Shown here one piece after another: positions 1-64,000 of a stretch of DNA of 64,000 nucleotides (positions are counted from its first letter, which is position 1; each line of letters begins with the position of its first letter). A program made the position numbers and the translations under genes. Below the pieces are notes generated by a model. It ran no database searches and was not told the origin of the DNA. It worked only from the letters and a program-made list of their open reading frames with translations. This DNA comes from Candidatus Chryseopegocella kryptomonas (GTDB lineage Bacteria; Bacteroidota; Ignavibacteria; Kryptoniales; Kryptoniaceae), in NCBI RefSeq assembly GCF_001536065.1, contig NZ_CZVW01000001.1, positions 62,001 to 126,000 of the forward strand, in the 5' to 3' direction.

Positions 1-416
1 TTGAAGAAAACCTCTATCTCATTTTCTCCGCTCTTTATCAAGTTCTTAACTTCAAAAGAATGCGGAATGAACATATTGTTGAAATGACCTACGATTTCAC
101 CGTTCAACTTAACACTTCCAACTGTATCAAGTCCTTCAAAAGTAAGTTTAACGGAGTGAAAATCTGAAAAATCAAAATCAAGCAAAAACTTTTTTCTATA
201 AATCCAATCAACTTTATCAACCCACTGAACATCAATTTCGTTCGTTTCAAAAAATGGATCGGGAATAAAATCATTTGCAAGTAGATCAAGATGAATTGTC
301 CCCGGAACTTTTGCCTTGTTCCATATTGAAAGTTTTGTTCTTAACTCCTGCGGTAAAAATTCACTTGAACTTGCTTTGAATTCCCATTCACCGCTAAGAT
401 CAAACTTTAAGTTCAT
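1..416 (-). CDS. beta-mannosidase, GH2 family (N-terminal part, runs off window start)
   Basis: Reading the minus strand from an ATG at 416 gives an open frame of about 138 codons to the window edge. The protein begins MNLKFDLSGEWEFKA and continues with PGTIHLDLLANDFIPDPFF and then WVDKVDWIYRKKF. This is the typical start of GH2 beta-mannosidases: the sugar-binding jelly-roll domain, with its conserved 'PG..H.DLL..g.IpDPf' and 'W.Y.k.F' blocks. The catalytic TIM barrel lies outside the window. No signal peptide is visible. The start codon overlaps the stop of the enoyl-CoA hydratase gene by 4 nt (ATGA), so translation is probably coupled. Family members release terminal beta-mannose from manno-oligosaccharides. 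The family call is firm; the exact substrate is inferred. Confidence 0.85.
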   Translation of the reverse strand, partial: MNLKFDLSGEWEFKASSSEFLPQELRTKLSIWNKAKVPGTIHLDLLANDFIPDPFFETNEIDVQWVDKVDWIYRKKFLLDFDFSDFHSVKLTFEGLDTVGSVKLNGEIVGHFNNMFIPHSFEVKNLIKSGENEIEVFF

Positions 417-1192
417 TTATTTTTGAAAACCGGTTTTCTTTTTTCAAGAAATGCCGATGTTCCTTCTTTGAAATCTTCGGTTCCACAGCAAATTCCGAAA
501 AGTGTTGCTTCAAGATGAAGCCCATCGCTCAATGTTGTTTCATAAGCCATGTTAACTGCTTTTATAGCCATTCTAATTGCAATTTGTGGTTTTGAAGCGA
601 GAACCTTTGCTAATTCTTCCGCCTCTTTCATAAGCTCTGATTGGGGAACAACTTTATTTACAACTCCCATTTCATAAGCTTCTTTTGCTGTAAATCTTCT
701 TCCTGTTAAGATAAGTTCCATTGCTTTTGTTTTTCCAACAAGTCGTGTTAATCTTTGAGTCCCACCGTATCCGGGGATTATCCCAAGATCAATTTCTGGC
801 TGACCGAAGACAGCGTTTTCGGATGCAATTCTAAAATGACATGCCCAAGCAAGCTCGCTTCCACCACCAAGGGCATAACCATTCACAGCTGCAATTACAG
901 GTTTTCCGAGATTTTCTATCAAATTAAAAACTTCCTGTCCCCTTTCTGCGAACTCACGACCTGAGACCGCATCAAGTTTGTTAAGTTCGGCTATGTCGGC
1001 TCCGGCAACAAATGCTTTTTCACCAGCGCCAGTGATTATGACAACATAAATTTCATCGTCGTTTTTGATTTTTGTGAAAACATCTTTTAGTTCAAGCATT
1101 GTTTGATGGTTTAATGCGTTTAACTTTTCAGGTCTGTTAATTGTGACAAAAGCAATGTGTTCTTTTACTTCAAATAAAATGTTTTGATACAT
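413..1192 (-). CDS. enoyl-CoA hydratase/isomerase (crotonase family)
   Basis: A 259-residue crotonase-fold protein. The oxyanion-hole segment AGADIAEL is at residues 63-70 and the GGGSELA block at 109-115. Both glutamates used by hydratases are present: Glu113 (GGGSE) and Glu133 (FGQPE). It probably hydrates trans-2-enoyl-CoA in beta-oxidation or a related acyl-CoA pathway; the length is normal for single-domain hydratases. The start at 1192 is chosen because AGGAGGT lies seven bases upstream; an upstream in-frame extension of nine codons lacks homology. It is the penultimate visible gene of the minus-strand run from gltX and overlaps the beta-mannosidase start by 4 nt. No other beta-oxidation gene is adjacent, so the physiological substrate is open. 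Confidence 0.9.
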   Translation of the reverse strand: MYQNILFEVKEHIAFVTINRPEKLNALNHQTMLELKDVFTKIKNDDEIYVVIITGAGEKAFVAGADIAELNKLDAVSGREFAERGQEVFNLIENLGKPVIAAVNGYALGGGSELAWACHFRIASENAVFGQPEIDLGIIPGYGGTQRLTRLVGKTKAMELILTGRRFTAKEAYEMGVVNKVVPQSELMKEAEELAKVLASKPQIAIRMAIKAVNMAYETTLSDGLHLEATLFGICCGTEDFKEGTSAFLEKRKPVFKNK

Positions 1193-1251
1193 TTTTGACC
1201 TCCTGATGTTGTTTTTCAAATTTGTTTATCTTTGAGAAAAATTTAATTCAC

Positions 1252-2325
1252 TCACCACGCTATTTCAATTCTTGATTGATCTCCAACCATAAACTTATGA
1301 ACACGTGGCTTTCCTGTCGCTTCAACGATTTCAACATCGTTCCCGAGCAAGCTGCTTTCAATTCTAATTCCAACATTTAAAATTTTGCAATTTTTCATTA
1401 TGATGCTGTATTCAATTTCGCTGTTGAGAACAAATGTTCCTTCGTCAATTGATGTGTATGGACCGATATAACTTCCTTCAATTATGCAATTCTTTCCGAT
1501 GATTGCTGGACCGCGGATTATGCTGTTTTTAATCTTTGCTCCTTTTTCAAGTATGACTTTGCCTTCAATTTTTGTGCTTTGATCAACCTCAACATTTTCT
1601 TCAATTCTCGCTTCAAGTGAGTCAAGAACTAAACGATTTGCCTCAAGGAGGTCTTCCGGTTTACCTGTATCTTTCCACCAACCTGTGATTTCTGCATAGC
1701 CAATTTTATAACCTTTTTCAATTAGATAAGTATGAGCGTCTGAAATTTCAAGTTCCCCACGCCAACTTGGTTTTATATTTTTCACCGCTTCAAAAATGGA
1801 GCTGTCATAAAAGTAAATTCCCGCAACTGCGTAATTACTTTTCGGAACTTTCGGTTTTTCCTCAATTCTTACAATTTTTCCATCAACTATTTCTGGAACG
1901 CCAAACCTTTGCGGGTCTTTTACCTTTGCAAGCGTCAAAAAACAATTGTAATGATTCTTTTCAAATTCTTCAACAAATTTTTTTATCCCACCAACAAACA
2001 TATTATCCCCAAGATAAAAAACAAATTTGTCTCCTTTGATGAAATCTTCGGCAATTTTAACAACATGTGCAAGCCCAAGCGGTGCCTCCTGTGGAATGTA
2101 AGTTATCTTAACACCCCACTTGCTTCCATCTCCGATTGCTTTTGGAACTTCATCACTATCTGCGTTGTGAACGATGCCAATTTCTTTTATCCCTGCCTCC
2201 GCAACTGTCTCAATCGCATAATGAAGCATTGGTTTGTTTGCAATTGGAATCAAATGTTTGTTCTGTGTATGGGTTAACGGTCTAAGGCGAGTTCCCCTTC
2301 CACCACTTGCAATTAACGCTTTCAT
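1252..2325 (-). CDS. glucose-1-phosphate thymidylyltransferase-like sugar nucleotidyltransferase
   Basis: About 357 residues. The N-terminal nucleotidyltransferase domain (1-235) opens with the signature ASGGRGTRLRPLT at residues 6-18 and has the sugar/metal block YLGDNMFVGG. After about residue 240 come left-handed beta-helix repeats (hexapeptides such as IIGKNCIIEGSYIGP). This is the long RmlA form common in archaea and thermophilic bacteria. It would join a sugar 1-phosphate to dTTP (or UTP) to make a dTDP/UDP-sugar for envelope glycans. The ATG at 2325 starts the motif correctly; a TTG 33 bases upstream is less likely. Neither has a convincing ribosome-binding site. No rmlB, rmlC or rmlD gene is adjacent, so the final sugar cannot be named. 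Confidence 0.85.
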   Translation of the reverse strand: MKALIASGGRGTRLRPLTHTQNKHLIPIANKPMLHYAIETVAEAGIKEIGIVHNADSDEVPKAIGDGSKWGVKITYIPQEAPLGLAHVVKIAEDFIKGDKFVFYLGDNMFVGGIKKFVEEFEKNHYNCFLTLAKVKDPQRFGVPEIVDGKIVRIEEKPKVPKSNYAVAGIYFYDSSIFEAVKNIKPSWRGELEISDAHTYLIEKGYKIGYAEITGWWKDTGKPEDLLEANRLVLDSLEARIEENVEVDQSTKIEGKVILEKGAKIKNSIIRGPAIIGKNCIIEGSYIGPYTSIDEGTFVLNSEIEYSIIMKNCKILNVGIRIESSLLGNDVEIVEATGKPRVHKFMVGDQSRIEIAW

Positions 2326-2354
2326 AATTTTGAAAAATTTTTTGTTTGTAAGTT

Positions 2355-3377
2355 TCAAATTTTCAAAACAACTTTTCCAAATGCTTCTCTTTCCTCAAGA
2401 ATTCTGTGTGCCTCTTGCGCTTCTTCAAGCGGTAATATCGTGTGAATTACAGGTTTTAATTTTCCATCCGAGAAAAACTTCAAAACCTCCATAAGTTCTC
2501 CCTTGCTTCCCATATAGATTCCCTCAATTGACAAATTTTTCCCGTAAACAAATCTCAATTCAATTGGCACTTCACTTCCACTTGTTGCTCCAAGTGTAAT
2601 TAATTTACCTCCTTTTTTCAATGATTTCAAACCTTTCATAACAGTGTCAAGTCCAACATGGTCAAGAATCAAATCTATTCCCTCACCTTGCGTTTCAATT
2701 TTCAATCTCTCTTGGAAATCCTCTTTCTTGTAGTTTATTAAAACATCTGCTCCTAAATTTTTCGCCTTTTCAAGTTTTTCATCGCTCCCTGCTGTTGTAA
2801 AGACAATGGCATTGAAAAGTTTTGCAATTTGAATTGCTGCGATACCAACTCCGCTTCCAGCTGCGTGGATTAAGACCTTCATCCCAGGTCTTATTCCACC
2901 CCTTGTGACAAGGGCATGCCACGCTGTTAAAAATACAAGTGGAATTGAAGCTGCTTCTTCAAAATCAAGGTTTGGCGGAATTGGAAGAACATTTTGCGCT
3001 GGCAAAGCAACATATTCAGCATAAGTCCCATCTTTTTGAACACCAAGTATATGATAAAGTTTGCAGAAATTTTCTCTCCCTGAAGCACATTCCTGACAGA
3101 TTCCGCAACCTATACCAGGAGATATTAAAACTTTTTCGCCAACTTTAAGATGCGTAACTCCCTCTCCAACATCTGCGATTATTCCAGCTCCATCAGCTCC
3201 GAGAATATGCGGGAATGGAATTTTGTAAAGTCCTTTTCTTATCCAAATGTCAAGATGATTTAAACTGGCTGCTTTGAGTTGAATTAAAACTTCGCCTGCT
3301 TTTGGCTTCGGCTGGGGTAAATCCATAAGTTTTAACTTGTCCCTTCCCCCAAATTCGGTTATGGCAACTGCTCTCAT
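2355..3377 (-). CDS. zinc-binding dehydrogenase / quinone oxidoreductase-like (MDR superfamily)
   Basis: A 340-residue medium-chain dehydrogenase/reductase with a GroES-like N-terminal half and a Rossmann NAD(P)-binding half (HAAGSGVG near residue 170). The four cysteines of the structural zinc lobe are intact: Cys91, Cys94, Cys97 and Cys105. The catalytic-zinc cysteine usually found near residue 40 is replaced by Asn-His (SLNHLD), and the usual GHE block reads GAD. The enzyme is therefore more likely a zinc-independent enone/quinone reductase than a classical alcohol dehydrogenase. A good AGGAG lies upstream of the ATG. It sits between an acyltransferase gene and the nucleotidyltransferase in one minus-strand run. 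The substrate is unknown. Confidence 0.85.
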   Translation of the reverse strand: MRAVAITEFGGRDKLKLMDLPQPKPKAGEVLIQLKAASLNHLDIWIRKGLYKIPFPHILGADGAGIIADVGEGVTHLKVGEKVLISPGIGCGICQECASGRENFCKLYHILGVQKDGTYAEYVALPAQNVLPIPPNLDFEEAASIPLVFLTAWHALVTRGGIRPGMKVLIHAAGSGVGIAAIQIAKLFNAIVFTTAGSDEKLEKAKNLGADVLINYKKEDFQERLKIETQGEGIDLILDHVGLDTVMKGLKSLKKGGKLITLGATSGSEVPIELRFVYGKNLSIEGIYMGSKGELMEVLKFFSDGKLKPVIHTILPLEEAQEAHRILEEREAFGKVVLKI

Positions 3378-3391
3378 CTTTTTCTCCTTTT

Positions 3392-4534
3392 TTAATGTGG
3401 ATTTATGAAAAACACAAGCAGAATTATGCTTACTGCTGCGTATTTAAAGTAGTCAAAAGTTTGATTTTTCGTTCTCTTTAAAAAGTTCAATGCGTAAGAA
3501 AAAGCAAAAACCACAAGCGCAAGCAGTATGAAAATACCAAAAACATGCACATAACTTAACATTCCACCAAGGAGAGAATAAAAAGAGTGAAATGGATTTA
3601 TAGGGCTTCCATAAACCAACATCAAATGAAAGACATAAGCAAAGAGCGACTCCATACCGTAAATTTGAAGTGGATGAACCTTTAACTTTACAATCTTTTC
3701 AATCTTCCAAATCATATAAAAAACAACAATCACGAAAGCAAGCCGTGAAGATTGCAAAAATGGGCTTGAATAAATGATGAATTGATTTGGGTTTAGCAGG
3801 ATTTCAAATATGTATTCTGATGCGAACAGAACTGGAAATGAAAGTATGGCGAAGTTGAAAATTTTTTTGAAGAAAGCATCAGCATTTCCCCGAGATGACT
3901 CAATCATAAATTTATAACCGATGTAAGCTCCAATCAAAATATATCCAATCCATGGAAAGAGCGGAAATTTTGAACCGTGAAATGTGTTAAGATACTGCGC
4001 TATGAATAAAGGCAAAAATTTTGAGAAGTCAACTGTGAAAAGAAACGGGGAAATTAAAAATGAGATAATTCCGAATAGAAACAAAAGTTTTGCAAATTTT
4101 TCTTTGTCTTTGATAAAAAACAAGGCAATTTGCATTGAAAGAAGCGAAACCCCGATAACCTGCAAAACATCCGATGAAAAAAGTTGTGCTAATGTTTCAA
4201 AGTTTGTTTCATTTATCAACTTTTTCAGCGAAAGATACGGCAGATGAAGAAAATAGCCAAGAAGCACAATGAAAAGAAATTTTCTCAATCGCTTCAAAAA
4301 TTTTTGTGAAAACCTCGTGTATTCATCAATGTGTTTCAAAGTTGTGATTGAAAAAGCGAACCCAGAGATAAATAAAAACATCGGTGCTGTGAAACCCCGA
4401 AAGATTGTGTAGATTTGAAAAGCCAAACTCATTTTTTCACCCGGATTCAAAAGCGCATCCGCAGTGTGTCCGTGTAACATCAAAAGTATTGCAAGCCCGC
4501 GGTACACATCAATAAATCTCAAGCGTTTGCTCAT
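3392..4534 (-). CDS. multi-pass membrane acyltransferase (DUF1624/HGSNAT-like)
   Basis: A 380-residue protein with about ten hydrophobic segments. It begins RFIDVYRGLAILLMLHGH, the conserved first helix of the heparan-alpha-glucosaminide N-acetyltransferase-like (DUF1624/YeiB-related) membrane acyltransferases; the His in LMLHGH is the conserved family residue. The next helix has the block FRGFTAPMFLFISG. Such proteins move an acyl group across the inner membrane onto a sugar or other periplasmic acceptor. The ATG overlaps the gltX stop by 4 nt (ATGA), so it is translated from the gltX message. The acceptor is unknown; a role in modifying envelope glycans is inference from neighbouring sugar-nucleotide and glycosidase genes. 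Confidence 0.75.
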   Translation of the reverse strand: MSKRLRFIDVYRGLAILLMLHGHTADALLNPGEKMSLAFQIYTIFRGFTAPMFLFISGFAFSITTLKHIDEYTRFSQKFLKRLRKFLFIVLLGYFLHLPYLSLKKLINETNFETLAQLFSSDVLQVIGVSLLSMQIALFFIKDKEKFAKLLFLFGIISFLISPFLFTVDFSKFLPLFIAQYLNTFHGSKFPLFPWIGYILIGAYIGYKFMIESSRGNADAFFKKIFNFAILSFPVLFASEYIFEILLNPNQFIIYSSPFLQSSRLAFVIVVFYMIWKIEKIVKLKVHPLQIYGMESLFAYVFHLMLVYGSPINPFHSFYSLLGGMLSYVHVFGIFILLALVVFAFSYALNFLKRTKNQTFDYFKYAAVSIILLVFFINPH

Positions 4535-5970
4535 ACCTTCAGAAATTTCCCAATCCTTTGTTTTATTTTTTCTTTCCCAAAGAACTCAACAAGAAGAGGA
4601 AGCTCCGGACCGTGAGTTTTACCCGTAAGCGCTATCCGAATTGGCATAAAAAGATTTTTTCCCTTTATCCCAGTTTCAGATTGTATTTCCTTTGCAATTT
4701 GTTTGAATTTTTCTCTGTCTATTTCAGTGTCAAGATTTTCAATCTTATTGATAAATTTCTCAAAGACAATTTTTGTCGTGCTTAGATTCAACATCTCTTG
4801 CGCTTCGCCATTCTCAAGTCGAATTTCATCGTTGAAGAATACATCAACATAATCAACAATTTGAGCAAGATATTCAAGATGAGTTCGGACTGCTTCAACG
4901 ATAATTTTAACTTTTTGAAAGTTTGAAACATCGTAACCTTTTTCTTTCAGAAATGGTATCGCAAGTTGTGTTAATTTGTCAAGGTCGTAGTTTTTTATGT
5001 AATGCGAATTCATCCAATTGAGTTTTTTGATATCAAATATAGCACCAGCTTTGTTGACTCTTTCAAGTGAAAATTCTTTTATCAATTCTTCAATTGTGAA
5101 AAATTCTCTTTCATCGCCCGGATTCCAACCAAGCAAAGCGATGAAATTAACAACGGCTTCGGGGAGATAACCTTTTGCTCTATAATCTTCAACTGCTACA
5201 TCTCCCTGTCTTTTGCTTAGTTTCGTTCTATCCGGATTCAAAAGCAATGGCAGGTGAGCAAATTGTGGTTTTTCCCAGTTGAGATATTCATAGAGCAAAA
5301 TATGTTTGGGCGTGCTCGGGAGCCATTCTTCGCCACGGATCACATGTGAGATTTTCATATAATGATCATCAACGACGACCGCAAGGTGATATGTTGGGAA
5401 TCCATCTGATTTCAAAATTATTTGATCATCAAGGACTTTAAAATTTATCGTCACATCTCCACGAATTAAATCGTTAAAAGTTATTTCCCCCCATTCTGGA
5501 ATTTTCATTCTTATTGTCTTTGGTATTCCTTCGTCAAGTTTTTTCTTAACTTCTTCTGGGGTTAATCTTCTACAGGTGCCATCGTATTTCGGGGCTTGAC
5601 CTGATTTAATTTGCTCTTGACGCATCTTTTCAAGTCGCTCGGGCGTGCAAAAACAATAATAAGCGTGTCCTTTTTCAATAAGTTCAAGAGCATGTTTGTG
5701 ATAAAGTTCAAGCCGCTGGGACTGAATGTAAGGTCCATAAGGTCCTCCTTTAATCGGACCTTCGTCAAATTCAATTCCAGCCCATTTTAATGTCTCAATT
5801 AAATTTTCAACAGCCCCAGGGACAATTCTTGTCTGGTCGGTATCCTCTATGCGAAGGATAAATTGACCGTTGTGTTTTTTGGCAAAAAGATAATTATACA
5901 GCGCTGTTCTTAATCCACCAACGTGAAGAAATCCAGTTGGACTTGGAGCAAAACGTGTTCTTACGGACAC
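4531..5970 (-). CDS. gltX: glutamyl-tRNA synthetase
   Basis: A 479-residue class I aminoacyl-tRNA synthetase that charges tRNA-Glu (and possibly tRNA-Gln). The N-terminal motif is RFAPSPTGFLHVGG with the HIGH equivalent at residues 16-19. The KMSKS equivalent is KLSKR at residues 250-254. The ILRIEDTDQ and SDGFPTYHLA blocks of the GluRS catalytic core are present, and the anticodon-binding region occupies the C-terminal third. The start codon is GTG. It heads a minus-strand operon, divergent from the heptose kinase gene across a 172-bp gap, and its stop overlaps the acyltransferase start. Whether the enzyme discriminates tRNA-Glu from tRNA-Gln cannot be read from these motifs alone. Confidence 0.97.
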   Translation of the reverse strand: MSVRTRFAPSPTGFLHVGGLRTALYNYLFAKKHNGQFILRIEDTDQTRIVPGAVENLIETLKWAGIEFDEGPIKGGPYGPYIQSQRLELYHKHALELIEKGHAYYCFCTPERLEKMRQEQIKSGQAPKYDGTCRRLTPEEVKKKLDEGIPKTIRMKIPEWGEITFNDLIRGDVTINFKVLDDQIILKSDGFPTYHLAVVVDDHYMKISHVIRGEEWLPSTPKHILLYEYLNWEKPQFAHLPLLLNPDRTKLSKRQGDVAVEDYRAKGYLPEAVVNFIALLGWNPGDEREFFTIEELIKEFSLERVNKAGAIFDIKKLNWMNSHYIKNYDLDKLTQLAIPFLKEKGYDVSNFQKVKIIVEAVRTHLEYLAQIVDYVDVFFNDEIRLENGEAQEMLNLSTTKIVFEKFINKIENLDTEIDREKFKQIAKEIQSETGIKGKNLFMPIRIALTGKTHGPELPLLVEFFGKEKIKQRIGKFLKV

Positions 5971-6142
5971 AACAAGTGTTAAAAATTTGGTTTTACTTGA
6001 TGTAAAATATACTCAAATGAAGTTTGAAATCCAAAAAAGTCCAACAGTATTAGCAAAACCAAGTCGCTATCCTTTGAACTTGCTTATTCTATTGTCTTTG
6101 CGTATTTTTATCATTGAATTCAAAACAAAGTCAGAATTTTTC

Positions 6143-7147
6143 ATGATAAAATTCACGGAGGAGCGACTTTTAAACCTTTTCAAAAATTTTGAAAATGTAA
6201 AAGTTGCGGTAATTGGTGACCTTATGCTTGATCGCTACATCTGGGGTAGCGTCAATAGAATTTCTCCAGAAGCACCTGTGCCAGTTATTGAAGTTGAAGG
6301 AGAAGATTCAAAACTTGGTGGTGCTGGCAATGTCGCAAACAATATAAAATCTCTCGGTGCGTTTCCGCTTCTTATTGGAGTTGTCGGAGATGATAGAGAA
6401 GGTGAAATTTTGTTTGATCTAATGAAACGAGAAGGTTTTAACACAGGTGGGATCATTGTTGATCGTTCAAGACCGACAACGGTTAAAACAAGGGTCATAG
6501 CCCATAACCAGCATGTTGTCAGAATAGACAGGGAATCAAGAGAGCCAATAAATTATTCAATTCAAGAAAGAATAAAAGAGATTGTCCTTCAAAACATTCA
6601 TCAACTTAATGCGATAATAATTGAAGATTACAACAAAGGTGTTATCGTGAGAAATTTAATCCACGATTTGATTGACATTGCTAATAAATATGGCGTAGTT
6701 ATAACTGTTGATCCGAAATTTGACAACTTTTTTGAATTTAAAAATGTGACTGTCTTTAAGCCGAATAGGAAAGAAGTTGAAGATGTTTTAGGTCGTAAAA
6801 TTGACACAGAAGAAAAAGTAATTGAAGCGGGGAAGATTTTGCTTGAAAGATTAAAGTGTGAATATCTTCTCTTAACACGTGGCGAAAAAGGAATGACGCT
6901 TTTCACAAAGAATGGAGATGTAAAACACATTCCGACGAAAGCAAGAAAAGTTGCTGATGTCTCTGGTGCTGGTGATACAGTTATATCAACGATAACAGTT
7001 GCCCTTGCAAGTGGTGCTGATATAATTGAATCTGCATCGCTTGCAAATTACGCTGCTGGAATTGTCGTTGAAGAAGTTGGCGTCGTGCCAGTTGATAAAG
7101 AAAAACTTTTTAAGGCTGCTCTTCTTGATTCAAAAGGTGAATGGTAG
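6143..7147 (+). CDS. rfaE1: D-glycero-beta-D-manno-heptose-7-phosphate kinase (HldE kinase part)
   Basis: A 334-residue pfkB/ribokinase-family sugar kinase. It shows the HldE-kinase signatures VAVIGDLMLDRYIWGSVNRI near the N-terminus and GGAGNVANN around residue 60. The ATP/anion-hole motif SGAGDT, with the catalytic Asp, lies near residue 275. It phosphorylates heptose 7-phosphate at C1 in the ADP-heptose pathway for LPS inner core. In enterobacteria kinase and nucleotidyltransferase are fused; here they are two genes one base apart, as in many other phyla. The ATG at 6143 is preferred because upstream in-frame sequence is not family-like. It opens a plus-strand operon through the M28 peptidase. 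Confidence 0.92.
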   Translation: MIKFTEERLLNLFKNFENVKVAVIGDLMLDRYIWGSVNRISPEAPVPVIEVEGEDSKLGGAGNVANNIKSLGAFPLLIGVVGDDREGEILFDLMKREGFNTGGIIVDRSRPTTVKTRVIAHNQHVVRIDRESREPINYSIQERIKEIVLQNIHQLNAIIIEDYNKGVIVRNLIHDLIDIANKYGVVITVDPKFDNFFEFKNVTVFKPNRKEVEDVLGRKIDTEEKVIEAGKILLERLKCEYLLLTRGEKGMTLFTKNGDVKHIPTKARKVADVSGAGDTVISTITVALASGADIIESASLANYAAGIVVEEVGVVPVDKEKLFKAALLDSKGEW

Positions 7148-7148
7148 T

Positions 7149-7631
7149 ATGGGAAGAATTGTTAATTTGGATGAAATAATTGAGATAAGAAATAAACTCA
7201 AAAACGAAGGGAAAAAAATTGTCTTTACAAATGGTTGCTTTGATATATTGCACAGGGGACATGTTGAATACTTGATTAGAGCGAAAGAACTTGGCGATGT
7301 TTTGATAGTTGGTTTGAACAGCGATTCTTCGGTAAGAAAAATAAAAGGTGAAGGTAGACCGATCGTCCCGCAAGAGGATAGAGCGTTTATACTTTCAAAT
7401 CTTGCTTTTGTTGATTATGTCGTCATTTTTGATGAACCAACACCTTATGAATTGATTTCAAAAATAGTTCCAGATGTTCTTGTTAAGGGAAGTGATTGGA
7501 GCGTTGAAAATGTCGTCGGGAGAGATGTGGTTGAAGCAAATGGTGGAAAAGTTGTTTTAATTGAGTTAACACCAAACAGATCAACGACGAACATTATAAA
7601 AACCATCATTGAAAGATTCTGCAAGAGATGA
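7149..7631 (+). CDS. rfaE2: D-glycero-beta-D-manno-heptose 1-phosphate adenylyltransferase
   Basis: A 160-residue nucleotidyltransferase of the cytidylyltransferase-like superfamily. The signature VFTNGCFDILHRGH contains the HxGH-type site with His35 and His38, and a C-terminal NRSTTNII block resembles the ISTT-like motif of the family. It transfers AMP to heptose 1-phosphate to give ADP-heptose. The start follows the rfaE1 stop by one base. Its stop overlaps the start of tamB by 4 nt (ATGA). With the heptosyltransferase at 17549 and KDO transferase at 18582, this places a heptose-containing core in the organism's LPS. Confidence 0.93.
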   Translation: MGRIVNLDEIIEIRNKLKNEGKKIVFTNGCFDILHRGHVEYLIRAKELGDVLIVGLNSDSSVRKIKGEGRPIVPQEDRAFILSNLAFVDYVVIFDEPTPYELISKIVPDVLVKGSDWSVENVVGRDVVEANGGKVVLIELTPNRSTTNIIKTIIERFCKR

Positions 7632-10600
7632 AAAAAATCTTCAAAAAACTTTTCAAAGTCGTCTTTTATTTCTCCGCATTGTTTTTGATTTTGATTTCAA
7701 TCGTCTTGATAATCACGCAGACGGAGAGATTTAGAATTTTCATTCACGATAAAGTTGAATCTGAATTGAGAAAATCAATTGGTGGAGATATTTATCTTGG
7801 AAAATTTTATGGCAATTTATTCACAGGGCTTGGCATAGATGGATTTCGCATTGATGTTGATGGCAAAACATTCATTAAAGCATTAAGCATTGAACTCAAA
7901 TATAATCCCATTGGATTGATCAGAGGAAGTTATTCTTTTGATGAGTTCATAATTTACAAGCCCGAAGTCAATCTCATAAGAGACAGAAACGGAAACTGGA
8001 ACTATCAAAAAATTATCAAACCGAGAAAAGGGGATGCAAGTGGTAGAATTTCCGTCTCATTTTATAAATTTGTGATTGATGATGGCAAATTCTCTCTTGT
8101 TGATTCACTAAATTTGAAAACATCCGCACTTGCAGAAAGTTTGAATTGTATTAATTACCACAATTTCACAATCCACGATATTAATTTAAATTTGAGCGGT
8201 TCTTACTCATCTGAAAAAATTGACTTGCGAAGTTTTAAACTTTCCTTTATCGTTGATGAAGGCAAATTTAACGCAGATTTATCTGGAAAAATTTTTATGG
8301 ATAAAGAGGAATTGCAAGCGAAGGATGTTGAAATTTTAACTGGGAGAAGCAGGGCAAAGTTTAACTTCTTTGCAAGCACGAAGGATAATTTGTTCAAACT
8401 TGATAGAAACACGATTGAAAATGTTTATATGAGCGTTTATCTTGTTGCGGATAGTTTCAGTTTCGGTGATTTGACAAAATTTATTCCATCTGTTCATTTC
8501 TTAAATGGCTCTCCATCAGTAGAAATTGAAGCGGAAGGGACTTTGAAAGATTTGAAGATAAAAAGGATAAATTCAAAAATTTACGATTCCGAGATTTCAA
8601 TCACTGGCGAACTTAAAAATGTGATAAAATTTTCAGATTTTTTGATTGATGCCCAAATTCAGAATTCAAAAATTAACACTTCTGACATAGAAAAATTTGT
8701 CACACTTGTCAATTTGCCAGAGTTTAAGGTCAAGCAATTTTATCTTGATGGCAGATACATAGGTCATCCGCTTGATTTTACTTCAAGTGTTAATTTCAAC
8801 TGGGATAAGACAATTGTAAATCTTGATGCGAAACTCAAAATCAAAGATGATTTCGCTTACGATTTGAATTTTAGAGTTTCGGATTTAAATCCAGAAGATA
8901 TTTTAAACACGGAAAGCATGAGGGGAATTCTCAATTTTTCAGGAAATTTGAGCGGTAAAGGTGTAGGTTTTGATAACGCAGAGGCAAGAGCAAGGGTTGA
9001 AATAAGTGAATCTTTTGTGAATAAAGTTTTGCTTCCGAAGTCAAACTTTCTGTTTGATTTGAGAGGTGGCGAATTGAACGGGACTTTTGTCTCAATTTCC
9101 GAAGGATTTAAAGGCATAATAGATTTGAATTTAAAAAAAGATGAAGCGAACCAATTTCTGTTAAGTTTGAGTGGGTCTCTGACTGATCTTGATTTGTCTC
9201 AAATCAGAACAGATAAACCACATTTTTTGCGAAGTCATATTTCTGGCGATTTTATTCTCAAATTTACATCTGGAAATTTCAAAAAGATGGATTTGTTTGC
9301 TCAACTTAATCCGTCAAGTTTCGGAAATTACAAAATTAGCAAATTGCGTTTGAACGCAAGATATACCGAAGATGCACAGAAAAAGAGTTTGAATCTTCAA
9401 TCAAATATGTTTGACTTAAATCTTGAAGGCAAGTTTAACTTTGATGACCTTTTTAAATCAGTTGGACTTGCGATTAAAACGATTCAAGGTAAAGTCAATG
9501 AGAAATTAAACTTTGTCAAGTTTGAAGGCGTAAGTTTTGGCGATCTTAAAAATCAAGTTGAAGTTGATTACAAGATAAAGTTTAAGAACTTAACACCTAT
9601 TTCTGTTTTTTCAATTGGTCAAATTTTTCAGGCAATTGGAAATCTTGATGGAGTTTTTCTTTCTGATTCGGGAGGATTTTACTTTTACAGCAATGCAAAT
9701 TTAAAAGACATCGCATATTTGAATTTCAAAGATGGAAAAATTGACACATTTAAATTTGGTTATTTTAACGGAGAAGTTGAGTTTGATTATAAATCAGAAA
9801 AGTTGAAGTTTGAGGTCAAAGGTCTTTGTGGAAATTTTGATTCAAGGGTTATGCAATTTGACAGAGCAAATGTTAACTTTGCATTTGAAGAGCCAAATCT
9901 TTACGCAGAATTTTCGGGTAAAGCGAGCGATTGGGATGTTGAAATCGTCTCACTGTTTCAGTTTGGGAGCGAAGCGAATAGATATATTTTGAAAAATTTC
10001 GTGGGCGAAATTTACGGTAGCAGAATTTACATTGAAGATGAAATTGAATTTTTCCAAACGAAGAGTGGGCTTGTGATAAATCCAGCATCTTTTCTTTTAA
10101 ATGGTCAAAAATTTTACATCGCTGGCTTCATTGATAAACAAACGCAACAGTTGAGATTGTGGGGTGAAAATTTAAAACTTGACAGCGCATTAAAAACTCA
10201 AACATTTTCTGGCGATGTTGATTTCTCAATTTTCGTCTATGGAACACATGATAAACCAAGTTCTGAAGTTGAAATTTTGATCAAAGATTTTATGTATAAA
10301 GAAATTAAACTCGGCGAGTTTCAATGTTTTGGCAAGGTTGAGGGTGATGTGATAAATTTGAATTCTTCGCTTTTGACGGAAGTTGGAGATGTAAAGTATA
10401 ATGCGATGGATATGAACATTTCAATTCCGATGTGGTTTAGGCGGGATGTGAGTGTAAAGTATCCGAAGCCGTATGTTATCGGAAAGATGAAACTTTTCAG
10501 ATTTCCTGTTGCTGTGTTTGAGCCGTTTATTTCTGATGTGTCAGACCTTCGTGGCGATATAACTGCAAATGTTGATTTTCAAGGGACATTTGACAATCCG

Positions 10601-12016
10601 AATTTCAAGGGTAATTTTTCGCTTCAAAATTGCATTTTCAGGTTCAAGCCAAACAATAAGTATTATCTTGTTTACGGGAGTGGAAAAATTGATTCAAATG
10701 TCGTTTATGTTGAGGATTTGAGTTTGTGGAACAATCCAGATGATTACAGAGATGGCGAAGTTCAAATTAAAGGTGCTGTGTATTTTGATCGTTATTCAAT
10801 TTCACGGGGAAATTTCAGCATAAATGGGAAGTTGTTAATTGTTGATAAAGAAGGTTTTGGGGATACGGGATTTTACGGCAGGGTTATCGCAGAGACGGGT
10901 GGAAATGGTTTGAGTTTAAAAATTGACACTACGGGATTATATTTAAATGGAGAAATTTTGTTATCCGATGTTGATTTAAACTATCTTCCGAAGCGTGCAA
11001 CGAGTATATCAAAAGGAACTGGATTTGAGTATGTTTATCTAAATCCGTTTGATACGCTCAAAACAGAGGAAACACAAGTTGAACAACTTGTTTATCTTGA
11101 TATACCTGTTAAAACTGGTGGCGAAAGTTTGGAGGTTAAGAGAAAACATGGAATTTTTTCAAGTTTGAACTACGATCTAATGATTTCAACTTCAAAAAAT
11201 GCGAAGTTAAATTTGGTTCTTAACACTCAAACTGGCGAAGAATTTTTCGCAGAGTTTACAGGCAGATTAAATTTGAGGAATTATTCTGGTTCAACCCTTG
11301 CTTATGGAGAGATTGATATACTTGATCGTTCTTATTATAACTTTTTCAAAAGGTTTAACGCAAGTGGGAAATTAAAATTCACTGGTGATTTAAACAGCCC
11401 AGAACTTGACATAATCGCAAGTTATACGGGAACTCACACTGTTTTAACTGATACGATAAGTGCTGGGAAAGTTGAAACGGTTCAAATTAAACTTTTAATC
11501 TCTGGGACTCTTTCAAAGCCAATTGTAAAAGTTCAAATGTTTATAGATGGTGAAGATTATCAAAAAGTTTATCCGCACGGTGAAGTTGAATCAGATGCAA
11601 TCTCGTTTCTTGTCACGGGAAGATTTAAAGATGAATTGACAAGTGGTGAAGTTGCGATGTTTACAGAAAATCTTTGGTCGTCCGCTGGTGCGTCGCTTTT
11701 AAGCACCGCTGTTTCTGGAGTTATCACGGATATCTTGCGTGATGTTTTGGGCGGGTTTATAACAAGCACGGAGTTTGGATATTATTCTGGATTTAAAGGT
11801 TTGAGAATAACTGGAAATATAGGTGGTGCAGTTATCCAATTTGGAGGTGATATTTTTACAGACATTTCAAAATCTGTCGTCGTCATACAGTATCCGATTT
11901 TTAAGAAAATTTTCGGAGGAAATTTGACGATTGAATATCAAAGAAAGCCGATACAATTCTATCAAGAAAAAGAAATTGTAAACAAACTTGGGTTATATTA
12001 CAGGATAAGATTATGA
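7628..12016 (+). CDS. tamB: TamB-like translocation/assembly protein (AsmA/DUF490 family)
   Basis: A 1462-residue protein with one N-terminal signal anchor (residues about 8-29), then an AsmA-like stretch (GDIYLGKFYGNLFTG, the 'i.l.ni.l..f..i.Idgf' pattern) and more than a thousand residues of beta-strand repeats. It ends in a TamB/DUF490 C-terminal domain (FLVTGRF, then GFKGLRITGNIGG and LTIEYQRKPIQF). Family members form a hydrophobic-grooved beta-taco bridging inner and outer membrane; they are implicated in outer-membrane protein assembly and phospholipid transport. The length fits TamB. It overlaps rfaE2 and rnr by 4 nt each, so it sits within an LPS/RNA operon. No TamA/Omp85 gene is adjacent, which is common outside Proteobacteria. 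Confidence 0.85.
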   Translation: MKKIFKKLFKVVFYFSALFLILISIVLIITQTERFRIFIHDKVESELRKSIGGDIYLGKFYGNLFTGLGIDGFRIDVDGKTFIKALSIELKYNPIGLIRGSYSFDEFIIYKPEVNLIRDRNGNWNYQKIIKPRKGDASGRISVSFYKFVIDDGKFSLVDSLNLKTSALAESLNCINYHNFTIHDINLNLSGSYSSEKIDLRSFKLSFIVDEGKFNADLSGKIFMDKEELQAKDVEILTGRSRAKFNFFASTKDNLFKLDRNTIENVYMSVYLVADSFSFGDLTKFIPSVHFLNGSPSVEIEAEGTLKDLKIKRINSKIYDSEISITGELKNVIKFSDFLIDAQIQNSKINTSDIEKFVTLVNLPEFKVKQFYLDGRYIGHPLDFTSSVNFNWDKTIVNLDAKLKIKDDFAYDLNFRVSDLNPEDILNTESMRGILNFSGNLSGKGVGFDNAEARARVEISESFVNKVLLPKSNFLFDLRGGELNGTFVSISEGFKGIIDLNLKKDEANQFLLSLSGSLTDLDLSQIRTDKPHFLRSHISGDFILKFTSGNFKKMDLFAQLNPSSFGNYKISKLRLNARYTEDAQKKSLNLQSNMFDLNLEGKFNFDDLFKSVGLAIKTIQGKVNEKLNFVKFEGVSFGDLKNQVEVDYKIKFKNLTPISVFSIGQIFQAIGNLDGVFLSDSGGFYFYSNANLKDIAYLNFKDGKIDTFKFGYFNGEVEFDYKSEKLKFEVKGLCGNFDSRVMQFDRANVNFAFEEPNLYAEFSGKASDWDVEIVSLFQFGSEANRYILKNFVGEIYGSRIYIEDEIEFFQTKSGLVINPASFLLNGQKFYIAGFIDKQTQQLRLWGENLKLDSALKTQTFSGDVDFSIFVYGTHDKPSSEVEILIKDFMYKEIKLGEFQCFGKVEGDVINLNSSLLTEVGDVKYNAMDMNISIPMWFRRDVSVKYPKPYVIGKMKLFRFPVAVFEPFISDVSDLRGDITANVDFQGTFDNPNFKGNFSLQNCIFRFKPNNKYYLVYGSGKIDSNVVYVEDLSLWNNPDDYRDGEVQIKGAVYFDRYSISRGNFSINGKLLIVDKEGFGDTGFYGRVIAETGGNGLSLKIDTTGLYLNGEILLSDVDLNYLPKRATSISKGTGFEYVYLNPFDTLKTEETQVEQLVYLDIPVKTGGESLEVKRKHGIFSSLNYDLMISTSKNAKLNLVLNTQTGEEFFAEFTGRLNLRNYSGSTLAYGEIDILDRSYYNFFKRFNASGKLKFTGDLNSPELDIIASYTGTHTVLTDTISAGKVETVQIKLLISGTLSKPIVKVQMFIDGEDYQKVYPHGEVESDAISFLVTGRFKDELTSGEVAMFTENLWSSAGASLLSTAVSGVITDILRDVLGGFITSTEFGYYSGFKGLRITGNIGGAVIQFGGDIFTDISKSVVVIQYPIFKKIFGGNLTIEYQRKPIQFYQEKEIVNKLGLYYRIRL

Positions 12017-14172
12017 AGAAAGAAATTGAAACTTCCGAGATCAAGGAAAGAATTTTGAAGTTTTTGAAGAAAAGAGCAAGGAAATCGTTCAGAGCAAAAG
12101 AGATTGCGAAAAAACTTGATTTGATTGAAGAGTATGAGATGGGGATTATAAAGCGAATTTTAAATGAGATGGTTGAAAAGGGTGAAATTGTTAAGTTGCC
12201 GAGAAACAAATACACATTTAAACCAAATCCGAAAATTCTCGTTGGAAGATTAACCGTAAATCCGAATGGTTATGGCTTCGTTGAAATTGAAGATGATTTG
12301 GGTGGTGATATAAAAGAGGTTTTTATTCCGCCGAGATTTATTCACACCGCACTTGATGGAGACAAGGTTGCTGTTTCAGTGATTGAAAAAAGAAAAGGAC
12401 TTCTTGCGGAGGGTGAAATAGTTGATATAATTGAGCGTGGGAGAAAAGTTATAACGGGAGTTCTTTCAAAGAAAAAGGGGATTTACTTCGTTATCCCAGA
12501 TGATAAACACATAATTCGGGACTTTTACATCAATGAGAAAAATGTTAAGAAGTTTAACGCTAAAGTTGGAGATAAAGTTGCAATTGAACTTGTTGACTGG
12601 ATTGATGAGGGTTTCAGCCCAGAGGGAAGAATAATTGAAGTTCTCGGAAAAGCAGGTGAAAATGACGCAGAAATTCTATCAATAGCAAGAAATTATGATT
12701 TCCCAACGAAGTTTCCAGATGATGTTTTAAGGGAAGCAGAGAAAATTCCTGATGAAATTCCAGAGTCGGAATATAAAAAACGGCTTGATTTGAGAGAGTT
12801 AATTTGCTTTACAATAGACCCAGAAGATGCAAAAGATTTTGATGACGCTGTTTCGCTTGAAGTTCTCCCTGATGGGAAATATAAACTTGGTGTGCATATT
12901 GCAGATGTGAGTTTTTATGTTAAAGAAGGAAGCAAAATTGATATTGAAGCATACAGGCGTGGGACAAGCGTCTATCTTGTTGATAGAGTTATCCCGATGT
13001 TGCCAGAGAAATTGTCAAATAATGTTTGCAGTTTGAATCCAAATGTTGATCGGCTTGCGTATTCTGTTTTTATGATTGTGAATTCAAAAGGAGTTGTGGA
13101 AGATTATTCATTTCACAAAAGCATAATAAGAAGCAAGCGAAGATTTACATATGAAGAAGTTCAAAGGATAATTGAAACAGGTGAAGGTGATTTTGCGGAT
13201 ATAATTCTTGAAATGCACAAGTTGAGCAAAATTTTATTGAAGAAGAGATTGCGTGAAGGAAGCATTGACTTTGAAACTCCAGAGGTGAAGTTCAAACTTG
13301 ATGAAGAAGGAAGACCGATTGAGATTATCAAGAAAGTTCGTCTTGATAGCCACAGGTTGATAGAGGAATTTATGTTGCTTGCAAATCAGACGGTTGCAAA
13401 GCATGTTGGAAAGATGAATAGAAAAAATCGTGAGTATCCATTTGTTTACAGAGTTCACGATCTTCCAGACCCAGCAAAGTTGAAAAATCTTGCTGAATTT
13501 GTGAGAAAACTTGGATTTAAATTTGAAATTGATTCAAAACCACTTTCAAAATCAATTCAAAAACTCCTTGCACAGGTAAAAGACACAGAATATGAATATC
13601 TTGTCAATGACATAGCAATTAGATCAATGGCGAAGGCAATTTATTCGGAAAAAAATATAGGTCATTTCGGGCTTGGCTTCAAATACTACACTCATTTTAC
13701 ATCTCCGATAAGAAGATACCCTGACCTTGTCGTTCATCGCCTTCTTTATGAATATACGGAAGGAAAAGTTGATGATGAAAGATTAAATCAGATTGCAAGA
13801 AAACTTCCAGAAATTTGCAAACATTCTTCTGAAATGGAAATAAAAGCGATGGAAGCAGAGCGAGAATCAATTAAGTTTAAACAAGTTGAGTATATGAAAG
13901 AACATGTTGGGAGAGTTTTTGATGGCATTATTTCGGGAGTTCAAGATTTTGGATTGTTCGTTGAAATAAATGATATACTTGTTGAAGGACTTGTCAAGGT
14001 TCGTGATATGAACGATGATTATTACATTTACGATGAGAGTCAATATGCTTTGATAGGGAAATATACGAAGAAAGTTTATCGGCTCGGGGATAAGGTTAGA
14101 GTTAGAGTTGTAAGAGTTGATGAAGTTTCAAGGGAAATTGATTTTGTTCTTCTGGGAAAGATATCAAGGTGA
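12013..14172 (+). CDS. rnr: ribonuclease R (RNB-family 3'-5' exoribonuclease)
   Basis: A 719-residue protein. It has an N-terminal winged helix (1-70), two cold-shock-like OB folds (about 72-215), the RNB catalytic domain (about 255-580) and an S1 domain (about 628-715, RVFDGIISGVQDFGLFVEI). The metal-binding aspartates are in TIDPEDAKDFDDA (Asp269, Asp275, Asp277, Asp278). It degrades structured RNA processively from the 3' end and assists ribosome quality control and trans-translation. The size is shorter than E. coli RNase R (813 residues) because the basic C-terminal tail is missing; this is usual in this group. The ATG overlaps the tamB stop by 4 nt. Confidence 0.95.
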   Translation: MKKEIETSEIKERILKFLKKRARKSFRAKEIAKKLDLIEEYEMGIIKRILNEMVEKGEIVKLPRNKYTFKPNPKILVGRLTVNPNGYGFVEIEDDLGGDIKEVFIPPRFIHTALDGDKVAVSVIEKRKGLLAEGEIVDIIERGRKVITGVLSKKKGIYFVIPDDKHIIRDFYINEKNVKKFNAKVGDKVAIELVDWIDEGFSPEGRIIEVLGKAGENDAEILSIARNYDFPTKFPDDVLREAEKIPDEIPESEYKKRLDLRELICFTIDPEDAKDFDDAVSLEVLPDGKYKLGVHIADVSFYVKEGSKIDIEAYRRGTSVYLVDRVIPMLPEKLSNNVCSLNPNVDRLAYSVFMIVNSKGVVEDYSFHKSIIRSKRRFTYEEVQRIIETGEGDFADIILEMHKLSKILLKKRLREGSIDFETPEVKFKLDEEGRPIEIIKKVRLDSHRLIEEFMLLANQTVAKHVGKMNRKNREYPFVYRVHDLPDPAKLKNLAEFVRKLGFKFEIDSKPLSKSIQKLLAQVKDTEYEYLVNDIAIRSMAKAIYSEKNIGHFGLGFKYYTHFTSPIRRYPDLVVHRLLYEYTEGKVDDERLNQIARKLPEICKHSSEMEIKAMEAERESIKFKQVEYMKEHVGRVFDGIISGVQDFGLFVEINDILVEGLVKVRDMNDDYYIYDESQYALIGKYTKKVYRLGDKVRVRVVRVDEVSREIDFVLLGKISR

Positions 14173-14174
14173 AG

Positions 14175-14843
14175 ATGGCGAAAATTTACATTGGGACATC
14201 TGGTTATTTCTACAAACATTGGGTTGGGAGATTTTATCCAGAGAAGATGTCAAAGAACAAATGGCTTGAGTATTATTCAAAAGTTTTTGACACAGTTGAA
14301 CTTAACACAACATTTTATCACTTGCCGAGAGCGAAAACGCTTGAAGGATGGATAATGAAGACACCGAAAAATTTTATTTTTTCTGTTAAGATTCACCAAA
14401 CTATAACGCATATAAAACGGCTGAAAAATGTAAGAAGCGATTTTTATGGATTTATGAAAGTTATAAAACCGTTAAGAATTTACGGACGAATTGGTTGCAT
14501 ACTGCATCAATTCCCGCCAGACCTTGAATATGATGTCTCTCTTTTAAAAGATTACATCTCTTTGCTTCCGAAGGGATATAGACATGTGTTTGAATTCAGA
14601 AACCCCGAGTATTTCAACGATATTATTTTTCTGGTTTTGAAGGAGAATAAAATTGGGTTATGTATTTCACACATGCGTGGACTTGAGACGCCCCCTATTT
14701 CAACTTCTGATTTTGTTTATTTCAGATTTCATGGACCTGAAGAAAGATACAGGTCAATTTACAGCGAGGAACAGATAGAAAAGTTTGCAAAGTTAATCTG
14801 GGGTTTCTTGCTTGAGGATAAAACTGTTTTTTGTTTATTTTAA
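14175..14843 (+). CDS. DUF72 (YecE-like) protein, 5' part of a frameshifted gene
   Basis: Encodes about 222 residues of a DUF72/YecE TIM-barrel protein: KIYIGTSGYFYKHW at the N-terminus, VELNTTFYHLP, HVFEFRNPEYF, and FVYFRFHGPEERY near the C-terminus. The frame then ends at TAA 14841-14843, while the family's closing block follows in the +1 frame. A T6 run at 14827-14832 is the junction: removing one T restores an uninterrupted protein ending at 14940. DUF72 function is not established. The ATG at 14175 gives the family start; a GTG at 14169 overlapping the rnr stop is an alternative. The restored stop overlaps the next ATG by 4 nt, which supports a recent lesion or a sequence error. Confidence 0.8.
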   Translation: MAKIYIGTSGYFYKHWVGRFYPEKMSKNKWLEYYSKVFDTVELNTTFYHLPRAKTLEGWIMKTPKNFIFSVKIHQTITHIKRLKNVRSDFYGFMKVIKPLRIYGRIGCILHQFPPDLEYDVSLLKDYISLLPKGYRHVFEFRNPEYFNDIIFLVLKENKIGLCISHMRGLETPPISTSDFVYFRFHGPEERYRSIYSEEQIEKFAKLIWGFLLEDKTVFCLF

Positions 14844-14940
14844 CAACGACTTCAACGCTTATGCTGTTGAAAATGCGTTAAGTTTGAAGAGAGCCATTTT
14901 AAACTTGATAAATTCAAAACAAATGGAGGACGAAAGATGA
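14833..14940 (+). pseudogene. out-of-frame C-terminal tail of the DUF72 gene
   Basis: In the frame one base off from the 5' part, this stretch reads VYFNNDFNAYAVENALSLKR and about 16 further residues to TGA at 14938-14940. 'YFNND..aYAv.NA..L' is the conserved C-terminal block of DUF72 proteins. The TGA overlaps the ATG of the following M28 peptidase (ATGA at 14937-14940), the same junction used repeatedly in this operon. The tail has no start of its own, so it is expressed only if the frame is restored by slippage or if the extra T is an error. Confidence 0.75.
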
Positions 14941-16619
14941 AACTTTCAAAAATTGCTCTTTTAACATTGTTTTTCAATTTCATCGCTTTTTCTCAAATAA
15001 CGATTAACAATTTTTTAACGGAGGACGCAAAAAGAGCGATGAATTATATCACCGAAGATTATATCAAAGCAAATGTCCAGTTCCTTGCAAGCGATTTGCT
15101 TGAAGGAAGGGGCACGGGTTCAAGGGGCGAACTTCTTGCAGCGACTTATATTGCAACACAGTTTAAACTTTTCGGACTTGAACCAGGTGGTGATAATGGC
15201 TCATATTTTCAGAAAGTTCCGCTTGTTGGAATCACAACTTTTCCAGATAATGAGATGGTGATAAAAGGCAAAGATGGCAAGGTTAAGGCAAAGTTTAGAT
15301 ATTACGATGAATTCATTGCTGCTTCTGGTGTGAGAGAGAATTTTGTTTCAATTAAAGACGCAGATATTGTTTTTGTCGGTTATGGGATTGTCGCTCCGGA
15401 GCAAAACTGGGATGATTACAAAGGAGTTGATGTTTCAGGTAAAATTTTGCTTATGTTGAACGATGATCCACCTGCTACGCCAGAAGAGCCGAATTTATTC
15501 GGAGGCAAGGCAAGAACTTATTATGGAAGATGGACTTACAAATATGAAATTGCAGCGAAAAAAGGAGCTCTTGGTGCTATAATAATTCACACAACTCCAT
15601 CGGCTGGCTACGGTTGGAATGTCGTTCAAAGTTCATGGTCTGGTGAAGAATTTGAGCTTGCAAATGATACCGAGCCAAAAATTAAACTTAAAGGTTGGCT
15701 CACGGAAGATGCATCAAGAAAATTAGTTGCTCTTGCTGGAAAAAATCTTGATCAACTTTTTGAATTAGCAAAGAATAGAAGTTTTAAACCCGTTGATCTC
15801 GGCTTAAAACTTTCGCTTAATATGAGAGTAAAGTCAAGAGAAATTGTCTCGCAAAATGTTGTCGGGATTTTGAGAGGTGGAGATGAAAAATTGAAAGATG
15901 AATATATTGTTTTGACATCTCATCACGATCATCTTGGCATAGGTAAACCTGTTAATGGTGATTCAATTTACAACGGGGCTCTTGACAATGCTTCTGGAGT
16001 TTCAGCTCTTTTAACACTTGCAAAAGCATTTTCGGAGTTGAAGATTAAACCTCGTCGTTCAATTATGTTTGTTTCTGTAACTGCCGAAGAAGCTGGACTT
16101 CTTGGGTCAAAATACTTTGCACAAAATCCTCCTGTTCCAACTGTTAACATAATTGCAAATATAAATGTTGATGGAATAAACATTTGGGGAAAAACGAAAG
16201 ATGTCGTTTTAATCGGTATGGAGAAAAGCACGCTTGGTGATATAATCAATGAAATTGCGAATAAGTATCAGGGTAGATATGCAAAGCCAGATCAATTCCC
16301 AGAACTTGGTATGTTTTACAGGTCTGACCAGTTTAGTTTTGCGAAGGTTGGAATTCCAGCAATTTTCTTTGACAATGGCGTTGAATATGTTGGAAAACCA
16401 GAAGATTACGGAAGGAAAGTTGTTGAAGAATACATAAAGAAAAATTATCATCAACCGAGCGATGAATATAACGAATCGTGGGTTCTTGATGGTGCTGTTG
16501 AAGATACGAAACTTGTTTTTATGGTGACATATTATCTTGCAAACGCAGATACAAAGCCAGAGTGGAAACCAGATAGCGAATTCAGGTTGATAAGAGAGCA
16601 GATGTTGAAGAACAAGTAA
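14937..16619 (+). CDS. secreted M28-family zinc peptidase with PA domain
   Basis: A 560-residue protein with a signal peptide (1-20, hydrophobic LALLTLFFNFIAF-like core ending SQ). A protease-associated insert spans about residues 110-260, followed by the M28 catalytic domain. The co-catalytic zinc ligands are recognisable: SHHDHLG near 328-334, the Asp of ALDNASG near 350, AEEAGLLGS near 384, NVDG near 414 and the His of YHQPSDEY near 502. Family members are aminopeptidases or carboxypeptidases; periplasmic peptide scavenging is likely but inferred. GGAGG lies upstream of the ATG, which overlaps the restored DUF72 stop. The gene is last before a strong terminator. Confidence 0.9.
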   Translation: MKLSKIALLTLFFNFIAFSQITINNFLTEDAKRAMNYITEDYIKANVQFLASDLLEGRGTGSRGELLAATYIATQFKLFGLEPGGDNGSYFQKVPLVGITTFPDNEMVIKGKDGKVKAKFRYYDEFIAASGVRENFVSIKDADIVFVGYGIVAPEQNWDDYKGVDVSGKILLMLNDDPPATPEEPNLFGGKARTYYGRWTYKYEIAAKKGALGAIIIHTTPSAGYGWNVVQSSWSGEEFELANDTEPKIKLKGWLTEDASRKLVALAGKNLDQLFELAKNRSFKPVDLGLKLSLNMRVKSREIVSQNVVGILRGGDEKLKDEYIVLTSHHDHLGIGKPVNGDSIYNGALDNASGVSALLTLAKAFSELKIKPRRSIMFVSVTAEEAGLLGSKYFAQNPPVPTVNIIANINVDGINIWGKTKDVVLIGMEKSTLGDIINEIANKYQGRYAKPDQFPELGMFYRSDQFSFAKVGIPAIFFDNGVEYVGKPEDYGRKVVEEYIKKNYHQPSDEYNESWVLDGAVEDTKLVFMVTYYLANADTKPEWKPDSEFRLIREQMLKNK

Positions 16620-16626
16620 TTTTTAT

Positions 16627-16668
16627 CCCCTCCCGATTTAGAGCAAAACTTCGGGAGGGGGCATTTTT
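16627..16668 (+). terminator. rho-independent terminator
   Basis: A perfect 10-bp stem, CCCCTCCCGA (16627-16636) with TCGGGAGGGG (16651-16660), has a 14-base loop and is followed by GCATTTTTTG. It directly follows the M28 peptidase stop and ends the operon begun at rfaE1. Confidence 0.9.
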
Positions 16669-16691
16669 TGAATTAAATTTAAAAGCACATT

Positions 16692-17588
16692 ATGAAAAAC
16701 TACATTGAATTTATCATTTTCAAATTTTTCGTTTTCATTGCCAGAATTTTTCCGCTTGAAATCACACAGCGTTTTGCAAAATTTCTTGGTATCTTTGCTT
16801 ATTATTTCATCCCGTATAGAAAAAAAGTCGCACTTGATAATCTGCGAAAATCATTTCCAGAAAAAAGCGAAGCACAGATAAAGCAAATTTTGAAAATGGC
16901 TTATGTTAATTTGTTTGTCACATTTTTTGAGTTTATGTGTTTTCCAAAGTTGAAAATTGATGATATTAAAAAACTTGCGAAAATTGAAAACTTTAATTAT
17001 GTCGTTGAAGCGTTAGAGAAAGGAAATGGTTTGATTTTGATGTCGGGACATTTCGGGAATTGGGAATTAAGCGCACTTGTCTCTGGGATTGAAATCGGGA
17101 AACCACTTCACATAATTGTTAAAACGCAAAGAAATAAACTTGTTGATGCTGAAATTAACAAATGGCGTTGCTGGTTCGGAAATAAAGTTATACCTATGGA
17201 AAAAGCATTTAGAGAATCGTTGAAGATTTTATCAAATGGTGGGATAGTTGCGCTTCTTGCTGATCAAAGTGCGCCGAAAGAGTCAATTTATGTTAATTTT
17301 CTCGGTAGACCTGCGTCAACATTTGCAGGACCTGCGGTTATGTCTTTAAAGGCAAAAGCGCCAATTGTGATGGGATTTGCGATAAGAGAAAAAAATTTCA
17401 AATATCGCATTGTTTTTGAAAAACTTGATTTTGATTTCAACGCTGGAAGCGACGATCAAAAAGTTTTAGAACTTACCCAAATCCATACTTCACTGCTTGA
17501 AAAATACATTCGTCTTTATCCCGACCATTGGCTTTGGTTTCACAGGAGATGGAAGCATCAACCGCCACAAAATTTAGAGCAAACTTGA
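16692..17588 (+). CDS. lauroyl/myristoyl acyltransferase-like (LpxL/HtrB family)
   Basis: A 298-residue lysophospholipid-acyltransferase-fold protein. It has a hydrophobic N-terminus and the catalytic HX4(D/E) motif in SGHFGNWE (His119 to Glu124). The family blocks LLADQSAP, FLGRPASTFAGPAVMSLK and the closing HWLWFHRRWK are also present. Members add secondary acyl chains to KDO-lipid A at the inner membrane. The following heptosyltransferase gene and the convergent KDO transferase gene support a role in LPS assembly. Which acyl chain and position are used is unknown. The gene starts 24 bp after a terminator, so a promoter should lie in this short gap, but no clear one was seen. Confidence 0.88.
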   Translation: MKNYIEFIIFKFFVFIARIFPLEITQRFAKFLGIFAYYFIPYRKKVALDNLRKSFPEKSEAQIKQILKMAYVNLFVTFFEFMCFPKLKIDDIKKLAKIENFNYVVEALEKGNGLILMSGHFGNWELSALVSGIEIGKPLHIIVKTQRNKLVDAEINKWRCWFGNKVIPMEKAFRESLKILSNGGIVALLADQSAPKESIYVNFLGRPASTFAGPAVMSLKAKAPIVMGFAIREKNFKYRIVFEKLDFDFNAGSDDQKVLELTQIHTSLLEKYIRLYPDHWLWFHRRWKHQPPQNLEQT

Positions 17589-18607
17589 ACTTTGAAAGAA
17601 TTTTAATCATTCAAACCGCTTTCATTGGAGATGTTATACTTGCTCTGCCTCTTCTTCAAGTGTTAAGAAGGAATTTCCCGAATTCAAAAATTGATTTTAT
17701 GCTCATACCTAAAACAGCAGAACTTTTGCGAAATCATCCAGATGTTGATGAAATTATAATTTTTGACAAAAATGGAAAAGACAGAGGATTGCGTGGCATT
17801 TTAAAGATGGCAAAATTTATATCAAAACAAAATTATGATGTCGCTTTTATTCTTCAAAGATATTTTAGAAGTGCAATCATTCCATTTATTGCGGGAGTGA
17901 AAATTAGAGTTGGATTTGACAAAAGCAAGTTTAAATTTCTTTACACTCAAATTGTGAAATACAGACAGATTCACGAAATAGAAAGAAATCTATCGCTTCT
18001 TGAACCGTTCAATATAAAAGTTGAATCAAAAGAGTTACCTAATCTTTATCCATCAGACGAAGATAAAAAAGTTGTTGGGGAATTGATCTCAAAAATTAAC
18101 TCAAAAATTATTGGCGTTGCCCCTGGTTCTGTGTGGGAGACAAAAAGATGGTTAAAGGAAAGATTTGCCGAACTTGTGAAACTTTTACAAAGCGATGGGT
18201 TTAGCGTTGTTTTGATAGGTGGTGGCGACGATTTTAACCTTTGCGAAGAAATTAAGAAAATTAGCGGTGGGGAAAATGTCTTCAACTTTTGCGGTAAATT
18301 GACTTTGCTTCAATCTGCGGAGTTGATAAGGCATTGTGAAGTTTTAGTTTCAAATGATTCAGCGCCAATGCATCTGGCTGTTGCAATGAGAACTCCTGTT
18401 GTTGCAATTTTTGGTTCAACTGTTCCAGAATTTGGGTTTTATCCATACGGGGATAGGGATAAAATTGTTCAGGTTGAAAATCTCTATTGCAGACCGTGCG
18501 GAATTCACGGCTATAATAAATGTCCAGAAGGACATTTCAAGTGTATGCGATTAATTGAAACAGAAATGGTTTATGATGAGGTTAAGAACTTAATCCGATC
18601 GCCTTGA
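17549..18607 (+). CDS. LPS heptosyltransferase (GT9 family, WaaF-like)
   Basis: A GT9 glycosyltransferase of about 340-352 residues. It opens ILIIQTAFIGDVILALPLL (the GT9 acceptor-domain signature). It contains IGVAPGSVWETKRW in the linker, the nucleotide-site block NDSAPMHLAVAM with the following VAIFGSTVPEFGF, and a late cysteine set (CRPCGIHGYNKCPEG) common in WaaF-type enzymes. It transfers heptose from ADP-heptose to the KDO/heptose inner core. Start choice is uncertain: the ATG at 17549 lies inside the acyltransferase gene with AGGAG directly abutting it. A TTG at 17585 overlapping the upstream stop (TTGA) would give the canonical family N-terminus. The 3' end overlaps the convergent KDO transferase by 26 bp. 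Confidence 0.87.
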   Translation: MEASTATKFRANLNFERILIIQTAFIGDVILALPLLQVLRRNFPNSKIDFMLIPKTAELLRNHPDVDEIIIFDKNGKDRGLRGILKMAKFISKQNYDVAFILQRYFRSAIIPFIAGVKIRVGFDKSKFKFLYTQIVKYRQIHEIERNLSLLEPFNIKVESKELPNLYPSDEDKKVVGELISKINSKIIGVAPGSVWETKRWLKERFAELVKLLQSDGFSVVLIGGGDDFNLCEEIKKISGGENVFNFCGKLTLLQSAELIRHCEVLVSNDSAPMHLAVAMRTPVVAIFGSTVPEFGFYPYGDRDKIVQVENLYCRPCGIHGYNKCPEGHFKCMRLIETEMVYDEVKNLIRSP

Positions 18608-19898
18608 TAATTTTATCAGTTGCACCAAGATTTGATTTTACAAGTTCAAACGATTTTTGCCCGATTTCTTTTCGTAGATTTTCGTCAGATAGAATTTTTC
18701 GCAATGCTTTATAAAATTGTTTTTCGTTTTTTATGACGATTCCACCACCGATTTGAGCAAGTTTCTGTGCTTCGGGTGAGTTTTGAATTTTCGGTCCATA
18801 TATCACGGGTATCCCATATGTTGCTGGTTCAAGGACATTGTGAATTCCCTGTTTGAAACTTCCACCAACATAGGCGACATCAGCATAAGCGTATAAAGTC
18901 ATAAGAAACCCAATTCCATCAACTATGACAACCTTCTCATCTTTGTAATTTTCTATTTTTGAAAATCTTATGCTTGTTAATTTATTGTCAAGTTCTTTCT
19001 CAATTTTCTCAATGTTTTCTTCTGTTGGTTCGTGCGGAACGAGAATGGTCAAAAGTTTCGGCTCATATTTTTGAATTTTTATAATGGCTGGAATTATTAC
19101 TTTTTCATCTTCCTCCCAACTGCTCCCGACGACGAAAATTTTTCTCCTTGTTCCATCATTTGATTTAATCACGCTTTCTGGAACTATTGCTTTCTTTGAA
19201 GCATCTTGACTTCGCAAATAAACTTGATCATATCTTGTATCGCCAGTGATGAAAACTTTCGCTCGTTTTGAAAGCAAAGGATTTAACTTTTCAAGTGAAT
19301 TTTTATCTTCGTTGGAGATCAAAAAGATGAAGTCAAAAAGTTCATAAATTGTTTTGTAGAAAAATCTTTTGAAAAGGTTTGACACCTTGCTTTCGTTGAT
19401 AAAAGCATTCGCAAGACAGAGATTAAATTTGTTTCTGTGTGCGAAGTAAAGATGATTAAGCCAAAAATCATATTTCATCAGGAAAAGGTAATTTTCACGG
19501 GTTTTGATCAAATTGATAAATTTTTTCGCATTTGAGAGTGAGTCAAATGGAATGTATGAGATCACATTAGCAAACTGATAATTTTTTGACGGCTCAAATC
19601 CAGAAGGTGAAAAGAAAGTCACAATGATGTTTGGATTGACTTTTTCTCTCAATTTTAAAATTATTGGTTTTGCCTGCTCAAATTCACCAAGCGATGCGCA
19701 ATGAAACCAGAAAACAGGTTTCTCTGGGTTAAATTTTTCTTTTGTCTTTTGCTCAAGGTCTTTAAAAAGATTTTTCCTGCCGTTAATTCCTCTTTTGACC
19801 TTTTTGTTGAACAATCCGAGAAGATGAAATGTGATAAATAAAATCGGGATAAAGATCAGGTTGTAGATTAAAAGCAGGATAAAAAAATTTTTTCGCAT
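18582..19898 (-). CDS. waaA: 3-deoxy-D-manno-octulosonic acid (KDO) transferase
   Basis: A 438-residue GT30 enzyme that joins KDO to lipid A precursor on the cytoplasmic face of the inner membrane. An N-terminal membrane anchor (about 5-28) is followed by the glycosyltransferase-N domain, with WFHCASLGEFEQAKP carrying the conserved Glu. The C-terminal domain has FVVGSSWEEDE, VPHEPT, YVGGSFKQGIHNVLEPA and SPEA, all typical of KdtA. It is the last gene of the minus-strand unit UbiD-EnvC-like-WaaA (11-bp gap after the EnvC-like gene). Whether it adds one or more KDO residues cannot be told from sequence. Confidence 0.94.
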   Translation of the reverse strand: MRKNFFILLLIYNLIFIPILFITFHLLGLFNKKVKRGINGRKNLFKDLEQKTKEKFNPEKPVFWFHCASLGEFEQAKPIILKLREKVNPNIIVTFFSPSGFEPSKNYQFANVISYIPFDSLSNAKKFINLIKTRENYLFLMKYDFWLNHLYFAHRNKFNLCLANAFINESKVSNLFKRFFYKTIYELFDFIFLISNEDKNSLEKLNPLLSKRAKVFITGDTRYDQVYLRSQDASKKAIVPESVIKSNDGTRRKIFVVGSSWEEDEKVIIPAIIKIQKYEPKLLTILVPHEPTEENIEKIEKELDNKLTSIRFSKIENYKDEKVVIVDGIGFLMTLYAYADVAYVGGSFKQGIHNVLEPATYGIPVIYGPKIQNSPEAQKLAQIGGGIVIKNEKQFYKALRKILSDENLRKEIGQKSFELVKSNLGATDKIIKAIGLSS

Positions 19899-19909
19899 CG
19901 TTTTTGTTT

Positions 19910-21088
19910 TTATCTTTTTGAAAGCCAGAGTTCTGGGTTTTGTTGTTGTCTTTCTTGCCAGATTTCAAAATGAACAATTGAACCTTCAAGAGAATTTCCA
20001 CTTTTTCCGATAACTTGACCTGCTTTAACATTTTCCCCTTCGCTTACGAAGATGTCGGATAAATTTGCGTAAACAGTTCTGAAACCGCCGTCGTGCGTTA
20101 TAATAATCAAGTTTTCAAAACTTGGCAACCAGAAAATTTTTGAGACGACTCCATCTGCAACTGCTTTAACAGGGCTATCTTCTGGAACAGCGATGTCAAC
20201 TCCAAAATTCAATGTAACAGTTTTCAAAACAGGATGGACTTGCTCACCGAAGCGATTTACAATTCTTCCATTTTCAACTGGCCAAGGTAATTTCCCACGC
20301 AACTTTGCAAAATTGCTTTCTACCTTTGGAATTTCAATTTTTTTCCGTCTCTCAATTTCTTCTTTTTTTCTTCTCTCTTCTTCAATTAATTTTGCAATCA
20401 TTGCTTCAATCTCTTTTATCGCTTTCCTTCTTCGTTCAAGTTGCGCTTGAAGATTTTGTTTATCTTTTCTAATTTTTTCAAGTATCTCTTTTTTCTCTTT
20501 GATGCTTGCTGAAAGATTTGCCTCTTCTCTTTCTTTTTCAGCGATTAATTCTTTTTGGCTTGTGAGCGCAATTTCAAGTTCATTTTTTCTCTCTTTAAGT
20601 TCGTTTTGCATTGCGTAAATTGAATCAATGGTTCTTTTTCTGTATTCGGAAAATTTTTTCAAGTAAATCGTTCGGACGAGCATTTGGTTTAGTGATCTTG
20701 ATGTTAAAATTAATTCAAGGTCATGCAATCTTCCACGCTTGTAGATTGACCTGACATAGTTTGCATAATGTTCTTTGAGTTTTCTTATCTCTTCTTCTGA
20801 CTTTGCAATTTCAATTTGAAGTTTGTTTATGTTTTTTTCATTTTCATTTGCTTGCTTTTTCAATTCTTGAATTAACTTTCGCAGAAGATTATCTTTTTTT
20901 TCAAAATCGTCAATGATTTCAAGCGTAAGTTTTTCTTCTTTTAATGCTTGCTTTATTTTGTTTTCGTAAATTTCAATTTCCTTGCGAAGTTGGTTCAATT
21001 CCTCCTTTTTTTGCTTTATTTTATCCTGCGACTGTAAAGAAGCGATAAGCAAAATCAAAATTAAACTTACAAACCCAATTCTGCCCAT
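19910..21088 (-). CDS. EnvC-like murein hydrolase activator (coiled coil plus degenerate LytM domain)
   Basis: A 392-residue periplasmic protein: signal peptide (1-20), a long coiled coil rich in Lys/Glu (about 22-250), then a LytM/M23-like domain (about 280-390). The zinc site is degenerate. The first ligand position of the usual H-x-G-x-D-I reads NFGVDIA, and the later YAHL block reads YANL; only the VHFEI histidine remains of the HxH pair. Such proteins (EnvC, NlpD type) do not cut peptidoglycan but activate cell-wall amidases during division. No amidase gene is adjacent. The ATG lies inside the end of the upstream UbiD gene (22-bp overlap), indicating one transcript. Confidence 0.85.
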   Translation of the reverse strand: MGRIGFVSLILILLIASLQSQDKIKQKKEELNQLRKEIEIYENKIKQALKEEKLTLEIIDDFEKKDNLLRKLIQELKKQANENEKNINKLQIEIAKSEEEIRKLKEHYANYVRSIYKRGRLHDLELILTSRSLNQMLVRTIYLKKFSEYRKRTIDSIYAMQNELKERKNELEIALTSQKELIAEKEREEANLSASIKEKKEILEKIRKDKQNLQAQLERRRKAIKEIEAMIAKLIEEERRKKEEIERRKKIEIPKVESNFAKLRGKLPWPVENGRIVNRFGEQVHPVLKTVTLNFGVDIAVPEDSPVKAVADGVVSKIFWLPSFENLIIITHDGGFRTVYANLSDIFVSEGENVKAGQVIGKSGNSLEGSIVHFEIWQERQQQNPELWLSKR

Positions 21089-22857
21089 TTCTCCGAAACT
21101 TTTTCTTTTATTTCATCATCCATTTTAATTATCTCAAGCCACGGCTTAAAATGTCCTTCTTCAGTGCTTTTTCTTGTGCAATCAACCGCAATTCTGTTTC
21201 CAAAGAAAGGCAAAACACGATAATTTAAATTTCTCTCATCAAAAAATATATCTCTTTCTGGATCAAATCTTGTGAATAATCCCCACAAAAGTTCAGTTTT
21301 ATCGTGAATGTTAATTTCTTCATCAATGATGAAAAGGATTCTAACTTTTTTATCTCTGTCAATTTTCCAGATTTCGTTTGCAATTTCACGTGCTTTAAAT
21401 GGTTTGTCTTTTTTAATCTTCAAAACCAAAATCCCATCAACAGGTCTTGTTTCGTCAATTATATCGCCTTTGCCTTTTAACTCTGGCAAGTCAATTTTTT
21501 CAATGTTAAATGGTTTCCGCTCTCTTTTCGGGGTTGCGTCAATGCCAAGTTTTGAACCGTGATCTGTTTCTGGACCTGCAACATCAAGTGTATCGGTATG
21601 AGCATCTCTTATGAAAATTAAATCCTGTGAGAAATCAACCCATTTTAAAACTTCAATCGCAACTGGTTTTAAATCATATGGGTCTATGCTTTTATCAACG
21701 GCGATCAAGATTTTCGTCAATGATAATTGTCCTAATCCCCACACTCCCATCATCGCTTTAACAGCTTGTCTCGGGAAATAACTTTCAACCGAAATTATTC
21801 CAAGATTGTGGATTCCCGCTTCAATGCTTAAATGCAATTTTTCAATTTCTGGGATTTGCATTTTTATGAAAGGGAAAAAAATTTCTGATATTGCTTTCCC
21901 AATCCACGCATCTTCCATTGGTGGTTTTCCGACGATAGTTGCGGGATAAATTGCATCTTTTCTGTGCGTTATCGCCGTGATGTGTAAAACTGGGAAAGGT
22001 TCAGCAAGTGAGTAATAACCGAAATGATCTCCGAAAGGTCCTTCAATTTTTCGCTCAAATGGCAGAGCATAACCTTCAATTACAAATTCAGCATCTGCTG
22101 GGACAAGCAGTGGGATAGTTTTGGCTTTGGCAAGGCGAATTTTTTCGCCGAGGAGATACGATGCGAACATAAGTTCGTCAAAATTTGGGGGTAGGGGAGC
22201 AACGGCTGAAAAAATTAACGCTGGATGTCCACCAAGTGCAATTGCAACAGGTAAAGGTTTGTTAAGTTTTTCAGCTTTCCAGTAATGATATGCGCCTGTT
22301 TTATGACTTTGCCAATGAAGCCCAGCGGTTTTCTCGTCGTGAATTTGAATTCTATACATCCCGACATTTCTTTTGTCGGTTTCGGGGTCGTGAGTAATGA
22401 CAAGTGGAAGTGTTAAAAATTTTCCGCCGTCTTTGGGCCAGCATTTTAAAGCTGGAATTTCAAAAAGATTTGGATTTAAATTTACAACCTCATGAACTGG
22501 GGCTTTGCTTACAATTTGGGGTTTTAGAGATTTCAATAATTTGAATATGTATTTTCGTTTTTGAAAAATGTTTTTGGGAGTTGGTTTTTCGGTTAAAATT
22601 TCAACAAGCCATTTGAACGCTTCTTCTGGCTCTATGCCAAGTGCAAGCTTGGTTCTATCATAAGTCCCGAATAAATTCATAACCACTGGAAACTTGCTAT
22701 TCTTGACATTTTTGAAAAGAAGCGCAGGACCACCGGATTTTACAACTCTATCTGCGATTTCAGTCATTTCAAGTTCAGTTGATACTTCTGTGTTAATTTC
22801 TTTAAGTTCATTTTTCTCTTTTAAAACTTTAAGAAATGTTCTGAGGTCCTTTGCCAA
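21067..22857 (-). CDS. UbiD-family (prenylated-flavin) decarboxylase
   Basis: About 596 residues. N-terminal DLRTFLKVLKEKNELKEI, GGHPALIFSAVAPLPP, then KIEGPFGDHFGYYSLAEPFPV and DAHTDTLDVAGPETDHGSK identify the UbiD family, with the E-(x)n-DE catalytic region conserved. Members use prenylated FMN to decarboxylate aromatic or unsaturated acids; the usual roles in this group are in menaquinone/ubiquinone or aromatic-acid metabolism. No UbiX-type flavin prenyltransferase gene is in the window. No in-frame ATG gives the right N-terminus: TTG at 22857 is the best candidate, and the out-of-frame ATG at 22864 is not usable. Translation further upstream would enter the divergent promoter region. Confidence 0.85.
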   Translation of the reverse strand: MAKDLRTFLKVLKEKNELKEINTEVSTELEMTEIADRVVKSGGPALLFKNVKNSKFPVVMNLFGTYDRTKLALGIEPEEAFKWLVEILTEKPTPKNIFQKRKYIFKLLKSLKPQIVSKAPVHEVVNLNPNLFEIPALKCWPKDGGKFLTLPLVITHDPETDKRNVGMYRIQIHDEKTAGLHWQSHKTGAYHYWKAEKLNKPLPVAIALGGHPALIFSAVAPLPPNFDELMFASYLLGEKIRLAKAKTIPLLVPADAEFVIEGYALPFERKIEGPFGDHFGYYSLAEPFPVLHITAITHRKDAIYPATIVGKPPMEDAWIGKAISEIFFPFIKMQIPEIEKLHLSIEAGIHNLGIISVESYFPRQAVKAMMGVWGLGQLSLTKILIAVDKSIDPYDLKPVAIEVLKWVDFSQDLIFIRDAHTDTLDVAGPETDHGSKLGIDATPKRERKPFNIEKIDLPELKGKGDIIDETRPVDGILVLKIKKDKPFKAREIANEIWKIDRDKKVRILFIIDEEINIHDKTELLWGLFTRFDPERDIFFDERNLNYRVLPFFGNRIAVDCTRKSTEEGHFKPWLEIIKMDDEIKEKVSEKWAELGL

Positions 22858-22869
22858 TGTCCATATGGT

Positions 22870-22898
22870 TTTTGTTTTGTGTAAATTTTTGTTATAAT
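22870..22898 (+). promoter_or_regulatory. candidate promoter for the SDR gene
   Basis: The 85-bp divergent gap between the UbiD and SDR genes contains a consensus TATAAT at 22893-22898 on the plus strand. A weak TTTTGT lies about 17 bases upstream. This places a start site near 22905, about 38 bp before the SDR ATG. Confidence 0.45.
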
Positions 22899-22942
22899 TT
22901 AGCAAAATAAAATTGGGCTTACAAACAAAAATAAGTTTGAAA

Positions 22943-23527
22943 ATGTCGGTCGCATTGATAACGGGTTTCCCGGGGTTTATCGGGACAAATTTGATTAAAA
23001 AGTTATTCATTTACAGACCAGACATTGAGAAATTTTATCTTCTTGTTCAGGAAAAATATCTTGACCTTGCTAAAAAGCGCCTTGCCGAAATTAAAATTGA
23101 ATTTCCGCAACCTTCCGAAATGCTTGAAATTGTAAAAGGGGATATAACTGTTCGGGAACTTGGAATTGAAAATCCGGAGAAAATTAAAAATGAAATCACA
23201 GAATGTTTTCATCTTGCTGCGGTTTATGATCTTGCAGTAAGTTTTGAACTTGGATATCGTGTTAATGTTCAAGGGACTGAAAATGTTGTAAATTTTCTTT
23301 TACAATGCCCAAATTTGAAAATGTTTCATTATGTCAGCACTGCTTATGTTTCTGGTCTTGCGACGGGAGTTTTCACTGAGGATGATTTTGATCTTGGGCA
23401 GGGATTTAAAAATTATTATGAGGAGACGAAGTTTCTCGCTGAAAAAGTTGTTCGCCGAAATATGAAAGATCTTCCGACAGCAATTTATAGACCCGGGATA
23501 GTTGTTGGAGATTCAAAAAAACGGTAA
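22943..23527 (+). CDS. SDR-family NAD(P)-dependent oxidoreductase, 5' part of a frameshifted gene
   Basis: Encodes 194 residues of an extended short-chain dehydrogenase. TGFPGFIG carries the GxxGxxG nucleotide motif (Gly8, Gly11, Gly14), CFHLAAVYDL is the second-strand block, YVSTAYVSG holds the catalytic Ser/Thr, and YYEETKFLAE the catalytic Tyr-x3-Lys. It resembles the NAD-binding-4 (fatty-acyl reductase/thioester reductase) branch. The frame stops at TAA 23525-23527, just after an A7 run at 23515-23521. Deleting one A joins it to the downstream frame (VVGDSKNGKTAKFDG), giving one protein of about 363 residues. The substrate is unknown. Confidence 0.82.
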   Translation: MSVALITGFPGFIGTNLIKKLFIYRPDIEKFYLLVQEKYLDLAKKRLAEIKIEFPQPSEMLEIVKGDITVRELGIENPEKIKNEITECFHLAAVYDLAVSFELGYRVNVQGTENVVNFLLQCPNLKMFHYVSTAYVSGLATGVFTEDDFDLGQGFKNYYEETKFLAEKVVRRNMKDLPTAIYRPGIVVGDSKKR

Positions 23528-24032
23528 AACGGCGAAGTTTGACGGACCTTATTATGTTATTTTGCTTATGATGAAAATTCCAAGTGGTTTTCCATTTCCA
23601 AAAGTTGGTTCAGGGGAAGCCGAAGTTAACATAGTTCCGGTTGATTTTATAGTTGATTCAATTTGTTATCTGAGTAGATTTCCAGATGAGATCAGGGGTG
23701 GAGTTTTTCATCTGACAGATCCGAGACCGCATAAAGTTTTTGAACTTGTTCAAATTTTTGCAGAGCGACTTGGGAAGAAGTTTAATTATTTCCATATCTC
23801 GCCCGAGAAATTAAAAAGGTTGATGTCTCCAAAGTTTGTTCAGAAAATTGTTGGAATGCCTGTGCAGTTAATAGATTACTTTGATCATCAGGTTCATTAT
23901 GATTCTAAAAAAGCGGTTTCAATTTTAAGCCGTGGGTATATTGAATGTCCAGATGTCCTTGAGTATGTTGATGTTATGATTGACTTTTTGATAAAGAACC
24001 GGAAGAAGGTTGCAAGGCAGGGTCTTGCTTGA
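23502..24032 (+). CDS. SDR-family oxidoreductase, 3' part of the frameshifted gene
   Basis: Open in the frame one base off from the 5' part. From about 23515 it reads KNGKTAKFDGPYYVILLMMK, then VNIVPVDFIVDSICYLSRF and GGVFHLTDPRP: the substrate-binding half of an extended SDR. 'P.Y.....' after a 'GDS..G.t..fDGPY' block and 'nivpVDyvvdai..l' are typical of NAD-binding-4 enzymes. The upstream in-frame start at 23502 lies inside the other frame and is probably not used. The stop TGA is shared with a TTG at 24029 that could start the methyltransferase frame, but that gene more likely starts at 24074. Confidence 0.75.
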   Translation: MLEIQKNGKTAKFDGPYYVILLMMKIPSGFPFPKVGSGEAEVNIVPVDFIVDSICYLSRFPDEIRGGVFHLTDPRPHKVFELVQIFAERLGKKFNYFHISPEKLKRLMSPKFVQKIVGMPVQLIDYFDHQVHYDSKKAVSILSRGYIECPDVLEYVDVMIDFLIKNRKKVARQGLA

Positions 24033-24073
24033 GTTTAAAATTTTTAGTTTGTAAATTTATAAAAACAAAGTTA

Positions 24074-25042
24074 ATGGAAAAGTTGAGTTTACAGCTTGAA
24101 CTTTTTTATTCAACGCATGTATTGAGACGGAGGGAAGAATGGAAGAAAATCTTTTTAAAGTCATTAAAAGGCAAAAGCAGGAATAGATATAAACGTTATC
24201 TTGGCTCGCCCTTACGGTATGCGGGCGGAAAATCATGGGCGGTTGGCTATGTAATAGAACACCTCCCGGAAAATATTGCACGACTTATCTCGCCATTCTT
24301 CGGCGGTGGCTCAATAGAAATAGCTACCGCTAAAGAACTTGGCATACCCGTGATTGGTTTTGATATTTTTGACATTCTCGTAAATTACTGGCAAGTTCAA
24401 GTTTCTAAACCAATTGAACTTTACAGAGAGTTAAAAAAACTCAAACCAGATAAAGAAACCTACGCTTTTGTTAAAGAAAAACTAAAACAACACTGGAAAA
24501 GGGAAATTGAATTAGACCCTCTCACGCTTGCAGCATATTATTATTTTAATCATAATCTTTCTTATGGACCTGGTTTTCTTGGATGGATGTCTTCGGTTTA
24601 TGCAAATGAAAAAACCTATCAAAAGATGATTGAACGAGTAAGGAATTTTAATGTTAAAAATCTATCCGTTGAATGTGCTGATTTTAAGGATATTATACCG
24701 GAATTTAAAAACGATTTCCTTTATTGTGACCCGCCGTATTATCTTGGTGAAGATAGCACTTTATTCAGAGGGCTTTATCCTCAGCGTAATTTCCCAATTC
24801 ATCATAATAACTTTAATCATGAGCTTTTGCGTGATATGTTGCACAATCATAAAGGCGGTTTTATATTGTCTTACAATGATAGCCCAACGATAAGAGAATG
24901 GTATAAGGATTTTGAGATTATTGAACTTCCTGTTCATTATACGATGGGTCAGGGAGAAACGAGGATAGGAATAAATAGAAAAGAGAAAAACGCTAATCAT
25001 ATAAAGAAAACGATTGAACTTCTTATTATAAAAAGGGTTTAA
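24074..25042 (+). CDS. DNA N6-adenine methyltransferase, D12 (Dam-like) class
   Basis: A 322-residue alpha-class adenine methyltransferase. The order is PLRYAGGKSW (about residues 46-55, the D12 N-terminal motif), then the SAM-binding FFGGGS at 75-80, and the catalytic DPPY within LYCDPPYYLGED near 219-226. It probably protects DNA against the restriction enzyme encoded four bases downstream. D12-class enzymes recognise sites such as GATC, CATG or GATATC; which applies here is not readable. An in-frame TTG at 24029 overlaps the SDR stop, but the ATG at 24074 is the better start. An N-terminal extension of about 40 residues precedes the first motif. The pair sits between housekeeping genes, suggesting acquisition. 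Confidence 0.9.
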   Translation: MEKLSLQLELFYSTHVLRRREEWKKIFLKSLKGKSRNRYKRYLGSPLRYAGGKSWAVGYVIEHLPENIARLISPFFGGGSIEIATAKELGIPVIGFDIFDILVNYWQVQVSKPIELYRELKKLKPDKETYAFVKEKLKQHWKREIELDPLTLAAYYYFNHNLSYGPGFLGWMSSVYANEKTYQKMIERVRNFNVKNLSVECADFKDIIPEFKNDFLYCDPPYYLGEDSTLFRGLYPQRNFPIHHNNFNHELLRDMLHNHKGGFILSYNDSPTIREWYKDFEIIELPVHYTMGQGETRIGINRKEKNANHIKKTIELLIIKRV

Positions 25043-25046
25043 GTTT

Positions 25047-25844
25047 ATGGCAAAGAAAAAAGCAATGAGTTCTGAAAAGGCAAGTTATGTAAAAAGAAAA
25101 GGGCATGAGGATGCAAGAGAATTCGCTGAGGCACTCGGAATTGGTAAAGAATTTAGAAGCGATCCAAAAGCTAAAAAGGATGTTATAGATTTACAAGGTT
25201 ATTCATACTCAGTAAAAAGTGGAGAAAAAAAATGGCAAATGTTTCTCTATGGTGAATCACGATTTAAAGAAGATTTTACATTTCAAGCTATGGATGGATT
25301 AGGCGAAATTTTCTTAGGATGTATAAATTCTTTTCCTGAGGACAGGGATGAATATCTGAAAAATAAAATGATTTATAAGCAAGAACTACAAAAATGGATG
25401 CGTAAATTATGTGAAAAATTAAAGGATAAAAAAATTTTAAGAGCATTTTTAGATAAGGCAATTTTTAATAGTGGTGAGGTTGATTTTCTGGTGATTAAAG
25501 ATGAAGATCTTTTCCATGTATTTTGGGGTAAAGATGTTGTAAAAATACTGTCTGATAACATTCAAGTTGAAAATTCAAAAGCAAGAAGAAAGGGCGAGTT
25601 TGATGCACAGAAAGTAGTTTTCAAGTATAAGGAGAAAACCATAGGTGAAATTGAAATGCGAAATGATAGCGATATCCATTACAGAGAAGTCAAATTTTGG
25701 ATGGCGAAGAGACTAACTTTTTCCTTGCTAAAAGAAAAAATCAAATTAAATAGAGATTTGAACGATAGAGTAATTCTTTATGGTTCGGCTATAAAAAAAT
25801 TAAAAAATTTCAAAACAAAATTCAAAAGAACATGGCGAGAATAA
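25047..25844 (+). CDS. probable type II restriction endonuclease
   Basis: A 265-residue protein with no familiar housekeeping signature, lying four bases after the D12 methyltransferase. Residues 45-58 read DVIDLQGYSYSVKS, consistent with a PD-(D/E)xK nuclease core in which Asp48 and Lys57 would be catalytic (acidic residue, about 8-10 residues, then (S/E)-x-K). The C-terminal third is basic and ends KTKFKRTWRE. Function is inferred mainly from position and this motif. The specificity is expected to match the methyltransferase. Its end overlaps the start of the phosphohexomutase gene by 13 bp, so the cassette is transcribed into a housekeeping gene. Confidence 0.7.
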   Translation: MAKKKAMSSEKASYVKRKGHEDAREFAEALGIGKEFRSDPKAKKDVIDLQGYSYSVKSGEKKWQMFLYGESRFKEDFTFQAMDGLGEIFLGCINSFPEDRDEYLKNKMIYKQELQKWMRKLCEKLKDKKILRAFLDKAIFNSGEVDFLVIKDEDLFHVFWGKDVVKILSDNIQVENSKARRKGEFDAQKVVFKYKEKTIGEIEMRNDSDIHYREVKFWMAKRLTFSLLKEKIKLNRDLNDRVILYGSAIKKLKNFKTKFKRTWRE

Positions 25845-27232
25845 AATTTGGGACTGATGGTTGGAGAGGAATAATAGCTCAGGACTTTACATTTGAAAAT
25901 TTAACAAAGGTTGCAATTGCAACCGCAAAACATTATAAAAAGCATAAAAAGATAAAAAATGGTCTTGTCATAGGTTATGATACAAGGTTTTTGTCAAAGG
26001 AATTTGCAGAGCATGTTGCAACTGTTATCGCAAACTTTGGGATAAAAGTTTTGCTTTCCGATGGATATTGTCCAACGCCTGCGGTTTCGCTTGCAATTCC
26101 AAAATTTAACTGCGCTGGTGGAGTTGTGATCACCGCAAGCCATAACCCGTACAAGTATAATGGATACAAGTTGAAAGCAGATTTCGGTGGTCCAGAAGAA
26201 GTTGAGAACATAGAAATTGTGGAAAAGTGGGCGAATAAAACTTCAAAATCTGAATTTGAAAAAGTTAAAAAGTCATTTGAGCAATTGAAAGAGAAGGGTT
26301 TGATTGAGCTGGTTGATTTGAAAAAAATTTACATTGATGATCTTAAATCAAAAATTGATGTTGAGTCAATTAAAAATTCTGGCTTGAAGATAGTTCACGA
26401 TGCAATGTATGGAGCGGGTCAGAAAATTTTAACTGAAATAATTCCATCTGCTTTTGTGATACACAATGAGTTCAATCCTTCTTTCGGTGGTGTAAATCCA
26501 GAACCAATTGCGAAAAATCTTGGCGAACTTATGAAACTCGTTCCTGAGAAAGGTTTTGATGTTGGTCTTGCAACGGATGGTGATGCAGATAGAATTGGCG
26601 CAGTTGATGAAAAAGGAAATTTTGTTGATCCGCAAAGAGTGTTTGCCATTCTTTTAAAATACTTCTATGAAGACAAAGGACTGCGTGGTGATGTTGTTAA
26701 GACGGTGTCAGTTGGGTTGATGGTTGATAAACTTGCGAAGAAATATGGTTTGAAAGTTTATGAATTGCCCGTTGGCTTTAAGCATGTTGCCACGCTTATG
26801 ATTACTAAAGATGTAATGATTGGAGGTGAAGAAAGCGGTGGCATAGGTGTTAAAACACATATCCCAGAAAGAGATGGTCTGTTTCTTGGATTAACAATTT
26901 GTGAGATGATGGTTAAAAGAGGGAAGAAACTTTCTGAAATTGTTGATGAAATTTTTGAGGAAATCGGACCTCATTATTACAAGAGAGTTGATTTACATAC
27001 AACAGAAGCGCATAAACAAAAAGTTCTTGGAAATCTTAAAAAAGGTTTAAAAGAGATCGCAGGTTATAAAGTTAACAATGTTCTAACAATAGATGGATAT
27101 AAATTCTTTTTTGACAACGGCTGGCTTCTTGTTAGGGCATCTGGGACTGAGCCGTTGTTAAGATTTTATTGTGAAGCGGATGATCCGGACAAGGTTGATA
27201 AGGTTCTTGATTGGATTGTGAATTTGAAATAG
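25832..27232 (+). CDS. phosphoglucomutase/phosphomannomutase family protein
   Basis: A 466-residue alpha-D-phosphohexomutase. It has the catalytic serine in TASHNPYKYNGYK (Ser103), the metal loop DGDADR near residue 249, the sugar-specificity loop GGEESGG near 331 and the phosphate loop RASGTEPLLR near 433. The N-terminus IKFGTDGWRG is canonical. It interconverts hexose 1- and 6-phosphates (glucose or mannose), feeding sugar-nucleotide synthesis such as the nucleotidyltransferase at 1252. The ATG lies inside the restriction gene's last codons. A bidirectional terminator follows six bases after the stop. Confidence 0.92.
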   Translation: MARIKFGTDGWRGIIAQDFTFENLTKVAIATAKHYKKHKKIKNGLVIGYDTRFLSKEFAEHVATVIANFGIKVLLSDGYCPTPAVSLAIPKFNCAGGVVITASHNPYKYNGYKLKADFGGPEEVENIEIVEKWANKTSKSEFEKVKKSFEQLKEKGLIELVDLKKIYIDDLKSKIDVESIKNSGLKIVHDAMYGAGQKILTEIIPSAFVIHNEFNPSFGGVNPEPIAKNLGELMKLVPEKGFDVGLATDGDADRIGAVDEKGNFVDPQRVFAILLKYFYEDKGLRGDVVKTVSVGLMVDKLAKKYGLKVYELPVGFKHVATLMITKDVMIGGEESGGIGVKTHIPERDGLFLGLTICEMMVKRGKKLSEIVDEIFEEIGPHYYKRVDLHTTEAHKQKVLGNLKKGLKEIAGYKVNNVLTIDGYKFFFDNGWLLVRASGTEPLLRFYCEADDPDKVDKVLDWIVNLK

Positions 27233-27238
27233 AACTAA

Positions 27239-27264
27239 AAACCCCGACCTTGAGGTCGGGGTTT
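27239..27264. terminator. bidirectional rho-independent terminator
   Basis: An 11-bp stem AAACCCCGACC (27239-27249) pairs with GGTCGGGGTTT (27254-27264) around a TTGA loop. It has T-rich sequence on the plus-strand exit and TTTTTA on the minus-strand exit. It ends the phosphohexomutase transcript on the plus strand and the rpsU transcript on the minus strand; the minus-strand small ORF stop touches the stem. Confidence 0.88.
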
Positions 27265-27394
27265 AATTTTGTTGTTGTGTTTCTTCACCCTGCTTCATTT
27301 GCGCAAGCATCTCTCTTAACTTTCTCATCTTTTCCTTTCTCTTTTTCTCCTTCTTCCGATGCTTTTTCAGCACCTGTTTTTTCTTCTTATTCAC
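27263..27394 (-). CDS. 43-residue highly basic small protein downstream of rpsU
   Basis: A minus-strand frame from a GTG at 27394 to TAA at 27263 encodes MNKKKKQVLKKHRKKEKKRK, then EKMRKLREML and a short polar tail ending QQQN. More than half of the first 30 residues are Lys/Arg, as in small ribosome-associated or RNA-binding proteins. It lies 24 bp after the bS21 stop and ends at the terminator, so it shares the rpsU transcript. No ribosome-binding site is visible and the start is GTG; coupled translation is possible. No family is assigned. The codon pattern and fit between the rpsU stop and the terminator argue it is real. Confidence 0.6.
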   Translation of the reverse strand: MNKKKKQVLKKHRKKEKKRKEKMRKLREMLAQMKQGEETQQQN

Positions 27395-27418
27395 TTCAAA
27401 GAAGAATTTTGTTTTTGA

Positions 27419-27613
27419 TTACATCTGTTCCATAAGCATTCGCTGGGCTCTGCGAATTGCTTTTGCTCTTTTCATCTTTCTCTTGACGGAAGGCGGTGTG
27501 TAGAAAGTTCTACGCTTGAATTCACGCAGGATTCCTGCCTGCTCATATTTCTTCTTGAATCTTTTTAATGCTTTGTCCAAGGATTCGCCTTCCTGAACAA
27601 TTATCCCTACCAA
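27419..27613 (-). CDS. rpsU: 30S ribosomal protein bS21
   Basis: A 64-residue protein beginning VGIIVQEGESLDKALKRFKK and ending in the basic RAKAIRRAQRMLMEQM tail: the standard bS21 pattern. bS21 binds near the 3' end of 16S rRNA, close to the anti-Shine-Dalgarno sequence. The start is taken as TTG at 27613, because an eight-base Shine-Dalgarno match GAGGTGAT (27625-27618) lies four bases upstream; the longer frame to 27652 reads into the preceding gene. The unusually strong site with a weak start codon could allow autoregulation, as proposed for bS21 in Flavobacteria. It is followed by the small basic protein gene and a terminator. Confidence 0.93.
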   Translation of the reverse strand: MVGIIVQEGESLDKALKRFKKKYEQAGILREFKRRTFYTPPSVKRKMKRAKAIRRAQRMLMEQM

Positions 27614-27617
27614 TTTT

Positions 27618-27625
27618 ATCACCTC
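27618..27625 (-). promoter_or_regulatory. extended Shine-Dalgarno of rpsU
   Basis: GAGGTGAT on the minus strand is an eight-base complement to the 16S rRNA 3' end, four bases before the TTG start. It decides the rpsU start and is stronger than the sites of most neighbours. Confidence 0.8.
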
Positions 27626-27632
27626 GCTTTTT

Positions 27633-27995
27633 TTATTGTTTGAAATTTTCAACTAATTTTTTTTGACCGAGTTTTTCAAACTCAACAACAATTATATTAT
27701 AACCACTTGAAGAAACCTCCTTCTTTTTGACTTTGCCATAATCCTGCCACTCTGCGTGGTAGATTATCTCCCCGATTTCGTAAGTTTCCTCAGCCGAATA
27801 AACTCTGCAATTTTCTTTTGAATTTTCATTCTTCTGAACATTTAGATCATCAATTGAAAGTAAAACCACATGCTTGCACTTTTGACACATATACCAAAAT
27901 TTGTTTTCATCCGCTTCAAAGTTTCCTCTGAACTTAAACTTCTGCTTGCTTCCGCAGTAATCGCAAAAATGCTCTATTTGTTTTGAAATTTTCAT
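27633..27995 (-). CDS. zinc-ribbon protein of unknown function
   Basis: A 120-residue protein with two CxxC knuckles, CDYCG (about residues 11-15) and MCQKC (about 36-40), that should bind one zinc ion as a ribbon. After a linker of about 30 polar residues comes a small beta-rich module, [20 protein letters not shown] followed by [14 protein letters not shown]. This resembles the short SH3/Tudor-like modules (DUF3553/CarD-type 'G..V.H..fG.G.V') that contact RNA polymerase or nucleic acid. It is the first gene of the rpsU unit (22-bp gap before the rpsU start), so a transcription or translation role is plausible but unproven. No family name is claimed. Confidence 0.7.
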
Positions 27996-28100
27996 TTTGA
28001 AAAGTTGTGTAATTTGTAACTACTTAAAATATAAAAAAAATCTGCGAATATATCAAGGTTTAAAACGCCCTGCCAAAGCATCAAGCGAATTTATTTGAAT

Positions 28101-28128
28101 TTGACGAATTTTATTCATAATTTAAATA
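28101..28128 (+). promoter_or_regulatory. sigma70-type promoter candidate for citrate synthase
   Basis: TTGACG (28101-28106), a 16-bp spacer and TAAATA (28123-28128). A start near 28135 would leave a leader of about 125 bases before the citrate synthase ATG. This is the longest gene-free stretch in the window (27996-28260). Confidence 0.5.
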
Positions 28129-28170
28129 GCGAATGAAAAAGCTTCAACAAAAGCGATTTGAGAGTTAGGT

Positions 28171-28245
28171 ATGAGAGAGGCGGTTGAGACATATTTAAAT
28201 TCGTTGGGGGGTAGATCAAAAGCACATAAAATCAAACCAAATTAA
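28171..28245 (+). CDS. possible 24-codon leader ORF upstream of citrate synthase
   Basis: An ATG-started frame, MREAVETYLNSLGGRSKAHK and four more residues, ends in TAA six bases before the AGGAGG that serves the citrate synthase gene... a spacing that would let terminating ribosomes reload. Its own upstream site is weak (TTAGG). It may be a chance frame; the arrangement is the only support. Confidence 0.25.
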   Translation: MREAVETYLNSLGGRSKAHKIKPN

Positions 28246-28260
28246 AAGGAGGTAATAGCC

Positions 28261-29412
28261 ATGTCACAAGCACAAACAACCCAACCAACCTATGTGAAGG
28301 GTCTGGAAAATGTAATCGCAAACCAGACCAAACTTTGCTTCATTGATGGTAAAAGAAGCAAACTTTTATATCTTGGTTATGACATTGCGGATTTAGCTGA
28401 GCATTCAAATTTTGAGGAAGTTGCTTTTTTGCTTTGGAATTATCGTTTGCCGAAGAAAAATGAATATGATGAATTCGTTAAGGCGATTCGCTCTGAATAT
28501 GAAATTCCAGATCAACTTGTGACGGTTATGAAACTTATGCCTAAAGATTCAGACCCGATGGATGTTTTGAGAACTTCTGTATCATTCCTTGGTTTATTTG
28601 ATCCAGAGAGAAACGACAATTCTCTTGAAGCAAACAAGAGGAAAGCACTTCGTTTGACAGCCAAGTTCCCGACGATCGTGGCTGCGTGGGAGCAGATTAG
28701 AAATGGCAAAGAACCTGTTAAGCCGAATAAAGAATTTAACATCGCAACAAACTTTCTTTATATGCTCAAGGGTGAGAAGCCAGATGAACTTTATGCAAAA
28801 ATTATGGATGTAGCTCTTATCCTGCACGCAGAACACGAGATGAACGCATCAACATTTTCAGCAAGGGTTACGATTTCAACATTGACAGATATGTATTCTG
28901 CGGTTACATCAGCAATAGGAACATTGAAGGGACCGTTGCATGGTGGCGCAAATAGAGAAGTAATGAAGTATTTGCTTGAAATAGGAGATCTTTCAAAGGT
29001 TGATGATTTCGTTAAGAAGGCGATTGAGGAAAAAAGAAAACTTGAAGGATTTGGGCACAGGGTGTATAAGTCAATGGACCCGAGAGCTTTGATATTGAAG
29101 AGGTATTCAAAGATGCTTGGTGAAAAACTTGGCGATACGAAATGGTATGATATGTCAGCAAGAATTGAGGAACTTTGGGTTAAAGAATTTGGTGAAAAAG
29201 GTGTATGGCCAAATGTTGATTTCTATTCAGCTTCGGTTTATTACTATATGGGCATTCCACTTGACCTTTACACTCCAATTTTCGCCATCAGCCGTATAAC
29301 TGGTTGGACAGCTCATATACTTGAACAACTTGCGGACAATAGAATTTACAGACCAAGAGCTGAATATGTTGGACCGATGGATCAAACTTACATTCCGATT
29401 GATCAGCGTTAA
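28261..29412 (+). CDS. gltA: citrate synthase
   Basis: A 383-residue type I citrate synthase of the shorter form. The catalytic triad is visible: His in LKGPLHGGAN (about residue 226), His in GFGHRVYK (about 266) and Asp in VDFYSAS (about 320). ILHAEHEMNASTF is the conserved central block. It condenses acetyl-CoA and oxaloacetate at the entry of the TCA cycle. AGGAGGT precedes the ATG. The gene stands alone between its own promoter region and a strong terminator; no other TCA gene is in the window. Confidence 0.95.
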   Translation: MSQAQTTQPTYVKGLENVIANQTKLCFIDGKRSKLLYLGYDIADLAEHSNFEEVAFLLWNYRLPKKNEYDEFVKAIRSEYEIPDQLVTVMKLMPKDSDPMDVLRTSVSFLGLFDPERNDNSLEANKRKALRLTAKFPTIVAAWEQIRNGKEPVKPNKEFNIATNFLYMLKGEKPDELYAKIMDVALILHAEHEMNASTFSARVTISTLTDMYSAVTSAIGTLKGPLHGGANREVMKYLLEIGDLSKVDDFVKKAIEEKRKLEGFGHRVYKSMDPRALILKRYSKMLGEKLGDTKWYDMSARIEELWVKEFGEKGVWPNVDFYSASVYYYMGIPLDLYTPIFAISRITGWTAHILEQLADNRIYRPRAEYVGPMDQTYIPIDQR

Positions 29413-29421
29413 TTGAAGGAT

Positions 29422-29447
29422 GGGCGGGATTTAATCCCGCCCTTTTT
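29422..29447 (+). terminator. rho-independent terminator after citrate synthase
   Basis: A perfect 10-bp stem GGGCGGGATT / AATCCCGCCC (29422-29442) with a one-base centre is followed by TTTTTATTTT. The T-tract overlaps the stop region of the convergent dacB gene. Confidence 0.9.
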
Positions 29448-30969
29448 ATTTTCTGCGTGAAAAGTTTGCTAATCTATTGCAAACTATATCCTGCGTTATA
29501 TTTGCAACAGAAGTTGGAACGAGGTAATTATTTGTCATCATCACAAAAGCAAGCATTTCATCATCTTTTGTTTTCACATACCCTGATAAAGACCTTGCAT
29601 ATTGAACATAACCTGTTTTAGCCCGAACATTTCCTTGTGCTTTTGTTTTTCTCATTCTTGTTTCAAGTGTCCCATCAACGCCTGCAATTGGCAATGATTC
29701 GTAAAAGTAAGAAAAATACTCATGCCTGTACATATAGTTCAGGAGTGTTAAAATCTGAAAAGGCGTCACAAGATTTAACCTTGACAAACCAGAGCCATCG
29801 TAAATTGAAATCGCATCAGGCGGTATACCAATTTGTGAAAGTGTGTTCTTTATGACTTCAACGGATTTTTGAGTTGAACCTTCGCCTCCGAAAATTTTTC
29901 CAAGAGTTCGGAAGACCTGTTCAGCGTAAAAATTTTGACTTCTCTTATTTATGACTTTTATTATCTCGCTTAATGGTGGAGATTCGTAAGAAGCAAGGAC
30001 TTTCATCGTCTCATAATCTGGATTCAATTGCGAATCATCAATATCAACTGCATTTCCATTCACTTTTATGCCTTTTGATTCAAGGACTTCTTTTAAAACT
30101 GTTACAGTGTAAAGCGTTGGATTGTGAACGCTTATTGATTCTTTATAAGTTTTTGAACGCAAACTTATTTTTCCGAAAACATTTATCACGTTTGTCCCTG
30201 GTGCTCTGAAAAAGTCAATCTGCGTGACGCTATCTGGATGAACTGTCGTCACAAAGTTATTTATCTTTACATATTTTGTTTCGGGAGTAATTTTAACAAG
30301 TGCGGGTTCACCAATTTTTTTACCTGGAATAATTTCAAGATCAACGCAGTTGTCGTTAAATGAAAGAGCGCTTATGTGTGCTGAATACCAGTATGTCTCA
30401 TCATCCCACGACCAACCAGTTCCCATATATTGGTCGTCAAAATAGTTATCATCTCCAATGATATCGCCGTTAATTTCTTTTATCCCAAGTTTTATTAAGC
30501 TATCTGCCCAATCTTTAAATGTTTTTATTACATCTCCGTTTGTAAATCTTCCCGATATCGTCGGATCACCCGTGCCTCTTACAAATAAGTTTCCGTATAA
30601 AATTCCATCTTTGATTTCTCCATCTGTGTAAAGATTTGTCCTGTATTTAAAATCAGGTCCGAGTTTTAAAAGAGCAACGGCGGTTGTGAATAATTTCATA
30701 TTTGATGCTGGGATAAAGCTTTTATGCTCGTTCAATCTATAAAAATATTCACCTGTTTCAAGTGATTGAATTACAACGCCCCAGTAAGCATTTGAGAAGC
30801 TCGGATTGTTGAAAATGTCATCAAGTTCTGATCTTAACTGGTTTAATTCCGTATCTTCGTAATAAACGAATTCTTTTTGTGGTTCTGGTTTTGCTTCAAT
30901 TACTTTTTGAGCTGTTGCACAGGAGTAGAATTGAAAAAGCAACGGCAAAAGCATTAAATATCGCCCCAT
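29446..30969 (-). CDS. dacB: D-alanyl-D-alanine carboxypeptidase/endopeptidase (PBP4, S13 family)
   Basis: A 507-residue periplasmic penicillin-binding protein. It has a signal peptide with a possible lipobox-like FYSC at residues 14-17. The three active-site motifs of the S13 family are present: SxxK in PASNMK (Ser89-Lys92), SxN in KRSQNFYAEQVF, and KTG in RAKTGYVQ. The large insert between the first and second motifs, characteristic of PBP4, is present. It removes terminal D-Ala or cuts 4-3 cross-links in peptidoglycan. The stop falls in the T-tract of the convergent citrate synthase terminator. Whether it is lipidated is uncertain. Confidence 0.93.
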   Translation of the reverse strand: MGRYLMLLPLLFQFYSCATAQKVIEAKPEPQKEFVYYEDTELNQLRSELDDIFNNPSFSNAYWGVVIQSLETGEYFYRLNEHKSFIPASNMKLFTTAVALLKLGPDFKYRTNLYTDGEIKDGILYGNLFVRGTGDPTISGRFTNGDVIKTFKDWADSLIKLGIKEINGDIIGDDNYFDDQYMGTGWSWDDETYWYSAHISALSFNDNCVDLEIIPGKKIGEPALVKITPETKYVKINNFVTTVHPDSVTQIDFFRAPGTNVINVFGKISLRSKTYKESISVHNPTLYTVTVLKEVLESKGIKVNGNAVDIDDSQLNPDYETMKVLASYESPPLSEIIKVINKRSQNFYAEQVFRTLGKIFGGEGSTQKSVEVIKNTLSQIGIPPDAISIYDGSGLSRLNLVTPFQILTLLNYMYRHEYFSYFYESLPIAGVDGTLETRMRKTKAQGNVRAKTGYVQYARSLSGYVKTKDDEMLAFVMMTNNYLVPTSVANITQDIVCNRLANFSRRK

Positions 30970-31003
30970 AGTTGTTTCAAAATTTATTTTTCAAGCCAAA
31001 AAG

Positions 31004-31768
31004 TTATTCAAGCCCTACAAGGCGTTTCAACTTTTTTATTTCTTTTTCAGTGAGAAATCTCCATTCACCTCGTTTCATTCCGCTTACTGTTATACCACCG
31101 AAACTTACCCGATGGAGCTTGCGAACCTTGTAGCCAAGTCGTTCAAACATCCTTCTTATTTGTCTGTATCTCCCTTCACGAATTGTAATGCCAAGTTCTT
31201 TATTTTCGCTGTTTGGAAGAATATAAACATCACAAGCTTCCGTTTTCCTTCCGTCAAGCATTATTCCTCGTTTTAATTTCTCAATATCTTCTGGTTTGAT
31301 CGGTTTATCAATTGCAACTTTATACGCTTTTTCAACTTTGTATTTCGGATGCATTAAGCGATATGCTAACTCGCCATCATTTGTCAAAAGCAAAACACCT
31401 GTCGTATTTCTATCAAGTCGTCCAACTGGAAAAATTCTCTGCTTTACTTTTACAAAGTCAAGCACTGTTCTTCGTCCTTTTTCATCTTTTACGGTTGTGA
31501 TGCAATCTTTGGGCTTGTTCAGGACGATATAAACGAGTTTTTCTTCTGGCTTTACAGGTTTACCGTCAACCTCAACTTTATCTTTATTCGGATTGATTTT
31601 AACACCAAGCTGTGTTATAACTTCGCCATTTACGCTGACTCTACCTTCTTTAATCAATTCATCTGCTTTTCTTCTTGAAGCAACCCCACACATTGCAAGA
31701 TATTTGTTAAGTCGTATAAGTTCCTCGCCTTTTTTCTCGTGTTTATTCTGCGTTTTCTTCGCCACCAT
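31004..31768 (-). CDS. rluB: 23S rRNA pseudouridine synthase (RsuA/RluB family)
   Basis: About 254 residues. An S4 RNA-binding domain (RLNKYLAMCGVASRRKADEL, about 19-65) is followed by the pseudouridine synthase domain. The catalytic Asp119 is in GRLDRNTTGVLLLTNDG, with later REGRYRQIRRMFERLG. It should isomerise a uridine in 23S rRNA (helix 89 region for RluB). The ATG at 31768 is preferred over a TTG six bases upstream. It overlaps the end of scpB by 26 bp, the common scpA-scpB-rluB order. RluB is the likely member because of that linkage, although RsuA/RluE cannot be excluded by motif. Confidence 0.9.
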   Translation of the reverse strand: MVAKKTQNKHEKKGEELIRLNKYLAMCGVASRRKADELIKEGRVSVNGEVITQLGVKINPNKDKVEVDGKPVKPEEKLVYIVLNKPKDCITTVKDEKGRRTVLDFVKVKQRIFPVGRLDRNTTGVLLLTNDGELAYRLMHPKYKVEKAYKVAIDKPIKPEDIEKLKRGIMLDGRKTEACDVYILPNSENKELGITIREGRYRQIRRMFERLGYKVRKLHRVSFGGITVSGMKRGEWRFLTEKEIKKLKRLVGLE

Positions 31769-32375
31769 CTTCAATCACCTCTTTTTGAATGTTAAGTTTA
31801 ATTTCATCTTCACTTTCTTTCGTGATTTCCTCAATCTCAGAAGGTTTCGGTAAATCAGATAAACTTTTTAAGCCGAAATACTTTAAAAATTCTTTCGTTG
31901 TCCCGTAAAGAAGCGGTCTTCCGATTGTCTCAGCTCTTCCAACTATTGTTATCAATTTTTTCTCAAGTAATGTTTTAACAATGTAATCAACATTTACACC
32001 TCGTATCGCTTCAATTTCAGATTTGCTTATCGGTTGCTTGTATGCAATTATTGCGAGAGTTTCAAGAGCTGGTTGTGAGAGTTTTTTCTTGCTTCTTTCC
32101 TTGAAAAGTTTTCCAACCCATTTTGCAAACTCTGGAAGTGTTGCAAATTGATAACCTTCCGCAATTTCAATTATTCTAAATGCCGAACCACGCTCTTCAT
32201 ATTCTTGGTTTAATTCGTCTATGATTGACTTTATCTTTTCTTCGTTGATCGGTTCTCCATTTTTTGATTGAAATGGATTCCTTGGCTCGTTTATTATCTC
32301 CTTTATCTGTTTTAAACTTAACGGCACATCGGATGCGAAAATCACTGCTTCAACAATTGATTTTAAATTTTCCAT
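31743..32375 (-). CDS. scpB: segregation and condensation protein B
   Basis: A 210-residue kleisin-associated winged-helix protein. Its two winged helices are recognisable by SIVEAVIFASDVPLSLKQI near the N-terminus and LSQPALETLAIIAYKQPISK in the middle, followed by RGVNVDYIVKTLLEKKLI and GRPLLYGTTKEFLKYFGL. It binds ScpA and with SMC forms the chromosome-organising condensin. The final 30 residues are acidic. It lies 18 bp after scpA and overlaps rluB. The SMC gene is not in the window. Confidence 0.94.
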   Translation of the reverse strand: MENLKSIVEAVIFASDVPLSLKQIKEIINEPRNPFQSKNGEPINEEKIKSIIDELNQEYEERGSAFRIIEIAEGYQFATLPEFAKWVGKLFKERSKKKLSQPALETLAIIAYKQPISKSEIEAIRGVNVDYIVKTLLEKKLITIVGRAETIGRPLLYGTTKEFLKYFGLKSLSDLPKPSEIEEITKESEDEIKLNIQKEVIEDGGEENAE

Positions 32376-32393
32376 TTGAGTGAGAAATTTGTT

Positions 32394-33149
32394 TTAAATT
32401 GCGCTTGCTAATCTTTGCTCATCTTCAAACGCTTTCTCAATGTAAATTTCCCCGAAGTTTTCAGATTGCTCTATCTTTACTTTTTTCAAACGGGCAAGCT
32501 CAAGCAATGCAAGAAACGCAACTATAATTCTCAATTTTTCTCCATAATCTTTGAAAATTTCAGTGAATGAAAATCTCGGCTTTATTTTCAGCTTTTCAAG
32601 TATGTTTTCCATTTCATCTTCAATTTTATAATTTGGCGTTTCAATTTCGTGGAATTCTCTATCCCGTGCGTTTTCAAACGATTTTTTGAAAGCATTTATC
32701 AGGTCAAAAAGCGTGACATCTTTCAAAAACTCATACATCTCGTATTCATCATAATAATCTCTTGCGTCGTGTTTGAAATTTTGTCTGTAAAAAATTTTGC
32801 TTGCTTCGTCTTCCATCTTGCTGAGTTCAGAGGCTATCTCTTTGAACTTTTTATATTCAATCAATCTTCTCACAAGTTCAGCACGTGGATCTTCTTCCTC
32901 TTCTTCACTTTCTGTTTCTGGTTTTGGAAGAAGCATCTTTGCTTTTATTTGCATCAGAGTTGAAGCCATGACTATAAATTCGCTTGCAATCTCAAGATCA
33001 AGCATCTGCATAAGATGAATGTATTCAAGGAAATCCTTCGTTATCTTTGCAATCGGTATATCGTAAATGTTAAGTTCGTCACGCTTTACGAAAAAGAGCA
33101 GAAGGTCAAGAGGTCCTTCAAAATACGGTAATTTGACTTTGTATTTCAT
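32394..33149 (-). CDS. scpA: segregation and condensation protein A
   Basis: A 251-residue kleisin. The N-terminal YFEGPLDLLLFFVKRDELNI and DFLEYIHLMQMLDLEIASEF blocks bind the SMC neck; ASTLMQIKAKMLLP precedes an acidic linker (ESEEEEEDPRAEL). The C-terminal winged helix (IVAFLALLELARLKKVKI) binds the SMC head. It lies 20 bp after trpS, in the transcript trpS-scpA-scpB-rluB. It works with ScpB and SMC in chromosome compaction and segregation. Confidence 0.94.
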   Translation of the reverse strand: MKYKVKLPYFEGPLDLLLFFVKRDELNIYDIPIAKITKDFLEYIHLMQMLDLEIASEFIVMASTLMQIKAKMLLPKPETESEEEEEDPRAELVRRLIEYKKFKEIASELSKMEDEASKIFYRQNFKHDARDYYDEYEMYEFLKDVTLFDLINAFKKSFENARDREFHEIETPNYKIEDEMENILEKLKIKPRFSFTEIFKDYGEKLRIIVAFLALLELARLKKVKIEQSENFGEIYIEKAFEDEQRLASAI

Positions 33150-33169
33150 TTTTAAATTTTGTTGATTTT

Positions 33170-34147
33170 TTATCCAAGTTTCATTGCCTGATGAACATCG
33201 TCCATCGTTTTTCGGGCAACTTCGCGCGCTCTTTCCTCGCCCGAAAGAAGTATCTTTTTTACTTCGTCTTTGTGTGCTTCAAGATAATTTCTTTTCTCAT
33301 GAATTGGCTTTAAAAATTCAATTATTTTTTCAGCGCATCTTGATTTGCATTCAACGCATCCAAGCTGACCAGATTCACAACCCTTTCTTATCTCTGGGAC
33401 TTCATCTGGATTGAACTTTTTGTGGTATGTAAAGACAAGACAGATGTCAGGTCTTCCAGGATCACCTTTGTAAATTTTTTGTGGATCTGTGAATGCTTTT
33501 TTCATTTTTTTCTTTATTTCATCCGGTGGATCGGAAATTAAAATTGTATTTCCAAGTGATTTGCTCATTCTTTTTCCGTCAAGCCCAGGAAGACGAGCAA
33601 ACTCCGTAAGCAATGGCTCAGGCTCGGGGAAAACAGGTGCATAAACTTGATTGAATCTTTTTGCAATATCTCGGGTTATCTCAACATGTGGAAGTTGGTC
33701 TTCTCCCACGGGAACAAGCTCGCCCTTGTAAAGCAAAATGTCCGCAGCTTGAAGAACAGGATAACCTAAATGTCCGTAAGTTATATTATCAAGTTGAAGA
33801 TCACGAATTTGTTCTTTTAAAGTTGGATTTCTTTCAAGTCGGGAGACAGTTATGAGCATTGAAAAAATTAAATGAAGCTCTGTATGTTCTTTAACTTGTG
33901 ATTGTCGGAAGACAGGACTTATCTCGGGGTCAACTCCCGAAGCAAGCCAATCAATCAGCATTTCTATTGAATTCTCATAAATATCGGATGTGTCAACGTT
34001 TGTCGTCAAAGCGTGATAATCTGCAATGAGAAAAAAGCAGTTGTGTTCTTTTTGAAGTTTAACCCAATTTTCAAGAACTCCGACAAGATGTCCAAGATGC
34101 AGTTTCCCAGTTGGTCGCATTCCACTTAAAACGACTTTCCTTTCCAT
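33170..34147 (-). CDS. trpS: tryptophanyl-tRNA synthetase
   Basis: A 325-residue class Ic synthetase. The HIGH-type motif is in RPTGKLHLGHLVG (about residues 11-23) and the KMSKS motif in LDGKRMSKSLGN (about 193-204). The central YPVLQAADILLYKGELVPVG block is the tryptophan/ATP pocket region. It charges tRNA-Trp. The segment CESGQLGCVECKSRCAEKI in the C-terminal part carries clustered cysteines, as in TrpRS forms that bind a metal or Fe-S cluster; whether one is bound here is not known. It is the promoter-proximal gene of the minus-strand unit with scpA, scpB and rluB. Confidence 0.96.
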   Translation of the reverse strand: MERKVVLSGMRPTGKLHLGHLVGVLENWVKLQKEHNCFFLIADYHALTTNVDTSDIYENSIEMLIDWLASGVDPEISPVFRQSQVKEHTELHLIFSMLITVSRLERNPTLKEQIRDLQLDNITYGHLGYPVLQAADILLYKGELVPVGEDQLPHVEITRDIAKRFNQVYAPVFPEPEPLLTEFARLPGLDGKRMSKSLGNTILISDPPDEIKKKMKKAFTDPQKIYKGDPGRPDICLVFTYHKKFNPDEVPEIRKGCESGQLGCVECKSRCAEKIIEFLKPIHEKRNYLEAHKDEVKKILLSGEERAREVARKTMDDVHQAMKLG

Positions 34148-34290
34148 TTACCAGGTGATTTTGTTTTGAAATTTTTTAAAATTTAGAAAAAGAAAACAAA
34201 AAAGAAAAACAACTCTTCGCTTGTTGCTTCTGGTTTAACAATTTTTTAAATTAACTCAAATTTTCAACATAACAAATGTGAGGAAGCAAA

Positions 34291-34851
34291 ATGCGCCAAA
34301 TTAGCTTAGCATTTATCGCTCTTTTACTTTTCCAGTTTCTCCACGCTCAAGAAATTAGACTCAGGTTTCAACCTCAAAAAGGACAAACATTTACATATTT
34401 TCTTTTGACTGAGGGAACGGTAACCCAATCAATAATGGGAATGCAACAAGTTGTAAATTCAAAAACGGAGGCAAGATATTCTTATTTCGTCCAGGATGTT
34501 GCTCCTGATGGAAATGTTGAACTTATCATTTCGGTTGATACAGTAAAGACAAGAGTTGGGGCTTCAATTACAGGGTTTGACACAGTGTTTGTTTTACCGT
34601 TTGGATTCAAGTTTAAGCAAGTTCTTGATAAGTATGGTAGAGCTGTTTCTTTTGAGGTTGTTGAAATGAGGGAACTTCAACTTCCTGGCGGAATGAGTAG
34701 AAGAATTGATAAAAGAAATTACAGCCACTCTGTCGTATTTCCGGAGAAAAGCATTAAAGCGGGAGATTCATGGGACTTTGCTTATACAGATACAGCATCT
34801 GGAGATGAGGATAAAACGATTGTAAAAGCAAGCGGGAAATATGTTTTTTAA
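34291..34851 (+). CDS. secreted protein of unknown function, 5' part of a frameshifted gene
   Basis: Begins with a clear signal peptide (MRQISLAFIALLLFQFLHAQ) followed by a beta-rich domain with FQPQKGQTFTYFLLTEGTVT and KAGDSWDFAY. This architecture resembles DUF6263-type periplasmic proteins, but the match is weak and no function is claimed. A GAGGAAG site precedes the ATG. The frame ends at TAA 34849-34851, just inside a T6 run at 34844-34849. Removing one T gives GKYVFNGIEEKNGIKC and continues the same fold to 35134, about 280 residues in all. A weak promoter (TTGCTT, 17 bp, TAAATT) may lie at 34224-34252. Confidence 0.72.
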   Translation: MRQISLAFIALLLFQFLHAQEIRLRFQPQKGQTFTYFLLTEGTVTQSIMGMQQVVNSKTEARYSYFVQDVAPDGNVELIISVDTVKTRVGASITGFDTVFVLPFGFKFKQVLDKYGRAVSFEVVEMRELQLPGGMSRRIDKRNYSHSVVFPEKSIKAGDSWDFAYTDTASGDEDKTIVKASGKYVF

Positions 34852-35134
34852 TGGCATTGAAGAGAAAAACGGCATTAAGTGTGCAAAATTAAATCTTGAT
34901 GCAAATCTTTCTATCTCAGGTCAAGGAACGATCCAAGGTATGAATTATGGACTTGAAGGGGAGGGAAAAAGTGTTGGTGACCTGTGGGTTGATTTAAAAA
35001 CTGGGCTTGTCGTCCATTCCGAAACTGAAACGGAGATGGAAATGGCTATGGGGATAACGGGACAGGTTGAGATGACATTGCCAATGAATCAAAAATTTAA
35101 ATCAATCGTCAGTTTGCTTGCCCCCGTAAAATGA
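34841..35134 (+). CDS. secreted protein of unknown function, 3' part of the frameshifted gene
   Basis: The continuation in the next frame: NGIEEKNGIKCAKLNLDANL, then a run of beta strands (GEGKSVGDLWVDLKTGLVVH, SETETEMEMAMGITG) to the stop at 35134. The ATG at 34841 lies in the overlap and has no ribosome-binding site; the segment lacks a signal peptide, so alone it would be a cytoplasmic fragment. It is best read as the second half of the upstream gene. Its 3' end overlaps the convergent phosphodiesterase gene by 33 bp. Confidence 0.65.
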   Translation: MFFNGIEEKNGIKCAKLNLDANLSISGQGTIQGMNYGLEGEGKSVGDLWVDLKTGLVVHSETETEMEMAMGITGQVEMTLPMNQKFKSIVSLLAPVK

Positions 35135-35890
35135 TTTTAAAATTCTTCTGGCAAGTTTTATATCATTGGTTATTATCCCATCAACGCCAATAGAAAGCAT
35201 TTTTTCAATGTCCTGAGGTTTGTTAACGGTATAGACGAAAATTTTAAGCCCAGCGTCGTGAATTTTTTTAACGAGTTTTTGATTTGTGAATTTGAAATTG
35301 TGAATCAAGGCAACTGCGCCGAGATTTTCAAGTGTTTTAACCGGGTTGAAATAAATCGGATAATGATACAAAAATCCTGTCGGAATTTTATCTGTTAATT
35401 TTCTCACTTTTCTTAAAACTCTTGGGTCAAATGAGCTTATCAAGACATTTTCTGCGAAGTCATGCTCATAAATTTTTGCGAGAACTTTTTCTGTTATCCT
35501 TTCTCTTCCTGCGGAACTCTTTATTTCAACATTAATTGGAATTTTCCCGTTTGCAAGTGTTAAAACTTCTTCAAGCGTTGGAATTTTCTCTCCTTTGTAT
35601 TTTGGATCAAACCAACTTCCTGCATCAAGTTCACGCAGGGACCAGAGATAAAAATTTTTAACCTTTCCAGTTCCGTTCGTTGTTCTATCAACTTTTGTAT
35701 CGTGAATTACAACGGGCGTTTCATCTTTTGTAAGACGCACATCAAGTTCAATCATATCCGCTTTCAAGCGTATTGCGTATCTAAAAGCAGAAAGCGTATT
35801 TTCCGGAGCCACCGCTGAAAAGCCACGATGAGCAATTATAAGCGGTAAATCTGACTTGAAAAATTTTTGAAATATCTCAAAGGATTTCAT
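35102..35890 (-). CDS. glycerophosphodiester phosphodiesterase
   Basis: A 262-residue GDPD-family TIM barrel. LIIAHRGFSAVAPENT carries the first catalytic His and the metal-binding Glu; MIELDVRLTKDETPVVIHD carries the Glu/Asp pair and the second His. KIPTLEEVL and INVEIKS complete the metal site. It hydrolyses deacylated phospholipids (glycerophospho-alcohols) to glycerol 3-phosphate. No signal peptide is present, so it should act in the cytoplasm (UgpQ-like). The ATG overlaps the stop of the rRNA methyltransferase gene by 4 nt. Confidence 0.93.
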   Translation of the reverse strand: MKSFEIFQKFFKSDLPLIIAHRGFSAVAPENTLSAFRYAIRLKADMIELDVRLTKDETPVVIHDTKVDRTTNGTGKVKNFYLWSLRELDAGSWFDPKYKGEKIPTLEEVLTLANGKIPINVEIKSSAGRERITEKVLAKIYEHDFAENVLISSFDPRVLRKVRKLTDKIPTGFLYHYPIYFNPVKTLENLGAVALIHNFKFTNQKLVKKIHDAGLKIFVYTVNKPQDIEKMLSIGVDGIITNDIKLARRILKSFYGGKQTDD

Positions 35891-37062
35891 CTCAAAACCT
35901 CAAGATAAATTGTTTTCAGATACAATGTTTCTGGCATCTGCAAAATCCACGGGTGATCTTCTGGTTGAAATGTCACATCAATTACTCTCAATCTTTTTCC
36001 AAGATCATTGCTTGCAAATCTTATCGCCTCTTGAAGTATATCCAGCGAAATATGATACGCACACGATGAGACGACAAGTTTTCCACCGGGTTCAAGCATT
36101 TTAAGTGAGTTAAGGATTAACTTATGAAACGCCCACTTAACACCTTCGGCTCCTTTTTTTGTTTTTGTCATCGCTGGTGGGTCAATTATGATCAAATCAA
36201 ATTTTTCACCAGAATTAGCCATTTGCTCAACTGTTTCAAAAGCATCTGCTGTTAAAAATGTCACTTTATCGTTTACCTGGTTTAACTTCGCATTTTCTCT
36301 TGCGAGGTCTGTTGCGCTTCTATCTGAATCAACGCCAATAACTTTTGCTCCCGCACTTGCACAATATATGCTAAAAGCGCCAGAATAACAGAAAAGATCA
36401 AGAACTCTATCCCCCTTGTGAATTAACTCTTTAACTTTTTTGCGATTGTCCCGCTGGTCAAGATAAAAGCCCGTCTTTTGCCCATAATGTAAATCAACGA
36501 TAAACTTTAAACCATTTTCCTCAATTTGAACATATCTTGGAACATGTCCGTAAAGTTCTCCTGATGAAATTTCAAGCCCTTCTTCCTTTCGTGATTCCAT
36601 ATCGTTTCTTTCGTAAATTCCGGAGATTTTAACTGTGTCTGTTAGAATTTTTACAATCTCGTGCTTAAAATTTTCAATTCCTGCTATTCTTGTTTGAATT
36701 GCAAGATAATTTGCGAATTTGTCAACGATTAGCCCGGGGATTTCGTCTGCTTCTGCGTGAATGAGGCGAATTGCGTCGGATTTAATTTTAAGTTTTTTTC
36801 TTCTCTCAATTGCATTTTTAATTCTGGTTTTGAAGAAATCTGCGTTTATCTTTTCATTTTCTCTTGTCAAAATTCTTGCGACAATGTGCGATTTCGGGTT
36901 GAAAAACGCCTTGCCGAGAAATTCACCAGTTGAACTTTTCACATCAACGATTTGGATGGGTTCTTTTCTCACCTTTTCAAAGTTTTCAACTTCGTCTTTG
37001 AAAATCCAGAGGTAGAAGTTTTTTATTTTCTTTTCTTTCCCTTTTTTGAGGACGATTTCCAT
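35887..37062 (-). CDS. class I SAM-dependent rRNA (cytosine-C5) methyltransferase, RlmI-like
   Basis: A 391-residue protein with an N-terminal PUA-like domain (1-75; KKIKNFYLWIFKDEVENFEK), an EEHEA-like middle (RLIHAEADEIPGLIVDKF) and a Rossmann methyltransferase domain. SAM motif I is LDLFCYSGAFSIYCA, and motif IV is IIDPPAMTKTKKGAEG. A conserved cysteine in motif VI is in VVSSCAYHIS. This is the COG1092 architecture of RlmI, which makes m5C1962 in E. coli 23S rRNA. The exact nucleotide here is inferred. The gene diverges from tRNA-Pro across 47 bp and overlaps the GDPD start by 4 nt. Confidence 0.9.
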   Translation of the reverse strand: MEIVLKKGKEKKIKNFYLWIFKDEVENFEKVRKEPIQIVDVKSSTGEFLGKAFFNPKSHIVARILTRENEKINADFFKTRIKNAIERRKKLKIKSDAIRLIHAEADEIPGLIVDKFANYLAIQTRIAGIENFKHEIVKILTDTVKISGIYERNDMESRKEEGLEISSGELYGHVPRYVQIEENGLKFIVDLHYGQKTGFYLDQRDNRKKVKELIHKGDRVLDLFCYSGAFSIYCASAGAKVIGVDSDRSATDLARENAKLNQVNDKVTFLTADAFETVEQMANSGEKFDLIIIDPPAMTKTKKGAEGVKWAFHKLILNSLKMLEPGGKLVVSSCAYHISLDILQEAIRFASNDLGKRLRVIDVTFQPEDHPWILQMPETLYLKTIYLEVLR

Positions 37063-37066
37063 AAAC

Positions 37067-37095
37067 TTGATTTTTCAAGGTTAGTTTGATATATT
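37067..37095 (+). promoter_or_regulatory. sigma70-type promoter for tRNA-Pro
   Basis: TTGATT (37067-37072), a 17-bp spacer and TATATT (37090-37095) place a start near 37102, a few bases before the mature tRNA 5' end. Confidence 0.6.
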
Positions 37096-37109
37096 TGTAT
37101 TTGAAAAAT

Positions 37110-37183
37110 CGGGGCGTAGCGCAGATGGTTAGCGCGCTTGCCTTGGGAGCAAGAGGTCCCCGGTTCGAGTCCGGGCGCCCCGA
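37110..37183 (+). tRNA. tRNA-Pro (anticodon TGG)
   Basis: A complete cloverleaf of 74 bases. The acceptor stem CGGGGCG (37110-37116) pairs with CGCCCCG (37176-37182), with discriminator A. The D arm contains AGCGCAGATGGTTAGCGC. The anticodon stem CTTGC/GCAAG encloses loop CTTGGGA, giving anticodon TGG. The T arm contains GGTTCGAGTCC. The 3' CCA is not encoded (the gene is followed by CTTCAA), so it must be added by tRNA nucleotidyltransferase. The first base C and the CGGGG stem are characteristic of bacterial tRNA-Pro. Confidence 0.95.
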
Positions 37184-37189
37184 CTTCAA

Positions 37190-37594
37190 TTATTTTTTTA
37201 TCAAATTATCAACCGAAATCCCCTCGCCTCCCTTGAATAAAAACAGAAGCGAAATCAAAAAATACAATCCCGCAAGTTCAAATCTCATATCCGTCGTCAA
37301 ATGCCTGTAAATTGCTACAGCCATTGTGAAAGCGACAAAAAAAGCAGAATATCTTGTAAATAAACCAATTGCAAGCAAAATCCCACCAACAAATTCGGAA
37401 AGCGTAGCGCTCAATGCAAAAACGACAGGCGCTGGAAATCCTATATTTGAAACTGTGTTTATGAACTTCCATTCTTTCCCGTTGAAAAAGTATCCAAGAG
37501 CGCCATTTACTTTCCCAAGCCCATGAAAGAACGCAAGCATAAGCCCTGATGCAAAACGAAGTAATGATAAAACAATGTTTGATGCTTTCGCCAT
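37190..37594 (-). CDS. DoxX-family membrane protein
   Basis: A 134-residue, four-helix inner-membrane protein. RFASGLMLAFFHGLGKVNGA in the first helix region and SATLSEFVGGILLAIGLFTR in the second are the DoxX signature ('R...g..f...G..Kl', 'E...g..L.lGl.tr'). The family is linked to redox or thiol stress in some bacteria and is otherwise of unclear function. It lies 33 bp upstream of the GH94 phosphorylase on the same strand, its 3' end seven bases from tRNA-Pro. Assignment to the family is good; the role is unknown. Confidence 0.85.
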   Translation of the reverse strand: MAKASNIVLSLLRFASGLMLAFFHGLGKVNGALGYFFNGKEWKFINTVSNIGFPAPVVFALSATLSEFVGGILLAIGLFTRYSAFFVAFTMAVAIYRHLTTDMRFELAGLYFLISLLFLFKGGEGISVDNLIKK

Positions 37595-37627
37595 TTGTTT
37601 CCTCTTTTTAGTTTTAAAATAAAATTT

Positions 37628-39970
37628 TCAAAAGTAAATTTCAACATCATGCAAACCACCGCAACCACAAGAAGATAAAAAATTTGATGTTAATTCTTTG
37701 CCATCAAACTTAATTATAAAAGCATCGCCCCGCTTTATTGTAAATTTATATTCGCAATTTCTAAAACTTCTTCTTACTCTGACCTCTTCCCATTCCTCTG
37801 GCAAAATTGGCTTCATTATCTTTAAACCATCATATTCAGGTTTTATCCCGAGAATATATTCAACAAATGCTTTAAACATCCTCGATGATGAACTTGTAAG
37901 CCATGTAAAAGATGCTTCACCGAAATGTGGCGAATCTTTCCCACAGATGTATTGTGGATAAACGAAAGGTTCGGCTTTATAACGAGCGTTGTTCAAAAAT
38001 TTTATCGGCAATGTTTTCTGATAAATCTCAAACGCTTTATTCCCAAATTTATCGCTCATAATTGAAAACGCCATAATTGCCCAAGCGTTCGCCTGTGTAA
38101 AGAAACTTCCATTTTCTTTTTCACCAGCAACAAATCTTGTAATTATTCCAAGTTTTTCATCTTGCTTTGAATAAGATGGTTCAAGTAGCAAAAATCCATA
38201 AGATGATTCAAGAAATTCAATTGCGGAATTAAGACATTTTATTTTTCTTTCTTCATCACAGGTATCGCTCAAAACCGCCCACACCTGTGGTTCAAGATAA
38301 ATTTTCCCTTCTTTTGAAAAATAACTCCCAATTCTTTCGCCTTCATCATTTATCGCTCTTATAAACCATCCTGCTAAATCAAGTTTTTTATACTCTTCCC
38401 AGCAAGTTTTGTTTATTTGATTTTTCAAATTCTCTTTCTCAATGCGATATTTTTCAACATCATATTTCAAAAATTCGCCAAGTTTGACAAATTCATTCAA
38501 AGTGTAAAGCAATATCATACTTGCAAGTGTTGATTCGCCCCTGTTGTTTTTGCCAGCAAAGTTAAGTGCATCGTTCCAATCACCACGCTTTAACAAAACA
38601 AGCCCGTTCTCACCTCGTGAATTTAAAACATAATCAATTGCTCTTCGCAAATGCTCAAAAATTGTCTCTTCCTTTTCATCGTCGTAATATCTTGATTTAA
38701 TTTTCAAAAAATCAAAATCGCCAGTTTCTTTAAGATATTCAAATGTTGATATGCAAAGCCATAATGGATCGTCATTTTGATTTGATTGTTGTGCAAATTC
38801 ATCAACAGGATTAAAATTGTGACATGTGTTTCCGTTTTTAAATTGAAATTTGAAAAGATAAAGAAGTCGTTCTTTGCAAAGTGAAGAATTTATCGGTAAA
38901 AAGCCAAGCGTTGATTGAAGTGCGTCTCTATAACCGACGACATCAAATCCAGAGACATAATTGCTTGCGGAATATCTATGCCAGTGAAGGCAAATCAAGT
39001 TTTGATATTTGTTCCAGAAATTTAAAAATGCGTTTAAACTTTCATCAGGAGTTTCAATCCAGATACCTTTTTCAAAAATTTCGTCTCTGTAAAACTTTTT
39101 CATCTTTTCAAAATCATTTTTCGCATCCGCAAGTTTTATCTTTTCAGATGTTCTCTCATTTAGAACTCCAAGAGCGATTACAATTTCTTTCTCTTCACCG
39201 ATGTCAATTTCAACATCGTGTTGAAATACGAAGACAGGTTCTCTTCCGTGAGCAATTGATTCAAAGCACCAACCTTCTCTCACCGCTTGTGGTAATTCTA
39301 TCGTCCCATCTCCGATGAAAGATGATTTTAAACAATCAAAAGATTCAGGTTCGGGGTCTGATGAGAAAAATACAATTTTATCCCAGTTTTTGTTTGCTTC
39401 GTTGTTGGTTTTATCATTCCAGATTGTTTTCGTCGCATAAAGATATTTTCCGCTGTTCCAAGTTCTTACAAAAAGTTCATAAGCGTATGGGTCAAGAATT
39501 GAGGGCTGTAAATTCCCAAGAGAGAGTTCAACCGCTGAAAAAATTTTTAAGTTTTTCTTCGTTTCTGATTCATTTTTGATTTTTATAAGCCAGTATTCAA
39601 GGTCTTTATCAATCGGGACGAAATAGGTTATTTCCGAGTGAATTTGATTTTTAGTTGTTTCAATTTTTAAATATCCAACTCCAAAGCGTGTTTCCCATTT
39701 TTCAAATTTATAACTTTTTGGAAGATTCAAACACCACGCTTCTTCTGTGTCAATGTCTTTTAAATAAACAAGGCGAGCAAGTTGAGAATTCATTTTTGGT
39801 GTCCATTTGATGATTGAATTAAATGTCGGGTGTTCAAAAAAACTATGACCTGTGCCGTTGTAAAGAACAAGTGCGGTATATTTCCCGTTTGTCAGGATAA
39901 TTGACCATTCGGATGGTGGAACGCCAGAGTGTATTATTTCTCCGCTGACTTTATCAAGTTGTGTTTTCAT
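37628..39970 (-). CDS. GH94-type glycoside phosphorylase (cellobiose phosphorylase family)
   Basis: A 780-residue protein with the GH94 layout: an N-terminal beta-sandwich (to about 270), a linker helix region and an (alpha/alpha)6 barrel. The barrel contains KRGDWNDALN near residue 455-464, whose Asp is the general acid of the family. SGFDVVGYRDALQSTLGF marks the barrel entry, and SPHFGEASFTWLTSSSSRMF is the late active-site block. Enzymes of this family break beta-glucosides with phosphate to give glucose 1-phosphate. No signal peptide is seen, so it is cytoplasmic. Cellobiose, laminaribiose, chitobiose or cyclic-glucan substrates cannot be separated by eye; the length suits cellobiose/laminaribiose-type members. 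Confidence 0.82.
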   Translation of the reverse strand: MKTQLDKVSGEIIHSGVPPSEWSIILTNGKYTALVLYNGTGHSFFEHPTFNSIIKWTPKMNSQLARLVYLKDIDTEEAWCLNLPKSYKFEKWETRFGVGYLKIETTKNQIHSEITYFVPIDKDLEYWLIKIKNESETKKNLKIFSAVELSLGNLQPSILDPYAYELFVRTWNSGKYLYATKTIWNDKTNNEANKNWDKIVFFSSDPEPESFDCLKSSFIGDGTIELPQAVREGWCFESIAHGREPVFVFQHDVEIDIGEEKEIVIALGVLNERTSEKIKLADAKNDFEKMKKFYRDEIFEKGIWIETPDESLNAFLNFWNKYQNLICLHWHRYSASNYVSGFDVVGYRDALQSTLGFLPINSSLCKERLLYLFKFQFKNGNTCHNFNPVDEFAQQSNQNDDPLWLCISTFEYLKETGDFDFLKIKSRYYDDEKEETIFEHLRRAIDYVLNSRGENGLVLLKRGDWNDALNFAGKNNRGESTLASMILLYTLNEFVKLGEFLKYDVEKYRIEKENLKNQINKTCWEEYKKLDLAGWFIRAINDEGERIGSYFSKEGKIYLEPQVWAVLSDTCDEERKIKCLNSAIEFLESSYGFLLLEPSYSKQDEKLGIITRFVAGEKENGSFFTQANAWAIMAFSIMSDKFGNKAFEIYQKTLPIKFLNNARYKAEPFVYPQYICGKDSPHFGEASFTWLTSSSSRMFKAFVEYILGIKPEYDGLKIMKPILPEEWEEVRVRRSFRNCEYKFTIKRGDAFIIKFDGKELTSNFLSSCGCGGLHDVEIYF

Positions 39971-40103
39971 CCGCTGTATTGCATTTTTTTGTGAATATGT
40001 TTAAATTTTAATCAGTTTTAGAGAAGGTTAGCAAAGTCGGTATAAAGTTATTTAATTTTTGCGAATTTTTGAAGAATGAAATAATCAAAATTTCAACTTG
40101 GAA

Positions 40104-43100
40104 ATGGATTTAAAAGATAATTTTGAGATAAGCACGGGTTCAAAAGTTTTGCTTACTTTGTTTTCGGTTCTTGTTGGAGTTTTGATTTCAGATTTAATTG
40201 CATTTATTTTTTTCTGGTTTTACAATGCGGGACAAATTGAAGTTTTTTCTTTTCTTCTTCCAACTTTTATCGGCGTGATTTTGGGGATTGTGTTTTCTTT
40301 TTCAAGGTTATCGCTTGAAAAAAGAGTGATTGAAATTGAAAAATTCTGGCAATCTGCATTTCAATCTTATACGAACGGAATAATTCTGACCGATTTAACG
40401 GGGAAAATAAAATATGCGAATGATTACGCCTGCAAGTTTCACGGCTACACTCTTGATGAAATTAGAGAATTTTACATTTTTGATCTTGTAATGCCCGAAT
40501 TTATAGAGGTTGTCCGTGAATACATCAGAGACATAGTGGATAACGAAGAGAAAGAAGTTATTGAGATTGGTTTTCTTTCTAAAGATGGGAGCGTAAGATA
40601 TGCTCAACTTGGGGGGAGATTGATAAAGTATAGAAAGAGTGAATTCATACAATTTGTGGAAGTTGACACAACGGAGAAGAGAAGATTTGAGGATGAGTTA
40701 ATTGCAGCGGAGAGAAAATATAGAGAACTTTTTGAGAACGCTGTCATTGGAGTTTACAGATCAACGCCAGATGGGAAAATTATTGATGTGAATCCAGCAT
40801 TTGTTAAGATGCTTGGGGCGAAAAATAAGTATGAGATTTTGCAGAAAAATGCTTCGGAGTTTTATCCAAATCCAGAAGATAGATTAAGGTTTATAAGAGC
40901 GCTTGAGATTTCTGATTCTATTTCAAATTTTGAGAACAAATTAAAACGGCTTGATGGAAAAGAAATATATGTTCGTGAGCATGTCAGAGCAGTAAGAGAT
41001 TCGCTTGGAAATGTTGTCTTTTACGAGGGAATGATAGAAGACATCACAGAGCAAAAAATTTGGGAGGAGCGACGTAAAGAGTCAGAGGCAAAATACAGGA
41101 CGCTTGTTGAAAGTTCACTTGTTGGGACATATATATTTCAAGATGGAAGATTTAAGTTTGTGAGCGGACAACTTGCTTCAATTTTTGGATTTAAAGATAG
41201 CGAAATTCTTGACACACGAACAATTCTTGAACTTGTTCATCCTGACGATAGACGAAGGGTTATGGAAAAATTTGCTGAAGGATTGAGCGGAAAAATGCCC
41301 GTTTCTAATTTCTCTTTCAAAGTTATAAAGAAAAATGGTGAAATAGCGTGGGTTGAAGTTTTGAATAATCTCATAACTTATGAAGGTAAACCTGCAATTT
41401 TGGGGACTATGCTTGATATAACCGATAGAGTTAGGGCGGAACAAAGAAACAGAATTTTATCAAATCTTTTGCTTAATCTAAGTGATGCGGTCGTCATAAC
41501 AGATGAAAACGCAAATATACTTGAAGTCAACGATGCATTTTGCAAGATAACAGGTTATTCAAAAGATGAGGTAATTGGAAAAAATCCACGAATTTTGAAG
41601 TCGGGACTTCACGATTTGGAGTTTTATAAAAATATGTGGGATTCAATACTTACGAAGGGGCATTGGTCTGGTGAAATAATTAACAAACGAAAAAATGGCG
41701 AACTTTATTTCGCATTTCTTTCAATATCATCCGTGAAAGATGAACTTCACGGCGTCACATATTATCTCGGGATTCAGACGGATATAACAGAAAAGAAAAA
41801 AACCGAGGAGCAAATAAGATATCAAGCAAACTTACTTGAAAATGTGAATGACGCTATCATCGCAGCTGATCTTAATTTCAGAATCACGGCTTGGAATAAA
41901 GCAGCTGAAAAAATGTATGGTTATAAAGCAGAGGAAGTTATAGGCAAAGAGATAAGTGAGGTTGTTCCTGTTGAATTTCCAAATTTAACAAGGGAAGAGG
42001 TTCGTAAGATATTGCGTGAAAAAGGTTTTTGGCAGGGTGAGGCAATTCATTATAATAGATTTGGTGAAAAAATTTATGTTAGTTCATCTCTTTCCATCAT
42101 TCGTGATTCAAGGGGCAATCCAATAGGAACGGTTGGTATAAATCGTGATATTACAGAGCAGAAGAAAGCGGAAGAAAAACTAAAATTGTATGCGGAACAA
42201 CTTGAAATTGCAAACGCTCAACTTCAGGAATTAAATAAGCTAAAAAGTGAGTTTCTTGCAAACACATCACACGAGTTGAGAACACCTTTAAATTCAATCA
42301 TTGGATTTTTGAATCTCATAAAAGAAGGACTTTACGAAAATCACGATGAGATGATGAAATTTGTTGACAATGCTCTTGTCAGTGCAAAACATCTTTTGAG
42401 CATTATAAACGATATACTTGACATAGCAAAAATTGAGGCGGGTAAACTTGAACTTAACATTGAAGATGTTGAAGTTTCAGAACTTTTATATGAGGTCTGG
42501 ACACTTTCCCATGTCCAAGCGGAGCAGAAAAAACTTGACTACAAAATTATTTACCCTGAAAAACAAGTTTATGTCAAGGGAGATAGAAACAGATTGAAAC
42601 AAATTTTGCTTAATTTGATCGGCAATTCAATTAAGTTCACGCATAAAGGTGGAATTACAGTAAAAGTTGATGTCTTTGACGATAAAGGATTTTGTCAATT
42701 TACTGTTTCAGATACGGGCATTGGCATTGCAAAGGAAAAGCAGGCAAAACTTTTCCAGAAATTTGTTCAGGCGGATGGAACGACGACAAGAAAATATGGT
42801 GGCACAGGGCTTGGACTTGCGATTACGAAAAGTTTGGTTGAACTTATGGGCGGTGTCATTGAACTTTACAGTGAGGGCGAGGGCAAAGGAACAACTGTGA
42901 CATTTACAATTCCACTTTCAGAAATTTCTTACGGGGAAAAAGTTGAAATTGAACATGGGAAAATTTACGGCGAAAATGGATTGCTTGTCCTTGCGGTTGA
43001 TGATGATGCAAGGTTTGCGGATTTTTTGAAGAGTTTTCTTGTCAAGAACGATTTTAAATTTGTGTGGGCAAATAACGCCGACGATGGATGGCTCTATATC

Positions 43101-43766
43101 CAAAGATATAAGCCAGATGTTTTGATAGTTGATTACGCTATTCCGCATAAAGCTTCGGCTGAATTAAAGAATGGATTTGATCTTGTTTTAAAGGTTTACG
43201 ATTCACCAGAATTTAAAAATTTGCCAATTATAATTTTAACAGGTCATTCTCAAAAAGTCAGAGAACTTTTGAAACTTTCATTTATAAATTTCCAGCCCAG
43301 CGTTCTTGAAAAACCAATTGAGCCAGGACATCTTTTGAATTTGCTGAAACAATTTGTCAAAGAAAAGGATGAAATTAGAATTTTGCTTGCCGATGACGAT
43401 GAAAATGTTAAAGTTTATTTGAGAAAAATTTTGCCAGCACAATATGAAATTGATTACGCAAGGAACGGTCGTGAAGCTATTGAGAAGATAAAAATGGGAA
43501 ATTATGATATTCTTTTGCTTGACCTTATGATGCCAGAACTAAATGGATACGATGTTATAAGAGAGTTGAGGTTAGGGAAACTTGCACCTGATCTTCCAAT
43601 CCTTGTCATCACAAATTATCCAGAGCCAGCTACCGAAGAAGAAAGAGAACTCTTGTCAAAGAGCATGGGGATAATCGTGGTTGATAAATCTGAATTAAAT
43701 CAGGATCCACGAAGGTTGATTGATTTGATTAAATCCCATCTTAAAATAAATCGTGAGGTGAGCTGA
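40104..43766 (+). CDS. membrane-anchored hybrid sensor histidine kinase with five PAS and two receiver domains
   Basis: A 1220-residue kinase. Two membrane helices (15-39 and 48-67) are followed by five PAS domains (about 80-195, 200-325, 328-450, 452-575, 578-695), several ending in the PAC-type DITE/DITEQKK block. After a short coiled coil come the HisKA box SHELRTPLNSIIGF (His near 723), and the HATPase with NLIGNSIKF, DTGIGI and GGTGLGLAI. Two C-terminal receivers follow, with phospho-Asp in LIVDYAIP (about 1010) and LLLDLMMPELNG (about 1138). It should sense intracellular signals through PAS ligands and pass phosphate internally. The next gene (a receiver) starts on its stop codon (TGATG). 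Confidence 0.92.
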   Translation: MDLKDNFEISTGSKVLLTLFSVLVGVLISDLIAFIFFWFYNAGQIEVFSFLLPTFIGVILGIVFSFSRLSLEKRVIEIEKFWQSAFQSYTNGIILTDLTGKIKYANDYACKFHGYTLDEIREFYIFDLVMPEFIEVVREYIRDIVDNEEKEVIEIGFLSKDGSVRYAQLGGRLIKYRKSEFIQFVEVDTTEKRRFEDELIAAERKYRELFENAVIGVYRSTPDGKIIDVNPAFVKMLGAKNKYEILQKNASEFYPNPEDRLRFIRALEISDSISNFENKLKRLDGKEIYVREHVRAVRDSLGNVVFYEGMIEDITEQKIWEERRKESEAKYRTLVESSLVGTYIFQDGRFKFVSGQLASIFGFKDSEILDTRTILELVHPDDRRRVMEKFAEGLSGKMPVSNFSFKVIKKNGEIAWVEVLNNLITYEGKPAILGTMLDITDRVRAEQRNRILSNLLLNLSDAVVITDENANILEVNDAFCKITGYSKDEVIGKNPRILKSGLHDLEFYKNMWDSILTKGHWSGEIINKRKNGELYFAFLSISSVKDELHGVTYYLGIQTDITEKKKTEEQIRYQANLLENVNDAIIAADLNFRITAWNKAAEKMYGYKAEEVIGKEISEVVPVEFPNLTREEVRKILREKGFWQGEAIHYNRFGEKIYVSSSLSIIRDSRGNPIGTVGINRDITEQKKAEEKLKLYAEQLEIANAQLQELNKLKSEFLANTSHELRTPLNSIIGFLNLIKEGLYENHDEMMKFVDNALVSAKHLLSIINDILDIAKIEAGKLELNIEDVEVSELLYEVWTLSHVQAEQKKLDYKIIYPEKQVYVKGDRNRLKQILLNLIGNSIKFTHKGGITVKVDVFDDKGFCQFTVSDTGIGIAKEKQAKLFQKFVQADGTTTRKYGGTGLGLAITKSLVELMGGVIELYSEGEGKGTTVTFTIPLSEISYGEKVEIEHGKIYGENGLLVLAVDDDARFADFLKSFLVKNDFKFVWANNADDGWLYIQRYKPDVLIVDYAIPHKASAELKNGFDLVLKVYDSPEFKNLPIIILTGHSQKVRELLKLSFINFQPSVLEKPIEPGHLLNLLKQFVKEKDEIRILLADDDENVKVYLRKILPAQYEIDYARNGREAIEKIKMGNYDILLLDLMMPELNGYDVIRELRLGKLAPDLPILVITNYPEPATEEERELLSKSMGIIVVDKSELNQDPRRLIDLIKSHLKINREVS

Positions 43767-44176
43767 TGGCTCACATACTTGTGGTTGAAGATGATAAATT
43801 AACAGCCCAATTATTTGAGATAATTTTGAAAAGGAAAGGAGGTTTTGATGTAACTGTAACAGATGATGGTGAAAAAATCATTGAACTTTTAAACTCTGGA
43901 AAAGTTGATCTCATAATTATGGATGTTTCTCTTTCTGGAACATTTGTGAATGGTGTTCAAGTTGATGGATTAAAACTTTCAAAGATGATAAAAGAAAACG
44001 AGGCGACTTCAAAAATTCCGATCATACTTGCAACCGCACACGCAATGCGTGGGGACGCTGAAAGATTTCTCTCCGAAAGCAAAGCGGACGATTACATCTC
44101 AAAACCAATCACAGATCACGACTCTTTTATTCAAAAAATCAAAGGATATCTGAATGAACCAAGAGACAAAGGGTAA
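43766..44176 (+). CDS. single-domain response regulator (CheY-like)
   Basis: A 136-residue stand-alone receiver domain. Acidic pocket residues Asp9-Asp10 are in VVEDDK, the phospho-Asp is Asp53 in LIIMDVSLSG, the switch Ala/Thr region is ILATAHAMRGD, and the Lys is in DYISKPI. It lacks an output domain, so it likely serves as a phosphate shuttle between the flanking kinases and the REC-DHp protein. Its loop after the phosphorylated Asp (GTFVNGVQVDGLKL) is longer than usual. It overlaps the upstream kinase stop by one base and the next gene by 23 bp. Confidence 0.9.
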   Translation: MAHILVVEDDKLTAQLFEIILKRKGGFDVTVTDDGEKIIELLNSGKVDLIIMDVSLSGTFVNGVQVDGLKLSKMIKENEATSKIPIILATAHAMRGDAERFLSESKADDYISKPITDHDSFIQKIKGYLNEPRDKG

Positions 44177-44825
44177 AGTTTTAATTGTTGAAGATGATAT
44201 AAATTATGCTGAGATACTAAAACGAGTGATAGCGAAAAATGGATATGAAGTAAGTATCGCTTACGATGGAAATGATGGATACGACAAATCAATTGAATGG
44301 AAACCAGATGTTATGATAGTTGACTGGATGATGCCGGGGATGAACGGTGTTGAACTTGTTAAGAAGATTAAAGAACATCCAGAGATGAAATTTTGCTATG
44401 TCATAATGTTAACAGCAAGGGTTGAAACCGAAGATAAAATTACTGGTCTTGAAGCCGGAGCAGATGATTTTATAACTAAGCCAGTTGATTTCGGAGAACT
44501 TATGGCACGGATAAAGGTGGGCTTTAGAATGAAAAATCTTCAATCTGAAATTGCCGAACTTCAACACGAAGTTGCACTCCTTGAAATGGCAAGAACCCTC
44601 GGACACGAGATCAACAATCCATTGAATATAATTTACCTCGCTCTTGAACTTATAAATCGCTCGCTAAAAGAAAACGACATTGAAAAAGTAAAAGAAAACT
44701 TAAATCGCATTTATCAAGCATCAGACAGGATAAAACAAATAGTCCACAAACTCATCTCGCTTAAAAAACCCGCCTTTAAAAATTATGTCAATGGCAAACC
44801 AATGCTTGACCTTGATAAGGAATGA
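44154..44825 (+). CDS. receiver domain fused to a DHp (HisKA-type) helix pair without ATPase domain
   Basis: A 223-residue protein. Residues 8-125 are a canonical receiver (Asp14-Asp15 in VEDD, phospho-Asp57 in MIVDWMMPGMNG, Thr87, Lys109 in FITKPVD). A coiled-coil linker (126-145) leads to ARTLGHEINNPLNIIYLALE at 147-166, a histidine-kinase H-box with His151 in HEIN context, and a second helix to about 205. The ATP-binding domain is absent; the protein ends 18 residues after the DHp helices with a normal stop. It cannot autophosphorylate as a kinase. It could act as a phosphotransfer protein (Spo0B-like), as a phosphatase, or as a substrate for another kinase's ATPase domain. Confidence 0.85.
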   Translation: MNQETKGKVLIVEDDINYAEILKRVIAKNGYEVSIAYDGNDGYDKSIEWKPDVMIVDWMMPGMNGVELVKKIKEHPEMKFCYVIMLTARVETEDKITGLEAGADDFITKPVDFGELMARIKVGFRMKNLQSEIAELQHEVALLEMARTLGHEINNPLNIIYLALELINRSLKENDIEKVKENLNRIYQASDRIKQIVHKLISLKKPAFKNYVNGKPMLDLDKE

Positions 44826-44922
44826 ATCCCTCTTTCAAAATTTCTATCTCACCTTTGTAATTTTTACAAACCATTGAAAATAATCCAGAATTTGTTTGAA
44901 TAATTTGCAAAATTTTGAGGTA

Positions 44923-44950
44923 TTGATAATTTATCTTTGTCTGGCATAAT
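44923..44950 (+). promoter_or_regulatory. sigma70-type promoter candidate upstream of the second kinase unit
   Basis: TTGATA (44923-44928), a 16-bp spacer and CATAAT (44945-44950), five of six matches in each box. A start near 44957 would serve the small receiver-like gene and the second kinase. Confidence 0.55.
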
Positions 44951-44997
44951 TATTGAAATTTATTTTTTGTGAATTTCAAACAATAAGAGCGCTTGAA

Positions 44998-45387
44998 ATG
45001 GCGTCTGTAGTGTGCAAAATAATGGTTTATACAAGTGATATGAAATTTGCCGAGAGAATAAGCAAAATTTTCAGAGGCGATGGTTATATGTTGAAAGTTT
45101 TTGAATTGTTTTCGGAAGTTGTTGAGACATTGCAAAGGGAACTTTACGATGTTTTGATAGTTGAAACTGAATTTATGAGTGAGATGAGCGATTTGCTTAA
45201 AATTGCGGATAACATTTTGCTTGGCATTCCGATAATAGTTGCAAGTGGGGAGAATGGTTTCAGGGTTGAAAATGGAAATTATTCAAAATTTTATTTCATA
45301 AATAAATTTGCCAGCGAAGAGGAGTGGAAAAATGTCATCTGGCTTGCGATAAGTGAAAATTATGTAATAACAAACGGAGGGAATTAA
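44998..45387 (+). CDS. degenerate receiver-like protein
   Basis: A 129-residue protein with the size and strand/helix rhythm of a response-regulator receiver: MVYTSDMKFAERISKIFRGD, then ELYDVLIVETEFMSEMSDLL. At the position of the phospho-acceptor (end of strand 3, usually LIVD), the residue is Glu (LIVETE), and the first acidic pair is missing. It is probably a pseudo-receiver fixed in an active-like state or a protein-interaction module. It lies three bases before the second kinase gene, so co-expression is expected. Start choice is uncertain: ATG at 44998 or 45022; both lack a clear ribosome-binding site. The family call rests on pattern only. Confidence 0.6.
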   Translation: MASVVCKIMVYTSDMKFAERISKIFRGDGYMLKVFELFSEVVETLQRELYDVLIVETEFMSEMSDLLKIADNILLGIPIIVASGENGFRVENGNYSKFYFINKFASEEEWKNVIWLAISENYVITNGGN

Positions 45388-45389
45388 CA

Positions 45390-46664
45390 ATGATTTCAAT
45401 CTTGATACAAAACATAATTTTTGCTGTGCTTGTTGCAGGGCTTGGCATTGTGTTAAAAATTTTAAACGGCAAAATAAAAAGTTTGTGGAAAATTTTTATC
45501 GGCGTTGTCTTCCTTTGGCTTTCATCAATTTATATCATTGCATACGGATTTAATTTGCTATCAGGTCTTACGATGATTTTTGGTGTAATTGTAAGTTTAT
45601 CGGGTTTAATTTCACTTTCAAGCGAAGTTAAATTATTGGGCGATGGTGAAAGTGTTAACTCAATTGAGTCGGCGTTAAATTCAATTTTGAAAAAGACAGA
45701 AGCAGAAGGAGGTGCAATTTTCTACATTGATCAAGATAAAAACTCTGAATGTATTCTTAAATCTGGCAAAGTTGAAGATGGATGCGTAATGTTAATTCAG
45801 CCAATTTATTCTGATGAAAATTTGACAGGTTATTTGATGCTCTTTGGAAATAAGCCATTTGTTGGTTTAAAAAGCGATGTAATTGATGGCGAAATTAACT
45901 TGATAAAACTTTACATTGAAAATCGCAGGTTAAATGACAAAATTAAATCCATACAAAAATACATTCATCTCATTACGCACGAATTGAGAAAACCTTTAAC
46001 CAGTATAATTGGATTTTCGGAAATTTTAAGAGATGAGTTTAAAAATCTTTCAGAGAAGGATGTTGTTGAATTTATCTCAAACATAAAACAATCTGGCGAT
46101 GTAATGCTTACGACTTTGAGGTATTTAAGTGAGATAACAGAGATTGAACTCGGTGAATATAAGTTGAAATATGAAAAGTTTAATCCTGTTGATGAGGTTA
46201 AAAAAGTGGTTGGTTATTTTTCGGGTGAGATTGAAAAGAAAAATTTAAATGTTGAGTTTGATGTTGAAAATAATTTTGAGATTGAAGCGGATAGAAAAAA
46301 GTTCAATGAAATACTTTATCAACTTGTTTCAAATGCTGTTAAGTTTTCTCGTGATAACACCACGATTAAAATTGTTTTGCACAGGAGCGGAAATTATGTT
46401 GAGTTGAGGGTTAAAGATGAAGGAACAGGGATAAGGAGTGAGGATTTTGATAAAATTTTTAAGCCATTCCCAAAAATAAAAACTCATTTAAGTGGCTCTG
46501 GACTTGGGCTTGTGCTCGTAAAACTTCTCGTTGAGTTACACGGTGGGGAGGTTGATTTTGAAAGTGAATTTGGAAAGGGAAGTGAGTTTAGGGTTTTACT
46601 TCCATTGAAGTGTGATTCAAGGGCGAGTGAATTGGTAAAGGAAAAAGTTCTTGAGTTTAATTAA
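45390..46664 (+). CDS. membrane sensor histidine kinase
   Basis: A 424-residue kinase. Two or three N-terminal membrane helices (about 4-24, 32-53, 57-76) are followed by a GAF-like input region (about 90-180). The H-box is LITHELRKPLTSIIGFSEIL (His near 196). The ATPase motifs are QLVSNAVKFS (N box), DEGTGI (G1) and SGSGLGLVLV (G2). It has no receiver domain, so it must pass phosphate to a separate protein, most simply the neighbouring receivers. GGAGGG precedes the ATG. The gene is followed by a terminator, closing the signalling island. The stimulus is unknown. Confidence 0.9.
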   Translation: MISILIQNIIFAVLVAGLGIVLKILNGKIKSLWKIFIGVVFLWLSSIYIIAYGFNLLSGLTMIFGVIVSLSGLISLSSEVKLLGDGESVNSIESALNSILKKTEAEGGAIFYIDQDKNSECILKSGKVEDGCVMLIQPIYSDENLTGYLMLFGNKPFVGLKSDVIDGEINLIKLYIENRRLNDKIKSIQKYIHLITHELRKPLTSIIGFSEILRDEFKNLSEKDVVEFISNIKQSGDVMLTTLRYLSEITEIELGEYKLKYEKFNPVDEVKKVVGYFSGEIEKKNLNVEFDVENNFEIEADRKKFNEILYQLVSNAVKFSRDNTTIKIVLHRSGNYVELRVKDEGTGIRSEDFDKIFKPFPKIKTHLSGSGLGLVLVKLLVELHGGEVDFESEFGKGSEFRVLLPLKCDSRASELVKEKVLEFN

Positions 46665-46688
46665 TTTCTCATGGCTTCCTCCACAGAT

Positions 46689-46724
46689 AAAAGCATGGGT
46701 CAAGCCCCGCCCATGCTTTTTTAT
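46689..46724. terminator. rho-independent terminator between convergent units
   Basis: An 11-bp stem AAAAGCATGGG (46689-46699) / CCCATGCTTTT (46710-46720) with a 10-base loop and a following TTTTAT-type T-tract. It separates the kinase from the convergent methyltransferase-family gene and may work in both directions. Confidence 0.85.
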
Positions 46725-47590
46725 TTAAATTTTTCATCAATGATTCTTCGCATAACTTCTATATGTTCAGGAGTTGTTCCGCAGCAACCACCGATAATGT
46801 TAATCCCAATGTCAATTAACTTTTCAACATAAGGAGAAATTTTATCAGGTGTGTCTGGGTAGATAAGCGATTTGTTAATTTTCTGCGGTGTTCCAGCACT
46901 TGGCTGAATTAAAATTGGGAAATCACCAGCGAGCGATTTTAAAGATTTCGCTATTTCAACCATCTCTGCAAATCCATTACCACAGTTTGCACCAATTACA
47001 TCCGCCCCGAGGTTCATCATTTCCTTAACTGCATTTTTAAAATCAACGCCAGCGTAAGTGTAAATTTGACCATTTTCAATTTTAAAACTCATTGAAACAG
47101 CAACAGGAAGATTCGCTTCATTTCTTGCAATTTCAAATGCAATTTTCATTTCTTCTACAATTGTCATTGTTTCAATAAGTATAATGTCAACCCCACCATC
47201 TTTTAATCCACGAATTTGCTCGCCGAAATATTCAGCAATTTTTTTAAATTCTTTATCTTCTGGTTTTAGCCCAGTTGGACCAACGCTACCGAATAAAAGT
47301 TTATCTTTTGTTTTAACTTCATTTGCTATTTTTGCCGAAAGTTTGTTGAGTTCATAAATGTTAATTTCCCCAAGGTTTTTAATTGCTTTTTTCAATCTCG
47401 GATAGTTTGCCCCGAATGAATTTGTTGTGATGATGTCTGAACCTGCTTTGATATAATTTGTGTGAAGTTGCTTTACGATTTCAGGTTGTGTTAAGTTTAA
47501 AATTTCTGGGATTTTTTGATTTGTTTGTTTAATTAGTTCCGTTCCGATTGCACCGTCACAAAGGAGAGGTTTTATTGTCTTGAAGAGCAT
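46721..47590 (-). CDS. homocysteine S-methyltransferase family protein
   Basis: A 289-residue TIM barrel. LLCDGAIGTELI near the N-terminus, GADIITTNSF-like strand (SDIITTNSFGAN, residues 51-62) and the zinc cysteines Cys203 (GANCGNG) and Cys269-Cys270 (GGCCGTTPEH) match the Hcy-binding domain of MetH and betaine-homocysteine methyltransferase. It corresponds to the first module of cobalamin-dependent methionine synthase as a stand-alone protein, without the folate, B12 or activation modules. It may use S-methylmethionine or another methyl donor, or may work with separate corrinoid subunits. It is the last gene of the long minus-strand operon and overlaps glycerate kinase by 19 bp. Confidence 0.85.
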   Translation of the reverse strand: MLFKTIKPLLCDGAIGTELIKQTNQKIPEILNLTQPEIVKQLHTNYIKAGSDIITTNSFGANYPRLKKAIKNLGEINIYELNKLSAKIANEVKTKDKLLFGSVGPTGLKPEDKEFKKIAEYFGEQIRGLKDGGVDIILIETMTIVEEMKIAFEIARNEANLPVAVSMSFKIENGQIYTYAGVDFKNAVKEMMNLGADVIGANCGNGFAEMVEIAKSLKSLAGDFPILIQPSAGTPQKINKSLIYPDTPDKISPYVEKLIDIGINIIGGCCGTTPEHIEVMRRIIDEKFK

Positions 47591-48717
47591 ATTTTGTGAA
47601 TTAAATTTGCTATTTGAATTGATGCGTTAAATAAAACTTTTTGCGCATTTTTCATCGCAAATGATTCTTTCATTGCAAGGTCTGTCATGCTGAAAATTGC
47701 GGACAAGCCAAGTGTATTTGCAAGCTCAAGCCAATCACCTTCAATTTTTCCAGCGATTGCAATTGTCGGGATGTTTTGTTTTTTAGCTCTTTCAATAATT
47801 CCTTTCAATGCCTTTCCATATTTTACTTGCGAATCAATTTTTCCTTCGCCAGTTATGATTAAATTTGAGTTTTTTATTTTTTCGTCAAAAGAGACGATGT
47901 TAAGAAATAAATCAATTCCTCTTTCAATTTTCGCATTGCAAAAGGCAACGAGTCCACCCGCAAGTCCGCCAGCTGCACCAGCGCCAGGAAGATTTTCTAT
48001 ATCAATTCCATATTTTTCTTTGACAGCATCGGCAAGTTTTTTCAGTGCTTTGTCAAGGAGTGGAAGTTCCTTTTTCTTTGCCCCTTTTTGAGGTGCGTAT
48101 GTAAAAGATGCCCCTTCTGGACCACAAAGCAAGTTTAAGACATCAACCGCAACCTTGAATTTAACTTTTTTAATTTCATCGTAAATTTCGTCGTCTTTTA
48201 TTTTATTAAGTTTCAAAAGATTTATCCCACCCTGTTTCAGCACTTTTCCAGATTTGTCAAGAAATTTATATCCCAAAGCCATTGCCATTCCCATCCCACC
48301 ATCGTTAGTTGCGCTTCCACCAACGCCGATTATTATTTCTTTTGCGCCATTTTGAATCGCTTCTTTTATCAATTCACCTACACCATAAGTCGTTGTAATT
48401 TTAGGATCTCTTTTTGACTTTGGAACGAGTGTTAATCCACTTGCAGACGCCATTTCAATTATCGCTGTCTGGTCTTTTAACAGAAACTTTGCTTTAACTT
48501 TTTGCCCAGGCAAAGGTCCAGAAACAGTTGTTTCAATTATTTCTCCACCTGTTGAATAGTGAATTGAGGAGACAAATCCCTCACCGCCGTCTGAAATTGG
48601 AATTTTAACAATTTCAAATTCAGGTGAAACTCTTTCAAATGCTTTAGCGATTGTTTCAACTGCTTCAATTGATGTAAGCGAGCCCTTGAAAGAGTCAGGT
48701 GCAATCACAATTTTCAT
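47572..48717 (-). CDS. glycerate 2-kinase (GlxK/GarK family)
   Basis: A 381-residue protein with the family signatures IVIAPDSFKGSLTSIEAV at the N-terminus, ISDGGEGFVSSI, IIGVGGSATNDGGMGMAMAL, GAGAAGGLAGGLVAF and LIITGEGKIDSQ. It phosphorylates D-glycerate, most often at the 2-position, linking glycerate from sugar-acid or glyoxylate routes to glycolysis. It lies between pdxA and the homocysteine-methyltransferase gene with short overlaps on both sides (4 and 19 nt). The functional tie to these neighbours is unclear. Confidence 0.93.
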   Translation of the reverse strand: MKIVIAPDSFKGSLTSIEAVETIAKAFERVSPEFEIVKIPISDGGEGFVSSIHYSTGGEIIETTVSGPLPGQKVKAKFLLKDQTAIIEMASASGLTLVPKSKRDPKITTTYGVGELIKEAIQNGAKEIIIGVGGSATNDGGMGMAMALGYKFLDKSGKVLKQGGINLLKLNKIKDDEIYDEIKKVKFKVAVDVLNLLCGPEGASFTYAPQKGAKKKELPLLDKALKKLADAVKEKYGIDIENLPGAGAAGGLAGGLVAFCNAKIERGIDLFLNIVSFDEKIKNSNLIITGEGKIDSQVKYGKALKGIIERAKKQNIPTIAIAGKIEGDWLELANTLGLSAIFSMTDLAMKESFAMKNAQKVLFNASIQIANLIHKICSSRQ

Positions 48718-49715
48718 TCATTAAAATTTGCTCTGTTTTTGTAAATTTTTGCGGATAAAATTATCGCTTGCACCATGCTTTTCTCATTTGCAATTAATCT
48801 CCCCGCTATGTCATACGCCGTGCCGTGATCAGGCGAAGTTCTGACGATGTTAAGCCCCGCTGAAAAATTAACAGTATTGTAAAAGTCAATTAATTTCACA
48901 GGAATTAGCCCTTGATCGTGATACATTGAGAGAATAGCATCATAATTTTTAAATTTTTTCTCCCCAAAGAAACCATCCGCTGAAAAAGGTCCGTCAATTT
49001 TAAAATTTTTGGCTGAAAATTTTTCAATGACAGGTTTAATTATTTTTTTCTCTTCATCGCCGATTAAACCATCTTCCCCAGCGTGTGGATTTAGACCCAA
49101 AACCGCAATTGATGGCGAATTTATCAAAAAATCTTTTTTCAATGTCTCAATTAAAATTTCAATTTTTTCAGCAAGTAATTCATGGGTTATGGTTTTGCTC
49201 ACTTTTGATAGCGGAATATGTATCGTCGCAAGAGCAAGTTTTATTTTATTGTTGATAAACATCATAAGGTATCGTTTTGAATTTGATAGATGCGCTATCA
49301 TTTCGGTTTGACCTGGAAAATTGAAGCCAGCAAGATTTAATGATTTTTTTGACACAGGTGAAGTGCAAACAGCAGACGCTTTCCCATTGAGACACATTTC
49401 AACTGCGATTTCAATTGATTCACCCGCTATTTGACCCGAAATTTTGCTTGGTTGTCCGAGCGTGATCTTTACATTTTTGAATTCCCTCATCGGGTAAATG
49501 TTTGCCAAGTTCTTGCCTCGTTCAAAATCATCCTCATTTTCCATAACATGCAATTTTATCCCAAGAAATGGTGAATAGATATTGACAAGTTTAAACGGAG
49601 CAATTATGAAAGGATCACATACCGAGAGAACTGATTTCTTAACAACAGCTTTAAGTGCGACCTCCGGACCAATTCCGTTTATGTCGCCAATCGTTACCGC
49701 AATTTTAGGGCTCAT
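48714..49715 (-). CDS. pdxA: 4-hydroxythreonine-4-phosphate dehydrogenase
   Basis: About 333 residues. The N-terminus KIAVTIGDINGIGPEVALKA, the SPVSKKSLNLAGFNFPGQTE block, the metal site GLNPHAGEDGLIGDEE, and the closing SMYHDQGLIPVK and NIVRTSPDHGTAYDIAG segments are diagnostic for PdxA. It oxidises 4-phosphohydroxy-L-threonine in DXP-dependent pyridoxal phosphate synthesis; PdxJ is not in the window. The ATG at 49715 is used because a TTG nine bases upstream lies deeper in the preceding gene. It overlaps the GWxTD gene by 11 bp and glycerate kinase by 4 nt. Confidence 0.95.
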   Translation of the reverse strand: MSPKIAVTIGDINGIGPEVALKAVVKKSVLSVCDPFIIAPFKLVNIYSPFLGIKLHVMENEDDFERGKNLANIYPMREFKNVKITLGQPSKISGQIAGESIEIAVEMCLNGKASAVCTSPVSKKSLNLAGFNFPGQTEMIAHLSNSKRYLMMFINNKIKLALATIHIPLSKVSKTITHELLAEKIEILIETLKKDFLINSPSIAVLGLNPHAGEDGLIGDEEKKIIKPVIEKFSAKNFKIDGPFSADGFFGEKKFKNYDAILSMYHDQGLIPVKLIDFYNTVNFSAGLNIVRTSPDHGTAYDIAGRLIANEKSMVQAIILSAKIYKNRANFNE

Positions 49716-51066
49716 AAGTTTCAACAGATGTTAATTTGAAACTTCCGTATTGATCAACGAAAACAAATTTCCTTCTAATTGGCTCATAATACCAGATTTC
49801 CTCGGTTGGTTTTCCGGGAATATATTTTCTCTCAATTTTTGTCGGTTGTCCGTAGATTATATAAACTTTTCCTCTATCTGTTCTCGCTCCGTCTCTTTCA
49901 CGCATCGTCGCAAAATTTAAAATAGCGTAATCAACTCTGCGATAGTATTCAGCCATAAGCTCATTGTAAATTGTGTTTGGTGTTGGGTCTTTTTTAGCCC
50001 AGAATTCTTTGAATTTAATCAATCTAGCTTGTGGGCTTCCGAATCTTAACTTTGCCATCTCATCCGGAGTTGCAATGTATTCAAGTATGTCAATTGCATA
50101 ATCAAGATTTTGAAGCGAAAACGGCATATCAATCCATTCAACTGTAAATTTCTTTGAAAATGTTTTTGAAATTTCCTTTCCAAGCGTGTCAATAAACTTT
50201 ACAGATAAAGAAATCTCATACTCTCCAAGGTCAAGTGAATCACCTTTTACAGGGATGAAAAGAGAATAATAATTCTGCGGTTTAGATGGAACGAGAAGAT
50301 ATGTGAAGATTGTATCACCGGGATTTTCTCTGAAAAGAAATTGTCTGTTATTTTTTATTTTCTCGGGATCAATTTTTTCTTTGATTAATTCCTTCTTTCT
50401 GCCGAACTCGGGAAAATAAATAAGTGTGTATTCAACTTCGTCTGGTTTATCGGTAAATTGAATGTAGGCGGTAAATCCTTTACCGAAGTTAACACGATTT
50501 CCAATGTTCGTTGGAATTAAAATAATGGTGTCCCCATTTTCAATTTTTTCCTGAATTATTGTTAAGTCTGATGTTTCAAACGAATTTGGTTTCATTTGTT
50601 TAAGCGTGATATTTCTCTCCCTTTTCAAAATTTGATTTGATTGCTCATCTTCAATTATTAGAGTCAAACGATAATTTCCGGGTTTTAGGTCAAAACGAAA
50701 ATTTCCCTGTGTGTAAATGTCCTTTGAATTTGTCTCTTCATAATTATCCGTGCCTCTATAGCCACGAAAAACTTTCCTTGCAATTGAGTTTCCGTTTCTA
50801 TCAAAAATTTCTGCGCTTACCGTGAAGTTTGCGATATATGTTGGTGTGTTAAGCGGATTTTTAACAAATGTGAGAAGATCATTCGCAATTCTGAAATTAA
50901 TGTCAACTCTGCTTTTTGATGTGTCCTCGCTTATCAAGTTGATAACTTCGTAAAAGAAAAGTTTTCCAAGTTCTCTCTCGGTTGTTGAAAAGAATGGGCG
51001 AAAGAATGGAAGTTGAGCGTTGAGAACGGAAGTTGAGAACAAAATTACGAAAAACAATTTTCTCAC
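49705..51066 (-). CDS. GWxTD-domain secreted protein
   Basis: A 453-residue protein with a signal peptide (1-18). Beta-sandwich repeats in the middle (FRFDLKPGNYRLTLIIEDEQ) are followed by a C-terminal GWxTD domain. In that domain FWAKKDPTPNTIYNELMAEY, the AILNFATMRERDGARTDRGK stretch, VYIIYGQPTKIERK and EIWYYEPIRRKFVF are clearly seen. The domain is almost confined to the FCB group and has no established function; it is often secreted or surface-associated. The start is GTG with GGAGGA upstream. It is in the envelope operon after the PEGA protein. Confidence 0.88.
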   Translation of the reverse strand: MRKLFFVILFSTSVLNAQLPFFRPFFSTTERELGKLFFYEVINLISEDTSKSRVDINFRIANDLLTFVKNPLNTPTYIANFTVSAEIFDRNGNSIARKVFRGYRGTDNYEETNSKDIYTQGNFRFDLKPGNYRLTLIIEDEQSNQILKRERNITLKQMKPNSFETSDLTIIQEKIENGDTIILIPTNIGNRVNFGKGFTAYIQFTDKPDEVEYTLIYFPEFGRKKELIKEKIDPEKIKNNRQFLFRENPGDTIFTYLLVPSKPQNYYSLFIPVKGDSLDLGEYEISLSVKFIDTLGKEISKTFSKKFTVEWIDMPFSLQNLDYAIDILEYIATPDEMAKLRFGSPQARLIKFKEFWAKKDPTPNTIYNELMAEYYRRVDYAILNFATMRERDGARTDRGKVYIIYGQPTKIERKYIPGKPTEEIWYYEPIRRKFVFVDQYGSFKLTSVETYEP

Positions 51067-51143
51067 TTTATCCTCCGTAGTTTTTTCTTATGCTTAATTT
51101 AATCATATTGACGGGTAAAATCAATAAGTGGTTTAAAGCAAAT

Positions 51144-51884
51144 TCACTCACGCATTAAAGTATAAATTGCAATGATAGCGGTTAATTCAAAAATTACAAG
51201 TGTAATCCCAGCGATTTTATCGTATTGTTTCATTTTGTTAAGTTTTTCTGGATCACCGGTTGAAACATATTCATTGTAAAGTGCATCCGCCTTACTTTTG
51301 AAGTATATTGATAGAATTCCGTTTGCTAAACTTATCCCCGCTATTGGCAAAGCAACATTTAAACGACTTCTTCGCTCAGTTCTTAACTCTGCCTCTGCTT
51401 CTTTTTTCGGAACAAGATTTATCTCAAATTTTGTCGTTTTCCCATCAATCAAAATTTCTGCTTCATCATAACCTTGCTTCTTTATCCTTAATCTTTTTCC
51501 AAAAATTTCTCTCAATTTAAAAACAGATGGAGTTAGCCCTATGACCGAATCCCCAAGCAAAATTTCAGCAGAAAATGGAATTGAGTTAATTTTTATAAAT
51601 TTTTCAAATGTGATAAACAGATTTAAAGTATCGCCTGCTTTTACTTCAACTTTTTGAACCACATCTTGCTCAAGCCAGTCGGCGATTTGCGGATTTTTTA
51701 ATTTTAGTGCGTAAGTCCCAGGTTTAATTTTGAAGTTTGAAATTGGAGTCAGACCAACATATTGAGAATCAATGAAGACGCTTGCGCCGTGAATTTCAGA
51801 ATCTATGTTCAAAATGCCGTAACTTTCCTGTGAAAGTGAAATTGATGTGAAAAGAAAAAATATAAGTGCCAAAATTAATCTCAT
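51144..51884 (-). CDS. PEGA-domain periplasmic/membrane protein
   Basis: A 246-residue protein with a signal peptide (1-18). It has a PEGA beta-sandwich (GASVFIDSQYVGLTPISNFK and IKPGTYALKL, about 33-65) and a second PEGA-like repeat (SAEILLGDSVIGLTPSVFKL, about 105-125). Two hydrophobic segments follow near the C-terminus (about 173-190 and 223-242). PEGA domains bind carbohydrate or act as surface-protein stalks. The ATG overlaps the PQQ-propeller gene's stop by 4 nt in the order propeller-PEGA. Function is not known beyond envelope location. Confidence 0.82.
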   Translation of the reverse strand: MRLILALIFFLFTSISLSQESYGILNIDSEIHGASVFIDSQYVGLTPISNFKIKPGTYALKLKNPQIADWLEQDVVQKVEVKAGDTLNLFITFEKFIKINSIPFSAEILLGDSVIGLTPSVFKLREIFGKRLRIKKQGYDEAEILIDGKTTKFEINLVPKKEAEAELRTERRSRLNVALPIAGISLANGILSIYFKSKADALYNEYVSTGDPEKLNKMKQYDKIAGITLVIFELTAIIAIYTLMRE

Positions 51885-53023
51885 TTCATCTTTTCGCTTT
51901 GTTTTTTAAATGCATAGATAAATCTATCTTCGCAAGCGATGATCAGATAATTTTTCCAGATGATCGGCGTTGATTTTATCCTTCCTCTTGTTTCATAACT
52001 CCAAACCAATTTTCCATTTGTTAAGTCAATAGCATAGATATTTTTGTCAAGCGATCCGATAAAGACATAATTCCCAGAAACAATAGGAGATGAATTTATT
52101 ATACTCTTTGCAGAAAATTCCCATAAAACTTTGCCTGTGTTTTTATTCAATGCGAAAAATTTTCCTGAAGCAGTTCCAAATAAAACAATTGAATCTTTAA
52201 CAGCGCAACCACCGTAAATTTTTGAACGAGTTTCAAATTTCCAACTTAATGTCCCATTTTTCAAATTAACAGCGTAAAAAATTCCATTTAAATTTCCAGC
52301 GAAAACTTTTCCTTCTGAAATTGAAACAGGTGAGAAGATGGGCGCACCAGTGTTGAATTTCCAGACAAGATTTCCACTTTCAAAATCAAGACAATAAAGA
52401 TTTCCATCATCACAGCCGAAGACAATAAATTTCCCATCCGAAGCAGGGGAAGAGCGAATTGGTTTCGGTGCTTTAAATTCCCAGATTTTTTCAGCAATGT
52501 CATATTTTATGTTATAATTGATGACAAGTCCTTCAAGTGTGGCAATGATGATATTGTCATAAAGTAAAAGTGGCGATGCTTCTATTTGACCTATCTTTTC
52601 TTTCCAAATTACTTTGCCAAGGTTAAGATCAAATGATTGAAGTGTGTTTTTGCCGTATGCATTTGGGATTATAAGTTTATTGTTGTAAAGGATGGGAGTT
52701 CCAGCGACTGCAGATTCTGTTTCAACTGTGCCAATTTTTTTACCAGTTTCAATATCTATTAAATGAATTTCATCTCCAAGTGTGGCGACGAATAATATAT
52801 CGTCTGCAACGAGCATTGGGCTGTATGAAAATCCAGAGCCAGCGTTGTAAATCCAAGCAAGTTGAAAAGGCGGTGAAATTTGAAATTTTGAATTGTTTAA
52901 ATTCTCGGGCGAATTCCCGTGTTGAATCCAATTCAAGTCAGAAATAATTATATTCTTTTCAAGTTTTAAAGATGCGCAGGAGATAAAAATGATGCAGAGG
53001 AAGAAAGTAAATTTTTTCATCAT
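51881..53023 (-). CDS. PQQ-type beta-propeller lipoprotein (BamB-like)
   Basis: About 380 residues. It starts MMKKFTFFLCIIFISCASLK: a short hydrophobic signal ending in a lipobox-like Ser-Cys (Cys17), suggesting lipidation. The rest is PQQ-like propeller blades: LVADDILFVATLGDEIHLID, LYCLDFESGNLVWKFNTGAP, FALNKNTGKVLWEF and IYAIDLTNGKLVWSYET. These resemble BamB of the outer-membrane assembly machine, although PQQ-binding enzyme residues are absent. The longer frame to 53125 would run into the upstream gene, so the ATG pair at 53023/53020 is used. The location between an outer-membrane barrel fusion and a PEGA protein supports an envelope role. Confidence 0.83.
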   Translation of the reverse strand: MMKKFTFFLCIIFISCASLKLEKNIIISDLNWIQHGNSPENLNNSKFQISPPFQLAWIYNAGSGFSYSPMLVADDILFVATLGDEIHLIDIETGKKIGTVETESAVAGTPILYNNKLIIPNAYGKNTLQSFDLNLGKVIWKEKIGQIEASPLLLYDNIIIATLEGLVINYNIKYDIAEKIWEFKAPKPIRSSPASDGKFIVFGCDDGNLYCLDFESGNLVWKFNTGAPIFSPVSISEGKVFAGNLNGIFYAVNLKNGTLSWKFETRSKIYGGCAVKDSIVLFGTASGKFFALNKNTGKVLWEFSAKSIINSSPIVSGNYVFIGSLDKNIYAIDLTNGKLVWSYETRGRIKSTPIIWKNYLIIACEDRFIYAFKKQSEKMK

Positions 53024-53039
53024 CGTTTTGATCAAATTT

Positions 53040-55886
53040 TTAAAAGTCCCATCCGAAGAAAAATTGATGAAAGAGAGATTTTTGAACTTTTGATAAATTG
53101 TTTTCAAGTCGTTTCCCAACATCATATCTTAACACAAGAACTCCACCTATGTTGAACCTTATCCCAAATCCAAAACTTCCAAGCGTCTCGGTATATTTAT
53201 TATCCCACGCATTTCCAAGGTCAAAAAATAAAGCACCTCTTATTGAGCCGATGAAAATCCCACCAAACGGAAATTTAACATCAAATTTATCAATGAATGG
53301 GAAGCGAAGTTCTTGGCTTGCAAGCCAAAGTTTTTTACCTCTTATTGACCATCTCTCATATCCACGCAAATCCCAACTTCCTCCCATAAACCATCTCCTT
53401 GCTTCTTTTCCTTCGTTATAGAAAAGTGTTAATCTCACTGCATACGCTGATCTCGTTGATAATCTGAAGTATTGCCTGTAATCAAAAATTAAAGTGTAGT
53501 AATTAACATTTGAAAATTGTATGTCCGTCGTATATGCAAGCGTGATGTTAAATCTTTTCCCGTCAATTGGTCCAGTTGGTGACCACAATGAGTTATCAAA
53601 AATATATGAAATTGAATTTGAAAGAAGCATTGCTTTTCTTTCTCCAACCCCGAAAATTATCTCCTTGTCGGATCTGTTAAGCATTATGCTTGATTCTATT
53701 CTTCTAAAAACGGATATCGGATAACTCATGGCGAAATAGCCACCGTATGCTTTTTCGTAATAGAAAAGGTCGGGGTCTGTTAAGTCGTATCTTCTCCCTG
53801 CGAAATGAAAAATTCCGTAAGCAAAATTTGTCCTTTTGCTCAATGAAACACGGGAAATCGCTATGTTAAAACTCTTTAGGATTTCATCTTTTGTTTGAGC
53901 GGTATTGTAAATCAAAAAATAATATCTTTCATTCCCAAGCAAATCACTTATTGCAATTGCTGCACCTCCAACTGTGCCAAAAATTGGGTCGGTTGATATC
54001 TGGCTCTGCGCAATGTCAAGATCGTATTTGCCCCGATATGTAATCACATTAACACTTTGAACTCCCTGAATTTTGGGCGTATCCCAGTGAGTTTTTTCAA
54101 TTTCGTTGAGATTTATTTTGTGTGTAAAGTTTGGCTTTTCAATTTTTGAGTAAGCATCTTCAATGATTCTTATTTGAAATTTTAAGTTTTCAAGCGCAAC
54201 GAAAACAATTCTTCCGTCATCAGTCCAAACTGGGTCAAATGCTGCTGTTGTTAAGTTAGTAATTTGTTTTATTTCAAACTGGCTAAAACCATTAATGTTT
54301 GAAAGACCGTCAAGTTCGGCGAGAAATTTTTTCTGTGTTAAATCAAGAACCCAGATGTTTTGAGTTCCATCTATATCTGAAACAAAAGCAAGGTATTTAC
54401 CATCAGGAGACCACGAGGGTGCTGAACAGGTGAAATTTCCATAGATGAGATATTCAATTCTATCTTTTTCAACATCGTAGATGAAAATGTTATATTTTCC
54501 TTCGCTCCCGTAGATTGTTCTGTCTGAAATAAAGGCAATTTTATCTCCTTTTGGGGACCATGCGACTTCTTTATCATCGTAGAGGTCAGATGTTAATTTC
54601 TTTAAACTTTTTGTTTCAAGATTAAATAGGTAAATATCGCTGTAGCCCGACTTATCAACTGCGGTCAAGGCGAGTTCCCTTGCGTCGGGTGAGAATGAAA
54701 GAGATGTTATCATAACGAGAGAATTAAATTGAAACATTCCGATTATTTTATCTGTGTTTAAATCATAAATGTGAATTGCGTCGTGGTCACCTGCTTTTGT
54801 TATAAAGGCAAGTTTCCCATTTTTGACATCAATTTTCGTTTTGAAAAGATGAAATGCTTCAAATTGATCGCTTCTTTCTCCTTCAATTACAACTTTTGGT
54901 TTTTGTTTTGTATCAAGATCAACTTTGTAGATGTTTGTATAGCCAGTTATATTTCCGACGAAGTAAATTTCTTTTCTATCTCCATTTTTATAAAACACAG
55001 GTTTCATATTAAAGCCCTCTGCAACCAAAGGTTTTGTCACTGCGCTTGGTGGATCGTTGTATTTTAGGAGTGGATAATATTTTTTCTTTAAATGATATAG
55101 CCATTCTTCATCAAATTGTTTGTAATTTTTTCCAATTGTCAATTCAAAAACCTTTTCAAACGAATTTGCTTTCCAGATGTTTTCAAAGAAGAGAATTATT
55201 TTCTCTTCGCCGTATTTTTCGGCGATGTATTCAAGTATGTTTTGCCCCTCTTTATACATAAGAAAAGTGCCAAAGATTCTGTCCATCTCAGAAAGTGGAA
55301 CGATGTAATCATTTAAAACTGCATCTCTTAAAAGCATCTCACCCATATTGTCCCATTTGGTTGACCAAAATTCAGCAAGACCTTCGGTAAACCACAGCGG
55401 TGGCATCTTTTCGGTCGGCTGGCGATGGTCTTTTAAAACTCTTTGAACTTTGTGAAGTGTAAAGACATGAACAAGCTCGTGTTTGATGACATGTTTAAAT
55501 TGATAAATTGAACCATCAAATGGAATTACAACCCTTCCCTTTATAAATTCAAAAAATCCACCTACGCCTTCGGGTATTAATCCAGGTGTTGTATTTGTCT
55601 GCTGAAAGTAAAGATGTGAGCTATAAAAGACAAGTGGAATTTTGTTTAAAATGTTGATGTTAAACTTCTCTTGAAGTTCAGCATAGGCTTCCTCAGCAAA
55701 GTAAGCACCTCGCTCCGCAAGGTCTTTCATCTCAGGATGATAGTAAATGTCAAAGTGTTCGGTTTTTAAAACATTCCATTGAAACTCCGTATATTGAACT
55801 TTGTTTCTCCCGAAGTAATACCACTGTGCGAAGCAAGTTGAATAAATCAAAAGAAAGGCGAGAACAAGTTTTATTTTAATTCTCAT
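53040..55886 (-). CDS. peptidase-MA / TolB-propeller / outer-membrane beta-barrel fusion protein
   Basis: A 948-residue protein. It has a signal peptide (1-20), then a gluzincin metallopeptidase domain with HELVH (His136, Glu137, His140) and the third ligand Glu168 in WFTEGLAEF. A TolB/WD40-like propeller follows (about 300-600; SWSPDGKYLAFVSDIDG, WSPKGDKIAFIS). The C-terminal half of about 350 residues has alternating hydrophobic beta strands ending in aromatic FFFGWDF, typical of an outer-membrane barrel (Omp85/D15-like, with GGSWDLRGYERW). It probably cleaves or senses substrates at the outer membrane. Start ATG at 55886. It heads the minus-strand operon. The architecture is seen in FCB genomes, but its role is unknown. 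Confidence 0.85.
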   Translation of the reverse strand: MRIKIKLVLAFLLIYSTCFAQWYYFGRNKVQYTEFQWNVLKTEHFDIYYHPEMKDLAERGAYFAEEAYAELQEKFNINILNKIPLVFYSSHLYFQQTNTTPGLIPEGVGGFFEFIKGRVVIPFDGSIYQFKHVIKHELVHVFTLHKVQRVLKDHRQPTEKMPPLWFTEGLAEFWSTKWDNMGEMLLRDAVLNDYIVPLSEMDRIFGTFLMYKEGQNILEYIAEKYGEEKIILFFENIWKANSFEKVFELTIGKNYKQFDEEWLYHLKKKYYPLLKYNDPPSAVTKPLVAEGFNMKPVFYKNGDRKEIYFVGNITGYTNIYKVDLDTKQKPKVVIEGERSDQFEAFHLFKTKIDVKNGKLAFITKAGDHDAIHIYDLNTDKIIGMFQFNSLVMITSLSFSPDARELALTAVDKSGYSDIYLFNLETKSLKKLTSDLYDDKEVAWSPKGDKIAFISDRTIYGSEGKYNIFIYDVEKDRIEYLIYGNFTCSAPSWSPDGKYLAFVSDIDGTQNIWVLDLTQKKFLAELDGLSNINGFSQFEIKQITNLTTAAFDPVWTDDGRIVFVALENLKFQIRIIEDAYSKIEKPNFTHKINLNEIEKTHWDTPKIQGVQSVNVITYRGKYDLDIAQSQISTDPIFGTVGGAAIAISDLLGNERYYFLIYNTAQTKDEILKSFNIAISRVSLSKRTNFAYGIFHFAGRRYDLTDPDLFYYEKAYGGYFAMSYPISVFRRIESSIMLNRSDKEIIFGVGERKAMLLSNSISYIFDNSLWSPTGPIDGKRFNITLAYTTDIQFSNVNYYTLIFDYRQYFRLSTRSAYAVRLTLFYNEGKEARRWFMGGSWDLRGYERWSIRGKKLWLASQELRFPFIDKFDVKFPFGGIFIGSIRGALFFDLGNAWDNKYTETLGSFGFGIRFNIGGVLVLRYDVGKRLENNLSKVQKSLFHQFFFGWDF

Positions 55887-56014
55887 AGCTTGCAAAAAAG
55901 TTTATTTGAAACCTATCTCAAATTTATAAACGCTTTTGAAATAAGTCAAGTTCGCCAGGGGTAGCTTATTAGTTTTTCTTGGTTTTATAACTTTTTAAAA
56001 GGATTCGCTGACAC

Positions 56015-56043
56015 TTGACTTTTAAATTTTATTTGTTTATTAT
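56015..56043 (+). promoter_or_regulatory. strong sigma70-type promoter for the lyase-like gene
   Basis: TTGACT (56015-56020), a 17-bp spacer and TATTAT (56038-56043): five of six matches in each box. A start near 56050 leaves a short leader of about 30 bases. It lies in the 195-bp divergent gap (55887-56081) and would drive the plus-strand catabolic-type cluster. Confidence 0.7.
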
Positions 56044-56081
56044 TCTTTTGGTTTTTTTAGTAAATAAAAAAATTTTTGCAT

Positions 56082-58400
56082 ATGAAACAAATAATGAAAA
56101 AAATCAAGCTATTCGGCTTCATTTCCCTTTGCTTGGTTGCATCAAATTTAACTTTGTTATCCGCAAGCAAGAAAGATTATCTTGATTATGTCAAGCGTGC
56201 AGTTGAAAGTTCTTGGAACAAATATCCAGAGTTAATTGAAGATTGGAAAAAAAGCAGTATTCATTATGTTAGCTGGGGCTTCAATCCGCCCGGGGAACCA
56301 GTTTATCTTGCTGATGCGCTTGGATTTTTATTTGAGGTCACGAAGGACAAAAATTATGCAAGAAGAGCGATAAAAATTCTTGATGAGTATTCAAACCTTA
56401 AAAATTTTTATCCAGAAGAACTTGCGAAAAACAGAGTTGAATACTCTGATGGTGTCCCGGCACTTCCAAACTTCTTTTTCCTTTTTCCATATGTTCGTGC
56501 TTATTTGAGAGTTAAAGATTCAGGTTTGTTAAGTGGGGAACTTAAGAAAAAAATAGCTGATGAAATAGCTAATAGTGTTGATTTCATTTCGCATTTTCCG
56601 GAGTGGGGTGCACATAACAGAGCTGTTTTGCGAGCCCTTGCTTATCTTTTGGGCGCAAAGGCGTTTCCAGATCATCCATCCGCTCATATTTGGAGGAAAC
56701 AAGCGGAAGTTTTGATTTACGATAATCTTGGTAAATGGGAAGCTGAGGATGCGACTTTATATAACGGCGTTTGGATGTATGTTATGTTGCTTTATATGGA
56801 AAACTTAAACAATGACAAAATTTTAACACAACCAATTTTCAGGTATTATTTTGATTATTACTTAAATTTGATAACCCCATATGGGACGATGGTTGATATT
56901 GGCGATGCTAATTTTAATAATGCTTTTGAATGGTTCATTCCTTGTTTTGAAAAAGCTGCTTCACTTTACAATGATGGCAGATATAAATATGCTGCTGAGA
57001 AAATTTTTAATAGAATGCTTAAAGATGGGAAGCAATCGGCTGGTCTTGCATCTATAATTTCTGATGCATATAGATGGTGTGACGATAAAGTTAAAATTGC
57101 GATTCCAGAAATCCAAAGTTGCGAAGTTCTTGATGACATAGTTGGGAAAAAAATTGTTTTCAGAACTGGCTGGGATTCTCTTTCTACATACTTGCTTTTG
57201 AATTATCGGGATGAAGGAGATGGAAATTATATGACGAGAGAGTATTTGAGAAATACCATACCAGTTGAAGAGGAAAAAATGCACCACGGCAGTTCGGATG
57301 AAAATGCAATCATATTTCTTATGACAAATGGCTCAATTTTATTACATCACGCTGGATATAGAGATGCCCTGCCAAGCGGTATGTTCGGAGCTTATAGAGC
57401 GGATTATTATCACAACCGGCTTGTTGTGAGGAAAAATAAGAGAGAGTTAAGGGATAGTTTGGTAGTTTTATCGCCTGTCCCGGGGCAAAGATATAAAAAA
57501 CAAACATTGCTTGAGTTTGTCAGAAATTCTGGAAATTATAGACCTGTTAGAACTTTCAAAGTTGATTTCTTAACATTCAAAGAAGTAGAATATTCACGCA
57601 CAAGGTTGGTTGATGATAAAATTGGATACTTTTGGGATAGGATAATTGTATATTTGAAAAAACTCAACTGGTTTGTTGTTGTGGATGCGGTTAAATTCAC
57701 GGTGGCGGATTATTATACGCTTGCTGTCTTGTGGCATACTCAACAAATTTTGAAGTCGGGGAAAAATTTTTACGATACCAGAATTGATTCAATTGGAAGA
57801 TACAAAGTTGGGGGAAGTCAAAATCTGTTAATTTATTTCCCAGAAACATACGCCAAAGAGGATAGTTTTGAGCAAGAGATAAGGCATTTTCAGAACGATC
57901 TCTGCATTTATCAAACAACTTCATCACACTATAAAATGGGCGATGTTGAATTTTTCATAACTTTTCTAATTCCGCACGATTTAAACGAAAATGTTGAAAG
58001 TTTAATAAGAAGGATAAAGCAAATTGATGTTGATAAATTTCCAAATGGTGTTGGTTTTGAGATAGAAAATCAAAATGATGAAAAAATTTATCTGTGTTTG
58101 AAACTTGATCTTGATTCCGAAATTTTGCGTGAGAATATCCGACCGAGATATAATTTCAATTCGGGAAAAATTAAATATGGAGATGTTGAAACCGATGCTT
58201 ACTTTGTGTATCTGCGAGAAAGGAAAGATAAAATTTCTTATGCTGTTTCAAATTTCATCAAATTAATTTTCCGCAATCAAACCATACTTGAAGCAAAGCC
58301 AACTACTTTTACGCTTCAACTTGATGGTTCTGGAGATAGAATTGGATATACAAAGTTAAGATTCTGGGAGGATGAAATAAAATTTGTGGATAAAAAATGA
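56082..58400 (+). CDS. secreted heparinase II/III-like polysaccharide lyase candidate
   Basis: About 772 residues. A signal peptide (hydrophobic LFGFISLCLVASNLTLLSA) is followed by an alpha-helical half (about 30-350; EWGAHNRAVLRALAYLLGAK), resembling the (alpha/alpha) toroid of alginate/heparinase-type lyases. A beta-sandwich half (about 370-760) opens with EKMHHGSSDENAIIFLMTNG, LLHHAGYR and RADYYHNRLVVRK, in the position of the heparinase II/III-like domain. His/Tyr/Arg residues typical of the active site are available in both halves. Such enzymes cleave uronic-acid polysaccharides by beta-elimination. The family assignment is by pattern and should be treated as moderate. The start is ATG 56082 or 56094. 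It leads the plus-strand cluster and has its own promoter. Confidence 0.65.
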   Translation: MKQIMKKIKLFGFISLCLVASNLTLLSASKKDYLDYVKRAVESSWNKYPELIEDWKKSSIHYVSWGFNPPGEPVYLADALGFLFEVTKDKNYARRAIKILDEYSNLKNFYPEELAKNRVEYSDGVPALPNFFFLFPYVRAYLRVKDSGLLSGELKKKIADEIANSVDFISHFPEWGAHNRAVLRALAYLLGAKAFPDHPSAHIWRKQAEVLIYDNLGKWEAEDATLYNGVWMYVMLLYMENLNNDKILTQPIFRYYFDYYLNLITPYGTMVDIGDANFNNAFEWFIPCFEKAASLYNDGRYKYAAEKIFNRMLKDGKQSAGLASIISDAYRWCDDKVKIAIPEIQSCEVLDDIVGKKIVFRTGWDSLSTYLLLNYRDEGDGNYMTREYLRNTIPVEEEKMHHGSSDENAIIFLMTNGSILLHHAGYRDALPSGMFGAYRADYYHNRLVVRKNKRELRDSLVVLSPVPGQRYKKQTLLEFVRNSGNYRPVRTFKVDFLTFKEVEYSRTRLVDDKIGYFWDRIIVYLKKLNWFVVVDAVKFTVADYYTLAVLWHTQQILKSGKNFYDTRIDSIGRYKVGGSQNLLIYFPETYAKEDSFEQEIRHFQNDLCIYQTTSSHYKMGDVEFFITFLIPHDLNENVESLIRRIKQIDVDKFPNGVGFEIENQNDEKIYLCLKLDLDSEILRENIRPRYNFNSGKIKYGDVETDAYFVYLRERKDKISYAVSNFIKLIFRNQTILEAKPTTFTLQLDGSGDRIGYTKLRFWEDEIKFVDKK

Positions 58401-58447
58401 CAAAATCTTAACTTTTGCTTCAGGCGAATGCGAAGTGAGCAATTTGC

Positions 58448-58507
58448 GATTATGCTGGAGTGATGCCGTTTTTTGTTGAAAGAGCAAGAGGATGTAGGTT
58501 CTGGGAT
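58448..58507 (+). pseudogene. scar of a class III aminotransferase (GSA aminomutase-like) gene
   Basis: Between the lyase-like and DHDPS-family genes, one frame reads DYAGVMPFFVERARGCRFWD. This is close to the conserved N-terminal block of class III aminotransferases such as glutamate-1-semialdehyde aminomutase ('g..PffveRArGcrfwDvdGn'). The frame then diverges (LIRWQIHL...) and stops; upstream it is closed by TGA about five codons back. Nothing else of the enzyme remains, so this is a remnant of about 20 codons left by a deletion. The identification rests on one short motif. Confidence 0.4.
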
Positions 58508-58555
58508 CTTATAAGATGGCAAATTCACTTGAAAATTGTTTGATTTGAAAAGAAA

Positions 58556-59503
58556 ATGAAAGAAACAGGAATGAGAAAAATTAAACTTGAAGGAATTATC
58601 CCGGCGGTTGTAACGCCTATGAAAAGTGATTTCTCCATTGATTTCGTTCAGTTGAAAAACTATATCAATTGGATTAAAAATTTTGATGGGCTTGGGGGAG
58701 TTGCGGTAAATATGGACACAGGCGAAGGAATACACTTGAGTAGGGACGAGAAAATGAAAATACTTGAAACCTGGGTTGAAAATGTAAATGGTAAGTTCCC
58801 AATTCTTTGTGGTTTAACCACAAGATATACAAAAGAAGCGGTGGATGAAGCAAAATTGATTGAAAAAATAGGTGCTGATGCAATCGTTGTTTTTCCTATA
58901 CCTGCATATGCCGGTAATCCTTTGCCTTCCGAAATTCCTTACAGGTATCACAAATCTATAAGTGATGCTGTTGATTTACCTTTGGTTTTGTTTCAACTTC
59001 AGCCATCTCTTTCGGGTGTTTTTTATGATGATGAAACTCTTTTGAGATTGGTTTCTATAAAAAATGTGATTGGAATAAAAGAAGCATCGGCTGATGCCTT
59101 GAAATTTGTTCAGACGATGAGCGTTTTGAGAAATTCCGGGAGGAAAATATCAATTTTAACTGGGAATGATGATTTTATACTTGAATCGTTTATACTTGGG
59201 GCGGATGGGGCTTTGATAGGGTTTGGGACAATTGCAGTTGCAGAACAAATTGAAATGTTTAAAGCAGTGAAGGAGAGAAACTATGATAGGGCTTTTGAAA
59301 TATACTCAAAGATAAAACCACTTGAAGAGGTGATATTTTCACCGCCTGTTAGAGATTACCGGGCAAGGGTAAAAGAAGCGTTAAGAATGATTGGGGTTTT
59401 GAAGACAAGTTTTGTTCGTCCGCCACTTCTTCCTGTCTCAAACAGAGATAAGGAAAAAATTAAAAAAGCGTTGAAAAATCTTGGATATAAGTTAAAAAAC
59501 TAA
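58556..59503 (+). CDS. dihydrodipicolinate synthase / N-acetylneuraminate lyase family protein
   Basis: A 315-residue class I aldolase-type TIM barrel. The N-terminus is LEGIIPAVVTPMKSDFSID. The Schiff-base lysine is Lys175 in NVIGIKEASAD, and the ILTGNDD segment is typical. At the conserved catalytic Tyr position, the sequence is LVLFQLQPS (Phe146), and the usual G-T/S-T-S loop is GLTTRYT, so the enzyme is unlikely to be the lysine-pathway DHDPS. It probably acts on a keto-acid in the cluster's catabolic route. An ATG at 58571 is a second possible start. The gene follows the aminotransferase scar and precedes an IclR gene by 13 bp. Confidence 0.85.
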   Translation: MKETGMRKIKLEGIIPAVVTPMKSDFSIDFVQLKNYINWIKNFDGLGGVAVNMDTGEGIHLSRDEKMKILETWVENVNGKFPILCGLTTRYTKEAVDEAKLIEKIGADAIVVFPIPAYAGNPLPSEIPYRYHKSISDAVDLPLVLFQLQPSLSGVFYDDETLLRLVSIKNVIGIKEASADALKFVQTMSVLRNSGRKISILTGNDDFILESFILGADGALIGFGTIAVAEQIEMFKAVKERNYDRAFEIYSKIKPLEEVIFSPPVRDYRARVKEALRMIGVLKTSFVRPPLLPVSNRDKEKIKKALKNLGYKLKN

Positions 59504-59516
59504 CAGAGGATTTAAA

Positions 59517-60311
59517 ATGAAGTTGGAGCAATTTACCGATGCTGGGAAATATACTGTTCCAGCTGTTAAAAGGGCGATTGAAATTTTAAATTTGCTTGAA
59601 AAGTCGGATAAACCGATGGGGTTGAGTGAAATTTCTAAATATGTGAACTACCCAAAAAGTTCAATTTTTAGAATACTTGTGACGCTTGAAAAATATGGTT
59701 TCGTGGAGAGAAACACAAGTGATAACACATTCACACTTGGTTTGAGATTATCTCAACTTGGCATAGCAAAGCTTAACAAAATGAATCTTGGTTATGATTC
59801 ATACAGGTATCTTGAGGAACTTGCGAGTAAAACCGGTGAAAGTGTTTATCTTGCGGTTTTGAATAATTATAAAGTTGTCTTGATTCAGCGTGTTGATTCT
59901 CCAAGCATGTGGTCTCTTGTTACAAAGCTTGGTTTGCGTTCGCCTGTGCACTGCACAGCGAGCGGGCAAGTGTTAATTTCTGAAATGAGCGATAAAGAAC
60001 TTTCGGAACTTGTCAGAAAGGTTGGATTGAAAAAATACACTGATAAGACGATAACATCGCTTTCTGAGTTAAAAGCGAGGTTAAAGAAGGTAAGAGAGCA
60101 GGGATTCTCTGTTGTAGATAGAGAATATAATCCAGACCTTGTGGCGGTTGCTGCACCTATTAGAAATGCGTGGGGAAAGATAATAGCTGCTCTTTTGATA
60201 ACCCTTCAATACAGAGGAAATAAAACGATCGCAAGAGCTTATGAACTTGCGGAGGATTTGAAACTTTATGCTAAAAAAATATCAAATATGCTTGGTTATA
60301 GCGAGAAATGA
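59517..60311 (+). CDS. IclR-family transcriptional regulator
   Basis: A 264-residue regulator. The N-terminal winged helix (about 12-75) contains AIEILNLLEKSDKPMGLSEI and SIFRILVTLEKYGFVERN, and the C-terminal IclR effector domain (about 85-255) contains YLEELASKTGESVYLAVLNN, RSPVHCTASGQVLISEM and DREYNPDLVAVAAPI. IclR proteins usually repress adjacent catabolic operons until a small acid ligand binds. GAGG lies upstream of the ATG. It overlaps the OSBS/NSAR-like gene by 4 nt, so it is expressed within the cluster it probably controls. Confidence 0.95.
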   Translation: MKLEQFTDAGKYTVPAVKRAIEILNLLEKSDKPMGLSEISKYVNYPKSSIFRILVTLEKYGFVERNTSDNTFTLGLRLSQLGIAKLNKMNLGYDSYRYLEELASKTGESVYLAVLNNYKVVLIQRVDSPSMWSLVTKLGLRSPVHCTASGQVLISEMSDKELSELVRKVGLKKYTDKTITSLSELKARLKKVREQGFSVVDREYNPDLVAVAAPIRNAWGKIIAALLITLQYRGNKTIARAYELAEDLKLYAKKISNMLGYSEK

Positions 60312-61432
60312 AGTTTAAAATTGAGGAGATATTTTTAAGACATTTGAGAATTCCTATGGTTGAAAAGTTCAAGATAAGTAGCGGTGAGGTTTCTGTTAAG
60401 GATTCAATAATTGTTGAAGTTAAGTTCAGCGATGGTTTTACAGGTTATGGCGAAGCTTCTCCGATGGCGGGTTCGTTTTATTCAAGTGAAACTCCAGAAA
60501 GCGTATGGGATGAACTTATAGATTGTGTTAACTTGATCGGGAATGATTTTGATTTTGAAAATTTTGAAACGGAGGTTGATAAATTAAACTCAAAATTTTC
60601 ATCTTATGGATTAAGTTCTTTCGCAAGGGCTGGGATTGAGACGGCATTATGGGATGCTTTTTCAAAAATCAGGGGACAGCCGATATATAAATTGATTTCA
60701 GCTGAATTCAAGAAGATAGAATCGGGGCTTGCGGTTGGAATTTGTGATAATGTGAGTGAACTTTTGAGCAAAATTGAAAAATATCTCAGTGATGGCGGAT
60801 ATAAAAGGGTAAAAATAAAAGTTCAGAAAGGTTGGGATATTGAGCCATTGAAAGAAATAAGAAAAAATTTCGGAGATATTCCGCTTATGGTTGATGCAAA
60901 CTGTGCTTATACGAGCGATGACATTGAGCATCTTAAAAAGTTTGATGAGTTTGGTTTAATTATGATTGAACAACCGTTTGGCAAGAGTGATATTAAAGTT
61001 TCTGCAATTTTGCAGAGGCAAATTTCAACTCCAATTTGTTTTGATGAAAGTGCAGATACAATTGAGAATTTGAAAATTGCATTTGAACTTGGTGCGTGTA
61101 AAGTGGTAAACATTAAGATTCAGAGAGTAGGTGGAATTTTAAACGCAAAGAGAATGCACGATTTCTGTAAAATCAACGGTATTCCGGTGTGGATTGGGAC
61201 AATGCCTGAACTTGGCATTGGAAGTTTGCACTCTCTTAATTTGTGTGCGCTTGATAATTGCAAATTTCCGACGGATGTTGAAGCATCATTGCGATGGTAT
61301 TTGGATGATGTAATTGAGCCGTTAATTATGGTGAAAAATGGATTTGTTGAGGTTTCAGAAGATTTTGCGTTTGAGATAAATCAAAAAAAGATTGATAGAT
61401 ACACGGTCAAAAAAATTAAGATACATTGTTGA
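60308..61432 (+). CDS. enolase-superfamily enzyme of the OSBS / N-succinylamino acid racemase subgroup
   Basis: A 374-residue muconate-lactonising-enzyme-type protein. All catalytic residues are present: the KxK pair Lys169/Lys171 (VKIKVQKG), metal ligands Asp196 (MVDANCAY), Glu221 (MIEQPF) and Asp246 (CFDESAD), and Lys270 (VNIKIQRVGG). The C-terminal WIGTMPELGIGSLHSLNLCA and FPTDVEASLRWYLDDVIEP match the o-succinylbenzoate synthase/NSAR subgroup. No menaquinone gene is near, so a racemase or dehydration role in this cluster is more likely than MenC. The ATG overlaps the IclR stop by 4 nt; the stop directly abuts the next ATG. Confidence 0.88.
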   Translation: MKFKIEEIFLRHLRIPMVEKFKISSGEVSVKDSIIVEVKFSDGFTGYGEASPMAGSFYSSETPESVWDELIDCVNLIGNDFDFENFETEVDKLNSKFSSYGLSSFARAGIETALWDAFSKIRGQPIYKLISAEFKKIESGLAVGICDNVSELLSKIEKYLSDGGYKRVKIKVQKGWDIEPLKEIRKNFGDIPLMVDANCAYTSDDIEHLKKFDEFGLIMIEQPFGKSDIKVSAILQRQISTPICFDESADTIENLKIAFELGACKVVNIKIQRVGGILNAKRMHDFCKINGIPVWIGTMPELGIGSLHSLNLCALDNCKFPTDVEASLRWYLDDVIEPLIMVKNGFVEVSEDFAFEINQKKIDRYTVKKIKIHC

Positions 61433-62449
61433 ATGCCAACACTTGAAGTTGAATTTTTAGGTTATCGTGTTAAGAGCCCAATTTTTGTTGCTTCTGGTCC
61501 AGCAAGCCATGATGTTAAGCAAATTCCAATTGCGCAGGAGATGGGGGCAGGTGGTGTTGTCTTAAAAACTGTTGTTCCAGATAAATTTGATTATATGAGA
61601 TACTGGCCAAGACCACGATATAAGTTGATTGATTGGGATAAGAAGATGAATGGCAAATCACAATATTTCACGCTTTATTCTTATGAGCAAGCGTATAGTG
61701 GTTCGGTTGATGATTACTTCAACTTTGTGAAAATTTCAAAATCAATTTCAGACATAATGATCATCGGTAGTGCGTTTGCAGATGAGCCTAGTGATTGGAT
61801 ATATCTTGCGAAAGGGATTGAAGAAGCAGGCGCAGATGCTATTGAGCTTGATATATCTTCACCACATAAACCTGGAACCTTGCAATTTGAAACTCACTTT
61901 GTTCAAGCGATAAAGTCCGTAGTTGAAAATGTTAAGATACCTGTTCTTGTTAAATTAGCTCCTGGTCCGGATGTTTTAACCCAGGCAAAAATATGTTCTG
62001 AGCTTGGGGCTGATGCTGTGACATTATGCAATCGTTTGAGAGGTCTTGAAATTGACATTGAAACAGGTAAACCAATACTTCACGGTTATTATGCTGGTGT
62101 TGGAGGTCCGTGGGCAAAGTATTATGTGTTCAAGCATGTTTCAGAAGTTTATAAAGAAGTTAACATAACCATAAGCGCCACCGGTGGAGTTTTAAACTGG
62201 GTTGACGCATTGAAATACATAATGCTGGGTGCGAAAACCGTTCAAATTCTCTCGGTTATAATCGTAAATGGATGGGGATCAATCAGACGAATTAATGAAG
62301 GTTTGCTTTCGTTTATGCTTGAAAGACAAATAGAAAATCTTGAAGAAGTGCGGGGCATAGCATCACGCAATCTTATTGAGCCAGATTTAATTGTAAGATG
62401 GACGGGGGAGAAGAAAAGCGGACCGAGAAATACTTTTGAAGAATGGTAA
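61433..62449 (+). CDS. dihydroorotate/dihydropyrimidine dehydrogenase-like flavoenzyme (PreA-type)
   Basis: A 338-residue FMN-binding TIM barrel. It begins LGYRVKSPIFVASGPAS ('l.Npv..aSGp'), has the KLAPGP phosphate/FMN lysine block and the ATGGVLNWVDALKYIMLGAK FMN-phosphate region, and ends after a WTG segment. At the general-acid position, the sequence is LDISSPHKPG (Ser143 where dihydropyrimidine dehydrogenase has Cys in LSCPH). In PreA two [4Fe-4S] clusters are fused at the C-terminus; here they are a separate gene downstream. It probably reduces or oxidises a C=C bond in a cyclic or acid intermediate; the true substrate is unknown. Confidence 0.85.
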   Translation: MPTLEVEFLGYRVKSPIFVASGPASHDVKQIPIAQEMGAGGVVLKTVVPDKFDYMRYWPRPRYKLIDWDKKMNGKSQYFTLYSYEQAYSGSVDDYFNFVKISKSISDIMIIGSAFADEPSDWIYLAKGIEEAGADAIELDISSPHKPGTLQFETHFVQAIKSVVENVKIPVLVKLAPGPDVLTQAKICSELGADAVTLCNRLRGLEIDIETGKPILHGYYAGVGGPWAKYYVFKHVSEVYKEVNITISATGGVLNWVDALKYIMLGAKTVQILSVIIVNGWGSIRRINEGLLSFMLERQIENLEEVRGIASRNLIEPDLIVRWTGEKKSGPRNTFEEW

Positions 62450-62466
62450 GAAAAGAATTTTAAATT

Positions 62467-62766
62467 ATGGGCAAATACATTGGTTTGAAACCTCTGCCAC
62501 CTGATTTTTATGATAAATATCCACCCGTTGCTGAGGTAGTTGTTGAAAGGTGCATTGGATGTGAAAGATGTGTTAAGATTTGTTTTTTTGATTCAATCAA
62601 AATGATTGATAAAGTTGCTTTTATAAATAAGGATAATTGCACTGGGTGTGGACTTTGTTTTGAATCTTGCCCTGTTGATGCAATTGTGTGGGTTAAAGAT
62701 GAAACTTGGCAAAATGGTCCATATATACAAAGATATGGCGGGGGAAGCGTTGAATTTGGTGATTAA
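62467..62766 (+). CDS. 2x[4Fe-4S] ferredoxin, partner of the PreA-like enzyme
   Basis: A 99-residue protein with two complete cluster motifs: CIGCERCVKIC and CTGCGLCFESCPVDA, which bind two [4Fe-4S] clusters as in bacterial ferredoxins and in the C-terminal domain of PreA. The first motif is followed by Phe-Phe instead of the usual Cys-Pro. The spacing to the flavoenzyme gene is 17 bp, and a C-terminal extension (WQNGPYIQRYGGGSVEFGD) follows the second cluster. It likely passes electrons to or from the FMN of the upstream enzyme. It is the last gene before the TonB-receptor promoter; no hairpin terminator was seen. Confidence 0.93.
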   Translation: MGKYIGLKPLPPDFYDKYPPVAEVVVERCIGCERCVKICFFDSIKMIDKVAFINKDNCTGCGLCFESCPVDAIVWVKDETWQNGPYIQRYGGGSVEFGD

Positions 62767-62835
62767 CAATTTCTGTGCCGTTTCATAGGTTTTGTTTTTC
62801 ATTCGCGAAACGATTTAACATTTGTGAAAAAACTA

Positions 62836-62864
62836 TTGACAAATTCGTTTTCGTGTTTTATTTT
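62836..62864 (+). promoter_or_regulatory. strong sigma70-type promoter for the TonB receptor
   Basis: A perfect TTGACA (62836-62841), a 17-bp spacer and TATTTT (62859-62864). A start near 62871 gives a leader of about 40 bases to the ATG at 62910, with AGGAGGT in place. Confidence 0.75.
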
Positions 62865-62909
62865 TTATGTGAATTCAAGTTTAATTTACAAAACACACAG
62901 GAGGTTGTT

Positions 62910-64000
62910 ATGAGATTAAAATTTTTAATCCCTCTTTTGTTTCTCCTTCCAGCGATGTTAATTTCTCAAACTGGTAAAATATCAGGCAAAGTTTATAATG
63001 AAGCGACAAAAGAGCCAATCCCTGGAGCAAATGTTATCCTTGAAGGCACTCGTTTGGGTTCCGCAGCTGATGTAAATGGGAATTATATCATCTTGAACAT
63101 CCCACCAGGGAAATATGATGTTGTTGTTTCAGCAGTTGGATATGTTAAGACGACGATTAAAAATGTTATCGTAAATGCGGATAAAACAACTTTTCTTGAT
63201 GTTGCTTTGAAGGAAGAAGTTATAGGTTTGCCAGAAGTAGTGGTTCAAGCGGAGCGACCGCTTATTGATATTTCTCAAACAAGTTCAAGGGCGATGATAA
63301 CCTCGGATGATATATCTGCGCTTCCTGTTGCAAATTTTCAAGAGGCTTTGAGAATATCACCGAGCAATTATTCTGGATATATCAGAGGTGGAAGAAGATA
63401 TGAGACAAAATTTTTAATTGAAGGTGTAGATGTTAGCGATAAGTATTATGAAGCTTTTTCTGCAAATTACGGTGGGAATCTTTACACGACTTATCACGGA
63501 TTAAGTTTGACATTTAGAGAAAATTCAAATGTGGCGGAAGTTGGGGTTGGGGCAATTGAAGAGATAAGTGTTAATTCAGGTGCTTCAAGTGCCGAGCTTT
63601 CACAGGCAACCGGCGGTGTTGTAAATATAACTTTGAAAGAAGGTAGAGGTAGAATTTCAGGCAAAGCATATGTTAGATATGCTTCAAAACTTCCACACAA
63701 AGGTCCTGATCTTTACTTTGGGCTTCTTCCCGATGGCTCAACAGCTGCGGATAAATACTTCGGTGAAAAACGGGCTCTTGAAGCAAAAGGTGACCCCGCA
63801 AGTTTAGCAAAAGCTAGACTTTACACTTGGACACCGGGGAAATACTGGTATGGAAATAAGCCAACGGCGGAATTTGAGGCGTCGCTTGGTGGGGGTTTGT
63901 TTAAAGATATGGGATTTTTCGCCGATGTGAGGTTTTACGAAACTTACGGTAGATTTCCAAATGAGTTTAATCGTCGGCTTGACATCACGGGCAAGTTAAC
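62910..64000 (+). CDS. TonB-dependent receptor with carboxypeptidase-regulatory-like domain (5' part, runs off window end)
   Basis: About 363 residues are visible, beginning at an ATG preceded by AGGAGGT. A signal peptide (FLIPLLFLLPAMLISQ) is followed by a carboxypeptidase-D regulatory-like domain (about 22-110; GKISGKVYNEATKEPIPGAN, GTRLGSAADVNGNYIILNIP). A plug domain (about 115-260) then follows with EVVVQAERPLID, IRGGRRYETKFLIEGVDVSD, IEEISVNSGASSAELSQATG and GGVVNITLKEGRG. The barrel begins after about 270 and continues outside. Such SusC-like or oar-like receptors import large ligands through the outer membrane. Whether it serves the upstream cluster is inference from proximity. Confidence 0.9.
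   Translation, partial: MRLKFLIPLLFLLPAMLISQTGKISGKVYNEATKEPIPGANVILEGTRLGSAADVNGNYIILNIPPGKYDVVVSAVGYVKTTIKNVIVNADKTTFLDVALKEEVIGLPEVVVQAERPLIDISQTSSRAMITSDDISALPVANFQEALRISPSNYSGYIRGGRRYETKFLIEGVDVSDKYYEAFSANYGGNLYTTYHGLSLTFRENSNVAEVGVGAIEEISVNSGASSAELSQATGGVVNITLKEGRGRISGKAYVRYASKLPHKGPDLYFGLLPDGSTAADKYFGEKRALEAKGDPASLAKARLYTWTPGKYWYGNKPTAEFEASLGGGLFKDMGFFADVRFYETYGRFPNEFNRRLDITGKL

Follow-up and report, generated by a model that had tools for sequence, protein, structure and literature searches.

What could a protein do that carries the receiver and phosphoacceptor hairpin of a histidine kinase but not its ATPase (CA) domain? The locus examined here, in a window that comprises the whole stretch of 64,000 nucleotides analysed and in which all genes discussed below lie on the forward strand, encodes such a protein, hereafter REC-DHp, in an open reading frame for 223 residues that starts at an ATG (44154..44825). 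Pfam assigns residues 9-121 (44178..44516) to the receiver family (PF00072, Response_reg, E 9.9e-29) and residues 142-205 (44577..44768) to the HisKA/DHp hairpin (PF00512, E 6.6e-12), both above the curated cut-offs, in line with a preliminary description that had recognised a complete receiver and a complete HisKA H-box and second helix, followed by the end of the protein. The receiver includes Asp57 (44322-44324) and Lys109, and the H-box, HEINNPL, provides His151 (44604-44606), Glu152 (44607-44609) and Asn155 (44616-44618); the residue numbers given earlier for Asp57 and His151 were exact. The protein thus has the H-x-x-x-[TN] motif (H151, N155) and keeps both the acid that follows the histidine (H+1) and the Asn at H+4. 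No HATPase family and no Hpt fold (PF01627) is matched at E <= 1, results that rule out an HPt or other output fold, no PAS or GAF domain is found by Pfam between the receiver and HisKA, and the roughly 18 residues beyond the HisKA match hold no CA domain, even a degenerate one.

An AlphaFold2 model of the monomer, built from a 30-row alignment (mean pLDDT 91, pTM 0.74), has a receiver fold, a predicted single, continuous helix of 60 residues (113-172; 44490..44669) that merges receiver α5, the signalling helix and DHp α1, and a second helix at residues 176-209; it agrees with Pfam that the N-terminal receiver is joined to the DHp by a helix. The spacer from Lys109 to His151, mostly made up of this long predicted helix, measures 42 residues, as it does in all 29 aligned relatives and, by script, in 99 of 110 sequences (9 unparsed, 2 different). 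The 18-residue C-terminal tail (206-223; 44769..44822), in which Tyr211 and Met217 are conserved, follows the motif P-x4-Y-x5-M-[IL]-[DK]-[LI], and pLDDT falls below 50 at residues 208-220. A fold search returned mainly receivers among its best 50 matches and gave no mechanistic information. By analogy with known HisKA proteins, REC-DHp would dimerise through its DHp and would be unable to phosphorylate itself.

A decayed gene or an assembly error is so improbable an explanation that it can be set aside, and nothing spoke in its favour. Only 127 or 172 bases, depending on whether the next frame starts at 44953 or 44998, separate the stop codon from that frame, and a CA domain therefore cannot fit downstream. 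A frameshift concealing a HATPase domain, a concern raised in the preliminary description, is excluded because the seven proteins of the genus (window included) stop at the same point, 71-72 residues past the His, with lengths of 222-223 residues if the start codon chosen for the window protein is assumed for all. Indeed, near-full-length orthologues with this build are found in 7/7 genomes of the genus, at 75-83% identity, and in 13/13 genomes of the order's other family, at 42-47%, with more in the class.

Further afield, a profile of the DHp and tail matched 92 of 395 genomes in a search of the phylum; 28 of these were matched solely by long frames (631-1329 residues) that are ordinary kinases, and short frames occur in 64/395. 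The same profile gave short-frame matches in 69 of 197 genomes of the class, a sample that overlaps with that of the phylum, and a single match in the window's own genome, which is 78.5% complete. We examined 142 CA-less matches, consisting of 110 distinct sequences and 32 remaining listed short-frame matches that were not de-duplicated, one of which (L303) stops early, 47 residues past its His. A sequence scan of named genomes yielded mostly ordinary OmpR-type receivers, along with one distant CA-less relative of 247 residues (L080) with the H-box AHELGQPL and the tail. In a quick tree, with no root inferred and long branches flagged, one branch (SH-aLRT 98) sets all 110 short proteins apart, as a single loss of the CA domain within this set of rows could have produced. 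The best explanation is that REC-DHp derives from a receiver-controlled histidine kinase by loss of the ATPase domain, with the portion that deals with response regulators retained.

The residues that these proteins keep argue for function. Asp14, Asp57 and Lys109 are invariant in the 110 aligned rows and Thr87 is present in 106 (Ser in 4), a conservation that is not built in, because the search model starts after Lys109-Pro110. Of the 142 matches, 140 retain the acceptor His, and H+4 is an amide in every one (Asn in 99, Gln in 43). The earlier suggestion of selection for a kinase-less REC-DHp is therefore strongly borne out by a single family, found in many genomes, that keeps these residues. 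Its further statement that the HEIN box is conserved holds in the window's order and some other branches and fails elsewhere: H+1 is Glu in 96 of the 142, Lys in 30, Gln in 12, Asn in 3 and Arg in 1, and thus non-acidic in 46, with Glu throughout the members from families f1 and f2, including the window protein (f1, f2, f4, f10, f12, f13, f17, f19 and f21 being our codes for the families of the genomes compared). In 74 HisKA kinases with more than 170 residues after the His, taken from the same fetched loci, H+1 is Glu or Asp without exception (non-acidic in 0/74), although these were found with a seed acidic at H+1 in all its rows, a mild bias; it is likewise acidic in 19/19 REC-DHp-CA control kinases from the same genomes, a set that may overlap with the 74. 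A Fisher test of H+1 in the 110 against the 74 gives p 6e-12 but ignores relatedness, so the at least 5 changes of H+1 state counted on the quick tree, with its caution about long branches, are the fairer measure. In a motility-linked clade of 33 rows, H+1 is non-acidic in 32 and H+4 is Asn in all. H-boxes of f10/f12 relatives include HKINN and HQMNN.

These two positions have been separated experimentally. According to the available text of Willett and Kirby (PMC3510030), the H+1 acid is needed for kinase and not for phosphatase activity in CrdS, HK853, HK1190 and HK4262, and the H+4 Thr or Asn only for phosphatase activity in the same four HisKA proteins; CrdS E372Q, with the very residue found at H+1 in 12 of our rows, retains phosphatase activity. 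The combination of a non-acidic H+1 with an amide at H+4 therefore makes it firm for the family that it is not an autokinase, and carries moderate weight for a phosphatase in the Asn members and less in the Gln group; for the window protein and its f1/f2 relatives the H+1 argument is indirect, since they keep Glu. Overall, a phosphatase under the control of a switch, or a relay of phosphate, accounts for the residues better than a defunct kinase does. The drift at H+1 also bears on the notion that a CA domain acts in trans, with the 424-residue kinase or the hybrid kinase of the locus phosphorylating His151 directly, as in a split kinase. The Glu kept by the window protein and the kinases encoded beside it would suit such an arrangement, but the non-acidic H+1 of 46 of the 142 relatives should block phosphorylation of this kind, and we hold it to be very improbable.

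Which partners, then, does the locus offer? Upstream lies a hybrid kinase of 1222 residues (1220 from ATG; 40098..43766) in which Pfam finds PAS domains, HisKA, HATPase and two C-terminal receivers. It overlaps by 1 nt a lone receiver of 136 residues (43766..44176; PF00072, E 6.5e-22), a likely partner or substrate of REC-DHp, which in turn overlaps the REC-DHp gene by 23 nt, the three genes forming a chain of end-to-start overlaps that is followed by a gap. After the gap come a receiver-like protein of 144 residues (44953..45387), whose matches to KaiA_N (E 0.0018) and Response_reg (E 0.17) are both below cut-offs, and a histidine kinase of 424 residues with HisKA and HATPase by Pfam (45390..46664), syntenic in the genus. 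The former is listed from a TTG at 44953, and its orthologues align from about residue 18; its true start is probably the ATG at 44998, and we consider it a likely pseudo-receiver because it is kept in the genus despite its weak receiver match. All four neighbours are thus as first described, and the order of the five genes is kept across the genus where contigs reach (in G002 it runs over two contigs, and in G005 it begins at the lone receiver).

The idea that REC-DHp links two input branches is not borne out by its relatives: among the contexts read, the genes for the 144- and 424-residue proteins form a separate group restricted to the window's genus. The lone receiver adjoins REC-DHp in 16/16 contexts of f1, f10, f12 and f19, and in 0/21 contexts of f2, f13, f17, f21 and more distant families. 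In 11 of 13 f2 loci the adjoining gene is a kinase whose best match is the core of the hybrid kinase; f2 genomes encode nothing close to the lone receiver, the best matches (36-38% identity, in 4/13 genomes) being placed elsewhere. From this distribution, the association of REC-DHp with either the lone receiver (in f1, f10, f12 and f19) or a sister of the hybrid-kinase core (in f2) is older than the genus-specific group.

The module is reused with different partners, as its contexts differ. A MotA gene stands beside the pair of lone receiver and REC-DHp in all six f10/f19 contexts read (by Pfam for L054, by BLAST for L208-L211, and as a MotA_N match inside L053), and in f12 the pair is accompanied by a sigma-70-family factor and an HDOD protein. 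A second CA-less group, with Gln at H+4 (HEIKQPL, HKIKQPL; L064-L067, L220 and others), lies near secretin genes in both loci run through Pfam (L064, L065). The gene of a third, type C (SHE[ILV]NNPL), immediately precedes that of a sigma-54 response regulator in 6/6 f1/f2 loci read (L202-L207); the window's own genome, which is incomplete, yielded no type C protein. As a separate observation, two f12 loci encode a protein of about 430 residues between the HDOD protein and the lone receiver (L051:7388-8686, L213:3989-5296), whose layout recalls a degenerate kinase; the one tested, from L051, had no Pfam match at E <= 0.01.

Taking residues and contexts together, we favour, with confidence somewhat short of even, a receiver-gated DHp with response-regulator phosphatase activity as its chief function and the adjacent lone receiver as its probable target. 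Three further points speak for it: the H+4 amide in 142/142, including two f4 relatives that have Asp in place of the His and keep Asn at H+4; the adjacency of the lone receiver in all f1, f10, f12 and f19 contexts; and a receiver-controlled layout like that of LvrB. The f4 pair (L221:4510-5178, DRIGNPI, and L313:538-1191, DKIGNPI) is also an experiment of nature that sets phosphotransfer against phosphatase activity. On the other hand, the His, kept in 140/142, is a mere aid in CrdS, where H371A only weakens the phosphatase (2.6 min vs 0.7 min), and its retention hints at phosphotransfer; the Gln at H+4 of 43 members counts against the reading, given that CrdS N375Q had no measurable phosphatase activity; and although the DHp alone suffices for phosphatase activity in EnvZ and NtrB, the CA domain greatly raises it (all from the accessible part of PMC3510030). 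The lack of a close lone-receiver copy in f2 weighs against it as well.

The strongest warning comes from PhyT. This HRxxN protein with a degenerate CA domain had earlier passed for a phosphatase, but in the available text of its study it displayed none of that activity and turned out to be a phosphotransferase, carrying phosphate from a single-domain receiver to PhyR (PMC5898713). By this precedent, REC-DHp could be the phosphotransfer hub first proposed: His151 would take phosphate from the lone receiver or a receiver of the hybrid kinase and pass it to another, gated or fed by the N-terminal receiver, as in PhyT, Spo0B and ChpT. The near-universal His, the lone receiver encoded next door and, in f1/f2, the sigma-54 regulator as a natural acceptor for type C all suit such a relay. 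So does Lys at H+1, because HPt domains often carry a basic residue there. Against it, the window operon holds no output regulator, transfer does not need an invariant amide at H+4, the His is Asp in the two f4 relatives, and transfer within the protein looks hard, as the long predicted helix parts its own receiver from His151. We see in this relay a real if lesser possibility, which follows closely behind the phosphatase.

The tail raises another alternative. Tyr is conserved in 107 and Met in 97 of the 110 aligned rows, counts that are partly by construction, because the search model included the tail. This Tyr-x5-Met peptide appears to stand in the place of the CA domain, and its length and hydrophobic-acid-hydrophobic pattern make it plausible that it is a relic of the DHp-CA linker. 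Separately, the residue at Tyr+8 tracks the H+1 state, being Asp in 17 and Asn in 3 of the 20 rows from the window's order, and Lys in 28 of the 32 motility-clade rows with a non-acidic H+1. A conserved peptide to which no further domain is joined could indicate a scaffold, in which the DHp only dimerises the receiver or forms mixed dimers that inhibit the neighbouring kinase, the H-box is structural and the tail recruits a target. The kinase next to the gene in 11/13 f2 loci and the presence of Pro156 in 110/110 and Leu157 in 109/110 aligned rows are consistent with this, yet in a scaffold the surface-exposed, active-site His and H+4 amide should drift, as the neighbouring H+1 does. We therefore find it improbable.

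If REC-DHp is a receiver-gated phosphatase, Asp57 would be phosphorylated by a kinase, for which the hybrid kinase of the operon is the likeliest candidate, and the register of the long helix would change as a result. The DHp face formed by His151 and Asn155 would then bind some phosphorylated receiver, with the adjacent protein of 136 residues as the prime candidate, and Asn155 would place the water for removal of the phosphate, with reverse transfer to His151 possible as a side reaction and the tail peptide docking the partner or the DHp. The main output would be controlled dephosphorylation, serving as a feed-forward or adaptation brake. More broadly, one may picture a family of aspartyl-phosphate phosphatases born from CA loss, in which one phosphorylated receiver switches a DHp that acts on another and a C-terminal docking peptide has newly taken the place of the CA domain, and which is used beside flagellar motor genes (in a CheZ/CheX-like role), beside secretin or pilus-like genes and in the hybrid-kinase operon of the window; on sequence and context, this wider picture is possible though rather unlikely. 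The family offers a natural experiment, with a kinase-only residue kept by some members and dropped by others on a His and amide face that is nearly always kept, and the conserved small receiver is an obvious candidate substrate in several families. The choice between phosphatase and relay is therefore directly testable with three small proteins.

HisKA proteins without HATPase are usually annotated as kinases or dismissed as incomplete. Spo0B and ChpT, which like REC-DHp are DHp phosphotransferases or candidates for that role without a working kinase domain, retain a CA domain in degenerate form and lack an N-terminal receiver. The same holds for PhyT, which works with a single-domain receiver, as REC-DHp may, but is of the HisKA_2/HWE type (PMC5898713, as far as its text is available). 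NtrB, EnvZ and CrdS share the H-x-x-x-N chemistry, for which the isolated DHp is enough, but are bifunctional kinases (available text of PMC3510030). LvrB, the second-best solved-structure match to the DHp part (E 0.0009), has the same succession of receiver, signalling helix and HisKA with HEINNPL but, in the accessible part of its report, possesses a CA domain and autophosphorylates (PMC13269768). P2CS and genome surveys list HATPase-less REC-HisKA proteins as incomplete kinases (PMC4618731 and PMC9953108, in the portions available), and the literature searched, with most subscription papers outside reach, contained no study of the present bacterial family. The closest counterparts are the archaeal REC-(PAS/GAF)n-HisKA response regulators, e.g. 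AF_1472, which likewise combine a receiver and a HisKA domain that keeps its His with the lack of HATPase; the accessible text names roles as phosphoacceptor, phosphotransfer protein or phosphatase for HisKA proteins without HATPase, none of them studied there (PMC5847659). The archaeal proteins differ in the PAS/GAF domains placed in between, where the REC-DHp family has a helix of fixed length; this family also has a C-terminal peptide and has lost the H+1 acid in part of its members. A class with receiver and HisKA and no HATPase is thus already in print for archaea, and the bacterial REC-DHp family is a new variety of it.
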